Of a stretch of 64,000 bases of DNA, positions 1-64,000 are shown in pieces. The stretch comes from Croceicoccus sp. YJ47. GTDB lineage: Bacteria; Pseudomonadota; Alphaproteobacteria; Sphingomonadales; Sphingomonadaceae. The stretch lies in assembly GCF_016745095.1 (NCBI RefSeq), contig NZ_CP067087.1, forward strand, positions 2,902,501 to 2,966,500. Direction: 5' to 3'. The position numbers were made by a program, and so were the translations under genes. Positions within the stretch are counted from its first letter, which is position 1; each line of letters starts with the position of its first letter. The notes beneath the pieces are model-generated. The model worked only from the letters and a program-made list of their open reading frames with translations, was not told the origin of the DNA and searched no databases.

Positions 1-1274
1 ACCCGGGCATAGACGCGGCGGCTGATCGCCTTCCCGTCCGCAGCCTCCCACGCGGCTTCCTCGGCACCATCGGGCGCGATCACGTGCAGGTGGATATTGC
101 CGTCGCCCAGATGGCCGAATCCCACGACATCGTGGTCGGGCCAGTCGGCGGCGATGTCCCCGGCGATGAAATCCATGAAGTCGGGCATTTTCGCAACCGG
201 CACGGAAATGTCGTGCTGCACCGCGGGGCCGCGCGCCTTTTCCGCGGGCGCGATCGTCTCCCGCAACTGCCAGAACGCCTCGGCCTGCGTTTCATTCGCG
301 GCGATGGCGGCATCCTCGACCAGCCCGTCCTCGAACGCGGCCATCATCGCGGCCTCCACCCGGTCGCCCAGCGTGTCGGCGCTGTTCTCGTCCGCCACGA
401 ATTCGAGCAGTGCGTGCCAGCCATGCGCCTCCTGCAGCGGCGCCTGCGCATCGGGGAGATAGGCGATCACATCGTCGAGACAGGCTTGCGGCAACACCTC
501 GAACCCTTCGAGCGCGTCGCCCATCGCATCCTCGCAATGGAGGAGGAGCCGGCGCGCCTGGTGAAGGTCGGGCACACCCGCCCAGACCACGCGCCGCTCC
601 GCGACTTCGGGCGAAAGGCGCAGCACTGCGGTGCTCACGATGCCGAGAGTCCCTTCGGAGCCGATCCACAATTGCTTGAGATCGAAACCGCGATTGTCCT
701 TCTTCAATGCGGTCGTGAGGTCGAGCACGCGCCCGTCGGGCAGCACGACCTCGATCCCCGCGACGAGGCTGCGCATCGCCCCGTGGCGCAAGACCTGCGT
801 CCCGCCCGCGTTCGTCGCGATCAGCCCGCCGACCGTCGCCGAACCCTTCCCGCCGAGCGAGAGGGGGAAGCGCAGCCGCTCCGCCTCCGCCGCTTCGTGA
901 AGGGTTTGAAGCACGACGCCCGCGCCGCACCGCGCGGTGCGTGCTTCGCCGTCGATGGTCATGGCGTTCATCCGGCGCAGCGAGAGCAGCAGCGCATCGC
1001 CGCTTTCATCGGGCGTCGCCCCGCCGACCATGCCGCTGTTCCCGCCCTGCGGCACGATCGGCACGCCGTTTTCGGCGCACAGGGCTACGATGCGCGAAAG
1101 CTGCGCCGTGTCCGCAGGCTGCGCGAGCGCGCGCGCGCGGCCCGTATAACGCCCGCGCCAATCGGTCAGCCAGGGGTCCATCGCATCCGCGTCGCGGCTC
1201 AACCCCTTGTCGCCGAGGATGTCGTGCGCGTGTGCGAGAAAGGTTTCGTGATCGTGGTCGTTCGCATTCGTCAT
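1..1274 (-). CDS. FAD-linked oxidase (GlcD / D-2-hydroxyacid dehydrogenase-like), C-terminus cut by window edge
   Basis: Reads on the minus strand from an ATG at 1274 and runs off the left edge without a stop, so about 424 residues are visible. The PCMH-type FAD-binding domain is clear: a P-Q-G-G-N-S-G-M-V-G-G loop near residue 75, then G-S-E-G-T-L-G-I. The C-terminal FAD-oxidase signature G-H-L-G-D-G-N-I-H-L-H lies near the truncated end. This family oxidises 2-hydroxyacids such as D-lactate, glycolate or D-2-hydroxyglutarate, passing electrons to a quinone or flavoprotein acceptor. The substrate cannot be fixed from sequence. Reading frames on the opposite strand here are shadows of its codon bias. 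Confidence 0.9.
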   Translation of the reverse strand, partial: MTNANDHDHETFLAHAHDILGDKGLSRDADAMDPWLTDWRGRYTGRARALAQPADTAQLSRIVALCAENGVPIVPQGGNSGMVGGATPDESGDALLLSLRRMNAMTIDGEARTARCGAGVVLQTLHEAAEAERLRFPLSLGGKGSATVGGLIATNAGGTQVLRHGAMRSLVAGIEVVLPDGRVLDLTTALKKDNRGFDLKQLWIGSEGTLGIVSTAVLRLSPEVAERRVVWAGVPDLHQARRLLLHCEDAMGDALEGFEVLPQACLDDVIAYLPDAQAPLQEAHGWHALLEFVADENSADTLGDRVEAAMMAAFEDGLVEDAAIAANETQAEAFWQLRETIAPAEKARGPAVQHDISVPVAKMPDFMDFIAGDIAADWPDHDVVGFGHLGDGNIHLHVIAPDGAEEAAWEAADGKAISRRVYAR

Positions 1275-1518
1275 GGCACCGCGCCTTGCCATATCGCGCG
1301 CGCCATGTCGCCCCCGTTTGCGGGTTGCGGGCGGCTGCATCGCGCGCACTGCCCGCGAATTTGTGATGCCGTCGAATTTTCCCACTAAATCCGAAAGGTT
1401 AAGCCATCATTCAAGGCGCAAAGCCCAGACCGCCCCAAATTGCATGTTGCACCTGCACAGCAGCGGTTTCATAGCTGTTGTCGTTCAACCAGTACGGGGT
1501 GGGTTTCGGACAATCATA

Positions 1519-2013
1519 ATGGCTTTCGACGTTCTCTGGATTGCGCCACTTTCGCTGCTGAGCGGGGCGTTCGCGATCGGCGCGGCGGAGATGGGCTGGA
1601 ACACGAACGAGGTGGAGGACGCCATCCATGCGCCCGGCGACGATCTCACATTCGAACAGACGCGCAGCCGGATCGTCGTGCGCGTCACGCCGTTCGGTTC
1701 GCAGAATCGCGATCCGCAGCGGCAGGCTGTCACGCAGTTGCGGCCGCTCGACGGGAAGAGCGAGGAATGCCTCCCGCTCGCCGATGTCGCGGGTGTGCGG
1801 CTGGGGCAGGGGCGCCTGCTGCTCTTCATGCGCGACCGTCGGATCTACAGCGCGAATTTCGAACGCTCCTGCCCTGTCGAAAGCTTTTATTCCGGCTTTT
1901 ACGTGGAACGACCGAGCGACGGGCGCATCTGTGCCGGGCGGGAGGAATTGCACGCCCGGTCCGGCGCCGACTGCACGCTGAGCAGTTTTCGCGGCATGAC
2001 GGCGGAGGATTGA
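1519..2013 (+). CDS. Hypothetical secreted protein with four or more cysteines
   Basis: A 164-residue reading frame opening with a hydrophobic stretch that looks like a signal peptide, then a mature domain. The C-terminal half has regularly spaced Cys residues and aromatic clusters around F-Y-S-G-F-Y and the final C-T-L-S-S-F. I recognise this as the sort of small conserved exported protein common in sphingomonads but can give no function. The longer upstream extension in the same frame runs antisense into the oxidase's upstream region and is rejected. The ATG at 1519 gives a coherent export signal, though its ribosome-binding site is weak. The 240 bases before it hold nothing I can assign. 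Confidence 0.6.
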   Translation: MAFDVLWIAPLSLLSGAFAIGAAEMGWNTNEVEDAIHAPGDDLTFEQTRSRIVVRVTPFGSQNRDPQRQAVTQLRPLDGKSEECLPLADVAGVRLGQGRLLLFMRDRRIYSANFERSCPVESFYSGFYVERPSDGRICAGREELHARSGADCTLSSFRGMTAED

Positions 2014-2285
2014 CGCGTCCGCATGCACGGAAATACGAGGAGAACTTGACTTTTTCCCGCTTTGCTCCATAGCCGCGCGGACGGTTCGCCGCAGTGATAT
2101 GGGGTCCCGATCCGGGCCTTTCGAATGCCGGCATGTCCCGGCTTGCCGCCGAAGCCAACAGGGATGCGGGCATAATCGAATGCCCCGCGGCCTGTTGCCG
2201 TCCCATCGTTGCCGCCCGCCCATCGGTCGGCCAACCCGGTCCGGATGCGACCGTTTTTCGTATCCCTTATAAATAGAGTGCCTCA

Positions 2286-3729
2286 ATGAAATTTGCCGAT
2301 CTCGGCCTTTCCGAAGAATTGCTGAAATCGGTCGAAGCTACCGGTTACGACGAGCCCACGCCGATTCAGGCGCAGGCGATCCCGTCCGTGCTGATGATGC
2401 GCGACCTCATCGGCATCGCGCAGACCGGCACGGGGAAGACCGCGGGCTTCGTGCTCCCCATGATCGACATTCTCGCGCATGGTCGTCGCCGGGCCCGCAT
2501 GCCGCGCTCGCTCATTCTGGAGCCGACGCGCGAACTCGCCGCGCAGGTCGCGGAGAATTTCGAGAAATACGGCGTCAATCACGATCTGAAAATGGCGCTG
2601 CTCATCGGCGGGGTGCAAATGGGCGACCAGGTCCGCGCGCTCGACGAAGGGGTCGACGTGCTGATCGCGACGCCGGGCCGGCTCCATGGATCTGTTCGAG
2701 AGGGGCAAGATCCTTCTCACCGGTTGCGACCTGCTCGTCATCGACGAGGCGGATCGCATGCTCGACATGGGCTTCATCCCCGACATCGAGAATATTTGCA
2801 CCAAGTTGCCGACGCAGCGTCAGACCCTGCTCTTTTCCGCGACGATGCCGCCGCCGATCAAGAAGCTGTCGGACAAGTTCCTCTCCAATCCCAAGCATAT
2901 CGAGGTGGCGCGCGCCGCGACCACGAATGTCAACATCACGCAGTTCAAGGTGCCCGTCACCCCGCGGGGCAAGCGCGGCATGCTGCGCAAATTGCTGAAG
3001 GAAGACAATGTCCGCACGGCCATCGTGTTTTCCAACCGCAAGACCACGGTGAAGGAACTGGCCAAGAACCTGCAAAGCTATGGCTTCAAGGCGGGCGAAA
3101 TTCATGGCGACATGGACCAGTCGAGCCGGACGAAGGAGCTGGAACGGTTCAAGGCGAGCGAGATCGACATCCTGTGCGCGAGCGACGTCGCCGCGCGCGG
3201 CCTCGACGTCAAAGGGGTGAGCCATGTCTTCAACTATGACGCGCCCTGGCACCCGGACGATTACGTGCACCGCGTGGGCCGCACCGGCCGTGGCGGGGCC
3301 AGCGGTCGCGCTTTCACCTTCGTCACCGACGCCGATGCCGAAGCGCTGCGCGAGATCGAGAAGCTGACCGGCACAAAGCTCGAAAGCTTCGAAGATGCGC
3401 AGGACAAGCCTGTGAAATCGCAGAAGAAAGATGCGGAGCCTGCGGCCGATGAAACGGCCCGTGCCCCCGAACAGGACATTTCCGAAAAGGAAAGCGGCGA
3501 AAAGCCGAAGCGCACCCGCAGACCGAAGCGGCAGAACGCCGACGACCAGCAGTCCGCGCCGCCACCGCGCAAGGAGCGCGCCGCACGGTCCGAAGACGAT
3601 ACCGCCGCGCCCCGCGCAGCACCGGCACCTGCGCCCGCGCCGAAGCGTGAGGCAAAGGCGCGGACGCCCGAGCCTGCGGGCGAGTGGAACGGGCCGGTTC
3701 CCGACTTCCTCGCGGTATCGGCGACCTGA
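2286..3729 (+). pseudogene. DEAD-box ATP-dependent RNA helicase, interrupted by a single-base frameshift
   Basis: Two overlapping frames together make one RhlE-type DEAD-box helicase. The first, from ATG 2286, carries the Q motif, Walker A (A-Q-T-G-T-G-K-T), P-T-R-E-L and T-P-G-R-L. The next base-frame resumes with V-I-D-E-A-D-R-M-L-D, S-A-T, the R-G-x-D motif and H-R-x-G-R-T-G-R. The switch falls exactly after T-P-G-R-L at about 2684-2685, where the run ctcc would restore the frame if it were ctc. The C-terminal tail (from about 3390) is basic and Lys/Pro/Ala rich, as is usual for RNA-binding tails. The family unwinds RNA in ribosome assembly and mRNA decay. One extra C may be a sequencing error rather than a genuine mutation. 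Confidence 0.85.
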
Positions 3730-3741
3730 GCCGCTCTTGCG

Positions 3742-3772
3742 GCCCTTCCGCCCGGTAATCGGGCAGAAGGGC
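3742..3772. terminator. Hairpin between convergent helicase genes
   Basis: A near-perfect inverted repeat (gcccttc-c-gcccg facing cgggc-a-gaagggc, loop gtaat) sits in the 50 bases separating the converging RNA helicase and uvrD stops. It lacks a T-run on either strand, so it is only a possible bidirectional terminator or 3'-end stabiliser. Confidence 0.4.
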
Positions 3773-3782
3773 GTGCGCGGCC

Positions 3783-6107
3783 TCAGGCCAGTTGCACGAA
3801 GCTGTCGATCACGCGCTTGACGGTTCCGCTTTCGAACGCGATTTCAAGCTTGTTGCCTTCCTGGCCCTGCACCTCGCCATAACCGAACTTGTCGTGGAAC
3901 ACGCGCTGTCCGATGGCGATGTCGGAGCGCGGCTTGGCTGCAAAGCTCGCCGCGCTGCGCCGCGATTCCGCGATGCGCTTGGGCGCGGCGTCGAAATTGC
4001 CGGCGCTGGCCCGTTTGAAGCCGGGGCCGCGCGTCTGCGTGCGCGATGGCCGCGCCTCGGCAACATGGGCAAAGGGATCATCCCTCTCCGACCAGTTCGC
4101 GCGCCATAGCGATGCGCCGCCCGACATGGTGGTTTCCGCATCGATCATGTCGTCGGGCAATTCCTCGATAAAGCGGGAGGGGATCGCGCTGTTCCATTGC
4201 CCGTAGATGCGGCGATTGGCGGCATAGAGGATGGTGCAGTGCCGCCGCGCCCGCGTGATCGCGACATAGGCGAGGCGGCGTTCCTCCTCGAGCGAACGGA
4301 GCCCCCCTTCGTCCAGCGCCCGCTGCGACGGGAACACCCCTTCTTCCCAGCCAGGCAGGAAGACATAGTCGAATTCCAGCCCCTTGGCCGCATGGATCGT
4401 CATGATCGTCAGCGTGTTTTCCTGGTCCCCGCGATCGTTGTCCATCACCAGGCTGACATGTTCGAGGAACGCGCCGAGCGTCTCGTAATCCTCCATCGCG
4501 CGGGCGAGTTCGGACAGGTTTTCGAGCCGTCCCGCCGCCTCGGCGCTTTTTTCCTTCTGCAACGCCTCGGTATAGCCCGATTCGTCGAGCACGGTGCGCG
4601 CCAGCTCCGCAGGCGAGAGCGTCTTCGCCTCCTCGCGCCAGCGGGCGAAATCGCGCATCAGGACGAGCAGCGTATTGCGTGCCCGCGCCGGCAATTCATC
4701 GCTGTCGCAAATGTCGAGCGCGGCGGCGGCCAGCGGCATCGCGTTCGCCCGCGCGTGGCGGTGCAGTTTTTCGAGCGTCTTCTGACCCAGCCCACGCTTG
4801 GGCGTATTATAGATGCGTTCGAAGGCGAGGTCGTCACTCGGCTGCGCGATGATGCGAAGATAGGCGATCGCATCCCGGATCTCCGCCCGTTCGTAGAAAC
4901 GAAACCCCCCGATGATCTTGTAATTCAGCCCGATCTGGATGAAGCGGTCCTCGAACTCGCGGGTCTGGAACTGCGCGCGTACGAGGATCGCCGCGCGGTC
5001 GAGCGATATGCCGTCGCGCATCATCGTCTCGGCCATTTCGCCGACGCGCCGCGCTTCCTCCGGCCCGTCCCATACGCCGATGACCTTCACCTTGTCGCCG
5101 GCGTCCGCCTCGGTCCAGAGTGTCTTGCCGAGCCGTTCGCTATTCGCGCCAATGAGCTGTGAGGCGGCGGCGAGGATTTGCGGGGTAGAGCGGTAATTCT
5201 GTTCGAGGCGGATCACTTTCGCGCCGGGAAAATCCTTTTCAAACCGGAGGATATTGGCGACTTCTGCGCCGCGCCATGAATAGATCGACTGATCGTCGTC
5301 GCCCACCACGCAGATATTGTGCCCGTCCGGCCCCTTGCTCTGCGCGATCATGCGCAGCCACAGATACTGCACCGTGTTGGTGTCCTGATATTCGTCCACC
5401 ATGATATATTTGAAACGGCTGCGATACTGCTCGAGGACGTCCGCTTCGCGCCGCAGGATGTTCAGCATGTGCAGCAGCAGATCGCCGAAATCGCAGGCGT
5501 TCAGCGCCTTCAACCGATCCTGATACAGGCGGTAGAATTGTTCGCCCCGCCCGTTGGCGTAGGCCTCGTTCTCCTCCGCATCGAGATCGCCGGGGTTCAG
5601 CCCCCGGTTTTTCCAGCGGTCGATGAGCCCGGCGAGCTGCTTGGCCGGGAAGCGTTTTTCATCCACGTCGTTCGCCGTGATCAGCTGCTTGAGCAGGCGG
5701 AGCTGATCGTCGGTGTCGATGATGGTGTAATTCGATTGCAGCCCGACAAGCTCGGCATGGCGGCGCAGCATCTTGGCCGCGATGGCGTGGAACGTGCCGA
5801 GCCACGGCATGCCCTCGACCGCCGGGCCGATATGGTGGCCGACACGCTCGCGCATTTCGCGCGCGGCCTTGTTGGTGAACGTCACGCACAGAATCTCGCT
5901 CGGCCAGGCGCGGCGCGTCGCGATGAGATGGGCCATGCGCGCGGTGAGAGCCGCGGTCTTCCCCGTCCCCGCACCGGCGAGCATGAGCACCGGTCCCTCC
6001 GTCGTCAGCACCGCATCGCGTTGCGGCGGGTTCAATCCGCGCAGCCACAGCGCTTCGGAATGGTCGTCGGAAAGGCGGGCGGGGGCGGGGGGATCGATAT
6101 GCGTCAC
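3783..6107 (-). CDS. uvrD: UvrD/PcrA-family ATP-dependent 3'-5' DNA helicase
   Basis: About 774 residues from the GTG at 6107; an ATG at 6170 adds 21 residues of low-quality basic sequence, so the GTG is preferred. Superfamily 1A motifs are in order: Q motif L-N-P-P-Q-R-D-A-V, Walker A A-G-A-G-T-G-K-T, motif Ia T-F-T-N-K-A-A, Walker B V-D-E-Y-Q-D-T-N, Q-S-I-Y-S-W-R-G-A, Q-N-Y-R-S, T-I-H-A-A-K-G-L-E and V-A-I-T-R-A-R. The C-terminus carries the short tudor-like domain (G-Q-R-V-F-H-D-K-F-G-Y-G) that contacts RNA polymerase in PcrA/UvrD. It acts in nucleotide excision and mismatch repair. It stands alone, convergent with the RNA helicase. Confidence 0.96.
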   Translation of the reverse strand: MTHIDPPAPARLSDDHSEALWLRGLNPPQRDAVLTTEGPVLMLAGAGTGKTAALTARMAHLIATRRAWPSEILCVTFTNKAAREMRERVGHHIGPAVEGMPWLGTFHAIAAKMLRRHAELVGLQSNYTIIDTDDQLRLLKQLITANDVDEKRFPAKQLAGLIDRWKNRGLNPGDLDAEENEAYANGRGEQFYRLYQDRLKALNACDFGDLLLHMLNILRREADVLEQYRSRFKYIMVDEYQDTNTVQYLWLRMIAQSKGPDGHNICVVGDDDQSIYSWRGAEVANILRFEKDFPGAKVIRLEQNYRSTPQILAAASQLIGANSERLGKTLWTEADAGDKVKVIGVWDGPEEARRVGEMAETMMRDGISLDRAAILVRAQFQTREFEDRFIQIGLNYKIIGGFRFYERAEIRDAIAYLRIIAQPSDDLAFERIYNTPKRGLGQKTLEKLHRHARANAMPLAAAALDICDSDELPARARNTLLVLMRDFARWREEAKTLSPAELARTVLDESGYTEALQKEKSAEAAGRLENLSELARAMEDYETLGAFLEHVSLVMDNDRGDQENTLTIMTIHAAKGLEFDYVFLPGWEEGVFPSQRALDEGGLRSLEEERRLAYVAITRARRHCTILYAANRRIYGQWNSAIPSRFIEELPDDMIDAETTMSGGASLWRANWSERDDPFAHVAEARPSRTQTRGPGFKRASAGNFDAAPKRIAESRRSAASFAAKPRSDIAIGQRVFHDKFGYGEVQGQEGNKLEIAFESGTVKRVIDSFVQLA

Positions 6108-6225
6108 CCGCGAACAGGTAGGGAACGCAGCGCCCCCGCGCAAGCGCCGGTGCAGGCGGGGGCGGAACAATTTGCCGGGGAGGACGTAACTAGGAGGAAT
6201 GATGAATATACGAAGGAGGACTCAC

Positions 6226-6858
6226 ATGAAGAATATCCTGATGGCAGGCGCGGCATTGATGCTCGGTGCGGCCCCCCTGGCCGCGACGGCGCAGGACATG
6301 TCGAGCAGCGACATGATGGAAGACAGCGCGTCCTATGAAATGACCGCGGCACAGATGGCGTCCTACGAAGGCTGGCCCGCCAATTATCGCACGATGTACG
6401 ATGGCTGGCCCATGGACCGCCAGACGAGCTACTGGCTCCTCCCCGAAGCGCAGCAGGCCGATTTCTGGATGCTGGAGCCGATGGAGCAGCAGGCATTCTG
6501 GCTTCTCACGACGGAGCAGCGCAACAAGCTCTATGCCATGAACGCGGATCAGCGCGGCGCCGCATGGGATGCCGTCACCACGCAGATGCGCAACCAGATG
6601 CAGGGCAATTCCGCATCCGCCAGCAACTCCATGGGCAACAGCACCATGAGCAATAGCGGATCGATGGCCTCGAACAACGGCCAGGTCCGCTATGTGAAGA
6701 AGGAAATCGTGCAGGGCGGTGCCCGTGCGACGCAGCCCGCCGATTATCCGGTTTGCAGCGCGACCGTCACCGACAGCTGCATCAACCCCTATGCCGCAGG
6801 ACAGCGCGGGCCCAAGCCGCTCGACTACTGGCCCGGCAAGCCTGCAAGCGAAATGTAA
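6226..6858 (+). CDS. Hypothetical exported protein, Met/Trp/Ser-rich
   Basis: From ATG 6226 the protein has a clean Sec signal peptide (M-K-N-I-L-M-A-G-A-A-L-M-L-G, cleavage near A-T-A-Q-D), then about 190 mature residues. The mature part has a repetitive G-W-P / Y-W-L-L-P / F-W-M-L pattern, a Ser-Asn-Met low-complexity linker and a C-terminal segment with two Cys. A strong Shine-Dalgarno (aaggagga at 6213-6220) sits just before 6226; an earlier ATG at 6199 is followed by basic residues and is less likely. Similar exported proteins occur across sphingomonads without known function. A strong terminator follows, so it is probably monocistronic. Confidence 0.75.
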   Translation: MKNILMAGAALMLGAAPLAATAQDMSSSDMMEDSASYEMTAAQMASYEGWPANYRTMYDGWPMDRQTSYWLLPEAQQADFWMLEPMEQQAFWLLTTEQRNKLYAMNADQRGAAWDAVTTQMRNQMQGNSASASNSMGNSTMSNSGSMASNNGQVRYVKKEIVQGGARATQPADYPVCSATVTDSCINPYAAGQRGPKPLDYWPGKPASEM

Positions 6859-6879
6859 ACGCTATTCAGGTAAGGGGAA

Positions 6880-6914
6880 AAGGGCGGTCCCGTCGCAGGC
6901 GGCCGCCCTTTTTC
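6880..6914 (+). terminator. Rho-independent terminator
   Basis: GC stem agggcgg / ccgccct followed directly by a T-run, about 20 bases after the stop of the exported protein. Because the flanking A-run also mirrors on the other strand, it could serve the converging rsmD operon as well. Confidence 0.75.
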
Positions 6915-6939
6915 ATGCCCGCCATCGTCGTGCCGGGAT

Positions 6940-7482
6940 TTAGCGAAGGCGGAGGAGGTGCAGGCTGGCCTTGCCGCTATGGCGCACGGTGTCGACGTCG
7001 AAATCCTTGACCGAAACCTCCTCGCCGCGTGCGGTTTCGATGCTGATCCAGGCCGACGGCGCGATCCAGCCCAGCCGGTTCAGCCGGTCGAGCGCCACCG
7101 ATCCCGCGCCCGTGTCATAAGGCGCGTCCATCATGATGAGGTCGGGCTGCTCCTTTGCCGGGCCGAGCGAAAGCACGGAACCCGCGCGCACGTCGCATCG
7201 GTCCTGCGCCCGCAGGCTCGCGATATTGCGGCGCAGTGCGCGGATCGCTGCGGCGTCCTGCTCCACCATCAACACCCGCGCCGCACCGCGCGACAACGCC
7301 TCGAGCCCGAGCGCGCCGGACCCTGCGAACAGATCGGCGACGAAAAGCCCCTCGAAACTGCCGAGCCGGCTCGTCAGCATGGAAAACAGCGTTTCGCGCG
7401 TGCGGTCCGCCGTGGGCCGCGTGGCATCGCCCTCGGGCGCGGTGATCGCACGCCCGCGCCATTCGCCAGCGATGATCCTCAT
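6940..7482 (-). CDS. rsmD: 16S rRNA (guanine-N2)-methyltransferase RsmD
   Basis: 180 residues from ATG 7482, the normal family length; the frame continues upstream but that part overlaps rluB. It opens with M-R-I-I-A-G-E-W-R-G-R, the RsmD start signature. The SAM-binding glycine loop is D-L-F-A-G-S-G-A-L-G-L-E-A-L-S-R-G. The catalytic motif IV, usually D-P-P-Y, reads D-A-P-Y here. RsmD methylates G966 of 16S rRNA on the assembled small subunit. The start overlaps the stop of rluB by four bases (ATGA), so the two rRNA-modifying enzymes are translationally coupled. Confidence 0.93.
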   Translation of the reverse strand: MRIIAGEWRGRAITAPEGDATRPTADRTRETLFSMLTSRLGSFEGLFVADLFAGSGALGLEALSRGAARVLMVEQDAAAIRALRRNIASLRAQDRCDVRAGSVLSLGPAKEQPDLIMMDAPYDTGAGSVALDRLNRLGWIAPSAWISIETARGEEVSVKDFDVDTVRHSGKASLHLLRLR

Positions 7483-8417
7483 TTTTCGGCCGTGCGCATG
7501 ATTTGCTTGCGGAACTGGGCGACGTCCGCTCCCCGGATTTCGTCCGCCGCGCCGCGCGGCAAATCGTCCAGCGCGAACGGCCCGTAGGACAATCGCATCA
7601 GCCGGGAAACCTGAAGCCCGAGATGTTCGAGCACGCGGCGAACCTCCCGGTTCTTCCCCTCCGTGAGGGTCAGTTCGATCCACTGATTCCGGCCCGTGCG
7701 CCGTTCCAGATTGGCATCGATGCTGCCGTAACGCACGCCTTCGATCTCGATCCCGTCCATGAGATCCTCGAGCTGTTCCTGGCTTACGTCGCCGAAGGTG
7801 CGCGCGCGATAGGTGCGCGGGATCTCGCTGCTCGGCAATTCCATGGCGCGCTTCAATTCGCCGTCGTTGGTCATGAGCAGCAACCCCTCGGTATTGAGGT
7901 CGAGCCGTCCGACCGGCATCACGCGCGGCGCCCCGCGCGGCAGGGCATTGCGCAACGCGTCATAGATCGTCGCCCGCCCCTTGGGATCCCGCTCCGCCGT
8001 CAACAATCCGCTCGGCTTGTGAAAGCGGAACAGGCGCGGGGCCTCCGCCGCGCCGACGGCCTTCCCATCCACCGCCACACCGCGCAGCGAGGTCAGCACC
8101 ACCGCCGGCGTGTCGAGCCTTTCCCCGTCGAGCGTGACGCGGCCATCCTCGATCATGCGCTCGACCTCCCGGCGGGAGGCGACCCCTGCGCGTGCCAGAA
8201 GCTTGGCGATACGGTCGCCTTCGCGTTTGGGAAGCGAGGGTTCGGGGCGCGTCGTGTCGCGGCCCGCCGGTTTCTTGCGCGGGCGCCCGCGATCCGGATT
8301 GGCGCGGTCGAAATTGCCGCGTTCGGGGCGCGGGCCGTTGCGGGAGGAACCGTCCGTCCGGCGGGACGATCGCGATGGGGGGCGTTGCTTGTCGTTCACG
8401 TTTGCGCCATGCGCCAT
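7479..8417 (-). CDS. rluB: 23S rRNA pseudouridine synthase, RluB/RsuA family
   Basis: About 312 residues from the ATG at 8417, with an alternative ATG at 8444. A basic, disordered N-terminal 70 residues precedes an S4 RNA-binding domain (I-A-K-L-L-A-R-A-G-V-A-S-R-R-E). The pseudouridine synthase domain follows, with the catalytic-Asp motif G-R-L-D-L-N-T-E-G-L-L and K-N-R-E-V-R-R. The family isomerises a uridine of 23S rRNA near the peptidyl-transferase centre. It is first in an operon with rsmD and diverges from ampG across roughly 110 bases that must hold both promoters. Confidence 0.92.
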   Translation of the reverse strand: MAHGANVNDKQRPPSRSSRRTDGSSRNGPRPERGNFDRANPDRGRPRKKPAGRDTTRPEPSLPKREGDRIAKLLARAGVASRREVERMIEDGRVTLDGERLDTPAVVLTSLRGVAVDGKAVGAAEAPRLFRFHKPSGLLTAERDPKGRATIYDALRNALPRGAPRVMPVGRLDLNTEGLLLMTNDGELKRAMELPSSEIPRTYRARTFGDVSQEQLEDLMDGIEIEGVRYGSIDANLERRTGRNQWIELTLTEGKNREVRRVLEHLGLQVSRLMRLSYGPFALDDLPRGAADEIRGADVAQFRKQIMRTAEK

Positions 8418-8530
8418 CGGCTCTTTGGTTACAAGCGTGGACATGAAACGGGCGGCATCGTTTGCAGACGTGCGGCGATGCTCTAACACCATCGGCGGCG
8501 CCGGCGACGCGGCGGGTACAGGAGCGGCAA

Positions 8531-10267
8531 TTGACCGAGACGACGAGCAACGATTCTGCGGCAACCGGCGCGCAAACCCCGGCCGACACCGCGCCTGGGG
8601 AGGGGAAAAAGCCCGGCTGGCGCGAATTGCTGGCCGCGCTGCGCAATCGCAAGACGGCGTATATGGCGCTGTTCGGTTTTGCCTCGGGCCTGCCCTTCGC
8701 GCTGTTTCTCGGCACGCTCTATGCCTGGTTTACGGAGGCCGACGTCGACCTCGAAACGATGGGCGTGTTCTCGCTCATCGGGCTGGCCTATTCGTTTCAG
8801 TTTCTGTGGTCGCCGCTCGTCGACCGGGTCGATATTCCGTTTGTCCGCCGCCTCGGCAAGCGCAAGCAATGGATCGCGCCGGCGCAATTGCTGCTCGGCA
8901 TCATCCTCATCACGATGTCGCTGCTCAATCCCGGCGAAAGCCTCGGGTGGTTCTCCCTGCTGGCGGCGGTCGGCGCCTTTGCCAGCGCCACGCAGGATAT
9001 CGTCATCAACGCCTGGCGCATCGACATCGCCGATGAAGAGGCGACGATCGACATCCTGTCCACGATTACGCAGATGGGCTTCCGGCTCGCATCGCTCGTC
9101 GGTGGTGCGCTCGCGCTGATCGTGGCGGAGCGGATCGGATGGCCCGGAACCTATGTAATGATGGGCGGCATCATGCTGTTCATCGGGATCGTCGGCCTGT
9201 TCGCGCCCGATGCCCGCGCCGGCAGCGCGGCGAGCGTCGCGGCAAGCGCCGAAGAGCTGGAGCTGCTTTATACCAAGGGCGAGTTGACGCCGAAGGTGCG
9301 CAATTATGCTCTGGCCGCCGTGGGGCTGCTGTGGGGCTGGGCGCTCGTCACCGTGGGGGTGTTCATGTACCGGTCGATGACCGCGGTGCCCGAATTACGC
9401 CCCGATCCGACGCAGTTCACGGCCACCTACGGCCCGCTCATCGTGGTGGCGACCATCGTATTGCCGTCCTTCATCGCGGCATGGCTGGTCAAGATGCAGC
9501 GCGAGGGCCGCCATGTGCTTACCGAAAGCGCGGATGGCGCGGATGCCGTCAACCCGGTCGCGGATCACCTCTACCGTGCGCTGATCCTGCCGCTGACCGA
9601 ATTCGTCGGGCGGATGGGGTGGTCGCTCGTTCTGATTTTCGCGCTCGTGCTGACCTACCGGATCTGCGACGCGATCTGGGGCACGTTCGCCTATCCGTTC
9701 TATCTCGGCGAGCTGAACTACACCAATGACGAGGTGGCGGTCGCGTCGAAATTCTTTGGCGTGGGTGCGATCATCCTCGGGCTGGCGCTCGGCGGGTATC
9801 TCATCACCGTGCTGGGGCGGATGGCGGTGCTGACGCTGGGCGCGGTGCTGGCCGCGGCGACGAACCTGCTATACGCCGATCTCGCCATCGGCGGCGCCAC
9901 GATGCAGGCGGTGAGCGATGCGATCGGCTTCACATATCTTGTCGAAACTTTCGGCGGGACGGAGCGGCTCGCGCGGTTGATGATAACCATCGCGGGCGAA
10001 AATCTTGCCGTCGGGATTGCAGGGGCGGCCTATATCGCGTGGCTGTCATCCATCGTGGCCAAGGGATATAGCGCGGTGCAATATGCGCTGCTCGCGTCGC
10101 TGACGCTCCTGGTCGGGACATTGGGGCGGGGTGCGCTCGGACAGCTGATCGAGGAGCGCGGATATTACGACGTGTTCCTGTTTACCGCGCTGATCGGGGC
10201 GGTGGCGGTGGTGCTGTGCGTGCTGGAATGGATACGGGTGACGCGCCGCGACGCCCGCGCAGGCTAA
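8531..10267 (+). CDS. ampG: AmpG-family muropeptide permease (MFS)
   Basis: A TTG at 8531 is the best start: aggag lies six bases upstream and the next residues are T-E-T-T-S. The in-frame ATG at 8462 would add 23 residues lacking a ribosome-binding site. The 578-residue product has about 12-14 hydrophobic segments and the AmpG hallmarks F-A-S-G-L-P-F-A-L, L-W-S-P-L-V-D-R and A-T-Q-D-I-V-I-N-A-W-R. AmpG imports GlcNAc-anhydroMurNAc peptides for cell-wall recycling across the inner membrane. The stop (TAA) overlaps the stop of convergent folC by four bases, leaving no room for a terminator. Confidence 0.93.
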   Translation: MTETTSNDSAATGAQTPADTAPGEGKKPGWRELLAALRNRKTAYMALFGFASGLPFALFLGTLYAWFTEADVDLETMGVFSLIGLAYSFQFLWSPLVDRVDIPFVRRLGKRKQWIAPAQLLLGIILITMSLLNPGESLGWFSLLAAVGAFASATQDIVINAWRIDIADEEATIDILSTITQMGFRLASLVGGALALIVAERIGWPGTYVMMGGIMLFIGIVGLFAPDARAGSAASVAASAEELELLYTKGELTPKVRNYALAAVGLLWGWALVTVGVFMYRSMTAVPELRPDPTQFTATYGPLIVVATIVLPSFIAAWLVKMQREGRHVLTESADGADAVNPVADHLYRALILPLTEFVGRMGWSLVLIFALVLTYRICDAIWGTFAYPFYLGELNYTNDEVAVASKFFGVGAIILGLALGGYLITVLGRMAVLTLGAVLAAATNLLYADLAIGGATMQAVSDAIGFTYLVETFGGTERLARLMITIAGENLAVGIAGAAYIAWLSSIVAKGYSAVQYALLASLTLLVGTLGRGALGQLIEERGYYDVFLFTALIGAVAVVLCVLEWIRVTRRDARAG

Positions 10268-11604
10268 TCCGGAAATGCCCCGTTGGCGCGCAGCACCTCT
10301 CCCGCGAGATAGAGCGAGCCGCCGATGAGGATGACCCCGCCATCGGTGCGCGCGGCGATCCGGGCGAGTGCATCGCCGACGTCGCGCGCCGTGTCTCCGC
10401 CCGTCATTGCCGCGATCCGTTCGGGCGCATGGTGCGGATGGCCTACTATCGGAACGCCCGTCACGCTCTCCAAATGCGGTGAGACAAGGGCGAGGAACCG
10501 TTCCGCATCCTTGTTCGCCAGCATGCCGATCACTGCATGCACCGGCCGGTCCAGGCCTGCGCAAAATGCGGCGAGCACGCGCGCGGCATCCGGGTTGTGC
10601 CCACCGTCGAGCAGCACATCGAAGCCCGGCGCCATCGCGGTCAGCGGCCCCTTGCCCAGCCATTGAAGCCGGCCCGGCCAGCGCGCATCGCGCAGCCCCG
10701 CCGCGATGGCCTCCGGCGACACGGTGACGAAATCCTGATGCCGGAGCATTGCGATGGCGAGCCCGGCATTCTCCGCCTGAAACGCGCCGGAAAGCGCGGG
10801 CGGGGGGAGGGTGAGCGCGCCGTGACGGTCATGATATTCCAGCATGTCGCCGCCCGTGATCGACCAATCCGCCCCGCGCATGTGCAGCGGCGCACCGGCC
10901 GTGCGAGCCGCACGCTCCACCTCGGCCTGCGCATCGGGGCCGTAGGATTGCGTGACGAGCGGGCGGCCCGGCTTCACGATGCCGGACTTTTCGAACGCGA
11001 TCCGGGCCATCGGTTCGGCAGGCGCGCCATCCTCCGGTGCGAGCAGGAATTGTTCGTGGTCGAGCCCGAGCGACGCGATCCCGCAACAGGCCGGATCCGC
11101 AATGGCATTGGTCGCATCGAACCTGCCGCCAAGCCCGACCTCCACGATGGCGGCATCGGCCTCGTTCCGGGCGAAGGCGAGGAACGCCGCCGCCGTCGTA
11201 ATCTCGAAAAAGCTCGCCGCGATCGTCCCGCGCGCGTCGAGCACCTCGCCCAAAAGGTCGGCCAGCATGGCATCGTCGACGAGTTCGCCCGCGATGCGAA
11301 TCCGCTCGTTGTACCGGACGAGATGCGGGCTGGTGAATTGGTGGACCCGCTTGCCATCCGCCTCCAGCATGGCGCGCAGGAACGCGCAGGTCGACCCCTT
11401 GCCATTGGTGCCAGCGACATGGAACACCGGCGGAAGGCGCAGATGCGGATCGCCCAGTGCGGCGAGCAATTGCCGCACGGGGCGCAGGCTCAACCGCCCC
11501 TGCGGCAGGGACAGCGCGGCGAGCCGGTTCAGCTGTTCCTGAACCCGTGGATCGTCCGACGTCGCGAAATCGCGCGGGCGTACAGGTTCAGGCGGCCCTG
11601 GCAC
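10264..11604 (-). CDS. folC: Bifunctional dihydrofolate synthase / folylpolyglutamate synthase
   Basis: 446 residues. The Mur-ligase-type P-loop [11 protein letters not shown] lies near residue 62, followed by the [13 protein letters not shown] loop, [10 protein letters not shown] and D-G-G-H-N-P-D-A. The enzyme adds glutamate to dihydropteroate and then to reduced folates in the cytosol. Its start lies inside accD's end (17-base overlap). This accD-folC pairing, after trpB-trpA, is a widely conserved gene order. Confidence 0.96.
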
Positions 11605-12439
11605 CGGCCATCAGATAATCGATGATCGTCACCAGCCGTTCGCGCAGGTCGTGCCGGTCGACCACCATGTCGATCATTCCGTGATCGAGGAGATATTCCG
11701 CGCGCTGAAACCCGTCGGGCAGTTTTTCGCGGATCGTGTCCTGAATGACGCGCTGTCCGGCAAAGCCGATGAGCGCGCCGGGTTCGGCCATCTGAATATC
11801 GCCGAGCATGGCATAGCTTGCCGTGACGCCGCCCGTCGTCGGGTCGGTCATCACGACGATATAGGGCAGGCCCGCATCCTTCAGCCGGCGGATCGCGACC
11901 GTGGTGCGCGGCATCTGCATGAGCGACAGAATGCCTTCCTGCATGCGCGCGCCGCCCGCCGCGGTAAAGATGACGAACGGGCATTTCTCCTTCACCGCAC
12001 GGTCCACCCCGGCGAGGAACGCGGCGCCCACCGCCATGCCCATGGATCCGCCCATGAAGCCGAAATCCTGCACCGCGACGACCGCGCGGCGCCCGTCAAT
12101 CGTGCCCAGCGCATTGGTCAACGCATCGGGATGCGGCGCATTGTGGCGCGCGGCCTTCAGCCTGTCGGCATATTTCTTGGTGTCACGGAACTTGAGCGGA
12201 TCCTCGCTCACCGCGGGCGAGGGCAGCACCTCGTAGCCGGCATCCATGATCTGCGTCAGGCGGGTATCGGCGCCGATCCGCCCGTGATGCTCGCACCGCG
12301 GACAGACCCAGAGGTTTTCCTCGTAATCCTTGACGAAGAGCATCTCTTCGCAGGACGGGCACTTGACCCACAGATTGTCGGGCGTTTCCCGCTTCGTGGT
12401 GAAGGGCAGGCGATTGCGTACCTGCGTGAGCCAGCTCAT
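11588..12439 (-). CDS. accD: Acetyl-CoA carboxylase carboxyltransferase beta subunit
   Basis: 283 residues. It begins with the AccD zinc ribbon (C-P-S-C near residue 27, C-P-R-C near residue 46), then the crotonase-like carboxyltransferase fold with [17 protein letters not shown] and T-T-G-G-V-T-A-S-Y. With AccA it moves carboxyl from biotin to acetyl-CoA, the first committed step in fatty-acid synthesis. Its ATG overlaps the trpA stop by four bases, so its translation is coupled to tryptophan genes. Confidence 0.97.
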
Positions 12440-13223
12440 GCGATTTCCTTTCTTGCGCCGTGCACCGCATCGGCCAGCGCCTTGGTCAGCTCGCGAATGG
12501 GGTCCGCCGCCGCGTTCCCGTGTTCCGCGATCAGCTCGACCAGTGCGGAGCCGACGACCACCCCGTCGGCAACCGCGGCGATGGCGCCTGCCTGTTCCGG
12601 GGTGCGCACGCCGAAACCGACCGCCACCGGGAGTTCCGTGCGGGCCTTCAATGCGGCGACCGCCGTTTCGATGGAGGCCATCGCGGCCTGCTGCTTGCCG
12701 GTGATGCCGGCGACCGACACGTAGTACAGAAACCCGCCCGCACCGTCGAGCACGGCGGGCAGCCGCGCCGCATCGGTGGTCGGCGTGGCGAGGCGGATGA
12801 TGTCCAGCCCTTCGCCACGAAGATGCGTGCCGAGCTCGCTATCCTCCTCGGGCGGAATGTCGACGCAGATCACGCCGTCGACGCCCGCATCCTTCGCCGC
12901 GCGCGCGAACCAGTCCGCCCCTCGCCGCACCATCGGATTGGCATAGCCCATGAGCACGAGCGGCACGTCGGGATGGCGGTCGCGAAACCCCCTCGCCAGG
13001 TCGAGGATGTCCCGCGTCGTCGTGCCCTTGGCCAGCGCGCGGAGGTTCGCATTCTCGATCGCGGGGCCGTCGGCCATCGGATCGGTGAACGGCATGCCCA
13101 GTTCGATCACATCGGCGCCGCCCGCGACCAGCGCGTCGAGATTGGCGGCGGTATCGCCATCGCCCGCCGTCACGAAACAGATGAGCGCGGGGTGCCCCTT
13201 GCCGAATGCCTTTTGAAAGCGGT

Positions 13224-13227
<4 letters not shown>
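12436..13227 (-). CDS. trpA: Tryptophan synthase alpha chain
   Basis: 263 residues from a GTG at 13227 that overlaps the trpB stop (GTGA). An upstream ATG at 13284 would add residues overlapping trpB and is rejected. TIM-barrel motifs: catalytic Glu in [16 protein letters not shown], catalytic Asp region [11 protein letters not shown], and phosphate-binding G-F-G-V and G-S-A-L-V. It cleaves indole-glycerol phosphate and channels indole to TrpB. Confidence 0.97.
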
Positions 13228-14471
<1,244 letters not shown>

Positions 14472-14513
14472 GCGCCCGCGATTGGCAGAGCATCGCGGCG
14501 AAGTCCAGATGTG

Positions 14514-15152
14514 TCAGCGCACCCGGACCGCGCGGGCAAAGGCGGCGATGGCGGCGGCATCCTTCACGCCGGGGGCGCTTTCCACGCCGGACGACACATC
14601 GACGAGCGCGGGCCGCACCTCGGCAATCGCATCGGCGACGTTCGCCGGCGACAATCCGCCCGCCAGGCCCCACGGCATGCCGCCATCGTAACCATGCACC
14701 AGCGACCAGTCGAAGCGCAGGCCCATGCCGCCCGGAAGCTGTCCGACCGGCGTCTTCGCATCGAACAGGAGCATGTCGACCGCGCCGGTATAATCGCGCG
14801 CCCGCGCAATGTCGTCCGGCCCTGCGATGGGGAGCGCCTTCCACACCGCGATGCCGAAACGGGAACGCAGCGCAGCGGCGCGTTCCGGCGTTTCATCCCC
14901 GTGCAGCTGAATGGCGCTCAGCCCGCCTGCGCTTACGCCTTCGGCGATCGCGTCGTCGCCTGCATTTACGAAAAGCCCGGTGCGCCGGATCGAATCGCCC
15001 GAAATCGCGGCCAGTTTCCGCGCGCCGGCCGTATCGACATGGCGCGGCGACCGGGCAAAGAAGACCAGCCCTGCATAATCGATGCGCGCGGCGATGGCCG
15101 CCTCCATGGCCGCCGGCGTATTGACGCCGCATATCTTGATGCGCGGGGTCAC
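14514..15152 (-). CDS. trpF: Phosphoribosylanthranilate isomerase
   Basis: 212 residues from a GTG at 15152, which overlaps the stop of the GNAT gene (GTGA). The frame continues upstream, but those residues fall within the GNAT gene in another frame. The TrpF start motif K-I-C-G with catalytic Cys is at residue 7. The C-terminal D-V-S-S-G-V-E-S-A-P-G-V-K-D is the phosphate-binding strand, and the catalytic Asp region is D-M-L-L-F-D-A-K. It converts PRA to CdRP in tryptophan synthesis. Confidence 0.95.
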   Translation of the reverse strand: MTPRIKICGVNTPAAMEAAIAARIDYAGLVFFARSPRHVDTAGARKLAAISGDSIRRTGLFVNAGDDAIAEGVSAGGLSAIQLHGDETPERAAALRSRFGIAVWKALPIAGPDDIARARDYTGAVDMLLFDAKTPVGQLPGGMGLRFDWSLVHGYDGGMPWGLAGGLSPANVADAIAEVRPALVDVSSGVESAPGVKDAAAIAAFARAVRVR

Positions 15153-15661
15153 AGTGTTTTTTCCAGGACGATGAAGAACAATGCAGGCGTCTGCGGCACG
15201 GGGAAGGGGCGGCGTTCGCCCGTGCGCCTGTATCCCTTGCGCAGGTACCAGGCGATCAGCGTGTCGCGATTTTCGATGACGGTCATCTCGATCCGCGCGG
15301 CGCCGATGGATGCGGCGCGGGCCTCCCCTGCACGAAGCAGCATGGTGCCGAGGCCCGCGCTCTGCAATTCGGGCGCGATGCACAGCATGCCGAGATAGGA
15401 AAGCCCGCCACCCCGATCCGTGATCGCGACACAGCCAATGGCGCCGCCCGTGTCGGCATCCGTCGCGACGATCATGTGCACCGCAGGATCGCGCAACATC
15501 GCGTGAAGCTCATCCTCGGCAATGCGCTCACCCTGAACGATGTCGGCCTCATGCGTCCAGCCTAGCCGCGCACGATCGCCGCGATATGCCCCTTCGAGCA
15601 GGGGTTTGAGCATGGCGGCATCGTCCGGCCCGGCCCGGCGTATTTCAGGTTCTGAGGCCAT
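15149..15661 (-). CDS. GNAT-family N-acetyltransferase
   Basis: 170 residues with the acetyl-CoA-binding V/Q-x-x-G-x-G/A loop seen as L-Q-S-A-G-L-G-T-M-L-L and a strand L-G-M-L-C-I-A-P before it. The C-terminus Y-L-R-K-G-Y-R-R-T-G-E is the usual GNAT motif B tail. The substrate is unknown. It lies in tandem between pyrF and trpF and shares overlapping stop/start bases with trpF, so it is cotranscribed with tryptophan and pyrimidine genes, although nothing in the protein points to either pathway. Confidence 0.85.
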   Translation of the reverse strand: MASEPEIRRAGPDDAAMLKPLLEGAYRGDRARLGWTHEADIVQGERIAEDELHAMLRDPAVHMIVATDADTGGAIGCVAITDRGGGLSYLGMLCIAPELQSAGLGTMLLRAGEARAASIGAARIEMTVIENRDTLIAWYLRKGYRRTGERRPFPVPQTPALFFIVLEKTL

Positions 15662-15673
15662 GCGGTCGGCGGA

Positions 15674-16348
15674 TCAAAGCGTCGCTTCGATCGCGCGCGC
15701 TGCGGCGAGCGGGTCCGGCGCTCTCGAAATCGGGCGTCCGATGACCAGCACGCTCGCGCCATTGTCGCGGGCGCTGCGCGGGGTGACCGTGCGTTTCTGA
15801 TCGCCCGTCTCGCTGCCCGCGGGGCGCAGGCCGGGCACCACGAGATAGCCGCCCTTCCACTGTGCATGGACGGCGGCGACTTCCTCACCCGAACATACGA
15901 TCCCGTCGAGCCCGGCCTTCTCGGCAAGCTCTGCAAGGCGCATGACCTGATCGTGGGCGGTGCCGGCGACGCCAGTGCGCGACAGATCCTTGTCATCGAG
16001 GCTGGTGAGCATGGTCACGGCGACGACGCGCGTATGTTCGCCGGCCGCGGCCTTGGCATCTTCCATCATGGCGCGGCCCCCGCTCGCATGGACGGTCACG
16101 ATCGCGGGTTCGAGCACGTGGATCGCCTGCATCGCGCTTACCACCGTATTGGGAATGTCGTGCAGTTTCAGGTCGAGAAAGATCGGCAGGCCGAGCTGCG
16201 CCAGCTCATGAACGCCGTGATGGCCATGCGCGCAAAAGAATTCGAGCCCCAACTTCAACCCGCCGACATGCCCCATGACCTTTTTTGCCAGCGCCTTCGC
16301 GGCATCGAGCTGCGGCACGTCGAGCGCGAGATAAACGGGATTGGTCAT
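15674..16348 (-). CDS. pyrF: Orotidine 5'-phosphate decarboxylase
   Basis: 224 residues. The catalytic tetrad motif D-L-K-L-H-D-I-P-N-T-V appears near residue 60, with A-L-D-V-P at the start and the phosphate-binding P-G-L-R-P and V-I-G-R-P-I near the end. It makes UMP from OMP. It overlaps the upstream LapA-domain gene by four bases (ATGA). Confidence 0.96.
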   Translation of the reverse strand: MTNPVYLALDVPQLDAAKALAKKVMGHVGGLKLGLEFFCAHGHHGVHELAQLGLPIFLDLKLHDIPNTVVSAMQAIHVLEPAIVTVHASGGRAMMEDAKAAAGEHTRVVAVTMLTSLDDKDLSRTGVAGTAHDQVMRLAELAEKAGLDGIVCSGEEVAAVHAQWKGGYLVVPGLRPAGSETGDQKRTVTPRSARDNGASVLVIGRPISRAPDPLAAARAIEATL

Positions 16349-16665
16349 GGCTCTGTCCTGCGCAGCGGGGCGTCATCGGCATCGTGGGGGCGGTGGGCGG
16401 GATCGGCCTGCTGGCTCGACACGAGGCTGCGATGCGAGGTTTCGAGCGAGGCGATCCGCCGTTTGAGCCGCCATTTCGCCGATTTGTGATACAGCCACAT
16501 GGGAACCAGCCCGATGAGGAACGCGGCAAGGATCACCATCGGCAGCTTCGTTTCGAGCACCAGGTTTTCCCAGATCCGCACATCCACGGGATACCAGTTG
16601 AACGCCGCGAACAGCGCCAGCGCCACCAGCAGCGCCACCCATATTATCGTGCGAAGAACCTGCAT
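16345..16665 (-). CDS. lapA: LapA-domain inner-membrane protein
   Basis: 106 residues with two transmembrane helices (about 5-25 and 41-61), then a basic coiled cytoplasmic tail ending in Ser/Asp/Arg. The signature F-N-W-Y-P-V-D-V-R-I-W between the helices is the lipopolysaccharide-assembly-protein-A (DUF1049) domain. In enterobacteria LapA works with LapB to control LPS synthesis. The role in sphingomonads, which make sphingolipids instead of classical LPS, is open. It is coupled to pyrF by a four-base overlap. Confidence 0.85.
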   Translation of the reverse strand: MQVLRTIIWVALLVALALFAAFNWYPVDVRIWENLVLETKLPMVILAAFLIGLVPMWLYHKSAKWRLKRRIASLETSHRSLVSSQQADPAHRPHDADDAPLRRTEP

Positions 16666-16759
16666 GGCGGTCCTGGCCTCCTCTCGGGATCGGGTCGTCG
16701 GGCGTGCAGCCTACGCCGCAACGCCCGTTTGGCCAACCCTGCTGCAATCGCGGCCGGGT

Positions 16760-18070
16760 TCAGCCGAACACGCGGTCGAAGATCGTGTCCACCTGCCGGA
16801 AATGGTAATCGAGGTCGAATTTCTCCTCGATCTGCTGCGTCGTGAGAGCCGCGGTGACTTCCCCGTCCGCCTTCAGCAGTTCGAGCAGGGAAAGCTCGCC
16901 ATCCGATTCCCATACCTTCATCGCGTTGCGCTGCACCAGGCGATAGGCATCCTCGCGGCTGACGCCGGCCTGGGTAAGCGCGAGCAGAACCCGCTGCGAA
17001 TGGACGAGCCCGCCCATCCGGTCGAGATTCTTCTGCATGCGTTCGGGATAGACGAGCAGCTTTTCCACCACGCCAGTCAACCGCGCGAGCGCGAAATCCA
17101 GCGTGATCGTCGCATCCGGCCCGATGAACCGTTCGACCGACGAATGCGAGATGTCGCGTTCGTGCCACAGCGCCACATTCTCCATCGCGGGCATCACGGC
17201 GGAGCGCACCACGCGCGCAAGCCCGGTGAGGTTTTCGGTCAGCACGGGATTACGCTTGTGCGGCATGGCGCTCGACCCCTTCTGCCCGGGGGAGAAATAT
17301 TCCTCCGCCTCCAGCACCTCGGTCCGCTGAAGGTGCCGTACCTCAACCGAAAGCCGCTCGATCGAACTCGCAATTACGCCCAGCACGGCGAAGAACATCG
17401 CGTGACGGTCGCGCGGGATCACCTGCGTCGAGACGGGCTCGATGGCGAGGCCCATCTTTTCCGCGACGTGGCGTTCCACCGACGGGTCGATATTGGCAAA
17501 GGTGCCGACCGCGCCCGAAATCGCGCAGGTGGCGATTTCGCGCCGCGCGAATTCGAGCCGTTCGCGGCACCGGCTGAACTCGGCATAAGCTTCCGCCATT
17601 TTCAGGCCGAAGGTGACGGGTTCGGCATGGATGCCGTGGCTGCGCCCGATGGTGGGGGTGTATTTGTGTTCTTCGGCGCGCTTTTTTATCGCGGCGAGCA
17701 GCGCGTCGATGTCGTCGAGCAGCATCGCCGCCGCCCGGTCGAGCTGCACCGCGAGCGTCGTGTCGAGCACGTCGGAGCTCGTCATGCCCTGATGCATGAA
17801 GCGGGCTTCGTCGCCGACCTGTTCCGCGACCCAGGTGAGAAACGCGATCACGTCGTGCTTGGTCACCGCCTCGATCGCGTCGATCGCGTCCACGTCGATC
17901 GCAGGCTCCGTCGCCCACCAGTCCCACAACGCCTTTGCCGCGCTTTCGGGCACGACGCCCAATTCGCCGAGCTTCTGCGTGGCGTGGGCCTCGATCTCGA
18001 ACCAGATGCGATATTTCGCCTCCGGCTCCCAGATCGCGGTCATGGCGGGGCGGGCATAGCGTGGGACCAT
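16760..18070 (-). CDS. purB: Adenylosuccinate lyase
   Basis: 436 residues from ATG 18070; seven further upstream codons lack support. The fumarase/aspartase signature S-S-A-M-P-H-K-R-N-P lies near residue 268, with the catalytic His region T-I-G-R-S-H-G near residue 145 and M-T-S-S-D-V-L-D-T. It acts twice in purine synthesis, on SAICAR and on adenylosuccinate. It stands between the LapA gene and radC with no overlaps. Confidence 0.97.
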   Translation of the reverse strand: MVPRYARPAMTAIWEPEAKYRIWFEIEAHATQKLGELGVVPESAAKALWDWWATEPAIDVDAIDAIEAVTKHDVIAFLTWVAEQVGDEARFMHQGMTSSDVLDTTLAVQLDRAAAMLLDDIDALLAAIKKRAEEHKYTPTIGRSHGIHAEPVTFGLKMAEAYAEFSRCRERLEFARREIATCAISGAVGTFANIDPSVERHVAEKMGLAIEPVSTQVIPRDRHAMFFAVLGVIASSIERLSVEVRHLQRTEVLEAEEYFSPGQKGSSAMPHKRNPVLTENLTGLARVVRSAVMPAMENVALWHERDISHSSVERFIGPDATITLDFALARLTGVVEKLLVYPERMQKNLDRMGGLVHSQRVLLALTQAGVSREDAYRLVQRNAMKVWESDGELSLLELLKADGEVTAALTTQQIEEKFDLDYHFRQVDTIFDRVFG

Positions 18071-18162
18071 CGGGCGTACTCCGGTTCGCAAGAATTGGGG
18101 GCTTTGGCCGCGCGGCTAGGGCGCAGGCGCGCATTTGGCAAGTGCGGCGGGCGCGATGCGGT

Positions 18163-18873
18163 TCAGATCAAGCCCTTCGCCTTCATCGAGACGGTCCCCT
18201 CGCGCCCGATGATGACGTGATCGTGTACCGCGATGTTCAGGAGCCGGCCCGCCTCGGCGATGCGATTGGTGATCTGGATGTCGGCGCGGCTGGGCTGCGG
18301 ATTGCCGCTGGGGTGGTTATGCGCGAGGATGAGCGCGGCCGCGCCCAGCTCCATCGCCCGGCCGATCACCTCGCGCGGGTGAATCGCGGCCTCGTCCAGC
18401 GAGCCGTCGCCCAGATGTTCGTCCCGGATGAGCCGGTTCTTCTTGTCGAGATAGAGCACGCGCACGCGTTCCACCCGCAAATGCGCCATGTCGATGGTGA
18501 GATAGTCGAGCAGGGCCTGCCAACTTCCCAGCACCGGCTTGTCCATGACCTCCGCCCGGGCGAGCCGGCGGGTGGCCACGGCGACGATCTTCATCGCCGC
18601 GGCGCTGGTTTCGCCCATGCCGGGGTGGTTTTCGAGCGCAGTCCTGTCGGCGTTGAAGATCCCGGCAAGGCTTCCGAACCGGCTCATCAACGCGCGGGCC
18701 AGCGGTTTCACGTCGCGGCGCGGGATCGCCGTCATCAACAGATATTCGACGATCTCGTGATCGGCCAGTGCGTCACTGCCCCCGTGAAGGAGGCGTTTGC
18801 GCAGGCGCGCGCGGTGGCCGCTGGCGTCGGTTCCGGCTTTCGGTTCGGCTGGCGCCGTGGGCCCTGCGTCCAT
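18163..18873 (-). CDS. radC: RadC-family JAB-domain protein
   Basis: 236 residues from ATG 18873; a GTG at 18900 would add nine. The N-terminal helix-hairpin-helix-like region (S-D-A-L-A-D-H-E-I-V-E-Y-L-L) leads to the JAB/MPN metalloprotease fold with E-x-n-H-N-H-P-S-G-N-P-x-P-S-x-x-D. All the metal-binding residues are intact. Despite the name it is not a repair protein in E. coli; the biochemical role is unsettled. It diverges from the ydbH operon. Confidence 0.93.
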   Translation of the reverse strand: MDAGPTAPAEPKAGTDASGHRARLRKRLLHGGSDALADHEIVEYLLMTAIPRRDVKPLARALMSRFGSLAGIFNADRTALENHPGMGETSAAAMKIVAVATRRLARAEVMDKPVLGSWQALLDYLTIDMAHLRVERVRVLYLDKKNRLIRDEHLGDGSLDEAAIHPREVIGRAMELGAAALILAHNHPSGNPQPSRADIQITNRIAEAGRLLNIAVHDHVIIGREGTVSMKAKGLI

Positions 18874-19082
18874 CGGCAATTCGTCCTGCGGTTTTGTCAC
18901 GATGCGCTTTTCCGCGAGCGGTAGAGACGCGCACAGCACCGCGCGTGTCGTGGAGGGCCAAAGCGCCCCGCCGGGAAGGTGTGTGGACAGATCATGCTTT
19001 CCATTGCCTTTCGCCGCGATGCTGCGCAAGTCTGCGCCGCCGCGGTTCCGCGCGGTCGCACGAGGAATGACGGCAGGACGCA

Positions 19083-22000
19083 ATGACGCAAGGCGAGGAC
19101 GATAGGGCGGTGGGCGATCTGCCCGGACGCCGCCGTCGCTGGCCCCGCATCGTCGCGGGCCTGTTCGCGGTCGTGGCTCTTTTTGTGGCTGGCATCTGGA
19201 TCGCGCGGGAACGGCTCGCGCGCGGTGCGGTGGACGACATGCTCGCCGACATGGATGTGCCGGCCCGCTATGACATCGTCGAAATCGGTCCGGATCGCCA
19301 GGTGCTCGCCAATATCGTGGTCGGCGATCCCGAGCGTCCCGACCTCGTGATCGAGCAGGCGGTGGTGGCCACGCGCCTGCGTTTCGGGACGCCGCAGATC
19401 ACCGGGGTGCGGCTCGTGCGGCCCCGGCTTTACGGCGTGCTGCGCGGCGACGGGGTCAGTTTCGGCACGCTCGATCCGGTGCTCTATCCCGAAAGCACGG
19501 GGGAGCCGTTCCGCCTGCCCGATCTCGACATCGACATTCTGGATGGGCGGGCGCGCGTGCTGTCGCCCTATGGCAATCTCGGTGTGAAGCTCACCGGCGG
19601 GGGCAATCTTCGCGACGGGTTCGCCGCGACGATGGGGGCGGTGGTGCCGCGTCTTTCCGCCAAAGGCTGTACCGCGCAAGGGCTGAGCCTTTATGGCCGC
19701 CTCGCCATCGCGGACGAGGCACCGCGCTTTGTCGGGCCGCTGCGCGCCGATGTGGCGCGCTGTCCCGAATCGGACCTTTCGCTGACGCAGGCGAGCTGGA
19801 CCGTGCGCGGTGAGACGGGCGCGGATTTGCGCCGCGCCATGGTGAGCGGCGCGCTTCGCACCGGGCGGGTTGCGGTGGGCGGCAATGCGGTCGGCGTGCT
19901 GAACGGGCGGCTTGCGGTATCGGTGCGCGAAAGCGGCGCGATGGTGGCGGATTTCGACCTTTCCGGGCGCGACGCGGCGTTTGCCGGGGCCGCGGTCGCG
20001 CGCGTTGCGCTCGACGGCAATATCCGGAGCGCGGGCGGGTTCGATCGCTGGCAATTGTCCGGCGATGTGTCCGGCGGCGGGTTCGACCTGTCCGGCGTCG
20101 TCGATCCGGCGTTGCAACGGGTGCAGAGATCCGGCGCCGACACGTTGCTCGCGCCGCTCGCAGGCCGGCTGCGCGCCGTGCTGCGCCGGTCCATGCCGGG
20201 TGCATCCTTCTCCGCCGCGCTACAGGCGCGCGCCGCCGAGGGGGAGACGCGCATTGCCATCGCGCGGGCGGGCCTACGCGGCGGGGACGGCGCGCCGCTG
20301 CTCTCGGTTAATCAGGTGCAGATCGGGTTGGGCGAGAGCCTGCGTCTCTATCGCGCGCGTTTCGCGACGGGTGGCGCGGGCATGCCCCGGCTCGTCGGCG
20401 CGATCGACGGGGAGGGGGACGCGCCGCAGCTTCGTATGCGCATGGCGGATTATGCGGCGGGCGACGCGCGCATCGCCATCCCCGAAATGCAGGTGCGGCA
20501 ATCGCGCGACGGCTTCCTCATGGATGGCGAGATCCTGGCAAGCGGCTCGCTCCCCGGCGGCGCGGTGGATGGGCTGCGCCTTCCGGTTTCGGGGACGTAT
20601 TCGGCGCGTGGCGAGTTGCAGATGTGGGACGATTGCATGGCGCCGCGCTTCGATTCGCTGCGCTATGCGAATTTCACGCTCAATCGGCAGAGCCTGCTGC
20701 TGTGTCCGGCGGGCGGGTCCGCGATGCTGGCGACAGGGCCGGGCGGCACGCGCGTGGCCGTGGGGGCGCCGCGGCTCGATCTTTCGGGACGGCTTGGCGA
20801 AACGCCGGTGCGCCTTGTGTCGGGGCCGGTCGGGCTCGCCTTGCGCGGTGGGCAGCCGGCGGTGGTCCGCGCGCGGACGATGGATGTGGCGCTGGGACCG
20901 CAGGCGACGGCGGTGCGCTTTGCCATCGACGACCTCACCGCGCGGATCGGGCGCGACATCGGCGGCGCGTTTTCCGGGACCGAGGTGACGCTTCCCTCCG
21001 TGCCGCTCGACATCGGGGAGGCGGGCGGCGAATGGTCGTATCGCGACGGGGCCTTGCGGATCGAGGACGGCGCCTTCGTCCTCACCGACCGGCAGGACGA
21101 CGCGCGGTTCGAACCCATGATTGCAAAGGGCGCGACCCTCGTCCTTGCCGACAACATCATCAGCGCAGAGGCTCTTTTCCGCGAGCCAAGGACCGGAATT
21201 GCGATCGTCGATGCCGATATTCGCCACGATCTGACCGACGGGCAGGGCCGGGCCGATCTTTCGGTCGCGGGAATCGCGTTCGGCGACGATCTGCAGCCGA
21301 CCGACATTACGCGGCTCGCTCTCGGCAATATTGCCAATGCGCGCGGGTCGGTGCGTGGGCGGGGGCAGATCGACTGGAACGGCGAGGGCGTCACGTCGAC
21401 CGGGGTGGTCAGCACCGATTCGCTCGATTTCGCGGCTGCTTTCGGCCCGGTCACGGGGTTGGCGGGGACGTTGCGCTTTACCGATCTCCTGAACCTCGAA
21501 ACCGCGCCGGATCAGCGGCTTTCGATTGCGGAGATGAACCCCGGCGTGCCGGTGTCCGACGGGGAAGTGTTCGTCACGTTGCAGCCCGGATTGCGGCTCG
21601 ACCTCAATCGGGGCAGCTGGCCGTTCCTGGGCGGGACGCTGGTTCTGGAGCCGACTTCGCTGACCCTTGGCGCGACGGAGCGGCGCAATTTCACGCTGGT
21701 CATCACCGGGCTGGACGCGGGGCGGGTGATCGAACGGCTCGGCGTTGGGAATCTGAGTGCGAGCGGCACGTTCGACGGGCGCATCCCCATCGTGTTCGAC
21801 GAGGCGGGCGGCCGGGTGGAGGGCGGGAGCCTGCAATCGCGTCCGCCGGGGGGCAATATCGCCTATGTCGGGGAATTGAGTTACAAGGATCTGTCGCCCA
21901 TCGCCAATTTCGCCTTCGCGGCACTGCGCTCGCTCGATTACAAGCAGATGAGCGTCGCCATCGACGGCGCGCTCGAGGGGGAGATCGTCACGCGGGTCCG

Positions 22001-22289
22001 CTTCGACGGCGTGTCGCAGGGGCCGGGCACGCAATCGAACTTCCTCACCCGGCGCATCGCGAAGCTGCCGTTCCGCTTCAACGTGAACATACGCGCGCCG
22101 TTCTATCAGCTTATCGGCAGCCTCAAGTCGCTCTACGATCCTTCGGCGGTTCGCGATCCGCGCGAATTGGGGCTGGTCGACGACGACGGGGTGCGATTGA
22201 TCCCCGACGACCGCGCCGTCCCCGCGCCATCGCCGGACGCCGAACCGACCCCCATCATTCAGCCCGCAGAAAGCGAGACCGTGCCATGA
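19083..22289 (+). CDS. ydbH: YdbH-family AsmA-like intermembrane phospholipid transport protein
   Basis: 1068 residues: a short basic cytoplasmic tail, one transmembrane helix (about residues 21-41), then a very long beta-rich periplasmic region ending in the DctA-YdbH domain (G-G-N-I-A-Y-V-G-E-L-S, then the conserved R-F-D-G-V-S-Q-G and A-P-F-Y-Q-L). In E. coli YdbH is one of three redundant AsmA-like bridges (TamB, YhdP, YdbH) that move phospholipid to the outer membrane. It heads a three-gene operon with ynbE and ydbL at four- and one-base overlaps, matching the E. coli gene set. Confidence 0.93.
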   Translation: MTQGEDDRAVGDLPGRRRRWPRIVAGLFAVVALFVAGIWIARERLARGAVDDMLADMDVPARYDIVEIGPDRQVLANIVVGDPERPDLVIEQAVVATRLRFGTPQITGVRLVRPRLYGVLRGDGVSFGTLDPVLYPESTGEPFRLPDLDIDILDGRARVLSPYGNLGVKLTGGGNLRDGFAATMGAVVPRLSAKGCTAQGLSLYGRLAIADEAPRFVGPLRADVARCPESDLSLTQASWTVRGETGADLRRAMVSGALRTGRVAVGGNAVGVLNGRLAVSVRESGAMVADFDLSGRDAAFAGAAVARVALDGNIRSAGGFDRWQLSGDVSGGGFDLSGVVDPALQRVQRSGADTLLAPLAGRLRAVLRRSMPGASFSAALQARAAEGETRIAIARAGLRGGDGAPLLSVNQVQIGLGESLRLYRARFATGGAGMPRLVGAIDGEGDAPQLRMRMADYAAGDARIAIPEMQVRQSRDGFLMDGEILASGSLPGGAVDGLRLPVSGTYSARGELQMWDDCMAPRFDSLRYANFTLNRQSLLLCPAGGSAMLATGPGGTRVAVGAPRLDLSGRLGETPVRLVSGPVGLALRGGQPAVVRARTMDVALGPQATAVRFAIDDLTARIGRDIGGAFSGTEVTLPSVPLDIGEAGGEWSYRDGALRIEDGAFVLTDRQDDARFEPMIAKGATLVLADNIISAEALFREPRTGIAIVDADIRHDLTDGQGRADLSVAGIAFGDDLQPTDITRLALGNIANARGSVRGRGQIDWNGEGVTSTGVVSTDSLDFAAAFGPVTGLAGTLRFTDLLNLETAPDQRLSIAEMNPGVPVSDGEVFVTLQPGLRLDLNRGSWPFLGGTLVLEPTSLTLGATERRNFTLVITGLDAGRVIERLGVGNLSASGTFDGRIPIVFDEAGGRVEGGSLQSRPPGGNIAYVGELSYKDLSPIANFAFAALRSLDYKQMSVAIDGALEGEIVTRVRFDGVSQGPGTQSNFLTRRIAKLPFRFNVNIRAPFYQLIGSLKSLYDPSAVRDPRELGLVDDDGVRLIPDDRAVPAPSPDAEPTPIIQPAESETVP

Positions 22290-22519
22290 ACCGGACCAAT
22301 TTGACGATAGCTGTGCATGGCGTTCGAAGGCGTGCCATTATGATACGCGGCATTGTGATGGTCGCGATGCTCGGCCCGTTTGTCACCGCATGCGTGAATG
22401 TGACGGCGCCGTCCGACCCGATCGTCATCGAATTGAACGTGAACATCAAACAGGAAGTTCTCTACAGGCTCGTCGCCTCGGCCGAAGAGAACATCGAAAG
22501 CAATCCGGAGATATTCTGA
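22286..22519 (+). CDS. ynbE: YnbE-like outer-membrane lipoprotein
   Basis: 77 residues from ATG 22286 (ATGA overlap with ydbH) or, more plausibly for export, 59 residues from ATG 22340, which gives a compact lipoprotein signal M-I-R-G-I-V-M-V-A-M-L-G-P-F-V-T-A-C. The mature part I-E-L-N-V-N-I-K-Q-E-V is the YnbE signature. In E. coli YnbE stacks onto the C-terminus of YdbH at the outer membrane to complete the lipid bridge. Overlaps ydbL by a single base (TGATG). Confidence 0.88.
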   Translation: MNRTNLTIAVHGVRRRAIMIRGIVMVAMLGPFVTACVNVTAPSDPIVIELNVNIKQEVLYRLVASAEENIESNPEIF

Positions 22520-22926
22520 TGCCCCGCCACACTCTTGCCCGCCGCCTCGCCGGCCTCGCCCTGCCGGCGTTCGCGCTTCTCGCCATGGCGCAGCCTGCCG
22601 GCGCGATGCAGCGCGAACCCGCCTATGCCGAGGCGCGCGCCAACGGCACCGTCGGCGAGAGGATCGACGGCTATCTCGGCTTTACCGGGGCGCCGCCCGC
22701 CGGGCTTCGCGCGGTGATCGACGACATCAATATCCGCCGCAAGGCCAGCTATGCCGACCGTGCCCGTGCCGCCGGCGTCACGATCGAGGAATTCGCCTTT
22801 GCACAGGGCTGCATCCTGATCGCGCGAACCTCGCCGGGCGAAAAATACCAGGCACCGGGCGGAAGCTGGCAGACCCGCGGGAGCGGCGCGCCGCAGCTCG
22901 ATCCGCGCTGTCCCGCGGTGGGGTGA
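22519..22926 (+). CDS. ydbL: YdbL-family periplasmic protein (DUF1318)
   Basis: 135 residues with a Sec signal peptide cleaved near P-A-G-A-M-Q. The DUF1318 body shows G-T-V-G-E-R-x-D-G-Y-L-G and I-N-x-x-R-K-A-x-Y. In E. coli YdbL is a periplasmic chaperone that keeps YnbE from self-associating so that it engages YdbH. It is the last gene of the operon. About 175 bases separate it from atpI. Confidence 0.9.
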   Translation: MPRHTLARRLAGLALPAFALLAMAQPAGAMQREPAYAEARANGTVGERIDGYLGFTGAPPAGLRAVIDDINIRRKASYADRARAAGVTIEEFAFAQGCILIARTSPGEKYQAPGGSWQTRGSGAPQLDPRCPAVG

Positions 22927-23004
22927 ATGACCGGGGGGACGGCGCATCGATGGGCGCGGTTGGACGATCCTTCGCCGCTACTGCGATGAAGGCGTGCGCT
23001 TGTG

Positions 23005-23033
23005 TTGACTTGCCCGAACCCCTTTCCTAAAGG
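23005..23033 (+). promoter_or_regulatory. Candidate sigma-70 promoter for the atp operon
   Basis: TTGACT at 23005-23010 and TAAAGG at 23028-23033 are separated by 17 bases, in the gap between ydbL and atpI and about 70 bases before the atpI start. The -10 is a poor match to consensus, so this is a suggestion only. Confidence 0.35.
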
Positions 23034-23101
23034 AGCGGCGCCCTCGACGGGCAGCTAATCGCACTTGCCGAGCGGACTTCTTGGTTGGAGGAGCTACAGG
23101 C

Positions 23102-23419
23102 ATGGGTGATGAGCGGTCCGGGCGGGAGCCACTTGGCGAGGATGCGCGAATCGACGCGCTCGACGCGCAGCTCAAGGCTGCGAAAGGGCGGGAAGAGCAG
23201 CGCAACCGGCCGCAGTCCCACGGGACCGATGCGAATTATCGCATGGGAAACAGGGTGCTTGCGGAATTGCTGGGCGGGCTTATCGGCGGCGCGCTGATCG
23301 GTTGGGTGATCGACCGGTTTGCAGGTACCGGGCCGTGGGGTCTGTTGGTGATGCTGTTCCTCGGGATAGTCGTCGCTTTCAGGAACATAATTAGGATTTC
23401 GAACACGCGTTCCGATTGA
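23102..23419 (+). CDS. atpI: ATP synthase protein I
   Basis: 105 residues from ATG 23102, preceded by a strong ggaggag ribosome-binding site. A charged N-terminal half is followed by two transmembrane helices with the small-residue motif L-L-G-G-L-I-G-G-A-L-I-G-W-x-I-D. AtpI assists c-ring assembly and precedes atpB in almost all alphaproteobacterial F0 operons. The 148 bases to atpB contain no gene. Confidence 0.9.
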   Translation: MGDERSGREPLGEDARIDALDAQLKAAKGREEQRNRPQSHGTDANYRMGNRVLAELLGGLIGGALIGWVIDRFAGTGPWGLLVMLFLGIVVAFRNIIRISNTRSD

Positions 23420-23567
23420 TCTGACCGGCTTCGGCCAGATTTCGAAGGGGCGGCGGTGTTCATGCATAGCAGCGATCGCCGCCCACACGGGGCGACGACG
23501 CATTGAGGGATAAGGGGCGGACCGGGCAGCAATGCCGCGGAACGCCTCGAACGACAGGGACAATCGC

Positions 23568-24353
23568 GTGGCAACCGAAGCCAAGGTCGATCCGATGCAC
23601 CAGTTCACCATCGAGCCGCTTTTCGGCTCCGACGGGTGGGAAGTGGCCGGATATAATCTCGCATTCACGAATTCGGCGCTGTGGATGGCGCTGACGGCGG
23701 TCGTGCTCTGGGGCTTCGTCGCGCTCGGCATGAAGGGACAGCTCGTCCCCGGACGCTGGCAGATGGCGGTCGAAAGCTTCACCGGCTTCGTCGACGACAT
23801 GCTGGAGGCGAACATCGGCAAGGCCGGGCGCAAATACGTGCCTTACGTGTTCTCGCTGTTCATGTTCATCCTGTTCGCCAACGTGCTCGGCCTGCTGCCG
23901 CTCGGCGTCGTCGGCCTGCACCCCTTTACCTTCACCAGCCATTTCACGGTTACCGGCATCCTCGCGATCATGTCGTTCTCGATCGTGCTGATCGTCGGGT
24001 TTGCCAAGCACGGGATCGGTTTCCTGTCGCTGTTCGTGCCGCATGGCACGCCCGCGCTGATGATCCCGTTCATCTTCGTGGTTGAGCTGGTCAGCTTCAT
24101 GGTCCGCCCGTTCAGCCTCGCGCTGCGGCTTTTCGTGGCGATGATGGCCGGGCACCTTCTGCTCGAAGTCCTGTCGGGCTTCGTCATCAGCAGCTCTAAC
24201 GCGGGCGTCGGCACCGGCGTGCTCGTCGGCATTCCCACCTTCCTCCTGATGATCGGCATCTGCGCGCTCGAACTGCTCGTCGCTGCCGTGCAGGCCTATG
24301 TTTTCGCCCTGTTGACCGCGCTCTACATCAATGACGCGGAAAACCTTCACTAA
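23568..24353 (+). CDS. atpB: F0F1 ATP synthase subunit a
   Basis: 261 residues from a GTG at 23568, with aggga seven bases upstream. An ATG 12 codons earlier lacks a ribosome-binding site and an ATG at 23595 is also possible. It has five to six hydrophobic helices. The essential arginine is in the motif R-P-F-S-L-A-L-R-L-F-V-A-M-M-A-G-H, followed by A-V-Q-A-Y-V-F near the end. It forms the proton half-channels next to the c-ring. Confidence 0.96.
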   Translation: MATEAKVDPMHQFTIEPLFGSDGWEVAGYNLAFTNSALWMALTAVVLWGFVALGMKGQLVPGRWQMAVESFTGFVDDMLEANIGKAGRKYVPYVFSLFMFILFANVLGLLPLGVVGLHPFTFTSHFTVTGILAIMSFSIVLIVGFAKHGIGFLSLFVPHGTPALMIPFIFVVELVSFMVRPFSLALRLFVAMMAGHLLLEVLSGFVISSSNAGVGTGVLVGIPTFLLMIGICALELLVAAVQAYVFALLTALYINDAENLH

Positions 24354-24393
24354 GTCTTCGAATTACCGAATCTACGAAAGGGAGTTTATTACC

Positions 24394-24621
24394 ATGGACG
24401 CAGAAAGCGCACGCATGCTCGGTGCCGGTCTCGCCGCTGTCGGTGCCGGTCTGGCATCGCTGGGTGTCGGCAATGTCTTTGCAAAGTTCCTGGAAGGCGC
24501 GCTGCGCAATCCGGGCGCCGCAGACGGTCAGCAGGGCCGCCTGTTCATCGGCTTCGCCGCTGCCGAACTTCTCGGTCTGCTGGCGTTCGTCGTGGCGATG
24601 ATCCTGGTCTTCGTCGCCTGA
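24394..24621 (+). CDS. atpE: F0F1 ATP synthase subunit c
   Basis: 75 residues forming a two-helix hairpin. Helix 1 is glycine-rich with alternating G-A-G-L-A-x-x-G; the polar loop is R-N-P. The proton-carrying carboxylate is the Glu in A-A-A-E-L-L-G-L in helix 2. A good agggag site lies upstream of ATG 24394. The rotor c-ring is built from this lipoprotein-like subunit. Confidence 0.96.
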   Translation: MDAESARMLGAGLAAVGAGLASLGVGNVFAKFLEGALRNPGAADGQQGRLFIGFAAAELLGLLAFVVAMILVFVA

Positions 24622-24701
24622 TCGCATTGCCTGTGCGATCCGGCCGGGGCAGGGGCCCTGGCCGGATCGATACCTATCCAATCATGCCTTCGGACTGATC
24701 G

Positions 24702-25196
24702 ATGCCACAAATCGAACAAATCGCCGCGACCTATGCCAGCCAGATCTTCTGGCTGCTGCTGATTTTCGGTCTCGTGTTTTTCGTGGTCGGAAAAGGCATG
24801 GTGCCCAAGGTCATGGGCACGGTCGACATGCGCGACAAGCGTATCGCCGACGATCTTACCGCCGCCGAAGCCGCCCGCCGCGAAGCGGACGAGCAGGAAG
24901 AGGCATGGCGCAAACGTGAAAACGACAATCGCGCGCGGGCTCAGGCTCTCATCGCGGAGGCGAAAGCCGATGCAGCCGGCCAGACCGAGCGTGCCGTCGC
25001 CGAGGCACAGTCCCGCATCGACGAGCAGCTTGCCGCGGCAGAGGTGCGCATCGATGCCTCGCGCCGCAATGCCGCGACCGAGATCGAGAATGTCGCCACC
25101 GAAGCGACCCAGGACATCGTGAAGCGTATCGCCGCGCTCAACGTGTCGCAGGCCGAGGCGCACAACGCCGTCAAGGAGGTCATGGTCCGTGGCTGA
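24702..25196 (+). CDS. atpG: F0F1 ATP synthase subunit b' (second b-type stator subunit)
   Basis: 164 residues: an N-terminal membrane helix (about 14-30, W-L-L-L-I-F-G-L-V-F-F) and a long Ala/Glu/Arg-rich coiled coil. Having two different b-type genes in tandem is typical of alphaproteobacteria; this first one matches b'. Its stop lies inside the start region of the next gene (8-base overlap). Confidence 0.9.
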   Translation: MPQIEQIAATYASQIFWLLLIFGLVFFVVGKGMVPKVMGTVDMRDKRIADDLTAAEAARREADEQEEAWRKRENDNRARAQALIAEAKADAAGQTERAVAEAQSRIDEQLAAAEVRIDASRRNAATEIENVATEATQDIVKRIAALNVSQAEAHNAVKEVMVRG

Positions 25197-25794
25197 TTAC
25201 CAACTGTTTCTGAACGGCATGGCCGTTACGTCCACCGGGGTTGAGGAACGCCTCGATCATGCTGCCGAACTCGAAGGTATGACCGAAGACCACGGCGGCG
25301 AGCATGTCGAGCCGGTGGCGTTCGGCTTTATCGGGCCGGGCGCATGGGTGTCGCTGGCGATGCTCGTGTTCATCCTTATCCTGTTGTGGAAAGGCGTGCC
25401 GAAACTCGTCGCGGGCGGCCTGGATGCGCGGATTGCCGCCATCCGGGAGCAACTCGACGACGCAAAGCGCCTGCGCGGCGAGGCCGAGGCTCTTCGCAAG
25501 GAATATGCCGACAAGATTGCCGGCGCCGAACGCGATGCGGAGGCCATGCTCGAAAATGCGCGGCGCGAGGCCGGCGCCATCGTGGAGCGGGCCGAGACCG
25601 ACACGGCGGCCATGATCGTCCGGCGCGAACGCATGGCGCAGGACAAGATTGCCGGCGCCGAACGCGCCGCGGTCGAGGAACTGCGGGCGCAGGCGGCGCG
25701 CGCGTCGGCGGAAGCATCGGGTCAGATCATCGCCCGTAACCACAACGCGGTCGCCGATCGCGCGCTGGTCGACAAGGCGATCGCCAGCTTCTGA
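25189..25794 (+). CDS. atpF: F0F1 ATP synthase subunit b
   Basis: 201 residues from a GTG at 25189, with aaggaggt eight bases upstream and inside the preceding gene. A membrane helix (about 46-65) follows a roughly 45-residue N-terminal extension, then a coiled coil with a repeated K-I-A-G-A-E-R segment. It pairs with b' as the peripheral stalk. A strong terminator follows, confirming that the F1 genes (atpHAGDC) are elsewhere. Confidence 0.94.
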   Translation: MADYQLFLNGMAVTSTGVEERLDHAAELEGMTEDHGGEHVEPVAFGFIGPGAWVSLAMLVFILILLWKGVPKLVAGGLDARIAAIREQLDDAKRLRGEAEALRKEYADKIAGAERDAEAMLENARREAGAIVERAETDTAAMIVRRERMAQDKIAGAERAAVEELRAQAARASAEASGQIIARNHNAVADRALVDKAIASF

Positions 25795-25817
25795 CGCTAT
25801 TGTCAGGACGAGAACAG

Positions 25818-25849
25818 AAGCCCGGCGGGAGCGATCCTGCCGGGCTTTT
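25818..25849 (+). terminator. Rho-independent terminator of the atp F0 operon
   Basis: Stem aagcccggc(ggga) / (tcct)gccgggctt with loop gcga followed by a short T-run, 25 bases after the atpF stop. The mirror strand could also end the convergent gloB transcript. Confidence 0.8.
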
Positions 25850-25882
25850 CGTGTTTTCAGCCCGACGCGGCGGACCCTGCTG

Positions 25883-26641
25883 TCAAAACGCGTCCTTCGC
25901 CGCGCGCAGGGCTGCGAACGTCGCGACTGCATCACCGCCACCCCAGCGTTCCTGCATCCCGGCGTCATCGGCCCGAAGAAACGGGTTGGACGCCAGTTCC
26001 CGTTCCAGCGTCGTGGGGACTGTCGGCCTGCCTTGCGCCCGCAACTCTTCCACCTCTTCGGCATAGTCGCGAAGCGCGGCATTATCGGGATCGGCATGCA
26101 GCGCGAATCGGGCGTTTGCGGCGGTATATTCATGTGCGCAATAGATCGTCGTTTGCGGCGGCAATGACTTCAGGCGCAGCAGGCTGCTCCAGAATTGATC
26201 GGCCGTCCCCTCGAACATGCGACCACAGCCGAGCGCGAACAGCGCATCGCCGACAAAGGCGATCTCCGCGTCGGGGAGGTGATAGGCGATATGGCCGTGG
26301 GTATGGCCACCGACATCGATGATGTGCGCCTTGTGTGCGCCGATGCGAACCGTGTCGCGGCCCGCGACGTTGCGGTCGATCGCCGCGATTTTCGGCGCTT
26401 CTGCGGCGGGCGCGACGATATGGCATCCGGTCGCGGCCTTGATCGCCTCGTTTCCGCCGGCGTGATCGGGGTGCCAGTGCGTGTTCCAGATCTGCGTGAT
26501 CGTCCAGCCCTTGCTCTCGGCCTCGCGCAGAGACGCATCGGCATCTGGCGTATCGATGCACACGGTCTCGCCGCTTTCCGCATCGTGCAGGAGATATCCG
26601 TAATTGTCGGAGAGGCAGGGAAACTGGTGAATGTGCAACAT
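25883..26641 (-). CDS. gloB: Hydroxyacylglutathione hydrolase (glyoxalase II)
   Basis: 252 residues with the metallo-beta-lactamase metal motif T-H-W-H-P-D-H-A-G-G near residue 54, G-H-T-H-G-H, and G-D-A-L-F-A-L-G-C-G-R-M-F-E-G. The HAGH C-terminal helical domain includes C-A-H-E-Y-T. It hydrolyses S-lactoylglutathione in methylglyoxal detoxification. Monocistronic, converging on the atp operon. Confidence 0.95.
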   Translation of the reverse strand: MLHIHQFPCLSDNYGYLLHDAESGETVCIDTPDADASLREAESKGWTITQIWNTHWHPDHAGGNEAIKAATGCHIVAPAAEAPKIAAIDRNVAGRDTVRIGAHKAHIIDVGGHTHGHIAYHLPDAEIAFVGDALFALGCGRMFEGTADQFWSSLLRLKSLPPQTTIYCAHEYTAANARFALHADPDNAALRDYAEEVEELRAQGRPTVPTTLERELASNPFLRADDAGMQERWGGGDAVATFAALRAAKDAF

Positions 26642-26710
26642 GGCGGTCCTTCGGTCGGCGGATTGGCAATAGGGCTGCCTGCGTTCTCCGTATCAATCCA
26701 CCGGCCCCTT

Positions 26711-26729
26711 CGCCGGTTCCGAACCGGCG
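26711..26729. repeat. Perfect palindrome upstream of gloB
   Basis: cgccggttc followed by gaaccggcg, lying between the gloB start and the rpsA terminator. It could be an operator for a dimeric regulator of gloB or a hairpin; there is no T-run. Confidence 0.35.
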
Positions 26730-26753
26730 GCGCAAGGTGGAAGCCTGCAATAG

Positions 26754-26788
26754 CAAAAGCCCGCCCGCTGTTTCCAGCGGACGGACCT
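26754..26788 (-). terminator. Rho-independent terminator of rpsA
   Basis: On the minus strand, gtccgtccgctg - gaaa - cagcgggcgggc followed by tttt, one internal mismatch, about 35 bases beyond the rpsA stop. Confidence 0.8.
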
Positions 26789-26819
26789 TTATTGCTTCCG
26801 TAGGGAAAGCGTGAGGGGC

Positions 26820-28523
26820 TCAGTTCTTGCCCTTCAGCGCCTCGCCCAGGATGTCGCCGAGCGATGCACCCGAATCGGACGAGCCGTACTGGGCCACCGC
26901 TTCCTTCTCTTCGGCCAGCTGACGGGCCTTGATCGAGAAGTTGGGCTTCTTCGTGCGGTCGAAACCGGTGACCATTGCATCGACCTTCTGGCCGGTCTGG
27001 AAACGGTCGGGACGCTGCTCGTCGCGGTCGCGGCCAAGGTCCGAACGCTTCACGAAACCGGTCGCGCCGTCTTCGCCGACCTGCACTTCGAGACCGCCAT
27101 CGCGAACCTCGAGAACGGTGACGGTGACGACTTCGCCGCGGCGCAGGCCGTCGGTCGCGCCGCCGCCAACGGCCGGTGCGCCCTTTTCGAGCTGCTTCAT
27201 GCCGAGCGAGATGCGCTCCTTCTCGACGTCGATGTCGAGAACCACGGCTTCGACTTCCTCACCCTTGCGGTGCAGGGCGAGGGCGTCTTCACCCGAAATG
27301 CCCCACGCGATGTCGGACATGTGCACCATGCCGTCGACGTCGCCATCGAGGCCGATGAAGAGGCCGAATTCGGTCGCGTTCTTGACTTCGCCGGTGACGG
27401 TCGAGCCGATCGGGTGCTTCTCTGCGAAATCGTCCCAGGGGTTCGACTGCGCCTGCTTGAGGCCGAGCGAGATGCGGCGCTTTTCCGAATCGACTTCGAG
27501 CACCATGACTTCCACTTCCTGGCTCGTCGAAACGATCTTGCCGGGGTGGACGTTCTTCTTGGTCCAGCTCATCTCGGACACATGGACGAGGCCTTCGATG
27601 CCCGGTTCCAGTTCGACGAACGCACCATATTCGGTGATGTTCGTGACCGTGCCCGACATCTTCATGCCGACCGGATACTTGGCCGCGACACCGTCCCACG
27701 GATCGCTTTCAAGCTGCTTCATGCCGAGCGAGATACGCTGCGTTTCGGCATTGATGCGGATGATCTGCACGGTGACGGTGTCGCCGATGTTCACGATCTC
27801 GTTCGGGTGGTTGACCCGCTTGTAGCTCATGTCGGTGACGTGGAGCAGGCCGTCGATCCCGCCCAGATCCACGAACGCGCCGTAATCGGTGATGTTCTTC
27901 ACCACGCCGTCGATCACCTGACCCTCGGCCAGCTTCTCGATCAGCTCCTGACGCTGTTCGGCGCGGGTTTCTTCGAGGACGGCGCGGCGCGACACGACGA
28001 TATTGCCGCGGCGGCGATCCATCTTCAGCACTTGGAAAGGCTGCGGAATGCCCATCAGCGGGGCGATGTCGCGCACGGGGCGGATATCGACCTGCGAGCC
28101 GGGCAGGAACGCCACGGCGCCGTCGAGATCGACGGTGAAGCCGCCCTTGACGCGGCCGAAAATCTGACCCTCGACGCGCTTGCCTTCGCCGAATTCGCTT
28201 TCGAGGCGGTCCCATGCGGCTTCGCGGCGGGCGCGGTCGCGCGACAGCATCGCTTCGCCGTCGGCATTTTCCACCCGGTCGACATACACTTCGACTTCGT
28301 CACCGACGGACAGGCCGTGCGGCTGACCCTGCGGCGCGAATTCGGACAGGCGGATGCGGCCTTCGCTCTTCAGGCCGACGTCGATGATCGCCTTGTCATT
28401 CTCGATACCGGTGACGGTGCCCATGACGACGCGGCCTTCGAAGCCGCCATCGGCCTCATTACCAAGCGTTTCGTCGAGCATTGCCGCGAAATCGTCGCGG
28501 CTCGGATTTGCCGAAGTGGCCAT
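26820..28523 (-). CDS. rpsA: 30S ribosomal protein S1
   Basis: 567 residues from ATG 28523. Six S1 RNA-binding repeats are visible by their recurring G-x-V-x-x-I-x-x-Y-G-A-F-V-x-L and R-I-S-L-G-x-K-Q-x-x-x-x-P-W signatures. S1 helps unfold and position mRNA on the small subunit. The upstream cmk-rpsA order is conserved in Proteobacteria. Frames reading the other way across this gene are shadows. Confidence 0.97.
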   Translation of the reverse strand: MATSANPSRDDFAAMLDETLGNEADGGFEGRVVMGTVTGIENDKAIIDVGLKSEGRIRLSEFAPQGQPHGLSVGDEVEVYVDRVENADGEAMLSRDRARREAAWDRLESEFGEGKRVEGQIFGRVKGGFTVDLDGAVAFLPGSQVDIRPVRDIAPLMGIPQPFQVLKMDRRRGNIVVSRRAVLEETRAEQRQELIEKLAEGQVIDGVVKNITDYGAFVDLGGIDGLLHVTDMSYKRVNHPNEIVNIGDTVTVQIIRINAETQRISLGMKQLESDPWDGVAAKYPVGMKMSGTVTNITEYGAFVELEPGIEGLVHVSEMSWTKKNVHPGKIVSTSQEVEVMVLEVDSEKRRISLGLKQAQSNPWDDFAEKHPIGSTVTGEVKNATEFGLFIGLDGDVDGMVHMSDIAWGISGEDALALHRKGEEVEAVVLDIDVEKERISLGMKQLEKGAPAVGGGATDGLRRGEVVTVTVLEVRDGGLEVQVGEDGATGFVKRSDLGRDRDEQRPDRFQTGQKVDAMVTGFDRTKKPNFSIKARQLAEEKEAVAQYGSSDSGASLGDILGEALKGKN

Positions 28524-28854
28524 GTAGGTGAAATCCTGTTCAATCGATGTTTCCGGCCAGGCGGTTTTTCCGCCGGTCTTTTGGCCGAACTGCCCGCACG
28601 ACCGCATGCCGATACAGGCGTCCTTCGGGGTTTTTCACCGGTCGAAAGCGGACGAAATTGCGAAACACAAGCGGCGTGGCCCGACGAACGGGACAACACG
28701 AAGCCAAGCGATGCGCGCAAAGGATGCGCCTGTCGGTGCGTCCTGCCAGCCTTCGAACGGCGTTTTCAAAAACCCGTCGAACGGGCGCGCGCCTAAGTGA
28801 ATTTGCGGGGAATTGCAAGCGAAACCGCCGCGCGCGGCAACCTTTCGTCGTCGG
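28524..28854. other. Intergenic region between cmk and rpsA (rpsA leader)
   Basis: About 330 bases without a convincing gene; frames crossing it begin inside rpsA or cmk. On the minus strand an aggattt ribosome-binding site precedes the rpsA ATG. A small hairpin, ggcgg-ttttt-ccgcc at 28560-28574, sits in the leader and could be part of the autoregulatory rpsA 5' UTR. No clear promoter was picked out. Confidence 0.5.
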
Positions 28855-29484
28855 TCAGCCCTGCTCGCGGCGCCGCTTTTCAACCAGCGCGATGGCCGCG
28901 GCCAGCGATCTTACCGCATCGAGGTCGGAATTGTCGAGCACCATCGCATCCGCTGCCTCGACAAGAGGGGCCTCCGCCCGGTTCCGGTCGCGCGCGTCCC
29001 GCCGCACCAGATCGGCGTGGATCGCGTCCAGCGTGACATCCTCGCCGCGGCTCTGGCTTTCGCGGAAACGGCGCATGGCCCGCGCCTCGAGGCTGGCCGT
29101 GACGAACAGTTTTACCGGGGCGTCGGGCGCGATCACCGTGCCGATGTCGCGTCCGTCCAGCACCGCGCCGCCGGGCCGCGCGGCAAAGGCGCGTTGCCGC
29201 GCGAGCAACGCCGCCCGGACGCGCTTGTGCACCGACACCCGGCTCGCCAGCGCGCCGACCGCCTCTGTCCGAAGCATCGGTTCGGCGAGCAGGCTGTCCG
29301 GGAATTCACAGGCCCGCGCCGCGTCGAGCGGATCGTCCGGATCTCCGCCATTCAGCCGCACCTGTCGCCCGACCGCGCGATAAAGAAGGCCGGTGTCGAG
29401 ATGCGGCAGCTGGTAATGCCGGGCCAATCCCTTGGCGATGGTGCCCTTGCCCGATGCGGTCGGGCCGTCCACGGCGATGATCAT
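28855..29484 (-). CDS. cmk: Cytidylate kinase
   Basis: 209 residues from ATG 29484. The P-loop is [10 protein letters not shown], then [10 protein letters not shown] and D-G-R-D-I-G-T-V, with the R-R-x-R-D-R lid arginines. It phosphorylates CMP/dCMP. Overlaps the upstream membrane-protein gene by four bases (ATGA). Confidence 0.96.
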
Positions 29485-29735
29485 GGCACGCTCCTGCGGG
29501 CGGCGGCGGCCTTCACCAGGCCCCAGATGGCAACGCATGCCCATATGCCATCGAGCACGAGCGACGGCAGATTGGTGTTCACGGTGAGCGAGATCGCCAG
29601 CAAACCGGCGCCGAGCAGGTTCACGCTGTGGACGACGAACGGGTTGGGCGCCTCACCCGCGGTGAGATAGCCATAGGCCGACACGATGCACAGCATGCCG
29701 GCAAATCCCACGATATTGGCGGTACCGCTCGTCAC
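29481..29735 (-). CDS. Small CBU_0592-like membrane protein
   Basis: 84 residues from a GTG at 29735 that overlaps the aroA stop. Three hydrophobic helices (about 8-25, 35-55, 60-75) with the family's Y-G-Y-L and [11 protein letters not shown] motifs. No function is known. It is coupled on both sides, to aroA and cmk, by four-base overlaps, so it is produced with the shikimate and nucleotide enzymes. Confidence 0.75.
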
Positions 29736-31081
29736 CGCGCGGCCTCGTCGAGCAGGCGCTCGAACGCGGGAAAGCTGGTGGCGATGGGTGTCACATCGTC
29801 GATTTCGACTCCGTTCACGCTGCACAGCCCGGCGATGGCCATGCTCATGGCGATGCGATGGTCGAGATGGGTGGCGGCCTTCGCGCCATCGGGCGTGCCG
29901 GGGAGGGGGTCGCCGCCGCGCCCGTCGATGACCAGCCCGTCGGCGGTTTCCTCCACTTGCGCGCCCGCGAGCGTGAGCGCCGCCGCCATCGCGGAAAGCC
30001 GGTCCGATTCCTTGACCCGCAATTCTTCGAGCCCGCGTGTCACCGTGCGCCCACTTGCCATGGTCGCCGCCACAAACAGGACGGGAAACTCGTCGATCAT
30101 CGCCGGCGCGAGGGCGGGGTCCACCTCAACGCCCGAAAGCGCGGAATGCCGCACGCGCAGATCGGCCACAGGCTCGCCGCCGACCTCGCGGCGGTCCTGC
30201 TCCTCGATCGAGCCGCCCATGGCACGCAGCACGTCGAGAAGCGCGGCGCGGGTGGGGTTCAGCCCGACATTTTCGAGGATCAGGTCGGAGCCCGGCACAA
30301 GCAATGCGGCGACGACGAAAAACGCGGCGGAGGACGGATCGCCCGGCACGACGATATTGCGCGCCTGCAATTCGGAAGGACCGGCGATGGTGATGACCCG
30401 CGCGCCGTTCTCCTCACCGACGGAAAGATCGGCGCCGAACCCGCGCAGCATCCGTTCCGAATGATCGCGGGTCGCGACCGGCTCGACCACGCTGGTTTCC
30501 CCCGCGATATTCAGCCCGGCCAGAAGCACTGCGCTCTTCACCTGCGCCGAGGCGACGGGCAGTTCGTAGCGGATCGGCACGCCGGGATGCGCACCCCGCA
30601 TGGTGAGCGGAAGGCGCCCGCCGGGACTGGCTGTAAATTCCGCCCCGATGCGCGAAAGCGGTTCGATCACCCGGCCCATCGGCCGTTTCGACAGGCTGGC
30701 GTCGCCGGTGAAGGTGGCGGTTATCCCATGGCTCGCGATGAGCCCCATCAGCAGCCGCGTCGAGGTACCCGAATTGCCCATCTCCAGCGCGGTTTCGGGT
30801 TGCAGCAGTCCGCCGCTTCCCACCCCGTCGACATGCCAGATGCCATCGTCATCGCGCACGACCGTCGCGCCCATCGCCCGCATGGCGGCCGCCGTGGCAA
30901 GCACGTCCTCGCCTTCGAGCAGGCCGGAGATCGTGCTGTGCCCAACGGCCAGCGATGACAGCATGACGGCACGGTGGCTGATCGATTTGTCGCCGGGCAC
31001 GCGCATGCGGCCGGTCAATGCGCCCGGCTTGCGAAAACGGCGGGGACGCAGGCGATCTGCGTCGGGATCGGGTGCGGTCAT
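29732..31081 (-). CDS. aroA: 3-phosphoshikimate 1-carboxyvinyltransferase (EPSP synthase)
   Basis: 449 residues from ATG 31081; an ATG at 31105 is an alternative. Motifs: P-G-D-K-S-I-S-H-R-A, L-E-G-E-D-V-L, G-N-S-G-T-S-T-R-L, R-P-M-G-R-V, D-H-S-E-R-M-L-R-G-F-G and D-H-R-I-A-M-S. The overall pattern is that of class II (CP4-like) enzymes, but the residue that is Ala in CP4's N-A-A-T is Gly here. It makes EPSP for chorismate, upstream of the trp genes in this window. Confidence 0.95.
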   Translation of the reverse strand: MTAPDPDADRLRPRRFRKPGALTGRMRVPGDKSISHRAVMLSSLAVGHSTISGLLEGEDVLATAAAMRAMGATVVRDDDGIWHVDGVGSGGLLQPETALEMGNSGTSTRLLMGLIASHGITATFTGDASLSKRPMGRVIEPLSRIGAEFTASPGGRLPLTMRGAHPGVPIRYELPVASAQVKSAVLLAGLNIAGETSVVEPVATRDHSERMLRGFGADLSVGEENGARVITIAGPSELQARNIVVPGDPSSAAFFVVAALLVPGSDLILENVGLNPTRAALLDVLRAMGGSIEEQDRREVGGEPVADLRVRHSALSGVEVDPALAPAMIDEFPVLFVAATMASGRTVTRGLEELRVKESDRLSAMAAALTLAGAQVEETADGLVIDGRGGDPLPGTPDGAKAATHLDHRIAMSMAIAGLCSVNGVEIDDVTPIATSFPAFERLLDEAAR

Positions 31082-31261
31082 CGTGCGGGGTCCGGGTGTG
31101 GTCATTGCGGCGGGCTTTTGACAGGGGGATCGGCCTATGGCAAGGCGCGCGCTCTTCGCAGGGACGGACATGCGGTTGAAGCCCGCCCCTCGCGCGCCCA
31201 TTTAATATTGCAGCCAGATATGCCGGCCCCGTTTTGCCGGCATCGCCAGACGAGGAATTTC

Positions 31262-31588
31262 ATGGTCAAGCCCGAATGGGGTGCAAAGCACACCTGCCCG
31301 AAATGCGGAACCCGCTTCTACGATCTCGGCAAGGACGACCCGGTCCACTGCATCGAGTGCGGGAACGAGTGGACGCCCGAACCCGTGCTGAAAAGCAAGC
31401 AGCCCATCCCCTTCGAGGAAACGAAGGACAAGAAGAAGGAAGACGATTCCGATCTGGGCGATGACGATCTGGACAATGATCTGGACGTGGACGACGACGA
31501 CGACTCGCCGGACAACGACGTGGATCTTGGCGGTGACGACGATCTCGGTGTCGCCAATGTGAAGGACGACGACGAAGAGGACAGCTGA
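31262..31588 (+). CDS. TIGR02300 / FYDLN acid family protein
   Basis: 108 residues from ATG 31262. An N-terminal zinc ribbon (C-P-K-C, then C-I-E-C) encloses the family's F-Y-D-L motif; the C-terminal half is an extremely acidic Asp/Glu tail. The family is nearly restricted to Alphaproteobacteria and has no established role. The same frame is open upstream but lies antisense to aroA. Confidence 0.9.
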   Translation: MVKPEWGAKHTCPKCGTRFYDLGKDDPVHCIECGNEWTPEPVLKSKQPIPFEETKDKKKEDDSDLGDDDLDNDLDVDDDDDSPDNDVDLGGDDDLGVANVKDDDEEDS

Positions 31589-31803
31589 TCCTCGATGGCG
31601 CGCGAACCGGGGACGATCCCCGGCCTTCGCGCGCCCTTCCGGCCGGCCATTGGGCGACAGGGGCGGATGAATGGGGTGAGGTCGGGAATTTGCAATTTTT
31701 CCGCTTGCCAGCATCGAAACCTCTCCCTAAAGAGCCGGCTCCCCGACGCGATGACGTCGGCGAAACGAAGGCCGCGGCCCATCGCCGCCTTCGGGAAAAT
31801 GAC

Positions 31804-31883
<80 letters not shown>

Positions 31884-31906
31884 CAAACACCTCTAATCAG
31901 ACGATT

Positions 31907-32257
31907 TTATGGCGTTCGCGCCGCTTCTAGCGGCTGCGGCTCTGCGGTAACCGCGCGGTAAAAGGCTCCGGGGCAGACGTGCTGGATGTCGTCGATGATG
32001 GCTTCGGTCGCTTCGAGCGCAAGCCCGAGATCTGCCGGATCCGGAATCGCATAGATATCGCTGATTGCGTGTTTCGCGTGGCCAAGCATCAATTCTCCCT
32101 GACGCCAGTTCGCTTCGCCGATCCGTTTGCGAGCAAGCGTGGCCATCGATCGGCGAATCAGTTTCATCCCGCCTTCACGTTCTCGAGGCAGATCGAGCTC
32201 GGCCGCCATCGCCTCCCATGCTTTCCGCACGCTGTTGACCGTGATCCATGGTCCCCT
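31907..32257 (-). pseudogene. Tyrosine-recombinase integrase, C-terminal fragment
   Basis: About 115 C-terminal residues remain. They include the R-R-S-M-A-T-L-A-R-K-R, the L-G-H-A-K box and the catalytic Tyr in S-D-I-Y-A-I-P-D-P. This pattern matches sphingomonad phage integrases that target tRNA genes. Upstream of about 32257 the reading becomes the antisense of a tail gene, so the N-terminal catalytic Arg region is gone. The gene lies directly next to attL, as an integrase should. Confidence 0.85.
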
Positions 32258-32913
32258 ATGCGCGTCGAGCAACGGCACGAGGAACGGCAATACAACCTCG
32301 TCGCCGACCGCGATCAGGCGGCGCAGCTTGCCGCTTACGATCTGGTCGACGCGCGCGAGTTGGCGCCGGTGGAAATCACGCTCGGCCCGCAATGGCGCAT
32401 GGTGAAGCCGGGGGAATGCTATCACCTCGACCTGCCGTCGCTGGACCTCGACAGCGACGCCATCGTGCTGGCACGCGATTTCGATCCGGGGTCGATGATG
32501 GTGAAGCTGACATTGGTGAGCGAAGACCCGGCCAAGCATGCCTTTGCGCTGGGTCAGACCGGCACCGCGCCGCCGACGCCCGCGCTGGGCGATCCGCAGG
32601 AACGGGACGAGACGCACGCGGCGCTCACGGGCATCGGGGTCTACCCGGTCGCCACGAGGCCGCGATGCTGGCGCTCGATGCGCGGCGGGGCGACATCGCG
32701 GCGCGGTCCGATGTGAACAAGAACTTCGTCCACAACGGCGGGACGAGCGGCACGCTGGCCGATTGGGGACCGCTGCTGACCCCCGACGAGGTTGCCAGCG
32801 CCACCTATGCCGCGAGCGCAGGAAGCGCGACCACGGCGGGAAGCGTGGGCGCTTATTCGGAAGCCGACATCGTCGCATTGCAGGATCGCATCGCCGCGCT
32901 CGAAGCGCAGTAA
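32257..32913 (+). pseudogene. Phage tail-tip protein, 5'-truncated and frameshifted
   Basis: Reads as the C-terminal part of a large host-contact tail protein (V-E-Q-R-H-E-E-R-Q-Y, then V-E-I-T-L-G-P-Q-W-R and F-D-P-G-S-M-M-V-K-L-T-L). It has no start. At about 32656 the frame breaks: restoring one g after acg joins Y-P-V-A-T to E-A-A-M-L-A-L-D-A-R-R-G-D-I-A and the rest of the tail domain. Both defects indicate decay of the prophage. Confidence 0.75.
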
Positions 32914-32925
32914 CGGAGTCACCAC

Positions 32926-33321
32926 ATGGCCCTGTTTCCCACCGTCGCCGCGCCCCTTGTGGCGTGGCGGGCGACCCCGCTTGTCGAACAGATCATCGTC
33001 GAGGGGTTCGATCTTTCCAGCGCGACGTTCCGCCTTGAGGTGCGCGACAGGCGCGATGGCGGGCAATTGCGTGCCGGGCTCAACAATGCGAGCAACGGTA
33101 ACGAGGGGATCGAGGTCACCGGGGTCGAGACGATCGACGGTATGCCGGTCACGTTCATCGAGCTGCGCATCGACCAGGCCACGATCGACGCAATGCCACC
33201 CGCGCCCGAGGCCGGCGAGGACGTCGCGCTGGTGTGGGGCATGTTCATCCTGACCGTCGGCGGGTCCAAGTTCATGGCCTTCGACGGGCCGTTCATCCTG
33301 AAAGCGAGTGCAATATCATGA
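32926..33321 (+). CDS. Phage structural protein of unknown function
   Basis: 131 residues, acidic, beta-rich by appearance, with no signal peptide or membrane helix. It sits between the tail-tip remnant and the SGNH tail protein and overlaps the latter's start by four bases (ATGA). By position it is likely a minor tail or fibre-associated protein; I recognise no domain. Confidence 0.65.
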   Translation: MALFPTVAAPLVAWRATPLVEQIIVEGFDLSSATFRLEVRDRRDGGQLRAGLNNASNGNEGIEVTGVETIDGMPVTFIELRIDQATIDAMPPAPEAGEDVALVWGMFILTVGGSKFMAFDGPFILKASAIS

Positions 33322-35243
33322 CCATTCGAGTGAGCGTTGGCGATAATACCCGCGCGGCGGCGCTGTTCCTGCAGCTTGCGCAGGAGGCGGCCACCGGATC
33401 GAGCGCGTCGCAGCAGGCCGCGGCCGAACAGGTGACGATCGCGGTGCAACAGGCGGAACGCGCCGAGGATGAAGCCGACCGGGCGGGCATGGAGGCCGAC
33501 CGGTCGACGAATGCGGCCATGGAGGTGGTCGCACCGATCAAGGCCAGCCTTTCGACACCGCAGGCAGGGGAAGCGGGGGTCGCCACGCTCGCCGCCGGCA
33601 CGCGCAGTTTCGACGATAAGCTGGTGGCCGACGCGTCGATCGCCGGGCCGGGCCGGATCACCGGCTTCGACACATGGTGCTTCGTCGAGGGCGGGCGGAT
33701 CGAGTTCGTGCTCTATCGCGACAATGGCAATGGCACGTTTTCCGAAGTCGGCCGACGCACCGAGGCCACCACCGGCGAGGGCGCGGCGTGCAGCATCGTG
33801 TTCGACGTTCCGCTCGAGTTCGGCGATTACCCGGTTCGCACGGCCTATCGCCAGATCGACCCGAACGCGCTTTCGGCCATCGAGGAGCCGGGCAATTTCA
33901 AGATCGCGGGACCGAACGATTTCCCCGCCGCCTTCGCCAATGCCGACACGGCCGCCTCGCCGGTGCGGGCGATGGTGCAGACGCGATACGAGCAGGACGT
34001 GCAGACCGTAACCGCGCCGGCGGTGGCGGGGCTGTCGGATCGCGTCGATGCGATCGAAACGGCCCTCAAACCCGATCCGCTCGCCGTGCCCGACCAGACC
34101 CCGATCCAGACCCGCCGCCTGCGCCGCGGTGCTTTCGATGGCGGTCCGCGCCAGTTCGCCGCGGTCGATCCGATCGGCTTCTCGACGTCGGCTGTGGGGG
34201 AGAATACCTTCACGCTGACCGGGCAGGGCGTAAACGTGTACGAACGCGACAGCGCGATGATCCGCTTTATCGGTGGGCGCTGGATCCTCGGCCAGTCCTA
34301 TCCCGGCGGGCTGTTCCGCTACAACCGCAGCTTCTCCTTCCCGGTGACGGGCGAGATGGTGATGAACCAGGGGCGCAATCCCATCGTCGAGGTCGTCGTG
34401 ACCGGCGATGCGCTGGAGTTCCGGACGCAGGGTTTCGATCAACCGATGCTGGTCGCGATCGACGGGGAGTTCACGAGCTTTGCCGGCTATACCACCCCGG
34501 CGACGAACGCGCTGCAATGGGTGAGGCTGGACTTTCCGCAGGCCTTGATCGGCAAGCGGGTGCGTCTGCTCTTCCCGCCCGATACCGCGGTGGGGGCATT
34601 CCGCGTGCGGGGCACCCTGTCCGATCCGACGCCCGCCTATGATCTGAGCGCCGGCTTCATGGGCGACAGCCTTACCGAGGGCAGCAATTCGACCGAACCG
34701 CATCGCGATTCCTGGGGCAGCATTGCCGCGGCGCGGCTTGGCATCAAGAACTACGTGCTCGGCGGGATCGGCGGCACCGGATATGTCCGCCGGCAGGGCG
34801 ACAGGCCCAATTTCCTCGAGCGCGTCGAAGATATTCTGACCATGGTCGACGGAGGCCCGCCCGACGCGGCGATCATCGCGGGCGGCATCAACGATTACTA
34901 TGACACGCCGGAGCAGAAGGCCGCGTTCGAGGCCAATGCGCTGGCGCTGTTTCAGCAGCTGCGCGCCGGGGCGCCCGACATGCGCATCGTGGTGGTCGGC
35001 CCGCTGGCGGCAAAGACCGGATATGACGACGCGATGCGGGGCAAGCGCGATGCGCTGTTCGCCGCGCGCGCCCAGGTCGAGAACGTGGATACGGTCGACA
35101 TCGAGGATATCTTCGAGATCCCCGAATGGCCGACCTGGTTCGGTCTCGCGCCCAATGGAACGGTCGACGATACCCACACGCTCGATCCCGGCCATGCGTG
35201 GATGGGCGAGGTCATCCCGCAGCGGATCAAGCCGCTGTGGTGA
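33318..35243 (+). CDS. Tail fibre/spike protein with C-terminal SGNH hydrolase domain
   Basis: 641 residues from ATG 33318. An Ala/Gln/Glu-rich helical N-terminus (typical particle-anchoring stalk) leads to beta-rich central domains, then an SGNH hydrolase. Its block I is G-D-S-L-T-E-G near residue 449, the Gly block precedes G-G-I-N-D near 522, and the D-x-x-H block D-P-G-H lies near 624. The putative catalytic triad is complete. Such domains on phage tails deacetylate or de-esterify surface polysaccharide. The gene is intact although its phage is not. Confidence 0.8.
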   Translation: MTIRVSVGDNTRAAALFLQLAQEAATGSSASQQAAAEQVTIAVQQAERAEDEADRAGMEADRSTNAAMEVVAPIKASLSTPQAGEAGVATLAAGTRSFDDKLVADASIAGPGRITGFDTWCFVEGGRIEFVLYRDNGNGTFSEVGRRTEATTGEGAACSIVFDVPLEFGDYPVRTAYRQIDPNALSAIEEPGNFKIAGPNDFPAAFANADTAASPVRAMVQTRYEQDVQTVTAPAVAGLSDRVDAIETALKPDPLAVPDQTPIQTRRLRRGAFDGGPRQFAAVDPIGFSTSAVGENTFTLTGQGVNVYERDSAMIRFIGGRWILGQSYPGGLFRYNRSFSFPVTGEMVMNQGRNPIVEVVVTGDALEFRTQGFDQPMLVAIDGEFTSFAGYTTPATNALQWVRLDFPQALIGKRVRLLFPPDTAVGAFRVRGTLSDPTPAYDLSAGFMGDSLTEGSNSTEPHRDSWGSIAAARLGIKNYVLGGIGGTGYVRRQGDRPNFLERVEDILTMVDGGPPDAAIIAGGINDYYDTPEQKAAFEANALALFQQLRAGAPDMRIVVVGPLAAKTGYDDAMRGKRDALFAARAQVENVDTVDIEDIFEIPEWPTWFGLAPNGTVDDTHTLDPGHAWMGEVIPQRIKPLW

Positions 35244-35647
35244 CGGCGGCTTTTGGCGCGGCGAGCTTCATCGTTGGCACGCTCATCTTCCTGTTTCGCG
35301 CGCTGGCCTGCACGCTCTCGCTCATCGCGCTGGTCGACTGGTGGCGCTCGCGCGACGGGGCGGAGATCCCGCCCTACAATCGCCGGCGCAACGAGCTGGC
35401 CTGGAACTGGGCGTGTGCGGGCATGGCGATCGGCGGGGTGTCGTTCATCGCGCTCGACTTCAACTACCGGCCATCGGGCAGCAGCGGCGTTGCCGACCTT
35501 TTCGTGGCGATGGTGTGGTGGTGCTGGGCCAATGCGATCACGGTGCGCTTTGGCAGCAGGGTCGAGCGGCCGCGCTATCTCTATCTCGCCACGACGATCT
35601 TCATCGTCGGCGGGTTCGCCTATGCGGCGATTACGGGGGCAGGATGA
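35240..35647 (+). CDS. Four-helix phage membrane protein, possible holin
   Basis: 135 residues from a GTG at 35240 overlapping the tail gene's stop (GTGA). Four hydrophobic segments: about 5-30, 55-73, 85-105 and 112-132. It is followed by another membrane protein, an endolysin and a spanin pair, so it is likely part of the lysis module (holin or antiholin), but no holin family is recognised. Confidence 0.65.
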   Translation: MTAAFGAASFIVGTLIFLFRALACTLSLIALVDWWRSRDGAEIPPYNRRRNELAWNWACAGMAIGGVSFIALDFNYRPSGSSGVADLFVAMVWWCWANAITVRFGSRVERPRYLYLATTIFIVGGFAYAAITGAG

Positions 35648-36120
35648 TCGCGGCGGGCTCGGTTGCGTCGAGCAGCGCCAAATATGCGCTTACCGCAGCG
35701 GGCGTCGCCGTGGCGGACTGGACCATCGGCGGGGTCGACCTGGTCGTCGCGGGTGGCATCGTCATCGGCCTGATCGCCGGCGCGGTCGGCAAGTCGGCGC
35801 GCCATGTCGAGCACGAGGCCGGATGGAGCGCGATCAAGAAGGATCTGCTCGTCTCGATGATGAGCGGCATGGCGAACTTCATCATCGCGGCCATCGTGGT
35901 GGCGGGCGGGACGATGATCGTGCCCGGCTTTCCGTTCTATGCCGCGATGGGGGTGGGCCTGTTCTTTGGCTACAAGGGGCAGGACGGCATGCGCTGGTTC
36001 AATGCCAAGTTCTTCAACGACCCGCCCGCCGATCCGCCCCGCTATGCCGGGCCGCCCAGCGCCGACACGCCGATCGCGATGACCCGGCTTGCCGAGAAGA
36101 TCGACGAGCCGGAGCGCTGA
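35644..36120 (+). CDS. Phage membrane protein, possible holin
   Basis: 158 residues, overlapping the previous gene by four bases. It has Gly/Ala/Val-rich helices at about 30-48, 76-95 and 97-115, with a cytoplasmic Lys/His loop and a proline-rich tail. Two adjacent small membrane proteins before an endolysin suggest a holin/antiholin pair; the assignment is positional. A terminator hairpin follows. Confidence 0.6.
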   Translation: MIAAGSVASSSAKYALTAAGVAVADWTIGGVDLVVAGGIVIGLIAGAVGKSARHVEHEAGWSAIKKDLLVSMMSGMANFIIAAIVVAGGTMIVPGFPFYAAMGVGLFFGYKGQDGMRWFNAKFFNDPPADPPRYAGPPSADTPIAMTRLAEKIDEPER

Positions 36121-36145
36121 TCGCCAACCCGCCACTGCAGTTCCC

Positions 36146-36169
36146 CGCCCGCCTTGCGCGGGCTTTTTT
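36146..36169 (+). terminator. Rho-independent terminator between holin-like and endolysin genes
   Basis: gcccgc-cttg-cgcgggc followed by six T. It splits the late operon, so endolysin expression may rely on read-through or its own promoter. Confidence 0.75.
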
Positions 36170-36183
36170 GTGAGACGAACCCC

Positions 36184-36726
36184 ATGACGATCGATGCGAT
36201 GATCGAGGCCACCATCGGCAACGAAGGCGGCTATTCCAACCACCCGGCCGACACCGGCGGCGAAACGATGTGGGGCATCACCGAGCGCGTCGCCCGCCGC
36301 AACGGCTATGCCGGGCCGATGGCGAAACTGCCCCGTTCCGAAGCCGTGCGGATCTACCGCGAGGAATATGCGGTACGCCCCGGCTTTGCCGCGGTGGCGA
36401 ATATCGCGCCCCGCGTCGGCGCGGAGCTGTTCGACACCGGCGTGAACATGGGCCCGGCGTTTCCCTCGCTCTGGCTGCAGGAATTGCTGAACGCGCTGAA
36501 CGATGGCGGGCGGCATTATGCCGACATTGCCGAGGATGGCGCCATCGGACCCCGCACGCTGGCGGCGCTGCGGGCCTATCTCGGCCGCCGGGGGGACGAG
36601 GGCGAAGCCGTGATGCTGAAGGCGCTCAATTGCCTGCAGGGGGCGCGCTATGTCGCCCTGGCGCGCGGGCGAGCGGCGAACGAGGCGTTTCTCTATGGCT
36701 GGCTGCGCTCGCGGGTGGCGCTGTGA
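36184..36726 (+). CDS. GH108-family endolysin (N-acetylmuramidase)
   Basis: 180 residues from ATG 36184. The glycoside hydrolase 108 catalytic motif G-N-E-G-G-Y-S-N-H-P-A-D-x-G-G-x-T lies at about residues 11-27 with the catalytic Glu. The small C-terminal predicted peptidoglycan-binding domain follows (D-G-A-I-G-P-R-T-L-A-A-L). It cuts the glycan backbone to lyse the host. It has no signal peptide, so it depends on a holin. Overlaps the spanin gene by four bases. Confidence 0.92.
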   Translation: MTIDAMIEATIGNEGGYSNHPADTGGETMWGITERVARRNGYAGPMAKLPRSEAVRIYREEYAVRPGFAAVANIAPRVGAELFDTGVNMGPAFPSLWLQELLNALNDGGRHYADIAEDGAIGPRTLAALRAYLGRRGDEGEAVMLKALNCLQGARYVALARGRAANEAFLYGWLRSRVAL

Positions 36727-37262
36727 ACGTGCTGGCGCCGGTCTGGGCCAAAGTGCTGGGGGCAGGGGCACTGGCTCTGGCCGCCGCGCTGGCGTGGGCC
36801 ATGCTGGTGACGATCCCGTCGCTGCAGGCGCGCCTCGATGCAGAGACGAAGGCGCATCGCGACACGAAGCGTGATTACACTGCCGCACGGAACGCTGCGG
36901 CCGCGCAGGCCGAGCGGCAGGCGCGCGCTGCCGAGACCCGGTTCAACCGATTGAGAAAGGAATCCGATGATCGACTGGACGAGGCGAGCGTGCAGGCGAT
37001 GGCCCGCGCTGATGCTTATATCGCTCGCAGCCGCGTGCGGTGCGAAGGTGGAGCCGCTGCCGGTGGCGCCTACCGAACCGATCTGCCCCGCACCGCCGAG
37101 CCCGCCACGCGCGCTGATCGACCCGATCGATCTACCGAGTTGGTGGGAGCCGGGCTGATCGGCCCGGACCTGGTGGTGGTGCCGGCAGAGGATGTGCGGA
37201 TCTGCACGGCAAATACGGCGCGGCTGATTGAGGCGCGGGAGTGGGCGGCGGGGGTGGAGTGA
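36723..37262 (+). CDS. Rz-like inner-membrane spanin (i-spanin)
   Basis: 179 residues from a GTG at 36723. One N-terminal membrane helix (about 8-28), then a long Ala/Arg/Glu coiled coil (about 35-85) and a looser C-terminus: the topology of lambda Rz. Another frame inside it encodes an outer-membrane lipoprotein of Rz1 type. The pair would bridge the envelope and fuse the membranes in the last step of lysis. Confidence 0.78.
   Translation: MNVLAPVWAKVLGAGALALAAALAWAMLVTIPSLQARLDAETKAHRDTKRDYTAARNAAAAQAERQARAAETRFNRLRKESDDRLDEASVQAMARADAYIARSRVRCEGGAAAGGAYRTDLPRTAEPATRADRPDRSTELVGAGLIGPDLVVVPAEDVRICTANTARLIEAREWAAGVE
36967..37158 (+). CDS. Rz1-like outer-membrane lipoprotein (o-spanin), nested in Rz
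   Basis: 63 residues in the +1 frame wholly inside the i-spanin gene. It has a basic N-terminus, a hydrophobic core ending I-S-L-A-A-A-C (lipobox Cys at about residue 24), and a proline-rich mature chain (P-I-C-P-A-P-P-S-P-P-R). Embedded, proline-rich lipoproteins of this size are the defining trait of Rz1. ATG 36967 is in the context aggaatccg. Confidence 0.75.
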   Translation: MIDWTRRACRRWPALMLISLAAACGAKVEPLPVAPTEPICPAPPSPPRALIDPIDLPSWWEPG

Positions 37263-37339
37263 GGGCAGCGGCTTTGCGCCCCAAATTCGGTCATTCGGCT
37301 TGTTGGTTCGCTGCCCCAAAAGCTGACACTTTCACGATC

Positions 37340-37555
37340 CTAACGCCATAAGAAAACTCCAGCTGACTGCGTAAGAAATCCATGCGGAAGGTTGCGCTTA
37401 AGCACCCCTCGCTCCATGACTGCCGCCGTTCCTTCTCGAACTACGCCATGCGTGAGTGCCGAATTGGCAAGTTCGAGACCGACTTGCTCAGGCGAAGCAA
37501 GCGACTGAAGATCGTGGCACTCGGACGCTTGTCGGAAAGGACGTAAGCCTATCAA
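37340..37555 (-). CDS. Possible small downstream gene of the cargo cassette
   Basis: A 71-residue frame from a TTG at 37555, starting just after the stop of the IS-split gene and on the same strand. The residues (I-G-L-R-P-F-R-Q-A and S-P-E-Q-V-G-L-E-L-A) look protein-like rather than random and aggggc lies 15 bases upstream. The same frame extends further upstream but that part overlaps the split gene. Convergent with the spanin genes. Low confidence. Confidence 0.3.
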   Translation of the reverse strand: MIGLRPFRQASECHDLQSLASPEQVGLELANSALTHGVVREGTAAVMERGVLKRNLPHGFLTQSAGVFLWR

Positions 37556-37569
37556 AAGTGGGCTTGCCC

Positions 37570-37720
37570 CTAAATGACGCCGTGCGCTTTCCCCGCTAGC
37601 AGTAGCGGCGTGGCGAAGCTGCTGCCAAGTTGATAGACCTTCCAAACCGATTCCGCTGTGTCGCCCCAACTCTTAGCCTCATCGGCCTTTTTCTTGAACT
37701 TCGTTAAAATTCCCCAAAGG
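37570..37720 (-). pseudogene. 3' fragment of the IS-split helical protein gene
   Basis: About 48 residues ending in a hydrophobic segment (G-S-S-F-A-T-P-L-L-L-A-G-K-A-H-G-V-I then TAG at 37570-37572), read on the minus strand directly from the left IS end. It continues the frame of the gene at 39371-40005 once the insertion and a 4-base duplication are removed (the excess length, 1650, is a multiple of three). So the IS inserted near codon 212 of a gene of about 260 codons. Confidence 0.7.
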
Positions 37721-39366
37721 CCTTTAACCCGGTTTATTCATGAGGCCGCAGCAGCGAAGTGGATGGGCCTTGATCTGACGTTGGCGGCGTAGTCCGGGCG
37801 AGCGTCTTCGACGGCATTTTTCACCGCGTCAGGATCAATGGGCTTTTCGAGGTTGATGGAATGGAGCTCGGAGTTCGGCGGCACAGCCGCACCGCCTAAG
37901 TAGGTGCAGGCCTGAGATTGGTGGCGATGGCTTTCAAAACGGAGGCATCGGGACAGGCTGACGCGAAGGCGACACGGATGCGAGTGGCGCTCTCAATGAC
38001 GCGGGCAGCGACCTTGAGCAGCCTGAGGCGCAACGTTGCGAACTCGGCGGTCGCGAGCGAGGCTGCCTTGGGGATTTCCTGCTGAATGCGCCACAGGAGC
38101 CAGTATGCGGCGGTGTGCAGGATGAGGCGCATCTGATTGGCGTTGGGAGAGCGGCACGAGGTGCGATCGCTGGCCAGCTGGGTCTTGTGCAGCTTGATCA
38201 GGTTTTCGGCCTGACCGCGCGCGCAGTAGAGCGTATCATAGATGTGCTCGAGCCTTCGGTCAGCGAAGTGACGACATAGCGGATGTCCATGCCCATCGTA
38301 CTGGCCTCGATCCGGGCGACGACGCGGCGCTGGCACTTCCAGCTTTTGGCCCCGTAGCGGGTCTCGGCATAGGTGCGCAGGACCGGGTACTGGCGCTGAG
38401 CGCGTTTGACCGCACAGGCATCGGCGGCAACGACGATTTCGGGATCGGCGCGTAGCACGGCGTTGGTCGGCAGGCCGAACACGTAGTCGACGCCGCAACC
38501 CTCGCAGACGGCCATGACCTCGGGCCGCCCATAGTGCCCGTCGCCGCGGATGGTGATGTGCGTTTCGGGCCATTGCCGGATGTGGCGCACGAGGCGCCGG
38601 ATGTGACCGGCAGCTTCAACACCAGACGGTGTCTTGCCGGTGCGCAGCAGCATCGCCACCGGTACCAGTGGCGGTGTCGTAGACATGGATCGGCAGGAAG
38701 CAACGCTCGCCATGATGACCATTCCAGAACGACAACTGCTGATAGCCATGGACGACATCGCAGGTATCATCGATATCCAGCGTCACCGCCGCCGGCAGGG
38801 CCGGATAGCTGGCGCAGTAGATGTCGATCATCGCGGCCAGCATCTTCGCCAACTCGCGCGTGATCGGTGCATTCTCCCACCGGCTCATCGTCGGTTGGCT
38901 GGCCAGCCCCGCGCCCGATCCCGGCAGCTTGCCCAGGGCCAGGCGGAAGCCCGGATCGTCGCGCAGGGCATCGAGATCGTCGGCATCCTCATAGCCGCAG
39001 GCGATCGCGAACACGCGGGCACGCAGGATGTCGTCGAGGCGATGGATCACCCGCGCAGGATCGCGCGGATCGGCAATGCAAGTCGCAAGCCGCTGGCAGA
39101 TACCCATCGCGCGCTCGGCCTGCGACAGCAACAGAACGCCGCCGTCCGAAGTGAGCCGACCACCGTCGAACGCGGCTGTGACTTTCTTGCGGTCGACCGC
39201 TGGGAATCGGAAGGGGCTTGCGATATCGTCGTTCATGGCGGGTGTGGCCTGTGGCATTTTCTGCCCTGCAGCAGGGCCGGTGTAGACACCCAGTTCCTAA
39301 TTCAGATCAGAGGCTTATGCCACTCCCGCCAACCCTTCGTAGCCAACCCCGTGAATAAGACGGGTT
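37721..39366. mobile_element. IS1380-family insertion sequence, decayed
   Basis: About 1.65 kb, the family's usual length. Imperfect inverted repeats lie at its ends: aacccggtttattcatg at 37726-37742 and, inverted, aacccgtcttattcacg at 39350-39366. aagg occurs at 37717-37720 and 39367-39370 and may be the target duplication, although the repeats are then not flush with the left end by five bases. The transposase has two frameshifts, so the copy is dead unless it moves in trans. Confidence 0.8.
37896..39257 (-). pseudogene. IS1380-family transposase with two frameshifts
   Basis: Starts at ATG 39257 with the IS1380 N-terminus (T-A-A-F-D-G-G-R-L-T-S-D-G-G) and the D-D-E region D-I-D-D-T-C-D. 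The frame breaks after H-V-Y-D-T-A-T-G at about 38675 and resumes as P-V-A-M-L-L-R-T-G-K-T-P-S-G. It then breaks again after V-T-S-L-T-E-G-S at about 38245 and resumes as H-I-Y-D-T-L-Y-C-A-R-G-Q-A-E-N to the end. All catalytic segments are present but in three frames. Confidence 0.88.
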
Positions 39367-39370
39367 AAGG

Positions 39371-40005
39371 ACCGCCGAAGAGTCCACGTTTCCGGTATCA
39401 GAGAACTGAAACTTGGAAGCCTCGTACACGATCATCACCTCGCGGAAGGCGACCAGCGCGTAACCCGAGCCCATCCAACCGATCTTCTCTAGCTGGAAGC
39501 GGAAGGCCAAAAGCCCATCCGTGATGGCTTGGCGAACGAACGCCGGGCCTTGGTCGCTGGTTTTTAACTCCTCGAGATACGCATCGATAAGCTCAAGGAA
39601 CTCGGCGACTTCCTGCTCGGTGAGCTTGGGATAGCGGACCTCTGCCCGAACGATGGGCGATAGGTACTGAAGAGGTCGCCTATGGTCCTTCATTAGGATC
39701 ATACCGCCTCTTACATCATTCCAAGCGACCCGCAACGCCGCGCCTGTGCAACCATCCTTGAAACGGGACAGGTCTTCCAGCGCGCTGGCCTTGTGGTCAT
39801 CATCCATGGTATTCGACTGCTTCACGACTTTGGCGACGAGGTCGGCTCGCTCTAAGATGCACGCGATGATCTTAACGAAGTCTGTGGACCAGACTTTGAC
39901 CCCAAACGAGTTCGCAAGAAATGCCTCGCCCGCTACGTTGTCGCTGTGGGTCAGGCGCTCTGCAATCTCCGCCAGTTCACGCGCGGGATCAGTTACCGTT
40001 GTCAC
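39371..40005 (-). pseudogene. Helical protein, third gene of the cargo cassette, 3' end displaced by IS1380
   Basis: About 211 original residues from a GTG at 40005, whose first base is the last base of the upstream stop (TAGTG), so translation is coupled. An in-frame start at 40047 lies inside the upstream gene. The chain is alpha-helical by composition, with regular L/E/A/K heptads (E-L-A-E-I-A-E-R-L and E-F-L-E-L-I-D-A-Y-L-E-E-L) and no signal peptide or known domain. Reading continues into the IS to a stop at 39307, giving a chimeric end of about 20 residues. Confidence 0.75.
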
Positions 40006-40646
40006 TATCGGACCTTTCTTATCGAATGCACCGCCAGAACGTTGCACACAAAACGCACGCCGCTCCAGCGGGCACTTAGGGCTGTCAGAAAGTACTGTAT
40101 CAGGAACAGCGCTCCCGCGAGCAACACTGCGCCTCCAGCAATGCCCACGAAATGGAGCGCCACAGGAACTAGAACAATCAGGGGCAGCGAGAGCGCGGCC
40201 ATATCGCGATACAGCAGGAAGTTGCGGTGTGCGTCACGAACGTTCGGCTCGGTCGGCACCTGCTTATAGAGCTTGTACCACTTGGCGTTCTGCTCTGCGG
40301 GTTCCGAAGGGAAGGGGCCTACGTTCTTCTTCAGCGCAGTCATATCTATGCGCTGGTCACGAGGCGCATACCTTGTGAATGCTCGACAACCCGGTAGCGC
40401 GTCTTGCACCTTCCAGAACACGATGCTGGACTTCACTTCATGCGGCAGGACATTCACTAGCAGCAGCACGACGACCGGCAAAACGGCTGTGCTAAGCACC
40501 CTCCCGACGCCTAGCTCGGTAAGGGTCACGCCGCGTGCGAGTTCCGGTGCCACAAACAGGAAGGTCGCCAGAACGTCAGCACCTGCGAGTAGGACTAACC
40601 ACTTCATGTTCTGTCTCTTGAGTGATGCGCCCAACGTTTCGCTCAT
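40005..40646 (-). CDS. Four-helix membrane protein, second gene of the cargo cassette
   Basis: 213 residues from ATG 40646, which overlaps the stop of the MBL gene (ATGA). Helices are at about 14-34 and 45-68, then a soluble loop of about 75 residues with many Lys/Pro/Tyr, and helices at about 145-163 and 168-190. The layout (two hairpins flanking a cytoplasmic domain) resembles membrane effectors or transducers, but no family is recognised. Confidence 0.8.
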   Translation of the reverse strand: MSETLGASLKRQNMKWLVLLAGADVLATFLFVAPELARGVTLTELGVGRVLSTAVLPVVVLLLVNVLPHEVKSSIVFWKVQDALPGCRAFTRYAPRDQRIDMTALKKNVGPFPSEPAEQNAKWYKLYKQVPTEPNVRDAHRNFLLYRDMAALSLPLIVLVPVALHFVGIAGGAVLLAGALFLIQYFLTALSARWSGVRFVCNVLAVHSIRKVR

Positions 40647-41509
40647 CCGGCACACTCCGTATCGATGAAGTAGTGTCCATCGTGGACGGTGAACTGAATG
40701 TGGCCGTCGCGGCGGGTTGTCAGGACGTGCCGGTCTTTCATCGTCGAACGGACGCGCACACCGCCTTCGCGAACGACGCGGCGATAGTCCGGCACCATAC
40801 CCCGCTGCGTCTCGTGCTTGATCGGCTTATCCGAGATGACCACGGCATCCGGCGTAAAGTAGTTGAACGCCTCTTCGCAATAGCCGTTCTCCCGACCGTG
40901 GTGCGAAGCTACCAGAACGTTCGTGCCAACCAGTTCGGCGCGGAAATCTGGCCGCTGCAACAAGGCGAGCCAACCAGCCTTCTCTAGGTCGCCGGGGAAC
41001 AGGATCTTGAACCCACTGAACTTGATGAAGACGACCAGGCTGAGGTCGTTCGTCTTAGTGAAGGCGGGGTAGTTGTTCCAAAAGAGAGAAGCTTCGATTC
41101 CGCCCATGTGGGCATCAAACGGGTACTCAGTCGGCGTGTTGTACGTTTCGCAAGCATCCACGTACCAGTGCGCATCTCTGGTGAGCGGGCCAGAGATCAG
41201 TTTCAAGTCATGCATCTGCAAGCCCGAGTAGGAGGGATTTCGGACCAGCGTTTGCACATGAACGCCGTCATCCTGTAACCCGCGAAGGTCGGACATGTGG
41301 TCTTGGTCGGCGTTGGTGATAAACAGGTAGTCCAGCACGTCCCGGCCTAGGCCGTGTCGAATGTAGCTGCTGGGGCGGAAGTCTGAACCTGACCCCGAAT
41401 CAATCATCGCTAACCGGCCCCCGAGCAAGCCGGTCACGTGCTGCACCATGGCGCAAGCGCCGTGCTGAACATCCCAGATGCGCAGCCGCATCTCCCCCCG
41501 TAACGTCAT
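40643..41509 (-). CDS. MBL-fold (ComEC-like) metallohydrolase, first gene of the cargo cassette
   Basis: 288 residues from ATG 41509; an earlier start runs into a tandem duplication. It shows the metallo-beta-lactamase order: strand I-D-S-G-S-G, metal motif T-N-A-D-Q-D-H-M-S-D-L (the first His of H-x-H-x-D-H is replaced by Asn, the second by Asp), F-P-G-D-L, and S-H-H-G-R-E-N-G-Y. The last two are typical of ComEC-type hydrolases, and the altered first motif marks a distinct subfamily. It is soluble, with no signal peptide. Likely a phosphodiesterase or nuclease. Confidence 0.85.
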   Translation of the reverse strand: MTLRGEMRLRIWDVQHGACAMVQHVTGLLGGRLAMIDSGSGSDFRPSSYIRHGLGRDVLDYLFITNADQDHMSDLRGLQDDGVHVQTLVRNPSYSGLQMHDLKLISGPLTRDAHWYVDACETYNTPTEYPFDAHMGGIEASLFWNNYPAFTKTNDLSLVVFIKFSGFKILFPGDLEKAGWLALLQRPDFRAELVGTNVLVASHHGRENGYCEEAFNYFTPDAVVISDKPIKHETQRGMVPDYRRVVREGGVRVRSTMKDRHVLTTRRDGHIQFTVHDGHYFIDTECAG

Positions 41510-41511
41510 GC

Positions 41512-41561
41512 CGTTTCCTAACACAGACAAGCCTGTCGTTTCCTAACACAGACAAGCCTGT
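41512..41561. repeat. Perfect 25-bp tandem duplication upstream of the MBL gene
   Basis: Unit cgtttcctaacacagac followed by aagcctgt, present twice end to end (41512-41536 and 41537-41561). Each unit contains the partial palindrome gacaagcctgtc (gaca...tgtc). It lies immediately before the MBL start, where an operator or promoter element would be. Confidence 0.9.
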
Positions 41562-41707
41562 CGTTCAGATAAGAACGCAACGTGAACATTCAAGTATTTG
41601 TGGATGACCACGACTGGCGCAACTTACGACAGCCTTATGAGCGAGGCGTAAGCACCCGCAACGAACGTCTAGACCGGCCCGCAAGGTGTTGTTTCGTGGG
41701 TGAAAAG

Positions 41708-41763
41708 TGGTGGACGCACTCGGGTTCGAACCTAGAATCCGCTGATGAAGAGTCAGCTGCTCG
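41708..41763 (-). repeat. 3' fragment of a tRNA-Lys(CTT)-like gene
   Basis: On the minus strand: D-arm end gagc, anticodon arm gctga-ctcttca-tcagc, T arm ctagg-ttcgaac-ccgag (one mismatch), acceptor end tgcgtcc and acca. The 5' acceptor and D stem are missing. Position 37 of the anticodon loop is C, which is unusual. It has the form of an attachment-site remnant left by another tRNA-targeted element. Confidence 0.7.
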
Positions 41764-41816
41764 ATGGCAGCTTTTGCCGATCTGTCATCAAATGAGGACG
41801 GTCAACTGTCGGCCCA

Positions 41817-42002
41817 CTAATCGCCATTGCATATGTCGCAGAGCGCAACCTCGTCAGTAATCACGCCGTCATTGATCCCGAATGGATTTTGGCAGTGAAT
41901 ACAGATCGCAACTGGCTTCGAACGATAAAGGCGTTCCCGCCGATGCTCTCGCGCGCGTTTCTCCTCATGCCAGCGGCGTTTTTCTTCATCGGTGAACGGC
42001 AT
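41817..42002 (-). CDS. Small zinc-ribbon protein
   Basis: 61 residues: a highly basic helical N-terminal half (E-E-K-R-R-W-H-E-E-K-R) and a treble-clef-like C-terminus with C-I-H-C and C-D-I-C pairs, 16 residues apart. Four Cys suggest Zn binding and possible nucleic-acid contact. Proteins like this are frequent in phage and island cargo; no function is known. Confidence 0.65.
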   Translation of the reverse strand: MPFTDEEKRRWHEEKRAREHRRERLYRSKPVAICIHCQNPFGINDGVITDEVALCDICNGD

Positions 42003-42133
42003 GGTCCATTCCTATCCATTACCGCGTGAAACTAAGCAAGAGGGCATTATCGTCGGCTTTGCTCGTCGCACCGCTAGATAAGGGCTGGCAGAATTGGTCG
42101 ATCCAAATATCACGATCTCTGGCAAGCACTGCG

Positions 42134-42724
42134 TCATACCCATCTCTGCTCGGTGCGTTCGATCAAGAAACTTTGATTCGAAAGTCCGAAAATATCGTTT
42201 TGGTCCGGTGCAGATTCTAACCAATTTGCTCGCTTATCCGCTGCGATAACAACCGGCATCCGATCATGAATGGGTGCGACTTGCGGCGAAGCGTCTGTCA
42301 TGATCATCGAATAGACCGGCCCCCATTCCGCGCTGTCGCGCCAGATGCCAGCGCAAGTGAAGATTGGCTGATCACGCATGTTGAACCAGGTGCGGGTCTT
42401 CGCGTTCTTCGGACCTTCCGCTTCGGTGAAGGTGGTGAGGGGGATCAGGCAGCGACGCTCGCGAAAACTGGCACGCCAGAACGGGCTGTCCAGCTTATCG
42501 GCGCGCGTGTTGTTCACTGGTTTGGGTTTCAGCAGCTGTCCCGACTTTCCCTTTCGGACGAGCGGGAATCCCCAAGTCATCGTTCGCAATCCGCTGCCAT
42601 CGAAGACAAGGCCGGGATAGCCCGGAAAGATCTCGGTCGAAAGGTTATTGCCTGCCGCTGCGTCGGTGCCGAACATTTGCGCGACCTCGCCGGCGGCGGC
42701 GCTCATGCGATAGAGATTACACAT
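42134..42724 (-). CDS. SRAP-domain DNA-protein crosslink protein (YedK/HMCES family)
   Basis: 196 residues. The catalytic Cys is residue 2 (M-C-N-L-Y), with N-N-T-R-A-D for the conserved Asn, the Glu in F-T-E-A-E-G, and I-H-D-R-M-P for the His. YedK-type proteins form a thiazolidine crosslink with abasic sites in single-stranded DNA and protect them. Carriage on phage islands is common. Its ATG overlaps the HicB-like stop (ATGTGTAA), so the two are coupled. Confidence 0.9.
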   Translation of the reverse strand: MCNLYRMSAAAGEVAQMFGTDAAAGNNLSTEIFPGYPGLVFDGSGLRTMTWGFPLVRKGKSGQLLKPKPVNNTRADKLDSPFWRASFRERRCLIPLTTFTEAEGPKNAKTRTWFNMRDQPIFTCAGIWRDSAEWGPVYSMIMTDASPQVAPIHDRMPVVIAADKRANWLESAPDQNDIFGLSNQSFLIERTEQRWV

Positions 42725-43124
42725 GGCTGGGCGCGATCATCGCCGCGAAAGCTTCGGCTGCTTTCAAGCCCTGGATCAGGAAGACGTTGTCGTGCCGCTG
42801 CAGCTGATCGTTTGCGCGTGGGCTGAGGAAACGCTTCACCTCGATCGCCACGTCGTGCTCCGGTAAATGATCATTGAGCACGGGCTTTCTCTTTCGGGTG
42901 GTGAAAGGGACGAGCATGAGGAATGCACAGTCGACCAGCTGCGGGGCAACCTGTTCGCGAATGTCCTCAAGCGACCGCGGGTCGACTTCAGGCGCATCCT
43001 CAAACCAAAGCGCGAGCGCTTGGCGCGCATTTCCGGCAATATCGTCCAATTTATCTGCGCCAGAAAAACATCCCGGCACATCGGGGAAGGCCACGCCATA
43101 GGCGGTGTCGGGGTCTTTATGCAC
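42717..43124 (-). CDS. HicB-like antitoxin protein without a HicA partner
   Basis: 135 residues from a GTG at 43124. The HicB partial RNase-H-like fold is plain: D-T-A-Y-G-V-A-F-P-D-V-P-G-C-F-S, A-D-K-L-D-D-I, A-L-A-L-W-F-E-D. The region upstream reads D-H-F-Y-A-L-V in frame but without a start, so the N-terminus may have slipped out of frame. The usual C-terminal ribbon-helix-helix is not recognisable. No HicA gene lies beside it; the downstream gene is the SRAP protein. Confidence 0.75.
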   Translation of the reverse strand: MHKDPDTAYGVAFPDVPGCFSGADKLDDIAGNARQALALWFEDAPEVDPRSLEDIREQVAPQLVDCAFLMLVPFTTRKRKPVLNDHLPEHDVAIEVKRFLSPRANDQLQRHDNVFLIQGLKAAEAFAAMIAPSHV

Positions 43125-43176
43125 GAGGGCATAAAAATGGTCATCGCCCGTTCTCCAAATGTTCTAATGCCCCGCG

Positions 43177-43389
43177 ATGCGAATCAAGCTGGAAACCATC
43201 TCCGACTTTGCCCGGCGCGGCTACCGGATCCGCATATCCTGTCGCTGCGGGCATGTGGTGGTGCATGAACCCTTGGCGTTGCTGCGCGCGCTGCCTCGCA
43301 ACATGTCGCCCCGCATCGAGGCGATCGAGGATCGGCTGAAATGCAGCAACTGCGGCGCAAGGGGAGGGGCGATCAGTCCTGCGGAGTAG
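43177..43389 (+). CDS. Small zinc-ribbon protein
   Basis: 70 residues with C-R-C (near 22-24) and C-S-N-C (near 58-61) pairs and an intervening helix. A similar protein is a recurrent phage/island component in sphingomonads. It is the only plus-strand gene in the cargo half. Its 3' end overlaps the convergent small gene by 17 bases. Confidence 0.65.
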   Translation: MRIKLETISDFARRGYRIRISCRCGHVVVHEPLALLRALPRNMSPRIEAIEDRLKCSNCGARGGAISPAE

Positions 43390-43543
43390 GCTGGCCGACA
43401 TAGCCCATCTCGTGCAGTAGCTCGGCCATTTCCTGCAAGCGAATGTGCAGCCAAGTGGTGTCCGGACTGATCGGGCCGGTAGATATTTTCAGCTGTCCCG
43501 CCAAGTGGAAAATGCGCTTCTTCGTGGCTTCGTCGTATTTCAT
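43373..43543 (-). CDS. Small hypothetical protein
   Basis: 56 residues from ATG 43543: M-K-Y-D-E-A-T-K-K-R-I-F-H-L-A-G, then W-L-H-I-R-L-Q-E-M-A-E-L-L-H-E-M-G. Codon use and helical pattern look real. No domain. The 240 bases from here to the right repeat contain no gene I can support. Confidence 0.5.
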   Translation of the reverse strand: MKYDEATKKRIFHLAGQLKISTGPISPDTTWLHIRLQEMAELLHEMGYVGQPTPQD

Positions 43544-43784
43544 GTGTCGACCATAGCCAGCTCGTACTGGCCCGAATACCCGTCATATTCCCTGCGTCTG
43601 TCTGAGAGGTTGGGGAGACCGAGCGTACACCGATTTATCTTAAGACCTTGAGCTAGAGCCGGCCCGCGAGGGTGCGGTAAGTTTGCGGTAAAAGAGATCA
43701 AAATCTCCCCTTTGTTCTGTCTACGTTCTCAAATCCGTAAGTTTCGAAATGGCGGGAATCTCGGAAAAACGGACCACGGCATTT

Positions 43785-43835
43785 CAATGGCATTGTAGAG
43801 GTCAGGGGTTCGATCCCCCTCGGCTCCACCATTTT
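43785..43835 (+). repeat. attR: 51-bp direct repeat, right copy (tRNA-Ala 3' fragment)
   Basis: Identical to 31833-31883. It contains the anticodon arm to CCA of tRNA-Ala, with no 5' half, so it is not a functional tRNA. Confidence 0.95.
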
Positions 43836-43986
43836 TCTTATCCCTCCTTATATCTGCGAAATGCATGCGGCCTTCGGGCGCCGCGCGTCTGATGCGTTTT
43901 GCCTGCGCTTGTGCAATTTGCCCGGCTGCGTCTTGCGCCCGCGTGCGCGATCCCTATGCACGGCCAAAGCTTAAAGGGAGGCAGAA

Positions 43987-44400
43987 ATGGCGCGTCGATA
44001 CTGGCTGATGAAGTCCGAGCCCGATGTCTATTCGTGGGACGATCTGGTGGAGCAGGGCGAAGGCACCTGGGACGGCGTCCGCAATCACAAGGCGAAAAAC
44101 AATCTGATCGCGATGAAAAAGGGCGATCAGGCGTTCTTCTATCACTCGAATATCGGGCTGGAGATCGTCGGCATCGTCGAGATCAGCGAGGATGGCATCA
44201 CCGATCCGACCGATGAAACCGGCAAATGGGCCGCGGTGAAGGTGAAACCCGTTCGCAAGCTCGAAAACCCGGTCACGTTGAAGCAGGTCAAGGCCACACC
44301 CGAACTTGAGGAAATGGAGCTGGTGAAGCTCTCCCGGCTTTCGGTGGGCGAAGTTCGTCCGGAGGAATGGAAGCTCATCCTCAAGATGGCGCAGGATTGA
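43987..44400 (+). CDS. EVE-domain protein
   Basis: 137 residues, the full family length, starting at ATG 43987 with aaagggagg upstream. Motifs: Y-W-L-M-K-S-E-P, W-D-G-V-R-N-H-K-A-K-N-N, F-Y-H-S-N. EVE/PUA-like domains bind modified bases. This family includes human THYN1, and related domains occur in restriction systems. It is the first chromosomal gene after attR. Confidence 0.92.
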   Translation: MARRYWLMKSEPDVYSWDDLVEQGEGTWDGVRNHKAKNNLIAMKKGDQAFFYHSNIGLEIVGIVEISEDGITDPTDETGKWAAVKVKPVRKLENPVTLKQVKATPELEEMELVKLSRLSVGEVRPEEWKLILKMAQD

Positions 44401-44554
44401 ACGCCGACTCCGCACCGTCCCGAATCGAGACAGGCTCGCGCGATCGGTCCAATGCCGGGTCGATCGCTGGTGCGGACGAAACGAATTGGTTACCATTCCG
44501 TTAAAATAAGATCCGGGCCATTACGTAGGCCCGGCGGATAGCGGAGATCGACCG

Positions 44555-44776
44555 ATGCCCCCCTTGCCAGCCTCCCTGATATTCGTGCGCGAAACCGCGG
44601 TCGAGGGGCGTACGATCCTCTTTGGGCAGGCTACGCGGCATGTTAAAGGCCAGCCGGCGCGCCGGTCGCTCCTCGCCCGGTTGCCCGCGTTCGCGCGTCC
44701 GAGCATGCAGGATACGCGCGATTTCCTGCTGGCCTATTGCGCGGGTTTCCTCGCGGTTGGCGCCTTCATCTTCTGA
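44555..44776 (+). CDS. Small hypothetical membrane protein
   Basis: 73 residues ending in a single hydrophobic helix (F-L-L-A-Y-C-A-G-F-L-A-V-G-A-F-I-F), with a basic N-terminal half. Tail-anchored appearance. No family recognised. Weak start context. Confidence 0.5.
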   Translation: MPPLPASLIFVRETAVEGRTILFGQATRHVKGQPARRSLLARLPAFARPSMQDTRDFLLAYCAGFLAVGAFIF

Positions 44777-44798
44777 CGATCATCGAGCGCCGGCGAGC

Positions 44799-46109
44799 CT
44801 AGCCCGCGCTCGCCAGCCGTTTTTCCGCGCGATACAGGACAAAGCCGAGCCACGCCGAGCCGATGCACATCGCCGCGGCGAGAAGCAGCTGATCCTCGAT
44901 CGAGACGCCCATCCCGGTCAGCATCACGGCGAGCAGCGACCCCCCCGTCATGGCAATCGCGTTCAGGATATTGTTCGCCGCGATGGTGCGCGCGGTCTGC
45001 GTCTTTTTCACGACCGTGGTGAGAAAGGCGTAGAGCGGCACCACGAACATGCCCCCGCTGACCGCGATGCCCAGGAGGCAGGCGAGCAGCGGCCATGCCA
45101 GCGGACGCGCAATGAACTCCAACGGTCCGAGCAGTCCGGAGGCGAGCGGCGTCCAGGCGAGGCAGACGAAGTGGAACAGCACGATGAAAATGCCCATCGC
45201 GATGACCGATACAGGGGCGTAGCGGGCCGAAACCTTGCCCTTCAGCAACCCGTTGATCGCCATGGAGCCGATTGCGACGCCGACCGAAAACACGACGAGG
45301 AACAGGCTGGCCACTTCCTTGCTCGCGGTCAGGACATTCTTGGCGAGCGGCGGAAATTCGATGAACAATACCGCCCCGATGGTCCAGAAGAAGCTGATCG
45401 CGATGATGGCGTAGAATACGCGCGAATCGACCATGGTGTCGCGAATGACCCGGATCGAACTGCGCCAGACATTGTAGTCGATCGCCTCGACATCGCCCTG
45501 CGCCGGGGCGGGGGGCACCTGACGCCCCGCGACATATCCCGCGATGGCGAGGAGGATCACGAGGATCGCCGCCCATTCCACCGCCACCCATCCCGCGAGG
45601 ATCGTCCCCGCCAGAATGGCGAGATAGGTCCCGGCCTCGACCAGCCCGGTCCCGGCCAGCACCTCGTCATCATGCAGATGTTGCGGCAGGATCGCGTATT
45701 TGATCGGCCCGAAGAATGTCGAGTGCACCCCCATCGCGAACAGCGCGGCCAGCAGCAGGGGTATCGCCATGCTTTCCACCGCGATCGATTGCCAGGCAAG
45801 CACAAGCCCGGCGGCGCCCGCGAGCATGATCCCGATCTCGGCCATCTTGATCCATCGGATGATCGCGGCCTTGTCGCGCATGTCCGCCAATTGCCCGGCG
45901 AGCGCGGAAAACAGGAAATAGGGCAGGATGAACACCGCCGACGCGATGGCCGAAAACCGGGCCTCCGCCGCTTCGGAGCTATACACCGAATACACGACGA
46001 ACAGCACCATCGCATTTTTATAGAGGTTGTCGTTGAACGCGCCCAGCATCTGCGTGACGAAGAGGGGCACGAACCGCCGTTGCTTCATGAGTCGAGTCGA
46101 TAGGGTCAT
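44799..46109 (-). CDS. LplT-like MFS lysophospholipid transporter
   Basis: 436 residues from ATG 46109 with about 12 helices. The signature F-V-T-Q-M-L-G-A-F-N-D-N-L-Y-K-N at the N-terminus and F-F-G-P-I-K-Y matches the LplT/Aas group that flips lysophospholipid across the inner membrane. The acyltransferase domain sometimes fused to it is absent. Divergent from pgsA, a phospholipid-synthesis gene, across 130 bases. Confidence 0.88.
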   Translation of the reverse strand: MTLSTRLMKQRRFVPLFVTQMLGAFNDNLYKNAMVLFVVYSVYSSEAAEARFSAIASAVFILPYFLFSALAGQLADMRDKAAIIRWIKMAEIGIMLAGAAGLVLAWQSIAVESMAIPLLLAALFAMGVHSTFFGPIKYAILPQHLHDDEVLAGTGLVEAGTYLAILAGTILAGWVAVEWAAILVILLAIAGYVAGRQVPPAPAQGDVEAIDYNVWRSSIRVIRDTMVDSRVFYAIIAISFFWTIGAVLFIEFPPLAKNVLTASKEVASLFLVVFSVGVAIGSMAINGLLKGKVSARYAPVSVIAMGIFIVLFHFVCLAWTPLASGLLGPLEFIARPLAWPLLACLLGIAVSGGMFVVPLYAFLTTVVKKTQTARTIAANNILNAIAMTGGSLLAVMLTGMGVSIEDQLLLAAAMCIGSAWLGFVLYRAEKRLASAG

Positions 46110-46241
46110 GCAATATCCGGTCGCGATCCTTGGCCATGGCATTAAACGCTGGCGGGCGCGGCACAACCCCTACGGCACGGGGCGGGTGCCGCAATTTGTT
46201 TCATTGCGGCGAAGTTTCCCGCTATGCGCGCAGGCGACATC

Positions 46242-46808
46242 ATGCTGACCTTACCGAATCTCCTTACCCTGTCGCGAATTTTCGCCGTTCCGCTGCTCGC
46301 CGTGCTGATGTGGTGGCCGGGATGGACGATCGGCTATCTCGCCGCGTTCGTCGTCTATTCGCTGGCGGGGATCACCGATTATTTCGACGGCTATCTCGCG
46401 CGGGCGAGCGGGCGGGTCAGCCGGCTCGGCATTTTTCTCGACCCCATCGCGGACAAGATCATGGTGGCCGCGGTCATCCTCGTGCTGACGGCGCAGGGGG
46501 CGTTGCGCGGGCCGTTTTTCGGCGATCTGCACGTGGTGGCGGGGCTGATCATCCTCATTCGCGAGATTGCGGTGTCGGGCCTGCGCGAGTTTCTTGCAGG
46601 CGTGCAGGTGTCGGTGCCCGTGTCCCGCCTCGCCAAGTGGAAAACCACGTTGCAGATCATTTCGCTCGGCGCGCTGATCCTGGCGCAGGGGATACCCGGG
46701 CAGGTGTGGATCCACCTTGTCGGGATCGTGAGCCTGTGGGGCGCGGCGGTGCTGACCGTCATCACCGGGTGGGATTATTTGCGCATCGGCCTGCGCCACA
46801 TGGATTGA
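46242..46808 (+). CDS. pgsA: CDP-diacylglycerol-glycerol-3-phosphate 3-phosphatidyltransferase
   Basis: 188 residues from ATG 46242; ATG 46224 adds six. The CDP-alcohol phosphotransferase signature D-x2-D-G-x2-A-R-x8-G-x3-D-x3-D is complete at about residues 43-65, with four or more membrane helices. It makes phosphatidylglycerol phosphate. Confidence 0.94.
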   Translation: MLTLPNLLTLSRIFAVPLLAVLMWWPGWTIGYLAAFVVYSLAGITDYFDGYLARASGRVSRLGIFLDPIADKIMVAAVILVLTAQGALRGPFFGDLHVVAGLIILIREIAVSGLREFLAGVQVSVPVSRLAKWKTTLQIISLGALILAQGIPGQVWIHLVGIVSLWGAAVLTVITGWDYLRIGLRHMD

Positions 46809-46827
46809 TCCTTCGCCGCGGAGGGCG

Positions 46828-47727
46828 TCACCCTTCGCGCAATTCCTGCGCGAGGAGGCGGAATTCGTCGCCGCGCGGGCTGTTCCGGCGCCAGACCAGC
46901 GCAATCTCGCGCGTCGGGTTTTCGGATTGCAGCGGCCGCGCCACCACGTCGGTATCGCGCAATATGCCCGCATCGATCGCCATCTGCGGCAACATCGTGA
47001 GGCCGAGCCCGTTGTCCACCATCTGCACCAGCGTGTGCAGGCTTGTCCCGATCATCGTCGCATTGGCGCGCAGTTCGGGACGGTTGCACGCGGCCAGCGC
47101 ATGCTCCTTGAGGCAATGCCCATCCTCGAGCAGGAGCAGCCGCCCTTCGTCGATCATGGAAGCCGGGATGATTTCGGGCGGATCGCGCGGATCGTCCTTG
47201 GGAAAGGCGATGAGCAATTCGTCGTGCGAAATATGCTCGTGCTCGACGTCCCCCACCGCGAAGGGCAGCGCGAGGAGCACGCAATCCGCCCGCCCGTGAT
47301 GGAGCGATTCGATGGCGTCGGCGCTCGGCTCCTCGCGCAGGAAAAGCTTCAACTGCGGGCGTTCGCGTCGGAGGCGGGGAAGAATGCGCGGGAGCAGGAA
47401 CGGCGCGATGGTGGGGATGACGCTCATCCTGAGCTCACCCGAAAGCGGCTTTCCGGCCGAGGCGACAAGCTCGCTCAATTCCTCCGCCTCGCGCAAAAGC
47501 CGGTGCGCCTTGTCCACGACCCGATTGCCGAGCGGGGTAAAGCGCACGACCCGCCGGGTGCGTTCGACCAGCGTCACGCCGAGCAGCGATTCCAGCTCGC
47601 GTATTCCGGCTAAAAGCGTCGATTGCGAGACATAGACGCTCTCCGCCGCGCGCCCGAAATGCCCCTGCTCATGCAGCGCCAGCAGATATTGCAGCTGTTT
47701 CAGCGTGGGCAGGTAACTGTTTTTCAT
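46828..47727 (-). CDS. oxyR: LysR-type hydrogen-peroxide sensor OxyR
   Basis: 299 residues. The N-terminal winged helix has the LysR pattern (F-G-R-A-A-E-S-V-Y-V-S-Q-S-T-L). The regulatory domain has the redox pair in D-G-H-C-L-K-E-H-A-L-A-A-C, the OxyR disulfide spacing. It activates peroxide defence genes; a peroxiredoxin lies 6 kb away. Monocistronic, with rnd upstream. Confidence 0.93.
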   Translation of the reverse strand: MKNSYLPTLKQLQYLLALHEQGHFGRAAESVYVSQSTLLAGIRELESLLGVTLVERTRRVVRFTPLGNRVVDKAHRLLREAEELSELVASAGKPLSGELRMSVIPTIAPFLLPRILPRLRRERPQLKLFLREEPSADAIESLHHGRADCVLLALPFAVGDVEHEHISHDELLIAFPKDDPRDPPEIIPASMIDEGRLLLLEDGHCLKEHALAACNRPELRANATMIGTSLHTLVQMVDNGLGLTMLPQMAIDAGILRDTDVVARPLQSENPTREIALVWRRNSPRGDEFRLLAQELREG

Positions 47728-47746
47728 CGCTGCACGAGGCCGGCCA

Positions 47747-48930
47747 TCACGCGGTCGGCACCGGCCTGTCGTCGACCCGCGTCATGGTGATTCGCCCATC
47801 CTTCACGGCAAAGGCCATCTTGCCCTCCACCAGGTCGAGCGCGTCGCGGCCAAATTGTTCGTACCGCCACCCTTCGAGCAGGGGCAGCCCCTTGCGCGCC
47901 CCGGCGGCGAGGTTTTCGAGATCGTCGGACCGCGCGATCAGGCGCGATGCAACGTCAATTTCCCGGCTCCGGATTTTCAGCAGCAGTTTCAGTAAGTCGG
48001 CGACAAGCGCCCCTTCCTTGCCCAGCGGCGTACCGCGCTTGCGTTCCGGCATTTCTTCGGCGGGCAGGGGCGCGGCGGCGGACAGGACGTCCATCAATCT
48101 CTTCCCGATGTCATTGTCCTTCCACCCGTTCGACAGGCCGCGCACCTTGGCGAGGTCGCCCTGTTGCCGCGGGGGATGGGCGGCGATGTCGGCGAGCGTT
48201 TCGTCGCGCATGATGCGGCCGCGCGGATGTCCTTGTCCTGCGCCTCGATCTCGCGCCACGCGGCCAGTGCCTTCAACCGGCCGAGCACGTCGGGTTTGCG
48301 CCCCTGCGCGCGGATGCGGCGCCATTGTTCGTCCGGATCGTTGCGGTAATGCTCCGGATCGGCGAGCTTTTCCATCTCGACATTGAGCCATTCGCCGCGC
48401 CCGGTTTCCATCAGGCGATCCAGCATGCGGGGAAAGATCTCCGCAAGATGGGTGACGTCGCCGATCGCATATTCGAGCTGCCGATCGGTCAGCGGACGCC
48501 GGGACCAGTCGGTAAAGCGCGCCCCCTTGTCGACGGAGAAATTGAGCCATGTCTCGACCAGGTTGGAATAGCCGATCTGCTCCGACTGACTGATGGCCAT
48601 CATCGCGATCTGCGTGTCGAAAATCGGGTGCGGCGTCTTGCCGATGAGGTTGTAGATGATCTCCACATCCTGCCCGCCGGCATGGAAGATTTTCAGCACG
48701 TCCTCATTATCGGTAAGGAGGTCGAGCAGCGGCGTCAGGTCGATCCCGTCGGCCAGCGGGTCGATGGCGGCGGCTTCCTTCCCGTCGGAAATCTGCACGA
48801 GGCAGAGCAGCGGCCAATAGGTCGATTCCCGCATGAATTCGGTATCGACCGCCACGAAGTCGGCGGAGGCCATACGGTCGCACAGGGCGGTCAGCGCGGC
48901 GGTGTCGGTGATCAGGTCATGTATCTTCAT
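47747..48930 (-). pseudogene. rnd: Ribonuclease D, interrupted by a single-base frameshift
   Basis: From ATG 48930 the DEDD exonuclease domain (V-A-V-D-T-E-F, H-A-G-G-Q-D, F-D-T-Q-I-A, Y-A-I-G-D-V) is intact. After Q-D-K-D-I at about 48225 the frame shifts; adding one C gives P-R-G-R-I-M-R-D-E and the two HRDC domains to the stop at 47747. As with the DEAD-box gene, the lesion is one base in a GC-rich stretch. The family trims tRNA 3' ends. Confidence 0.85.
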
Positions 48931-49080
48931 CTGACGCATGCGTTACGCCGAAGTGGGGGCAGGTTCAATAAGCACGCGCGCCTTCGTGGGGGCGCGGCGC
49001 CATTGCCCACTGGAAAAGCGGCGCGCTTTGACCTAGGGCGCCGGTCATTCTTTCATTCTTTCATAAAGCACGAAATTCTC

Positions 49081-50901
49081 ATGCACCCCTATCGCACCCA
49101 TAATTGCGGCGCCCTGACCGCCGCCAACACCGGCGAGACCGTTCGCCTGTCCGGATGGATCCATCGCAAGCGCGACCACGGCGGCGTCCTGTTCGTCGAC
49201 CTGCGCGACAATTACGGCATCACGCAGCTCGTCGCGGACGAGGACAGCCCCGCGCTCGACGTGCTGGACCGGCTGCGCGTGGAGAGCGTCATCACCATCG
49301 ACGGCGAGGTGAAGGCCCGCAATGCCGCCACGGTGAATGCGAACCTGCCCACCGGCGAGATCGAGGTGTTCGTGCGCGAGATCACGGTGCAGAGCCGCGC
49401 CGACGAATTGCCGATGCCGGTGGCGGGCGATGCCGAATATCCCGAGGAAATCCGGCTGAAGCACCGCTTCCTCGACCTGCGCCGGGACAAGGTGCACGCC
49501 AATATTCTGCTGCGTTCGAAGGTCATCACCTCGATCCGCGGCCGCATGGTCGATCAGGGCTTTACCGAGTTCCAGACCCCGATCTTGACGGCAAGCAGCC
49601 CCGAAGGCGCGCGCGATTTCCTCGTGCCGAGCCGTCTGCACGCAGGCAAGTTCTACGCGCTGCCGCAGGCGCCGCAGATGTTCAAGCAGATGCTCATGGT
49701 CGCAGGGTTCGACCGCTATTTCCAGATCGCGCCCTGTTTCCGGGACGAGGATCTGCGTGCCGATCGCAGCCTCGAATTCTACCAGCTCGATTTCGAGATG
49801 AGCTATGTCACGCAGGAAGACGTGTTTCAGACGCTGGAACCCGTGCTCGCCGGCGTGTTCGAGGAATTCGCGAACGGCAAGAGCGTGACGAAGGCGGGCG
49901 ATTTTCCGCGCATCCCCTATGCCGAGGCGATGCTGAAATACGGGAGCGACAAGCCCGATCTTCGCAATCCGCTCATCATTTCGGACGTGACCCGTCATTT
50001 CGAGACGTCGGGTTTCGGCCTGTTTGAGAAGATCGTCGGATCGGGCGGGGTCGTGCGCGCGATCCCGGCGCCGAACACCGCGGACAAGAGCCGCAAGTTC
50101 TTCGACGACATGAACAACTGGGCCCGCGGCGAAGGATTTGCCGGGCTTGGCTATGTCACGCGCAAGGGCGGCACGTTCGGCGGCCCCATCGCCAAGAACC
50201 ACGGCGAAGAGGGCATGGCGAAGCTTTACGAGGAGCTGGGCCTGGGCGACGACGACGGCCTGTTCTTTGCCGCGGGCAAGGAGAAGGAGGCGGCCAAGCT
50301 CGCCGGCGCGGCCCGCACCCGCACGGCGCAGGAGCTCGACCTGATCGAGAAGGATTGTTTCAAGTTCTGCTGGATCGTCGATTTCCCGATGTTCGAATAT
50401 GACGAAGAGCAAAAGCGCATCGATTTCAGCCACAACCCGTTCTCCATGCCGCAGGGCGAGCTGGAGGCGCTGGAAACGAAGGACCCGCTCGATATTCTCG
50501 CGTGGCAGTACGACATCGTGTGCAATGGCTACGAATTGTCGTCGGGCGCGATCCGGAACCACCGGCCCGACATCATGTACAAGGCGTTCGAGATCGCCGG
50601 ATATTCGCAAGCCGACGTCGACGCGAATTTCTCCGGCATGATCAACGCGTTCAAATATGGCGCGCCGCCGCACGGCGGTTCGGCACCGGGCATCGACCGC
50701 ATCGTCATGCTGCTCGCCGATGAACCGAACATCCGCGAGGTCATCGCCTTCCCTCTGAACCAGAAGGGCGAGGATCTGATGATGGCGGCGCCGTCCGCCG
50801 TGACCGCGAAACAGCTGAAGGAATTGCACATTCGCACGGTCGAACCGCCCAAGCCGGCGACCGAGCAGGCCGTGCGCACGGACCGTCTGGGCGACGGTTA
50901 A
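49081..50901 (+). CDS. aspS: Aspartyl-tRNA synthetase
   Basis: 606 residues from ATG 49081. An OB-fold anticodon domain, then class II core: motif 2 [18 protein letters not shown], the bacterial insertion (GAD) domain, and motif 3 G-I-D-R-I-V-M-L-L. The frame is open far upstream, antisense to rnd, which is not coding. Lies divergent from rnd across about 150 bases. Confidence 0.97.
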
Positions 50902-51028
50902 ATTCATGGCGGGCAGGCACGGGCCGATGATGGTGAAATATTTGAACCCCATCGGCACTTGCCAGCCCGCAAACCGTTGACTAGGGCGAACCCCTGATTT
51001 TTAACCGCTTTGAGCGAGAGGGCATTTC

Positions 51029-51265
51029 ATGAGCGATACCGAGGAACGCGTAAAGAAGATCGTGGTCGAGCATCTGGGCGTCGAAGCCGACAAGGTGACG
51101 ATGGATGCGAGCTTCATCGACGATCTGGGCGCGGACAGCCTCGACATCGTCGAGCTGGTCATGGCATTCGAAGAGGAATTCGGTGTCGAGATCCCCGACG
51201 ATGCCGCCGAGAAGATCACCACCGTGGGCGACGCGGTGAAATATATCGAAGAGCACAAGGGCTGA
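51029..51265 (+). CDS. acpP: Acyl carrier protein
   Basis: 78 residues, acidic, with the phosphopantetheine Ser in [11 protein letters not shown]. Carries growing acyl chains in fatty-acid synthesis. A good gagagg site precedes ATG 51029. A large hairpin follows before fabF. Confidence 0.97.
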
Positions 51266-51278
51266 TAACACGGTCCTT

Positions 51279-51316
51279 GCCCGCCATGCCTTGACCATTG
51301 CAAGGCGTGGGCGGGC
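51279..51316 (+). promoter_or_regulatory. Strong hairpin between acpP and fabF
   Basis: gcccgcc-at-gccttg facing caaggc-gtg-ggcgggc with loop accattg, 14 bases after the acpP stop. It lacks a T-run, so it is more likely a processing site or partial attenuator that keeps acpP mRNA in excess than a full terminator. Confidence 0.5.
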
Positions 51317-51438
51317 CGCTTACCGACAGGCTCGGCCCGCTGGGCTGGGCCTGTTGCGTATTTGGCCCCGCAAATCGGATATATGCATAATGGAACCGGC
51401 CATGGCATGTGGCCGAACGGAACAATCGGAGTGTGCTG

Positions 51439-52698
51439 ATGCGTCGTGTGGTCGTTACCGGTCTGGGTCTGGTGACCCCGCTTGGGGCCGATGTCGAAAC
51501 GGTCTGGAAAAACATCCTGGCCGGAAAATCGGGCGCGGGTCCGATCGAACGTTTCGATGCCAGCAACCAGAAATGCCGCATCGCATGCGAGGTGAAGCCG
51601 GCTGACCATGAATATGGCTTCGACGCGAACAAGCGTGTCGACCACAAGATTCAGCGGCAGGTCGATCCCTTCATCGTGTACGGCATCGACGCCGCCGGTC
51701 AGGCGATAGAGGATGCCGGCCTGCTCGACATGAGCGAGGAGGAACGGTTCCGCGCCGGGTGCTCCATCGGTTCGGGCATCGGCGGCCTTCCGGGGATCGA
51801 GAAGGAATCGCTCATCCTTGCCGAAAAGGGGCCGGGCCGCGTGTCGCCGCATTTCGTTCACGGGCGGCTGATCAACCTCATCTCCGGGCAGGTTTCGATT
51901 CGTTACGGCCTGATGGGGCCAAATCACGCGGTGGTGACGGCCTGTTCGACCGGCGCCCATTCCATCGGCGATGCCGCGCGCATGATTCGCGAAGGCGATG
52001 CCGACGTGATGCTGGCGGGCGGTGCGGAGGCGACGATCTGCCCCATCGGCATCGCCGGTTTTGCGCAGGCGCGTGCCCTGTCCACCAATTTCAACGACGA
52101 TCCCACCCGGGCGAGCCGCCCCTATGACGTGGACCGCGACGGTTTCGTCATGGGCGAGGGCGCCGGCGTCGTCGTGCTCGAGGAATATGAAAAGGCGAAG
52201 GCCCGCGGCGCCAAGATCTATGCCGAGGTGCTGGGCTATGGCCTGTCGGGCGATGCGCACCATGTGACGGCGCCGCATCCCGACGGGTCGGGGGCCTATC
52301 GCTCGATGGAGATGGCGCTGCGCAAGGCGGGCGTCGATGCGTCCGAGATCGATTACATCAACGCACACGGCACCTCGACCCCGCTGGGTGACGAACTGGA
52401 GCTGGGCGCGGTGCGGCGGCTTTTCGGGAGCGCGGTCGACACGCTTTCGATGAGCAGCACGAAATCCGCGATCGGCCATCTGCTCGGCGGGGCAGGGGCG
52501 GTCGAATCGATCTTCTGCATGCTGGCGATGCGCGATTCGATCGTGCCGCCGACGCTCAATCTCGATAACCCCAGCGAGAGCTGCAAGGGGGTCGATCTCG
52601 TCCCGCACACGGCGAAGGAGCGCAAGGTCAAGGCCGTGCTCAACAACAGCTTCGGCTTTGGCGGGACGAATGCGTCGCTGGTGATGAAGGCGGTCTGA
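51439..52698 (+). CDS. fabF: 3-oxoacyl-ACP synthase II
   Basis: 419 residues from ATG 51439 (ten codons after another possible start). The catalytic Cys is in V-T-A-C-S-T-G-A-H, the two His in N-A-H-G-T-S-T-P-L-G-D and S-A-I-G-H-L-L-G-G-A-G, and F-G-F-G-G-T-N at the end. Elongates acyl-ACP. Follows acpP and precedes mltG, a common order. Confidence 0.97.
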   Translation: MRRVVVTGLGLVTPLGADVETVWKNILAGKSGAGPIERFDASNQKCRIACEVKPADHEYGFDANKRVDHKIQRQVDPFIVYGIDAAGQAIEDAGLLDMSEEERFRAGCSIGSGIGGLPGIEKESLILAEKGPGRVSPHFVHGRLINLISGQVSIRYGLMGPNHAVVTACSTGAHSIGDAARMIREGDADVMLAGGAEATICPIGIAGFAQARALSTNFNDDPTRASRPYDVDRDGFVMGEGAGVVVLEEYEKAKARGAKIYAEVLGYGLSGDAHHVTAPHPDGSGAYRSMEMALRKAGVDASEIDYINAHGTSTPLGDELELGAVRRLFGSAVDTLSMSSTKSAIGHLLGGAGAVESIFCMLAMRDSIVPPTLNLDNPSESCKGVDLVPHTAKERKVKAVLNNSFGFGGTNASLVMKAV

Positions 52699-52699
52699 C

Positions 52700-53689
52700 A
52701 TGGCGGCGGGGCGCAGGGTTCGGCGCTGGCTGCTCGGCGGGATTGCCGCGGGCATCCTCGCCGTTCTGGTCGCCGTCGTCATTTTCGCGAGCGGGTGGTA
52801 CGGCGCCGCGAACCTCGATGAAGAGCGCCCCTTTGTGGTGCCGTCGGGCGCAACCCTGACGGCGATCGCGCAAAAACTGGAGAGCGAGGACATCATCGGT
52901 TCCGCCGATGGGTTCCTTCTGCGCGCGAAGATCTTCGGCGGCGGCGATCCGGTGCAGGCGGGCGAGTTCCTCCTTCCGGCGGGGGCATCGCCGGCGCGTA
53001 TCCTCGACATTTTTCAGAACGGCGATGTCATCCGCCGGTTCGTCACCATTCCCGAGGGTCTGCCCTCGATCATGGTGCACGAAAGGCTGATGGCGGAGCC
53101 TCTGCTGACCGGGACGATCCCGGTGCCGGCAGAAGGCTCGATCCTCCCCGACAGCTACGATTTCGAACGGGGAGAGAGCCGCGCCGACGTCCTCGCCCGG
53201 ATGGAAACCGCGATGGATGAATTCCTTGCCGAGGCATGGGCAAAACGGTCGACGAACATCGCCGTCTCCAGCCCCGCCGAAACGCTTTCGCTGGCATCTG
53301 TAGTGGAGAAGGAAACCGGTGTTCCGAAGGAACGGCGCATGGTCGCCGGCCTCTACACCAATCGGTTGAAGACCGGCATGCGGCTTCAGGCCGACCCGAC
53401 GATCATCTACCCCATCACAAAGGGAAAACCGCTCGGCCGCAGGATCCGCCGATCCGAGATCGACGCGGTCAATGGCTACAATACCTATTCGATGGACGGG
53501 CTGCCCAAGGGGCCGATCACGAACCCGGGGCGCGAATCGATCCGGGCGGTGCTGAACCCTGCGGATACGGATGCGCTCTACATGGTGGCGGACGGGACCG
53601 GTGGGCACGTGTTTGCCGATACGCTGGCCGGGCATAACGAAAACGTGCGCAAATGGCGCGCGATCCGGCGCGCCCGCGGCGAAATCTGA
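52700..53689 (+). CDS. mltG: Endolytic transglycosylase MltG
   Basis: 329 residues starting two bases after fabF. One N-terminal membrane helix (about 10-32), a LysM-like region, then the YceG domain with its catalytic Glu in S-V-V-E-K-E-T-G and the L-Q-A-D-P-T and Y-N-T-Y motifs. Cleaves nascent glycan strands to set their length. Confidence 0.95.
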   Translation: MAAGRRVRRWLLGGIAAGILAVLVAVVIFASGWYGAANLDEERPFVVPSGATLTAIAQKLESEDIIGSADGFLLRAKIFGGGDPVQAGEFLLPAGASPARILDIFQNGDVIRRFVTIPEGLPSIMVHERLMAEPLLTGTIPVPAEGSILPDSYDFERGESRADVLARMETAMDEFLAEAWAKRSTNIAVSSPAETLSLASVVEKETGVPKERRMVAGLYTNRLKTGMRLQADPTIIYPITKGKPLGRRIRRSEIDAVNGYNTYSMDGLPKGPITNPGRESIRAVLNPADTDALYMVADGTGGHVFADTLAGHNENVRKWRAIRRARGEI

Positions 53690-53797
53690 ACGGGCGCGGC
53701 GAAGGGCGGGCCAAAGGGCGCTTTTTGGAACCGGTCGCCGATGCCGCCGTTCCCTTGGCAAATGTCACATTCCGCCGAGGCCAACAGGGGCATATCC

Positions 53798-54325
53798 ATG
53801 CACAAACAGATTCCCGACGTCACATTGAAGACCCGCGTCCGCGACGAAAGCATCGGCGGCGATAATCCGTTCCGCTGGCGCGATTTCCCGGTTCGCGACG
53901 AATGGGCAGGAAAGACGATCGTCGCGTTTTCGCTGCCGGGCGCGTTCACGCCGACCTGCACCAACGAACAATGCCCCAGCTACGAATCGATGTATGAGGA
54001 TTTCAAGGCGGCGGGCGCGGACGAGGTCTACTGTATCGCGGTGAACGACGCCTTCGTCATGTACCAATGGTCGAAGCATCTGGGCCTCGAAAAGGTGAAG
54101 ATGCTGCCCGACGGTTCCGGGGATTTCACCCGCCGCATGGGCATGTTGATCAACAAGGATCATCTGGGCTTCGGTCAGCGATCGTGGCGATACGCCATGA
54201 TCGTGAAGGACAATGTCGTCACCGACTGGTTCGAGGAACCGGGCATCAACGATGTCGGCGCCGACGAGGATCCGTATGGCGTTTCCGCGCCGGAAAAGGT
54301 GCTGGCCGCGCTGAAGAATGGTTGA
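53798..54325 (+). CDS. Peroxiredoxin (Prx5-like, AhpC/TSA superfamily)
   Basis: 175 residues from ATG 53798. The peroxidatic Cys is in G-A-F-T-P-T-C-T-N-E-Q-C-P-S-Y, the Prx5 pattern; a further Cys lies in V-Y-C-I-A-V. Reduces peroxides. Its length without a C-terminal glutaredoxin suggests an external reductant. Overlaps the next gene by eight bases. Confidence 0.92.
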   Translation: MHKQIPDVTLKTRVRDESIGGDNPFRWRDFPVRDEWAGKTIVAFSLPGAFTPTCTNEQCPSYESMYEDFKAAGADEVYCIAVNDAFVMYQWSKHLGLEKVKMLPDGSGDFTRRMGMLINKDHLGFGQRSWRYAMIVKDNVVTDWFEEPGINDVGADEDPYGVSAPEKVLAALKNG

Positions 54326-54860
54326 TCGCGTGAGGGGGGCGACCGGCGATCCGGCGCCCCTGATCGTGACGGCGACTCTGCCGCCCGAGCTTTTTTCCTG
54401 GGCGCAGGGTTTGCGGCGCGCATATTTCCCGCCGGAGCGAAATCATATCGACGCGCATGTGACGCTTTTTCACGCGATTCCGCCGTCGTGCGAACGGGAA
54501 TTGCGCCATTTGCTCGCCGATGTGTGTGCGCAGACCGGGCCGGTCCCGGCCAGGCTGGAATCGGTCATGTCGCTGGGCCGGGGGACCGCCTTCAAGATCA
54601 TCAGCCCGGATCTCCTCGACCTGCGCGCCATCGTGGCGGATCGGTTCGCAGGATCGCTCACATCGCAGGACAGCCACCGCCCAAATCTTCACATCACCGT
54701 GCAGAACAAGGTGTCGGGCGACGACGCGAGGCAATTGCAGGCACGGCTTCGCAGCGATTTTTCCCCCCGCACGTTCGAGTTCATCGGGCTGGAAACCCAT
54801 TATTATCGTGGCGGCCCCTGGGAAAATGCAGCGCACTGGCGCTTTCGTAAAAAGCGGTGA
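54318..54860 (+). CDS. 2'-5' RNA ligase-like 2H phosphoesterase
   Basis: 180 residues with two H-x-T/S-x motifs (H-V-T-L-F near 47 and H-I-T-V-Q near 125), the double-His hallmark of the LigT/2H superfamily. Substrates in bacteria are uncertain (2'-5' linkages or cyclic phosphates). Coupled to the peroxiredoxin by overlap. Confidence 0.82.
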   Translation: MVDRVRGATGDPAPLIVTATLPPELFSWAQGLRRAYFPPERNHIDAHVTLFHAIPPSCERELRHLLADVCAQTGPVPARLESVMSLGRGTAFKIISPDLLDLRAIVADRFAGSLTSQDSHRPNLHITVQNKVSGDDARQLQARLRSDFSPRTFEFIGLETHYYRGGPWENAAHWRFRKKR

Positions 54861-54941
54861 GCAAAGCGGTTGACCCTTTCGAAAACCGCGCCTAAGACGC
54901 CCGCCTGTCGGGTGGTTTCGCGACCATTCGGTGCCTTTCGG

Positions 54942-55018
54942 GGCGGAGTAGCTCAGCTGGTTAGAGCAGCGGAATCATAATCCGCGTGTCGGGGGTTCGA
55001 GTCCCTCCTCCGCTACCA
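54942..55018 (+). tRNA. tRNA-Met (CAT), elongator type
   Basis: 77-nt cloverleaf with encoded CCA: acceptor ggcggag / ctccgct, D arm agctcagctggttagagc, anticodon stem gcgga / tccgc around atcataa (CAT), T arm gggggttcgagtccct. An integrase gene points at its 3' end. Confidence 0.96.
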
Positions 55019-55097
55019 TAACTCCATGCAATTGCTGGCGATTTTCGAGAGGGCGCCGTGCCGGGTTGGGCTGGTTTGCTAACCTTGTGTAAACTAT

Positions 55098-56096
55098 TCA
55101 TGCCGAAAGCCTTTCAACTAGCGATACGATCACGCGGGCTTCATCGACGTAGCGTGCCCGTATCTCTGCAACTCGCTTGGCCGTCCAACCGACGATGCGG
55201 GCAATCTGCTCATCGGTGAGTCCCTTGGTTGCCAGCCATGTGACATACGTGCCGCGCAGGTCGTGTATCGTTCGGTTGAACCCATTGGGTTTGTGGCGCT
55301 GCCAGACGCTTTCCAGCCCGCTTTCTGTCCAAGACGTTCCCCTGCTGTTTCGGAGGATCGTGCCATCGCGCCATTCGCGGTTGTCCAGGTGCGCCCGTAA
55401 TTCAGGTAAGATGGGAATAACCGCGCGCCCTCCGCGCTTGCGGGTCCGTTCCACTATCACAGCCTGATCTCCCACCTGCGCCCATTCCAGCCTTATTAAA
55501 TCGCCAAGTCGAAGCCCGGTCAGGTTCGCTAATTGCAGCGCGTCCAGAATATGGGCGGGGAAGCCTTTAACCGCAGCGACGGCTTTCCAATGGGCAGGCT
55601 CCCATATTTTATCGGACTTGTTGACGTTGTGCAGCTGCTTGATGCCTGCCGCGACGTTGATGGATACCCGGCCATTCTCCATGCCCCAGTTGAGCAAGGT
55701 TCCCATCATCACCGTGGCTTTGTCGGCGCTACGCGGCTGTTCAGCCCATTGGTTGCGCCACGCGATGATGTCGCCGCGCATTCTCCGATCCTCGAATGCC
55801 CCCAGTGTGGTCGCACCGAACCGCTCCGATATACGTGTGAGCCAAAGACGGTAATCGCGGATGGTCGATGGCTTTTTGCCGGTATATTCAGGACTAGCCT
55901 GATAATCTGCGATCAACGCATCCAGCGAATTAGCGGGCACAGCGATTCGTGCCTTCAATTCGATATCGCGGGCACGTTGCAGTTCGGGCGTGATGACAGG
56001 CTTTGCGCCTATCGCCTTGTGAATGCACGGCCCGCCCCGCCACGCATAAACATACCAGCGCAACCCTTCCTTGGACGGCTTGCTTACGATATGCAT
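55098..56096 (-). CDS. int: Tyrosine-recombinase integrase
   Basis: 332 residues from ATG 56096, one base after the previous gene's stop; a further in-frame start exists at 56135. An N-terminal arm-type binding domain (R-W-Y-V-Y-A-W-R-G-G), a core-binding domain, and the catalytic set: Arg in T-G-L-R-L-G-D-L, H-D-L-R-G-T, then G-W-T-A-K and the Tyr in R-A-R-Y-V. Intact and adjacent to tRNA-Met, so it is the element's own integrase. Confidence 0.95.
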   Translation of the reverse strand: MHIVSKPSKEGLRWYVYAWRGGPCIHKAIGAKPVITPELQRARDIELKARIAVPANSLDALIADYQASPEYTGKKPSTIRDYRLWLTRISERFGATTLGAFEDRRMRGDIIAWRNQWAEQPRSADKATVMMGTLLNWGMENGRVSINVAAGIKQLHNVNKSDKIWEPAHWKAVAAVKGFPAHILDALQLANLTGLRLGDLIRLEWAQVGDQAVIVERTRKRGGRAVIPILPELRAHLDNREWRDGTILRNSRGTSWTESGLESVWQRHKPNGFNRTIHDLRGTYVTWLATKGLTDEQIARIVGWTAKRVAEIRARYVDEARVIVSLVERLSA

Positions 56097-56097
56097 C

Positions 56098-56283
56098 TTA
56101 TGCACGACCCGCGTCCTGCGCCTTCCAGCGGTCATATTCGTTCCCCGGCGTCGCGGCTGTAGGGTAGACAGTCACACCGTCCGCGCGAATGTCAACCGCG
56201 CCGATCGCAACGCCGTATTCTTTGAGGGTGTCCAATGCCCTGCGCAGTTCTGCATCGGGTATCAGTCGGCGCTTAGCCGTCAT
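56098..56283 (-). CDS. Small phage protein next to integrase
   Basis: 61 residues, a basic helix then a short beta-rich end (D-I-R-A-D-G-V-T-V-Y-P). Located where excisionases usually lie, directly upstream of int, but no recognisable MerR-like or AlpA motif. Overlaps the preceding gene by one base. Confidence 0.65.
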   Translation of the reverse strand: MTAKRRLIPDAELRRALDTLKEYGVAIGAVDIRADGVTVYPTAATPGNEYDRWKAQDAGRA

Positions 56284-56732
56284 CAAACCGCCTCCCCATC
56301 CCATGGGATTGCCCAAAGCGGGGCTCTCGGATCCTCGGCCACATGCAGCCCGCGTTCGATGTCCCGGTGCAGGTTCACGATCGTGCTTTGCCGGGTGCAA
56401 TTGCTCGACGTGCGTGTTCCGCTCATCGTTTCCCGCGCGCAGGTTGCCAGATAGGCGAGAACGGCGGTGCGTTCTGCCTCGACCTGAGCACGCAGGACGG
56501 CAATTTTTTCCTGCAGGTGATCCCTCGCAAGATCGGCGTAACATGCCTTCGTGAAGTCCGGCGCATCGTCCTCATGTATGGCTGTCACGCCGCAATCGGG
56601 AAGTGCGTCAGACGCAAAATATCGACCTGCCTTATCCTTGATGCCGGTGTAACCCATGCTGTTCGGCGCATAGTATAGATCGCGCTTCACAAGCAGATAG
56701 CGCGGCTCCACGATTTCGCTGTTATCCTGCAT
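56283..56732 (-). CDS. Phage protein of unknown function
   Basis: 149 residues from ATG 56732. An N-terminal beta region (Y-L-L-V-K-R-D-L-Y-Y-A-P-N) then a coiled segment (L-Q-E-K-I-A-V-L-R-A-Q-V-E-A-E). No recognised domain. TGATG overlap with its downstream neighbour. Confidence 0.7.
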   Translation of the reverse strand: MQDNSEIVEPRYLLVKRDLYYAPNSMGYTGIKDKAGRYFASDALPDCGVTAIHEDDAPDFTKACYADLARDHLQEKIAVLRAQVEAERTAVLAYLATCARETMSGTRTSSNCTRQSTIVNLHRDIERGLHVAEDPRAPLWAIPWDGEAV

Positions 56733-56982
56733 GGTCGCCTCCTTCAGCGTAAACCATGACAGGCGGATGGCCTGTTCCGACGACACGCAAAATAACGCGG
56801 CCACCATTATTGAGTGCTGCCAGCTCTGCAGGAGTTGGCTCCCAAGCGGAGGTCATCGTATGGCAACCGCCCATAGTCTCGTCGCGAATGGCGAGGTGTG
56901 CGCAATCGCCATTCTTATCAGGCTCCCAGCCTTCCGGCGCGCCAAGCCACCTCGTAGATCCATTTATGCGAACAGGGATCAT
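56722..56982 (-). CDS. Small phage protein of unknown function
   Basis: 86 residues; acidic/aromatic with several G-W and T-x-W segments, two Cys. Overlaps both neighbours by 4-11 bases. Confidence 0.6.
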   Translation of the reverse strand: MIPVRINGSTRWLGAPEGWEPDKNGDCAHLAIRDETMGGCHTMTSAWEPTPAELAALNNGGRVILRVVGTGHPPVMVYAEGGDHAG

Positions 56983-57191
56983 CGTGTGGCCATCCTTTCG
57001 ATTATCGCCTGCGTCATAACGTCGAGATATTCTGCGGCGTGCTTGGGATTTGGGCGGAAGTAGAGCATCATGCCAAGCGTCAGGCTTTCCAGAACGACGA
57101 AAGCGTGCTCCTCTGTTTCAGTGCCCCTTATTATGCGTTGCAGCAGTTCGGGGACGAGTTCATTGTGCGCCTCTGATGCGTTATCCTGCAT
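56979..57191 (-). CDS. Small helical phage protein
   Basis: 70 residues, predicted all-helical (E-L-L-Q-R-I-I-R, A-F-V-V-L-E-S-L). Four-base overlap with the downstream gene. No function assigned. Confidence 0.6.
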   Translation of the reverse strand: MQDNASEAHNELVPELLQRIIRGTETEEHAFVVLESLTLGMMLYFRPNPKHAAEYLDVMTQAIIERMATR

Positions 57192-57492
57192 GGTCGGCGC
57201 TCCTGATTTGGGTGAGGGTGGCGCGGATTTTTAGAATAGCGTCACTCACGGCGTCGCGAAAACCCTCGGTGTGCAGGTTGATGGAGCCGGATGACTTCAT
57301 CGCTTCAAGCGGCAAAGCGGCGAGACATATTGTTTCCCCCGCCGTCTCCAACTTCGCCCGCAGTTCGTCGCGCTCGGCGCGGAGAGATAGGATTTCGGTC
57401 CTGGCGTCTTGGCGTTCGTCAAGAAACTCCTGAATGCCACGATCGTATCGTGTCCGGCTCAGTCGCTCCACAATGTCGGGTGTTTCAGTCAT
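57181..57492 (-). CDS. Small coiled-coil phage protein
   Basis: 103 residues with a central coiled coil (E-I-L-S-L-R-A-E-R-D-E-L-R-A-K-L-E). Overlaps the next gene by 11 bases. No known domain. Confidence 0.6.
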   Translation of the reverse strand: MTETPDIVERLSRTRYDRGIQEFLDERQDARTEILSLRAERDELRAKLETAGETICLAALPLEAMKSSGSINLHTEGFRDAVSDAILKIRATLTQIRSADHAG

Positions 57493-57787
57493 GGTGTTGA
57501 GCCTCCGGTGCGAGGGCGCGGATGGCGGCGGCTATAGTTTCAGCGCATTCGAACCAATTGGTTTCATCAAGTCCGAAAACGTCGCCGATCCCCTCGGCTT
57601 TTTTCGCCGCCCGCCCCAACGTCTCGCGCTCGAAACGGGCGAAGGCTTGAGCAAGGCTATGATGGTCAAACGAGCCTTCACGGATCATCGGCCCCTCGGC
57701 TTGTTTAGACGGAAACGGCTGCGACTTGCACCAGTCAGACGCAGCATCCCGCGCCGCCTGCGATACCGGTAGTTTCTCTTGGGTCAT
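57485..57787 (-). CDS. Small phage protein of unknown function
   Basis: 100 residues, mostly helical and Ala-rich, with N-W-F-E-C-A near the end. About 100 bases separate it from NinB; I see nothing coding there. Confidence 0.6.
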   Translation of the reverse strand: MTQEKLPVSQAARDAASDWCKSQPFPSKQAEGPMIREGSFDHHSLAQAFARFERETLGRAAKKAEGIGDVFGLDETNWFECAETIAAAIRALAPEAQHHD

Positions 57788-57885
57788 GGTGTTGTCCTAG
57801 AAAGAGGGTTTTGGGCGGCTGAAACGGGCTGTCACCCTTCGGGCCGAGCCTTCGTCTCGGCGCGTCGCGTTTCCATCCCTGCCGC

Positions 57886-58275
57886 TCATGCTGCCTGTGC
57901 TTCGCCATCGGACCACCGCACGCCGTGCTGGTCGCCGTAGGCCTGGATAAATTCGATAAGGTCGATCATCTGCGCCTTCGTCATGCGCGACGAACGGAAC
58001 CCGCGCGGGAACGGGCGACCGTCCAGCCCTTCGACAAACTGCACCTCCCACCCGCATGCATTCATGAATATGCTTTTCCAATCCTCCGGCGTGTGGCGGC
58101 GACCTTCCGGCATCGCCATGCTCACGTCCGTCAGCATCGCCCAAAGCTTGGCGTTCTGATCAAGCGTGCGCCGGGGTGGCTCGATTACCAACATGCTTCC
58201 CGCCGGGGCCTGATCGACAAGCCGGTGTGCGCGGTCGCGGTGTTCCCAAAGCTGGATCGTGTGGCCGTTACCCAT
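57886..58275 (-). CDS. ninB: NinB-family recombination protein
   Basis: 129 residues with the NinB pattern (R-T-L-D-Q-N-A-K-L-W-A-M-L-T-D, H-T-P-E-D-W-K, G-F-R-S-S-R-M-T-K-A-Q-M). Lambda NinB (Orf) loads recombinase on SSB-coated DNA and can stand in for RecFOR, which fits the nearby SSB and annealing protein. Overlaps the HNH-like gene by eight bases. Confidence 0.9.
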   Translation of the reverse strand: MGNGHTIQLWEHRDRAHRLVDQAPAGSMLVIEPPRRTLDQNAKLWAMLTDVSMAMPEGRRHTPEDWKSIFMNACGWEVQFVEGLDGRPFPRGFRSSRMTKAQMIDLIEFIQAYGDQHGVRWSDGEAQAA

Positions 58276-58609
58276 TGGCCCGCTCCCTCTGTATCTGGCG
58301 AATTTCCTGCGCCTTCGGGGACGCTTTCTGAAACGCTTCCAACAGGGCGTTCAGCGGCCGGTTCTTCCAGAACGTGCGCTCACCTTCGCGGTGCTGTTCT
58401 GCATGGCATTCCCGGCACAGGCTGACCGTTTGGAAGTCGTCCGGCTTTTGGCCCATGCCTGCCCCGCTCCCAAGCCGAACGTGGGCGACCTCGATCGCTG
58501 CCGTGGAATGACAAACGGAACAGGCGTGACCACGCACGAAAGTGCAATGTGCTTGCGAACGCCAGCGGCTAGCGCGCTTCGGCTTTTTCGGGATGCGGGG
58601 CGGAAGCAT
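58268..58609 (-). CDS. HNH-like zinc protein (Ref/DUF968-like)
   Basis: 113 residues: basic N-terminus, C-S-V-C ... I-E-V-A-H-V-R ... V-S-L-C-R-E-C-H-A-E-Q-H. This is the treble-clef Cys4/His arrangement of phage P1 Ref-type nucleases that cut at RecA filaments. The catalytic His-His region is present. Next to NinB, so recombination is likely. Confidence 0.7.
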   Translation of the reverse strand: MLPPRIPKKPKRASRWRSQAHCTFVRGHACSVCHSTAAIEVAHVRLGSGAGMGQKPDDFQTVSLCRECHAEQHREGERTFWKNRPLNALLEAFQKASPKAQEIRQIQRERANG

Positions 58610-58845
58610 CAGTCCAGCCCCAGCGCCGCTTTGTAGAGGTCCAGCACGCTTTCCATTTCGCGCCGGTCGTCGGGATTCATCGCGCGAAGGCGAACGACCT
58701 GGCGGACGATCTTCGCGTCATATCCTACGGCCTTCGCCTCGCCGTAGACTTCCTTGATGTCGTCGGCGATGCCCTTCTTTTCCTCTTCGAGGCGCTCGAT
58801 CCGCTCGATCAGCAGGCGCAGGCGGTCATCGGTTTCGGTGGTCAT
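58609..58845 (-). CDS. GapR/DUF2312-family nucleoid protein
   Basis: 78 residues from ATG 58845 (agaggaa eight bases upstream); a TTG at 58866 is an alternative. The GapR pattern is clear: L[22 protein letters not shown] then A-K-A-x-G-Y-D. Chromosomal GapR binds overtwisted AT-rich DNA ahead of replication forks; a phage copy may serve its own replication. Confidence 0.9.
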
Positions 58846-58862
58846 GTCGCTATTCCTCTCGG

Positions 58863-59279
58863 TCAAAATGGGATGGAATCAGAACCAAGGTCGTCATACC
58901 CACCGCCCTGCGATCCGCTGTCGGCCTGTCCGCTGCCCCATCCACCGCCACCGGCGCTGGATTGGTTGCCGCGCGACTGGCTCCCGCCGGGCGTGCCCAT
59001 GATCGTCACATCGTTGGCCCGGCATTGCAGGTAGGTCTTGCCGTTGTGTTCGCGGGTGGACAGTTCACCGGACACCGCGACCTTGCTGCCCTTCACCAGA
59101 ATGTCGGACAGGCCCTTTGCGCCCTTTCCCCATTTGGTGACGTCGATCCATACGGTGGTCTTGTTGTCGCCGAACCCGGTATTGACCGCGACGGCAAAGC
59201 TGCACAATTCGTTGCCGCCCTGCGTCTGTTTATATTCGGCATCGCGGCCCAAATTGCCTGCGAGTGAGAGATTGAGCAT
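58863..59279 (-). CDS. ssb: Single-stranded DNA-binding protein
   Basis: 138 residues. OB fold ([25 protein letters not shown]), a Gly/Ser/Gln linker, and the acidic tail ending D-S-I-P-F that recruits partners. aaggaatt precedes ATG 59279. A phage version distinct from the host's. Confidence 0.93.
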
Positions 59280-59297
59280 TCGTAATTCCTTCTTGGG

Positions 59298-59930
59298 TTA
59301 GGCGGCTTGTTCGGTGAGTTTCTTGGCTTCCTGCTTGATCCAGCCCTTCGCGCCTTCGAATTTGGCGGCGGGCAGTTCGCGCAGGTCTTTGATTTTTGAG
59401 ACCGACAGAAACCGGTCGACCGGGAAGGCGGTGGCTTCGAACAGATTCATCAGTTCGATGCGCTGATCATCGGTGATTGTCGGCGGGGGCGGGGCGTGAA
59501 CGTTGGCCCGCTCTTTGTCGTAGAGGGCCAGCCCGAAAATGTTGCCGAAGGTCCGCGCGGCGCGCTTGAGCGCATCGGTCGCGGCCTCTTTCGTCGCGCC
59601 CTCGATCGCGTCGCCTACCTGCTTGGCAAAGCCGGAGCCGAAGCCCACGTCCTGCCGGGTTACGCCCGCCGCCGTCAGGGTGCAGACGCAGGTGTAAGCA
59701 GCCTGCCATTGCGGGTTACCCTTGCTGTCCTGCCCTTCGGAAAGGGCATCGCGGGACAGATCAATGGTGTAGGACCACCCATCGAAACCGAACACGCGGT
59801 TCAGTTCGTTCATCACGAACCAGCCTTCGAGGTAGTCGCCCTTCGGGCCGAACTTGCCTTCGGGCTTGCGAACGTTCTTCGGGTCGAGCGGTGCTTTCAG
59901 CATCGCATTCTGTGCTTCGGTGAGGCTCAT
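59298..59930 (-). CDS. Rad52-like single-strand annealing protein
   Basis: 210 residues: [18 protein letters not shown] and G[19 protein letters not shown] match the Rad52/22 family of phage recombinases. Would anneal complementary ssDNA during replication and exchange. Four-base overlap with the HNH gene. Confidence 0.9.
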
Positions 59931-60343
59931 GCGGCTTTTCCTTTCCTATACTTACGTTGGCGCGCTGCGGTGCAAATCCGACAATCACGGGAGGCGATCT
60001 TACCTGGGCGCCAGTAAGTGTTTTCAAGGGTATAGGGGTGTCCATTGGCACACACCGCTTTCGATTGGCCTTGCTGCCGCCCCTTCCGTGCCGCGTCGCG
60101 CTGGTTTTCGCTCAAGGTTCCGGCCCACAAGTGGTCAGGGTTAACGCATTTCGGGTTGTCGCAAGTGTGGCAGATTACTTTCCCGATCGGGATCGGACCC
60201 TTTGTAAGTTCAAAGGATACCCGATGGGCTAAGCGAGAGTTGTAGCGCCCATATCCATGCCGATCGCAATAACCCTGCCAATCGAAACAGCCGTTGGGAG
60301 ACAGCCCGACCTTGCGATAAAATAGCGAATTGGTCGAAGTCAT
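59927..60343 (-). CDS. HNH endonuclease
   Basis: 138 residues. N-terminal strand pair with C-F-D-W-Q-G-Y and G-Y-G-R, then [16 protein letters not shown]-x-C-V-N-P-D-H-L-W, and a C-terminal C-A-N-G-H ... C-R-I-C zinc site. HNH_3 homing-type nuclease. It is inserted exactly between two phage genes with four-base overlaps on both sides. Confidence 0.88.
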
Positions 60344-61002
60344 GCGGCGCGCCTTTCGGTATCAATCCGAACACCCGGCAGCTTGGCCGGCAGCGAACGC
60401 TGTGCGTATTCAGCCAGCCATTCGGTCAGGGCGTCGGGGTCGTTCTTCATCACGTGCTGCAACAGAGTCTTGCGGTCCTCGATGACGGCAATCTGCCGGG
60501 TCCGCAGGCCGGTGGGCGCGCGGTCGATCTTGTTCGCCGTCGCCTTCAACTTGCTGGCGCGTTTGAGCTGCTGTTCGGCCTCGAACCTCTGTTCCAGGCT
60601 TTCGGAAGCTTGCAGGGCATCCCGTGCAGCCTGTTCCTTCGCCTCGGCTTCCTCGCGTGCCTTGCGGGCGGCTTCGTCCTTTTCGCGCTGCTTGGCGGTC
60701 CGGTAGGGCGTCAGCAGAGCCTTGATTTCGGCGGCGGCGGCATCGAGGCGGCTTGTGACCGGCTTCCATGCAGCATCGACGGCCCGCTCCGCTTTGAGAT
60801 GCGGTTCCTTCTCGGCCTTGCGCTTGGCTTCCGCATCCTTCTTGGCGGTGCGAACATCGTCCAGCAGCGCATCGAGAGCGGCGTCCTGCTCGTCGTTGGT
60901 GACGGTCGCGCCTTCGGTGCTGTCGGAGATCAGCTTGAACAGATCCTCGACATGATCGAGCATGGCTTCATGCGGTGCGCGGTTATGGCCGATCCCGGTC
61001 AT
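60340..61002 (-). CDS. Coiled-coil phage protein
   Basis: 220 residues, overwhelmingly helical, very Ala/Glu/Lys-rich at 70-150, with a globular end. Often found beside phage annealing proteins; no enzymatic motif. Confidence 0.75.
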
Positions 61003-61199
61003 GCCGCTTTCCTCGACGCGCGGGCCACCTCGACGGCATCGCGGACCTCGCCGGACACGCCTACACTGCCGTCCATCATTTCGACGTAGATGCGGCCACA
61101 GGACGCCATGATGTGCTTGATGCGGTTCCTCTCCATGTATTCGCGGATGCTTCCGGCCTCATTGAAAAGCGGGTCGGGAATGGGGAGGTCATGCTTCAT
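60999..61199 (-). CDS. Small phage protein
   Basis: 66 residues from ATG 61199. M-K-H-D-L-P-I-P-D-P-L-F-N-E, then a beta-rich middle. No domain. ATGA overlaps on both sides. Confidence 0.6.
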   Translation of the reverse strand: MKHDLPIPDPLFNEAGSIREYMERNRIKHIMASCGRIYVEMMDGSVGVSGEVRDAVEVARASRKAA

Positions 61200-61330
61200 C
61201 GCGCATTCCTTTCGTTGCAGGCGCGGCGTGTTTGAGGGACAGGCGCTCCGCAGGATGGGCAGTCTCGCGTTTCGCCGTATTTGCTGGTGCAAATCAGGTC
61301 ATCGCAAACGGCGCATGCGTATCCGTTCAT
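61196..61330 (-). CDS. 44-residue zinc-ribbon protein
   Basis: From ATG 61330 (ggaatgcgcg context). Contains C-A-V-C, a further Cys, and C-P-S-C, a minimal Cys4 knuckle. Coupled by ATGA to the next gene. Confidence 0.6.
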   Translation of the reverse strand: MNGYACAVCDDLICTSKYGETRDCPSCGAPVPQTRRACNERNAR

Positions 61331-61470
61331 CGCGCATTCCTTTCGTTGCGCTCGATCCATGCCTGTGCAGCAGGCCGGGCGAGGGCGTTGGTGATTTCAT
61401 CTTGGCGGCTCATGGGCAGAAGGTCCGCAAAGCTGCGGGACGGGCGCGCGGTGGCGAAGATGCGGGTCAT
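61327..61470 (-). CDS. 47-residue phage protein
   Basis: From ATG 61470. M-T-R-I-F-A-T-A-R-P then a single helix. ATGA overlap at both ends supports it as a real link in the operon. Function unknown. Confidence 0.5.
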   Translation of the reverse strand: MTRIFATARPSRSFADLLPMSRQDEITNALARPAAQAWIERNERNAR

Positions 61471-62075
61471 TGCGGGGTGCCTTTGAGGGCTGCTCGAATA
61501 TCGATGAACCAGGTCGGCGCATCCTTAAGAGCTAAGCCGTTTGCCGGTTCTCGCCATGCCTCTCCCCACCATGAGACGATGTTGAGAACGTCAGGGGCCA
61601 CTTCGACGAGGATTTGCGTCCCATCCTTCGGGGCTTTTGCAATCGGTTGCCAGTTAACCCGCGCCGCATCGGCGGGCTGTGTGGGGGCGGCAACCGGAAC
61701 GACAAGCGCCCAATAGCCATCGCCGCGATCAGTCCACTCGCCAAACGACACGCTCTTGCCATCGGAGGTTTCGCATTCGACAAACCGCCCCGCTTCAGGT
61801 CCGGGCGGGCCATCGAAAACGATATGAATTGTTAAGGCCTGTGTGGTGCTGGTGCGGGTGTTCCATGCTGCGATGGCTTCTGCTTCAGTTGCGAAGCCCT
61901 GCGCCATTTCCTGCGTGCCGCCGTAAAAGGTTTTACAAGAGTGGCTGACGCCCCATTGGCGATACCAACCATATGGTCCAAACGTTTTGACACGATTGCC
62001 TCCACAAAAGGGGCAAGGCAGCAATTCCCGCGTCACGTCCACGCTCGCGCCGGTTTCGTTCGTATCGGTCATCAT
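61467..62075 (-). CDS. Lar-like restriction alleviation domain fused to DUF551
   Basis: 202 residues from ATG 62075 (or 62072). The first half is a Lar-type zinc domain (L-P-C-P-F-C-G-G, C-K-T-F, A-I-A-A-W-N-T-R). The second half is DUF551 (W-Q-P-I-A-K-A-P-K-D-G-T, W-W-G-E-A-W). Rac-prophage Lar reduces type I restriction; DUF551 is a phage domain of unknown role. The Cys content of the second Lar pair is incomplete. Confidence 0.8.
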   Translation of the reverse strand: MMTDTNETGASVDVTRELLPCPFCGGNRVKTFGPYGWYRQWGVSHSCKTFYGGTQEMAQGFATEAEAIAAWNTRTSTTQALTIHIVFDGPPGPEAGRFVECETSDGKSVSFGEWTDRGDGYWALVVPVAAPTQPADAARVNWQPIAKAPKDGTQILVEVAPDVLNIVSWWGEAWREPANGLALKDAPTWFIDIRAALKGTPQ

Positions 62076-62350
62076 TTTACTCCCCATTCTGCATCGCGTT
62101 TCGCCTGCATTTCCGCGCGCTCGGCGAAGGTCAGCGGCGGCTCGCCCTCGCACATGGCGCTGAACGCATCGGCGGCTGCGTCGTTTGCCTCGTCCTGCGT
62201 CATGGTGCGCCATCCGGTTCGGTCGCATTCGGTGCAGTCCTCTTCGGTAAGCTGAACGCGGCTGTTGAATGCCCATCGGCGTGGAAGCCACCCGTTGCCA
62301 TTGCAGGCAGGGCACTCGATTTCGGGGAGGTCAATCGTGTCGGCCATCAT
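62072..62350 (-). CDS. DnaJ-type zinc-finger phage protein
   Basis: 92 residues from ATG 62350. Two C-x-x-C-x-G-x-G-like knuckles (C-P-A-C-N-G-N-G-W and C-T-E-C-D-R-T-G-W) as in DnaJ's central domain, without a J domain, then an acidic helix. TGATG overlap. Confidence 0.7.
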   Translation of the reverse strand: MMADTIDLPEIECPACNGNGWLPRRWAFNSRVQLTEEDCTECDRTGWRTMTQDEANDAAADAFSAMCEGEPPLTFAERAEMQAKRDAEWGVK

Positions 62351-62475
62351 CAAAATCCAATCTCGAAAATGATCAGGTAGAGGCCCAAGAAGAGCAGCCC
62401 GATCAGGGCGGCAGCGACGGCGCCGGTTTCGCGGCGGTGCTGGCGGCGAAGGCGGCGATCATCGCGGCGGGTCAT
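62350..62475 (-). CDS. 41-residue single-helix membrane protein
   Basis: From ATG 62475: a very basic start (M-T-R-R-D-D-R-R-L-R-R-Q) followed by one membrane helix (A-A-L-I-G-L-L-F-L-G-L-Y-L-I-I-F). Overlaps its neighbours at both ends. Confidence 0.6.
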   Translation of the reverse strand: MTRRDDRRLRRQHRRETGAVAAALIGLLFLGLYLIIFEIGF

Positions 62476-63023
62476 TGGCTGGACTCCGCACGGACGCGCT
62501 TATCTCGCAGGGATTTGCCGACGCTCTCGATAAAAATCTCCCGCGTCCATTCTGGCGGCAGTCTATCGAAGGCATGCCCGATGGCTTCATCCAGCGGATC
62601 GACCGGCTTCGGTAGGGCGTCGAGCGCAGTTCGGAATGCTCGAAGGTCGGCGTCCACCTTCGCCGGTCTGTTCGCAATGGCGGCAGAACGACCGTTCCAG
62701 AGGATCGAAGCGGCGTAGTCGATAACGCGCCCGCCAGCGCGCAAAGCCTCCACCAATTCCGGCGGCACCGATTGCGACTGCGCGGCGGCATCAGCGATGC
62801 CAGCGTAATACGGGTGATCGGTGGGAAGGCGGAAAGTCGAACTGTCGCGGCGGCTGTAAATGGACACCGGGCCGGGTATCTCCGCGCCCCATTCAATCGC
62901 ATCGGCCAGACGTTCATCCTGAGGCGGTTGGCGCCGCTCCCGGCATGTCGGGCAGGGGATCATTTCAAGCTCGGACTGCACTTCGCGACGGCCCTTGCAG
63001 GTGGGGCAGGTTTCGTTTGTCAT
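62472..63023 (-). CDS. Zinc-ribbon phage protein
   Basis: 183 residues. N-terminal C-P-T-C-K-G-R ... C-P-T-C-R-E-R zinc knuckles, then a long helical body without a known domain. ATGA overlaps both neighbours. Confidence 0.65.
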   Translation of the reverse strand: MTNETCPTCKGRREVQSELEMIPCPTCRERRQPPQDERLADAIEWGAEIPGPVSIYSRRDSSTFRLPTDHPYYAGIADAAAQSQSVPPELVEALRAGGRVIDYAASILWNGRSAAIANRPAKVDADLRAFRTALDALPKPVDPLDEAIGHAFDRLPPEWTREIFIESVGKSLRDKRVRAESSQ

Positions 63024-63214
63024 GAGAAAACTCCCGGTTGGGAAAAGAGGTAGGCGACAAGCCCGATCAGGCAGGCAGCGATAATCAGTCCGATCACCGC
63101 GCCAAAGATGCGCTCGTCACGCTTTTCGGCTTTCGCGCGCTTGGCCATCATCGCGGCCTCTTCGGCGTTAATCGGCTTCGTGAAATCGAGCCATGGGTTG
63201 AGGGGGTCGTTCAT
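63020..63214 (-). CDS. Small membrane protein
   Basis: 64 residues from ATG 63214: N-P-W-L-D-F, a basic helix, and a C-terminal membrane helix (A-V-I-G-L-I-I-A-A-C-L-I-G-L-V-A-Y). Overlaps on both sides. Confidence 0.6.
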   Translation of the reverse strand: MNDPLNPWLDFTKPINAEEAAMMAKRAKAEKRDERIFGAVIGLIIAACLIGLVAYLFSQPGVFS

Positions 63215-63330
63215 GCGTCCCTCCCCATTGCGATGGGCGCGAGATCGGCCAGCCATTTGCAGGAACCGACGCCGCCAAAGACCGCGCAGCCGATGAAGAA
63301 CATCAGGCAGATTATGGACAGGGCGCTCAC
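63211..63330 (-). CDS. 39-residue membrane protein
   Basis: From a GTG at 63330: one hydrophobic helix with three Cys. GTGA / ATGA overlaps. Confidence 0.45.
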   Translation of the reverse strand: MSALSIICLMFFIGCAVFGGVGSCKWLADLAPIAMGRDA

Positions 63331-63410
63331 GGCCACCTCCAATCGTCATAGGTGGCAAGCACAGCGTCGATGGCTGCGAGGATCATGTCGCGACGTTCGG
63401 GGCCGGTCAT
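63327..63410 (-). CDS. Possible 27-residue protein
   Basis: From ATG 63410: M-T-G-P-E-R-R-D-M-I-L-A-A-I-D-A-V. Supported only by its GTGA overlap with the next gene and a helix-like pattern. Confidence 0.3.
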   Translation of the reverse strand: MTGPERRDMILAAIDAVLATYDDWRWP

Positions 63411-63450
63411 GGCTGCACCTGTGATGCGTGGGCCCGCAGAGCGGCGGCTG

Positions 63451-63777
63451 TCAGGGCGAGGGCGGGGTGGGCGCTTCCCTCCAATCAAGCGGCCCTTTGA
63501 TCTGGCAGCAGGCATGATAACCGCCGCGCACCTCACCGCGCATGGTGATCGACCAGAAGGCCTCGCCCGGCACCAACGTCATCGCGGCGTCGAGGCTGGC
63601 GGTGTAGGGCTTGGGCGTCACTCGCCGTTCGACCCAACTATCACTATACGGATCGGGGCGATCGTGTTCAAAACGTGCTAGCCCGAGATGGTTCTCAATC
63701 CAGCAGTCCACCGACGTGTCCGGCCCGTCCAGCGCCTCAACCCGTTCGGCCAGCGCGATAAGTTCCTGCGCGGTCAT
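63451..63777 (-). CDS. Phage protein of unknown function
   Basis: 108 residues from ATG 63777. T-A-Q-E-L-I-A-L-A-E-R-V-E-A-L, then Y-T-A-S-L-D-A-A and W-S-I-T-M-R; three Cys. Resembles phage proteins annotated as hypothetical. ATGA overlap upstream. Confidence 0.65.
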   Translation of the reverse strand: MTAQELIALAERVEALDGPDTSVDCWIENHLGLARFEHDRPDPYSDSWVERRVTPKPYTASLDAAMTLVPGEAFWSITMRGEVRGGYHACCQIKGPLDWREAPTPPSP

Positions 63778-63953
63778 CGAACCCGCTCCACGGTATAAGT
63801 CCCACACTCGATGCAATGGCCGTCCTCGTAATCGTGAGAGGACCAGCCACAGCGGGTGCAGGCGTAGGCGTGGGGCTTGTCAGCAGGGGCGAACAGCGAG
63901 GCGAACAGGGTCGCATGCTGATAGGGCATCTCTGCCATGATCGGGGCGGTCAT
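63774..63953 (-). CDS. 59-residue zinc-ribbon protein
   Basis: From ATG 63953. Ends with a rubredoxin-like pair C-T-R-C-G-W ... C-I-E-C-G. Coupled both ways by ATGA. Confidence 0.6.
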   Translation of the reverse strand: MTAPIMAEMPYQHATLFASLFAPADKPHAYACTRCGWSSHDYEDGHCIECGTYTVERVR

Positions 63954-64000
63954 GATGCGCCTCGGGCTTTGGCGAGGACCGTGCGAGATGCATCCCCAAT
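63950..64000 (-). CDS. Partial phage gene, C-terminus only
   Basis: The last 16 codons (A-S-R-T-V-L-A-K-A-R-G-A-S then TGA at 63950) of a gene entering from the right edge. Confidence 0.4.
   Translation of the reverse strand: MGDASRTVLAKARGAS

Follow-up and report, generated by a model that had tools for sequence, protein, structure and literature searches.

The window, a stretch of 64,000 nucleotides from Croceicoccus sp. YJ47, carries a coupled pair of genes for an MBL-fold enzyme and a four-helix membrane protein, and the conserved unit is these two genes, not three. On balance, with somewhat better than even chances, we read the pair as a free-standing copy of a mobile module made of two genes that is most likely anti-phage, membrane-acting and E1-less. 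Between 37570 and 41509 lie two complete genes, a third gene that is split, and an IS element (Table 1).

Table 1. Features of the cassette and of the surrounding element (positions in the window)
Feature	Position	Strand	Basis or remark
att-like repeat, 3' end of tRNA-Ala(GGC)	31833..31883	+	51-bp exact direct repeat
GH108 phage-type lysozyme, same remnant	36154..36726	+	Pfam PF05838 9.9e-23, PF09374 5e-22
Fragment similar to the P0003 gene's 3' end, past the IS element	37570..37723	-	by eye only
IS element with imperfect inverted repeats at its ends and a split transposase frame	37728..39364		inverted repeat I1, flanks, genomic copies
Helical-protein gene P0003, 5' part	39307..40005	-	last ~18 codons within IS element
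Four-helix membrane protein (P0002, 213 aa)	40005..40646	-	AF2, charge pattern, alignment A2
GGATGA, MBL last codon and stop overlapping membrane-protein ATG	40643..40648	-	window sequence; other loci
MBL-fold enzyme (MBLb, P0001, 288 aa), ComEC-like, last residue Gly	40643..41509	-	PADLOC, Pfam, AF2, Foldseek, alignment
att-like repeat, other element end	43785..43835	+	51-bp exact direct repeat

Three minus-strand open frames of the window, encoding the MBL, the membrane protein and a helical protein, are joined by ATGA and TAGTG overlaps, just as the first-pass annotation described. The coupled unit that it proposed stands for the first two genes but not for the trio: 48 of 56 membrane-protein loci have MBLb or MBL360 as a same-strand neighbour of the membrane protein, while phmmer at E<=1e-3 detected the helical protein at none of them. 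Six further loci hold another, long-tailed MBL (MBL390) together with E2-E1-JAB, and two have neither; in L035, a locus with no MBLb or MBL360 directly beside the membrane protein, an MBLb-like ORF lies about 460 bp away. Of the 23 loci displayed, 21 show the same GGATGA overlap at the called start. In addition, a tree of 39 membrane proteins places the window in an entirely E1-less clade of 14 (support 100/98); overlap, counts and tree all indicate adjacent, coupled genes of the two families.

The pair recurs across proteobacteria and some other phyla, being carried on plasmids, on viral contigs and near integrases, with only three matches in viral contigs. Regarding its neighbours, a scan of 111 out of 255 ORFs of at least 260 aa gave the type I methyltransferase model (3), HmaC (2), Shedu (2), AbiEii (2 by PADLOC or 3 by Pfam) and phage integrase (7), the defence-gene counts being descriptive. 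In L011 and L012, WYL regulators lie next to the membrane protein.

The MBL enzyme possesses the N66-x-D68-x-D70-H71 motif already noticed in the first-pass annotation, followed by GD174 and SHHG (202-205), and N66, D68, D70, H71, D174, H203 and H204 are invariant among 27 aligned MBLb sequences (alignment A3). The Pfam score against Lactamase_B is close to the cut-off (22.9 bits, cut-off 22.7). The AF2 model, built from a 27-sequence input, has a pLDDT of 90.3, and its closest fold is the ComEC MBL domain 9ic4 (E 1.1e-14), followed by phosphorylcholine esterase; the family profile also matches ComEC chains (1e-7). The assignment as a ComEC-like MBL is thereby borne out in the predicted fold, together with a ComEC-type set of metal-site residues. 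This type of MBL fold also includes non-nucleases. In its own genome P0001 matches itself alone (E<=0.001), and no match was obtained in the phage collection, which counts against an anti-phage module.

As for the terminal residue, glycine ends 24 of the 27 MBLb sequences of alignment A3; among 33 non-redundant proteins from the wider MBLb group it is terminal in 15, and three of the 33 fit the glycine-tail rule described below. Because this Gly occurs both with and without E1, it is no evidence of conjugation, and its reading as a conjugation tail of the window enzyme was rejected.

The membrane protein is predicted to have two helix pairs flanking a soluble stretch, in an AF2 model from 39 sequences (pLDDT 85.7, pTM 0.80) with which hydropathy and charge agree, and as the first-pass annotation had proposed. 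The mean K+R content of the 39 relatives (N end 3.3, loop 1 0.3, middle 13.0, loop 3 0.6, C end 2.6) predicts an N-in protein with its conserved middle domain, residues 67-133, in the cytosol, and alignment A2 has 14 invariant columns. No useful match was found in Pfam, PADLOC, NCBIfam or PHROGs, the one Pfam match being an unrelated DUF (E 0.35), with no ComEC membrane domain; Foldseek against the PDB gave a best E of 0.62, with no solved relative found. The earlier statement that this protein belongs to no known family is upheld in these four libraries and the PDB, and a role as a ComEC part was rejected on the Pfam and Foldseek results. Among the searches run, none linked the protein to any transport or competence complex already known. 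Two other relationships were also dropped: to the CBASS 2TM effector (L007 protein, E 9.6e-4; two marginal matches in 349 genomes by model search) and to Csx27 (L058 protein, E 0.006). To our reading the four-helix family is new, as is the E1-less MBL-membrane pair.

The anti-phage role that had been suggested for the MBL and its membrane partner is a plausible reading that we infer as well. The MBL would be a cytosolic metal phosphodiesterase, probably a nuclease, that binds the cytosolic middle domain of the membrane protein. Phage infection would activate the complex at the membrane, and the activated complex might then halt the infected cell by having the four-helix protein damage the membrane, by cleaving nucleic acid, or in both ways, as in abortive infection. 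Pore formation is only a guess, because no solved relative of the membrane protein was found.

The same families also occur in larger operons. A triple E2-E1-JAB protein is encoded in 21 of the 56 membrane-protein loci, and in 15 of the 21 the membrane protein also has MBLb or MBL360 as its neighbour. In L011, L012 and L054 the E2-E1-JAB genes do not form a single run with the membrane-protein gene, a point against our main reading. When 398 genomes were searched with the E2 model, six E2-E1-JAB loci were obtained and MBL390 was present in all six. The membrane family of the window occurs in only one of these six, which speaks against an anti-phage module, another membrane-like protein, judged by eye, in four and a patatin in one. 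Next after the fusion, the operons sampled encode a membrane protein or a patatin, and operons swap MBL and membrane families with one another. The MBL upstream of the fusion ends in a glycine motif in 20 of 20 non-redundant proteins, under a rule formulated once the tails were already known; the later copies are only three from plasmids, one of them resembling a copy already counted.

Operons that encode an E2-E1-JAB triple protein together with an MBL were described in 2006 as type 6a (Iyer and colleagues, PMC1779556), in a table row that includes Polaromonas naphthalenivorans, the species of L008, which is among the membrane-protein loci with E2-E1-JAB. Equating the present loci with type 6a is our own identification, and the parts of that account available here mention neither a membrane protein nor a second MBL. 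The window shares its membrane family with these operons but lacks E2-E1-JAB, and none of the ORFs flanking the pair was recognisable as a second MBL such as the long-tailed MBL390. Prok-E2_A had no match in the window's own genome, while the positive-control records were detected (2/2).

By analogy, the layout of the E2-E1-JAB operons resembles that of type II CBASS, made of cGAS, Cap2 (E1-E2), Cap3 (JAB) and an effector: both would join a glycine-motif enzyme, conjugation and JAB parts and a variable membrane or phospholipase effector. However, an MBL replaces the nucleotidyltransferase and the window is without conjugation genes; CD-NTase models matched none of the three cassette proteins, the only ones searched. 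For CBASS, the parts of PMC10097602 covered describe a Gly/Ala terminus that is conserved where the operon encodes full-length Cap2 and Cap3, whereas the other operons compared do not conserve it. The MBL390 glycine motif resembles the conjugated C-terminus of the CBASS cGAS, and in the larger operons the tail of this second MBL would probably be activated and conjugated in the same manner.

More tentatively, with chances that we put at about one in three, MBLs may have founded their own immune lineage of a CBASS-like type. MBL390 would stand in the place of cGAS and itself be the ubiquitin-like modifier, its glycine tail trimmed by JAB and conjugated by E2-E1, and would control exchangeable membrane effectors. 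The window pair would be the conjugation-free minimal form of this lineage, a ComEC-like enzyme that is sufficient by itself together with a four-helix effector, related to the full operons as CBASS without Cap2/Cap3 is to type II CBASS. This reading of an MBL as the modifier is new. No modifier or effector is named for 6a operons in the limited literature covered, and the pair supplies a candidate effector family and a minimal form of two genes that can be tested, while the MBL390 glycine motif is a directly testable modifier candidate. Should this hold, cGAS would not be the only immune enzyme to receive a ubiquitin-like tag.

Comparing the pair with other defence systems, P0001 matches the component B MBL models of the PADLOC candidate PDC-M48, best with PDLC04674 (2.9e-49, residues 7-274). 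PDC-M48A models gave no match to P0002 or to ten relatives. The component A model PDLC04672 (125 positions) matched neither the own genome (0/1) nor nine genomes or records (0/9), with no positive control detected either time, and component A could be linked to no gene here. LmuA (5.2e-6), RTasMBL (9.3e-5) and Avs1a (0.079), MBL proteins of other defence systems, show a weak MBL-domain similarity, far below PDC-M48B, and no partner protein of those systems is among the three cassette proteins. With ComEC, P0001 has the fold and motif of the MBL domain in common, but no ComEC membrane domain was detected in P0002.

A different, rather unlikely explanation is a toxin-neutraliser pair, in which the membrane protein is the toxin and the MBL silences it by binding or by destroying an activating signal, mainly stabilising mobile elements and affecting phages secondarily. 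The two-gene coupling, the carriage on mobile DNA and the exchange of families between operons agree with it; the MBL, however, keeps its metal-site residues, which is unusual for a pure binding antitoxin, and the six loci without MBLb or MBL360 beside the membrane protein, though with MBL390 in the locus, also speak against it.

The element around the cassette is a prophage remnant of 11.95 kb, as supported by the 51-bp copies of the tRNA-Ala 3' end at both ends, the GH108 lysozyme and a weakly tail-like protein, in agreement with the dead prophage of the first-pass annotation. The SRAP and HicB-like proteins that it had placed beside the cassette are present, the HicB-like ORF being the sole match among ten ORFs scanned together, some of which may be in wrong frames. 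Searches with P0004 and with the 758-aa and 406-aa ORFs were uninformative on the prophage, megablast of the whole element against phage sequences found nothing, and one set of PHROG matches proved to belong to another prophage, at tRNA-Met. The window copy of the pair may be decaying together with its prophage. The position beside the lysozyme gene and the ComEC-like fold would also suit a prophage fitness gene, acting by superinfection exclusion or by a membrane-tethered nuclease interfering with DNA entry, at the inner membrane, where the membrane protein is a mere anchor or docking site and no cell dies. This is less probable still, given only three viral-contig matches, none for P0001 in the phage collection, and E2-E1-JAB in 21 of the 56 loci.

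A three-gene defence cassette with the helical protein as sensor, for which the TAGTG overlap of genes two and three in the window would argue, is very improbable, since the search detected this protein at none of the 56 loci, its five homologues, two of which lie close to contig ends, lack the pair in the stretches retrieved, and its gene is split by the IS element. The sensor-like third member of the first-pass annotation is not supported, and the helical gene looks like a passenger outside the conserved pair. The lack of co-occurrence elsewhere, which that annotation had named as refuting its reading, was found for the trio (0/56 loci, 0/5 helical relatives) and not for the pair (48/56); its observation is partly confirmed and its interpretation partly supported, the reading of the window being corrected to a two-gene unit to which the third does not belong.

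P0003 had no match among plasmids, phages and viral contigs, nor its small family profile among PDB sequences, and tblastn with its relatives did not find the 3'-end-like piece beyond the IS element. The last residues of its frame recur at other copies of this element, which is presumably IS1380-like. TTAA flanks it on both sides (37724-37727 and 39365-39368), and two copies in the same genome are 99.7-99.9% identical over ~1555 bp.

The gene for the MBL-fold enzyme P0001 is coupled to that for the four-helix membrane protein P0002, and this coupling is conserved, while the helical protein P0003, as judged by homology searches, lies outside the conserved pair. The first-pass annotation had treated the three minus-strand genes as one unit joined by ATGA and TAGTG overlaps; both overlaps are present in the sequence, but the unit does not hold, as a homologue of P0003 was absent from all 56 loci carrying the membrane protein (phmmer, E ≤ 1e-3). 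Consistent with its statement that the membrane and helical proteins match no known family, searches of Pfam, PADLOC, NCBIfam and PHROGs gave nothing useful for either, the sole matches of P0002 having E values of 0.35 and 0.91.

Features of the region, in window coordinates
Feature	Position	Strand	Remarks
tRNA-Ala	31804-31879		
51-bp exact repeat, first copy	31833-31883		
669-aa protein	33234-35243	+	weakly similar to phage tail/hydrolase proteins (four phage records); SGNH-hydrolase-like end by eye
IS element	37728-39364		imperfect terminal inverted repeats; TTAA on either side; transposase frame split
P0003, helical protein, 232 aa	39307-40005	-	open frame
P0002, membrane protein, 213 aa	40005-40646	-	open frame
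P0001, MBL-fold protein, 288 aa	40643-41509	-	open frame
51-bp exact repeat, second copy	43785-43835		
Second prophage, by tRNA-Met	54942-62315		
Integrase of second prophage	55098-56135		

Regarding recurrence, P0002 matched 21 plasmid records by tblastn (nine examined), 41 loci in a genome set with a single representative for each species, three viral contigs and four of 199 sampled genomes of the family, its own included. The pairing was counted in loci L003-L058, of which about 51 are independent, since two pairs of loci (L003/L026, L004/L027) each represent a single contig and three others (L022/L023, L033/L034, L042/L057) apparently are near copies or come from one genome. A P0001-type MBL (MBLb) or one of another group, MBL360, adjoins the membrane protein on the same strand in 48 of the 56. 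Six of the other eight (L009, L011, L012, L014, L035, L054) have instead, within the locus, the long-tailed MBL390 with the ubiquitin-like fusion E2-E1-JAB, lying on the opposite strand in L012 and L054, past a WYL gene in L011 and frame-broken in L009; in three of these six the gene for the membrane protein does not form an unbroken series with the fusion genes, which slightly lowers confidence in the main reading. In the remaining two, L055 and L006 (the latter a fragment lacking its start), neither MBL type nor the fusion was found. Bacteroidota, Nitrospirota and Staphylococcus are among the sources, as are contigs assigned to Nanohalarchaeota and Patescibacteria, though metagenome-bin labels can be mistaken. 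The pairing is real, and no prior account of this membrane family with the MBL was found in the open-licence literature consulted. In six loci (L041-L044, L047, L057) an MBL gene directly follows the membrane protein, followed by a second MBL in all except L041.

P0001 barely passes the Pfam MBL-fold cut-off (22.9 against 22.7 bits) and matches PDC-M48B, component B of a PADLOC candidate system, at 2.9e-49. The N-x-D-x-D-H variant of the metal motif, already noticed at first pass, is borne out by the invariance of N66, D68, D70 and H71, along with D174, H203 and H204, in a 27-sequence alignment, and these residues form the predicted active site. Likewise, the ComEC-like assignment agrees with the predicted structure (mean pLDDT 90.3), whose nearest match is the ComEC MBL domain 9ic4 (E 1.1e-14, 17% identity), then phosphorylcholine esterase, the same two groups being returned by a profile search of PDB sequences. 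P0001 is best read as a metal phosphodiesterase and probably as a nuclease.

The P0002 model (pLDDT 85.7) has long helices at 9-32, 42-66, 134-166 and 171-209 with short ones between, in keeping with the two helix pairs around a soluble stretch described earlier; its best Foldseek match in the PDB reached only E 0.62. Among 39 relatives, the mean number of Lys and Arg is 3.3 at the N end, 0.3 in the first loop, 13.0 in the middle, 0.6 in the third loop and 2.6 at the C end, a pattern that fits the positive-inside rule, so that both ends and the conserved middle domain are predicted to be cytosolic.

With moderate confidence, the pair is most probably a module of the abortive-infection type. 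The ComEC-like enzyme, in the cytosol, would dock on the middle domain of the four-helix membrane effector; the interaction, trigger, substrate and killing are what we infer for the pair. The flanking DNA has 255 ORFs with a length of 260 aa or more, and the 111 closest were scanned, giving, descriptively, type I methyltransferase (3), mad2 (3), AbiEii (2), HmaC (2) and DUF499 (2) among the best 25 of 248 PADLOC families, and phage integrase (7), AbiEii (3) and SduA_C (2) among the best 25 of 105 Pfam families. WYL regulators occur in L011, L012 and L102.

The fusion is encoded in 21 of the 56 loci, with Prok-E2_A, ThiF and Prok-JAB domains in the three scanned with Pfam. These loci correspond to the type 6a operon, described by Iyer and colleagues in 2006 (PMC1779556) as simple and in most cases made up of just two genes, for the triple protein and an MBL; its table row lists 'Pnap'. 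In a tree of 39 membrane proteins, leaving out plasmid loci and near copies, P0002 falls in a clade of 14, all from loci without the fusion (support 100/98); the E1 label needs three changes on this tree, whose deep branching is uncertain owing to several long branches. Prok-E2_A has no match in the window's own genome, and two positive-control records were recovered. The pair without E1 therefore appears to be a stable form, and not what was recently left over from a larger operon.

A sample independent of the membrane protein, a Prok-E2_A search of 398 genomes of the phylum, matched six, five above the cut-off. MBL390 is present in all six loci, the window's membrane family in one (L098), an MBLb-group MBL or MBL360 in three (L095, L096, L097), and another membrane-like protein follows the fusion, by eye, in L095, L096, L097 and L099; in L094 the fusion gene is interrupted and a patatin is present (PlpD 1.2e-5). 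This second membrane family matched 31 plasmid records, and three operons examined share the same order, two with MBLb behind it. As the genes after the fusion vary among the sampled operons, this slot may hold an exchangeable membrane or lipid effector. DUF2235 genes, possibly another lipid-attacking effector, lie near MBL-membrane operons on two plasmids (L010, 7969-9270; L101, 5855-7399).

The C-terminal residues of MBL390 proteins are RAG, HG or YG, in some followed by one to six extra residues. A rule framed after these tails were known (A, H or Y then G within the last eight residues) holds for 24 of 24 (20 of 20 non-redundant), one being a piece of a frame-broken gene, compared to 0/9 MBL360, 3/33 MBLb and 29/343 other ORFs; of three additional plasmid MBL390 proteins, two end in AHG and EHG and the third is like one already counted. 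The tail resembles the conjugated C-terminus of cGAS in type II CBASS, whose terminal Gly/Ala is required for conjugation and is a conserved feature where the operon also encodes Cap2 and Cap3 (PMC10097602). By analogy, MBL390 could be the modifier of the larger operons, a reading that concerns these and not the window directly.

P0003 matched eight of 397 family genomes, its own among them; two matches (G258, G321) are confined to the IS end, and five genomes hold true relatives (25-47% identity in the alignment), with no MBL or membrane protein nearby in the 8-13.5 kb examined around each, two being near contig ends. The P0003 gene is split, its frame entering the IS element, which we take to be IS1380-like. 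The genome has two copies elsewhere, with 99.7 and 99.9% identity across some 1555 bp in loci whose sequence stops short of the other end; the insertion therefore appears recent. Several further copies occur in two relatives. By eye, 37570-37723 resembles the C-terminal part of P0003 relatives, though tblastn did not recover it.

The 51-bp repeats, comprising the last 47 bases of tRNA-Ala and four more, bound an 11.95-kb element encoding a GH108 lysozyme and also SRAP and a HicB-like protein, both previously placed near the cassette. The ORF adjoining tRNA-Ala has no PDB match, but its end resembles, by eye, a tyrosine integrase C-terminus. G+C is 0.55-0.60 at 39 to 44 kb against 0.62-0.69 at 30 to 37 kb, and 0.65 in the IS. 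A prophage remnant is well supported by the att-like repeats, the lysozyme and the weakly tail-like protein, upholding the view that a dead prophage carries the cassette. The second prophage, on the opposite side of tRNA-Met from the cassette, has, beyond its integrase, minus-strand genes of the following kinds: NinB-like, SSB, RecT-like or recombinase, HNH, exonuclease and Lar-like.
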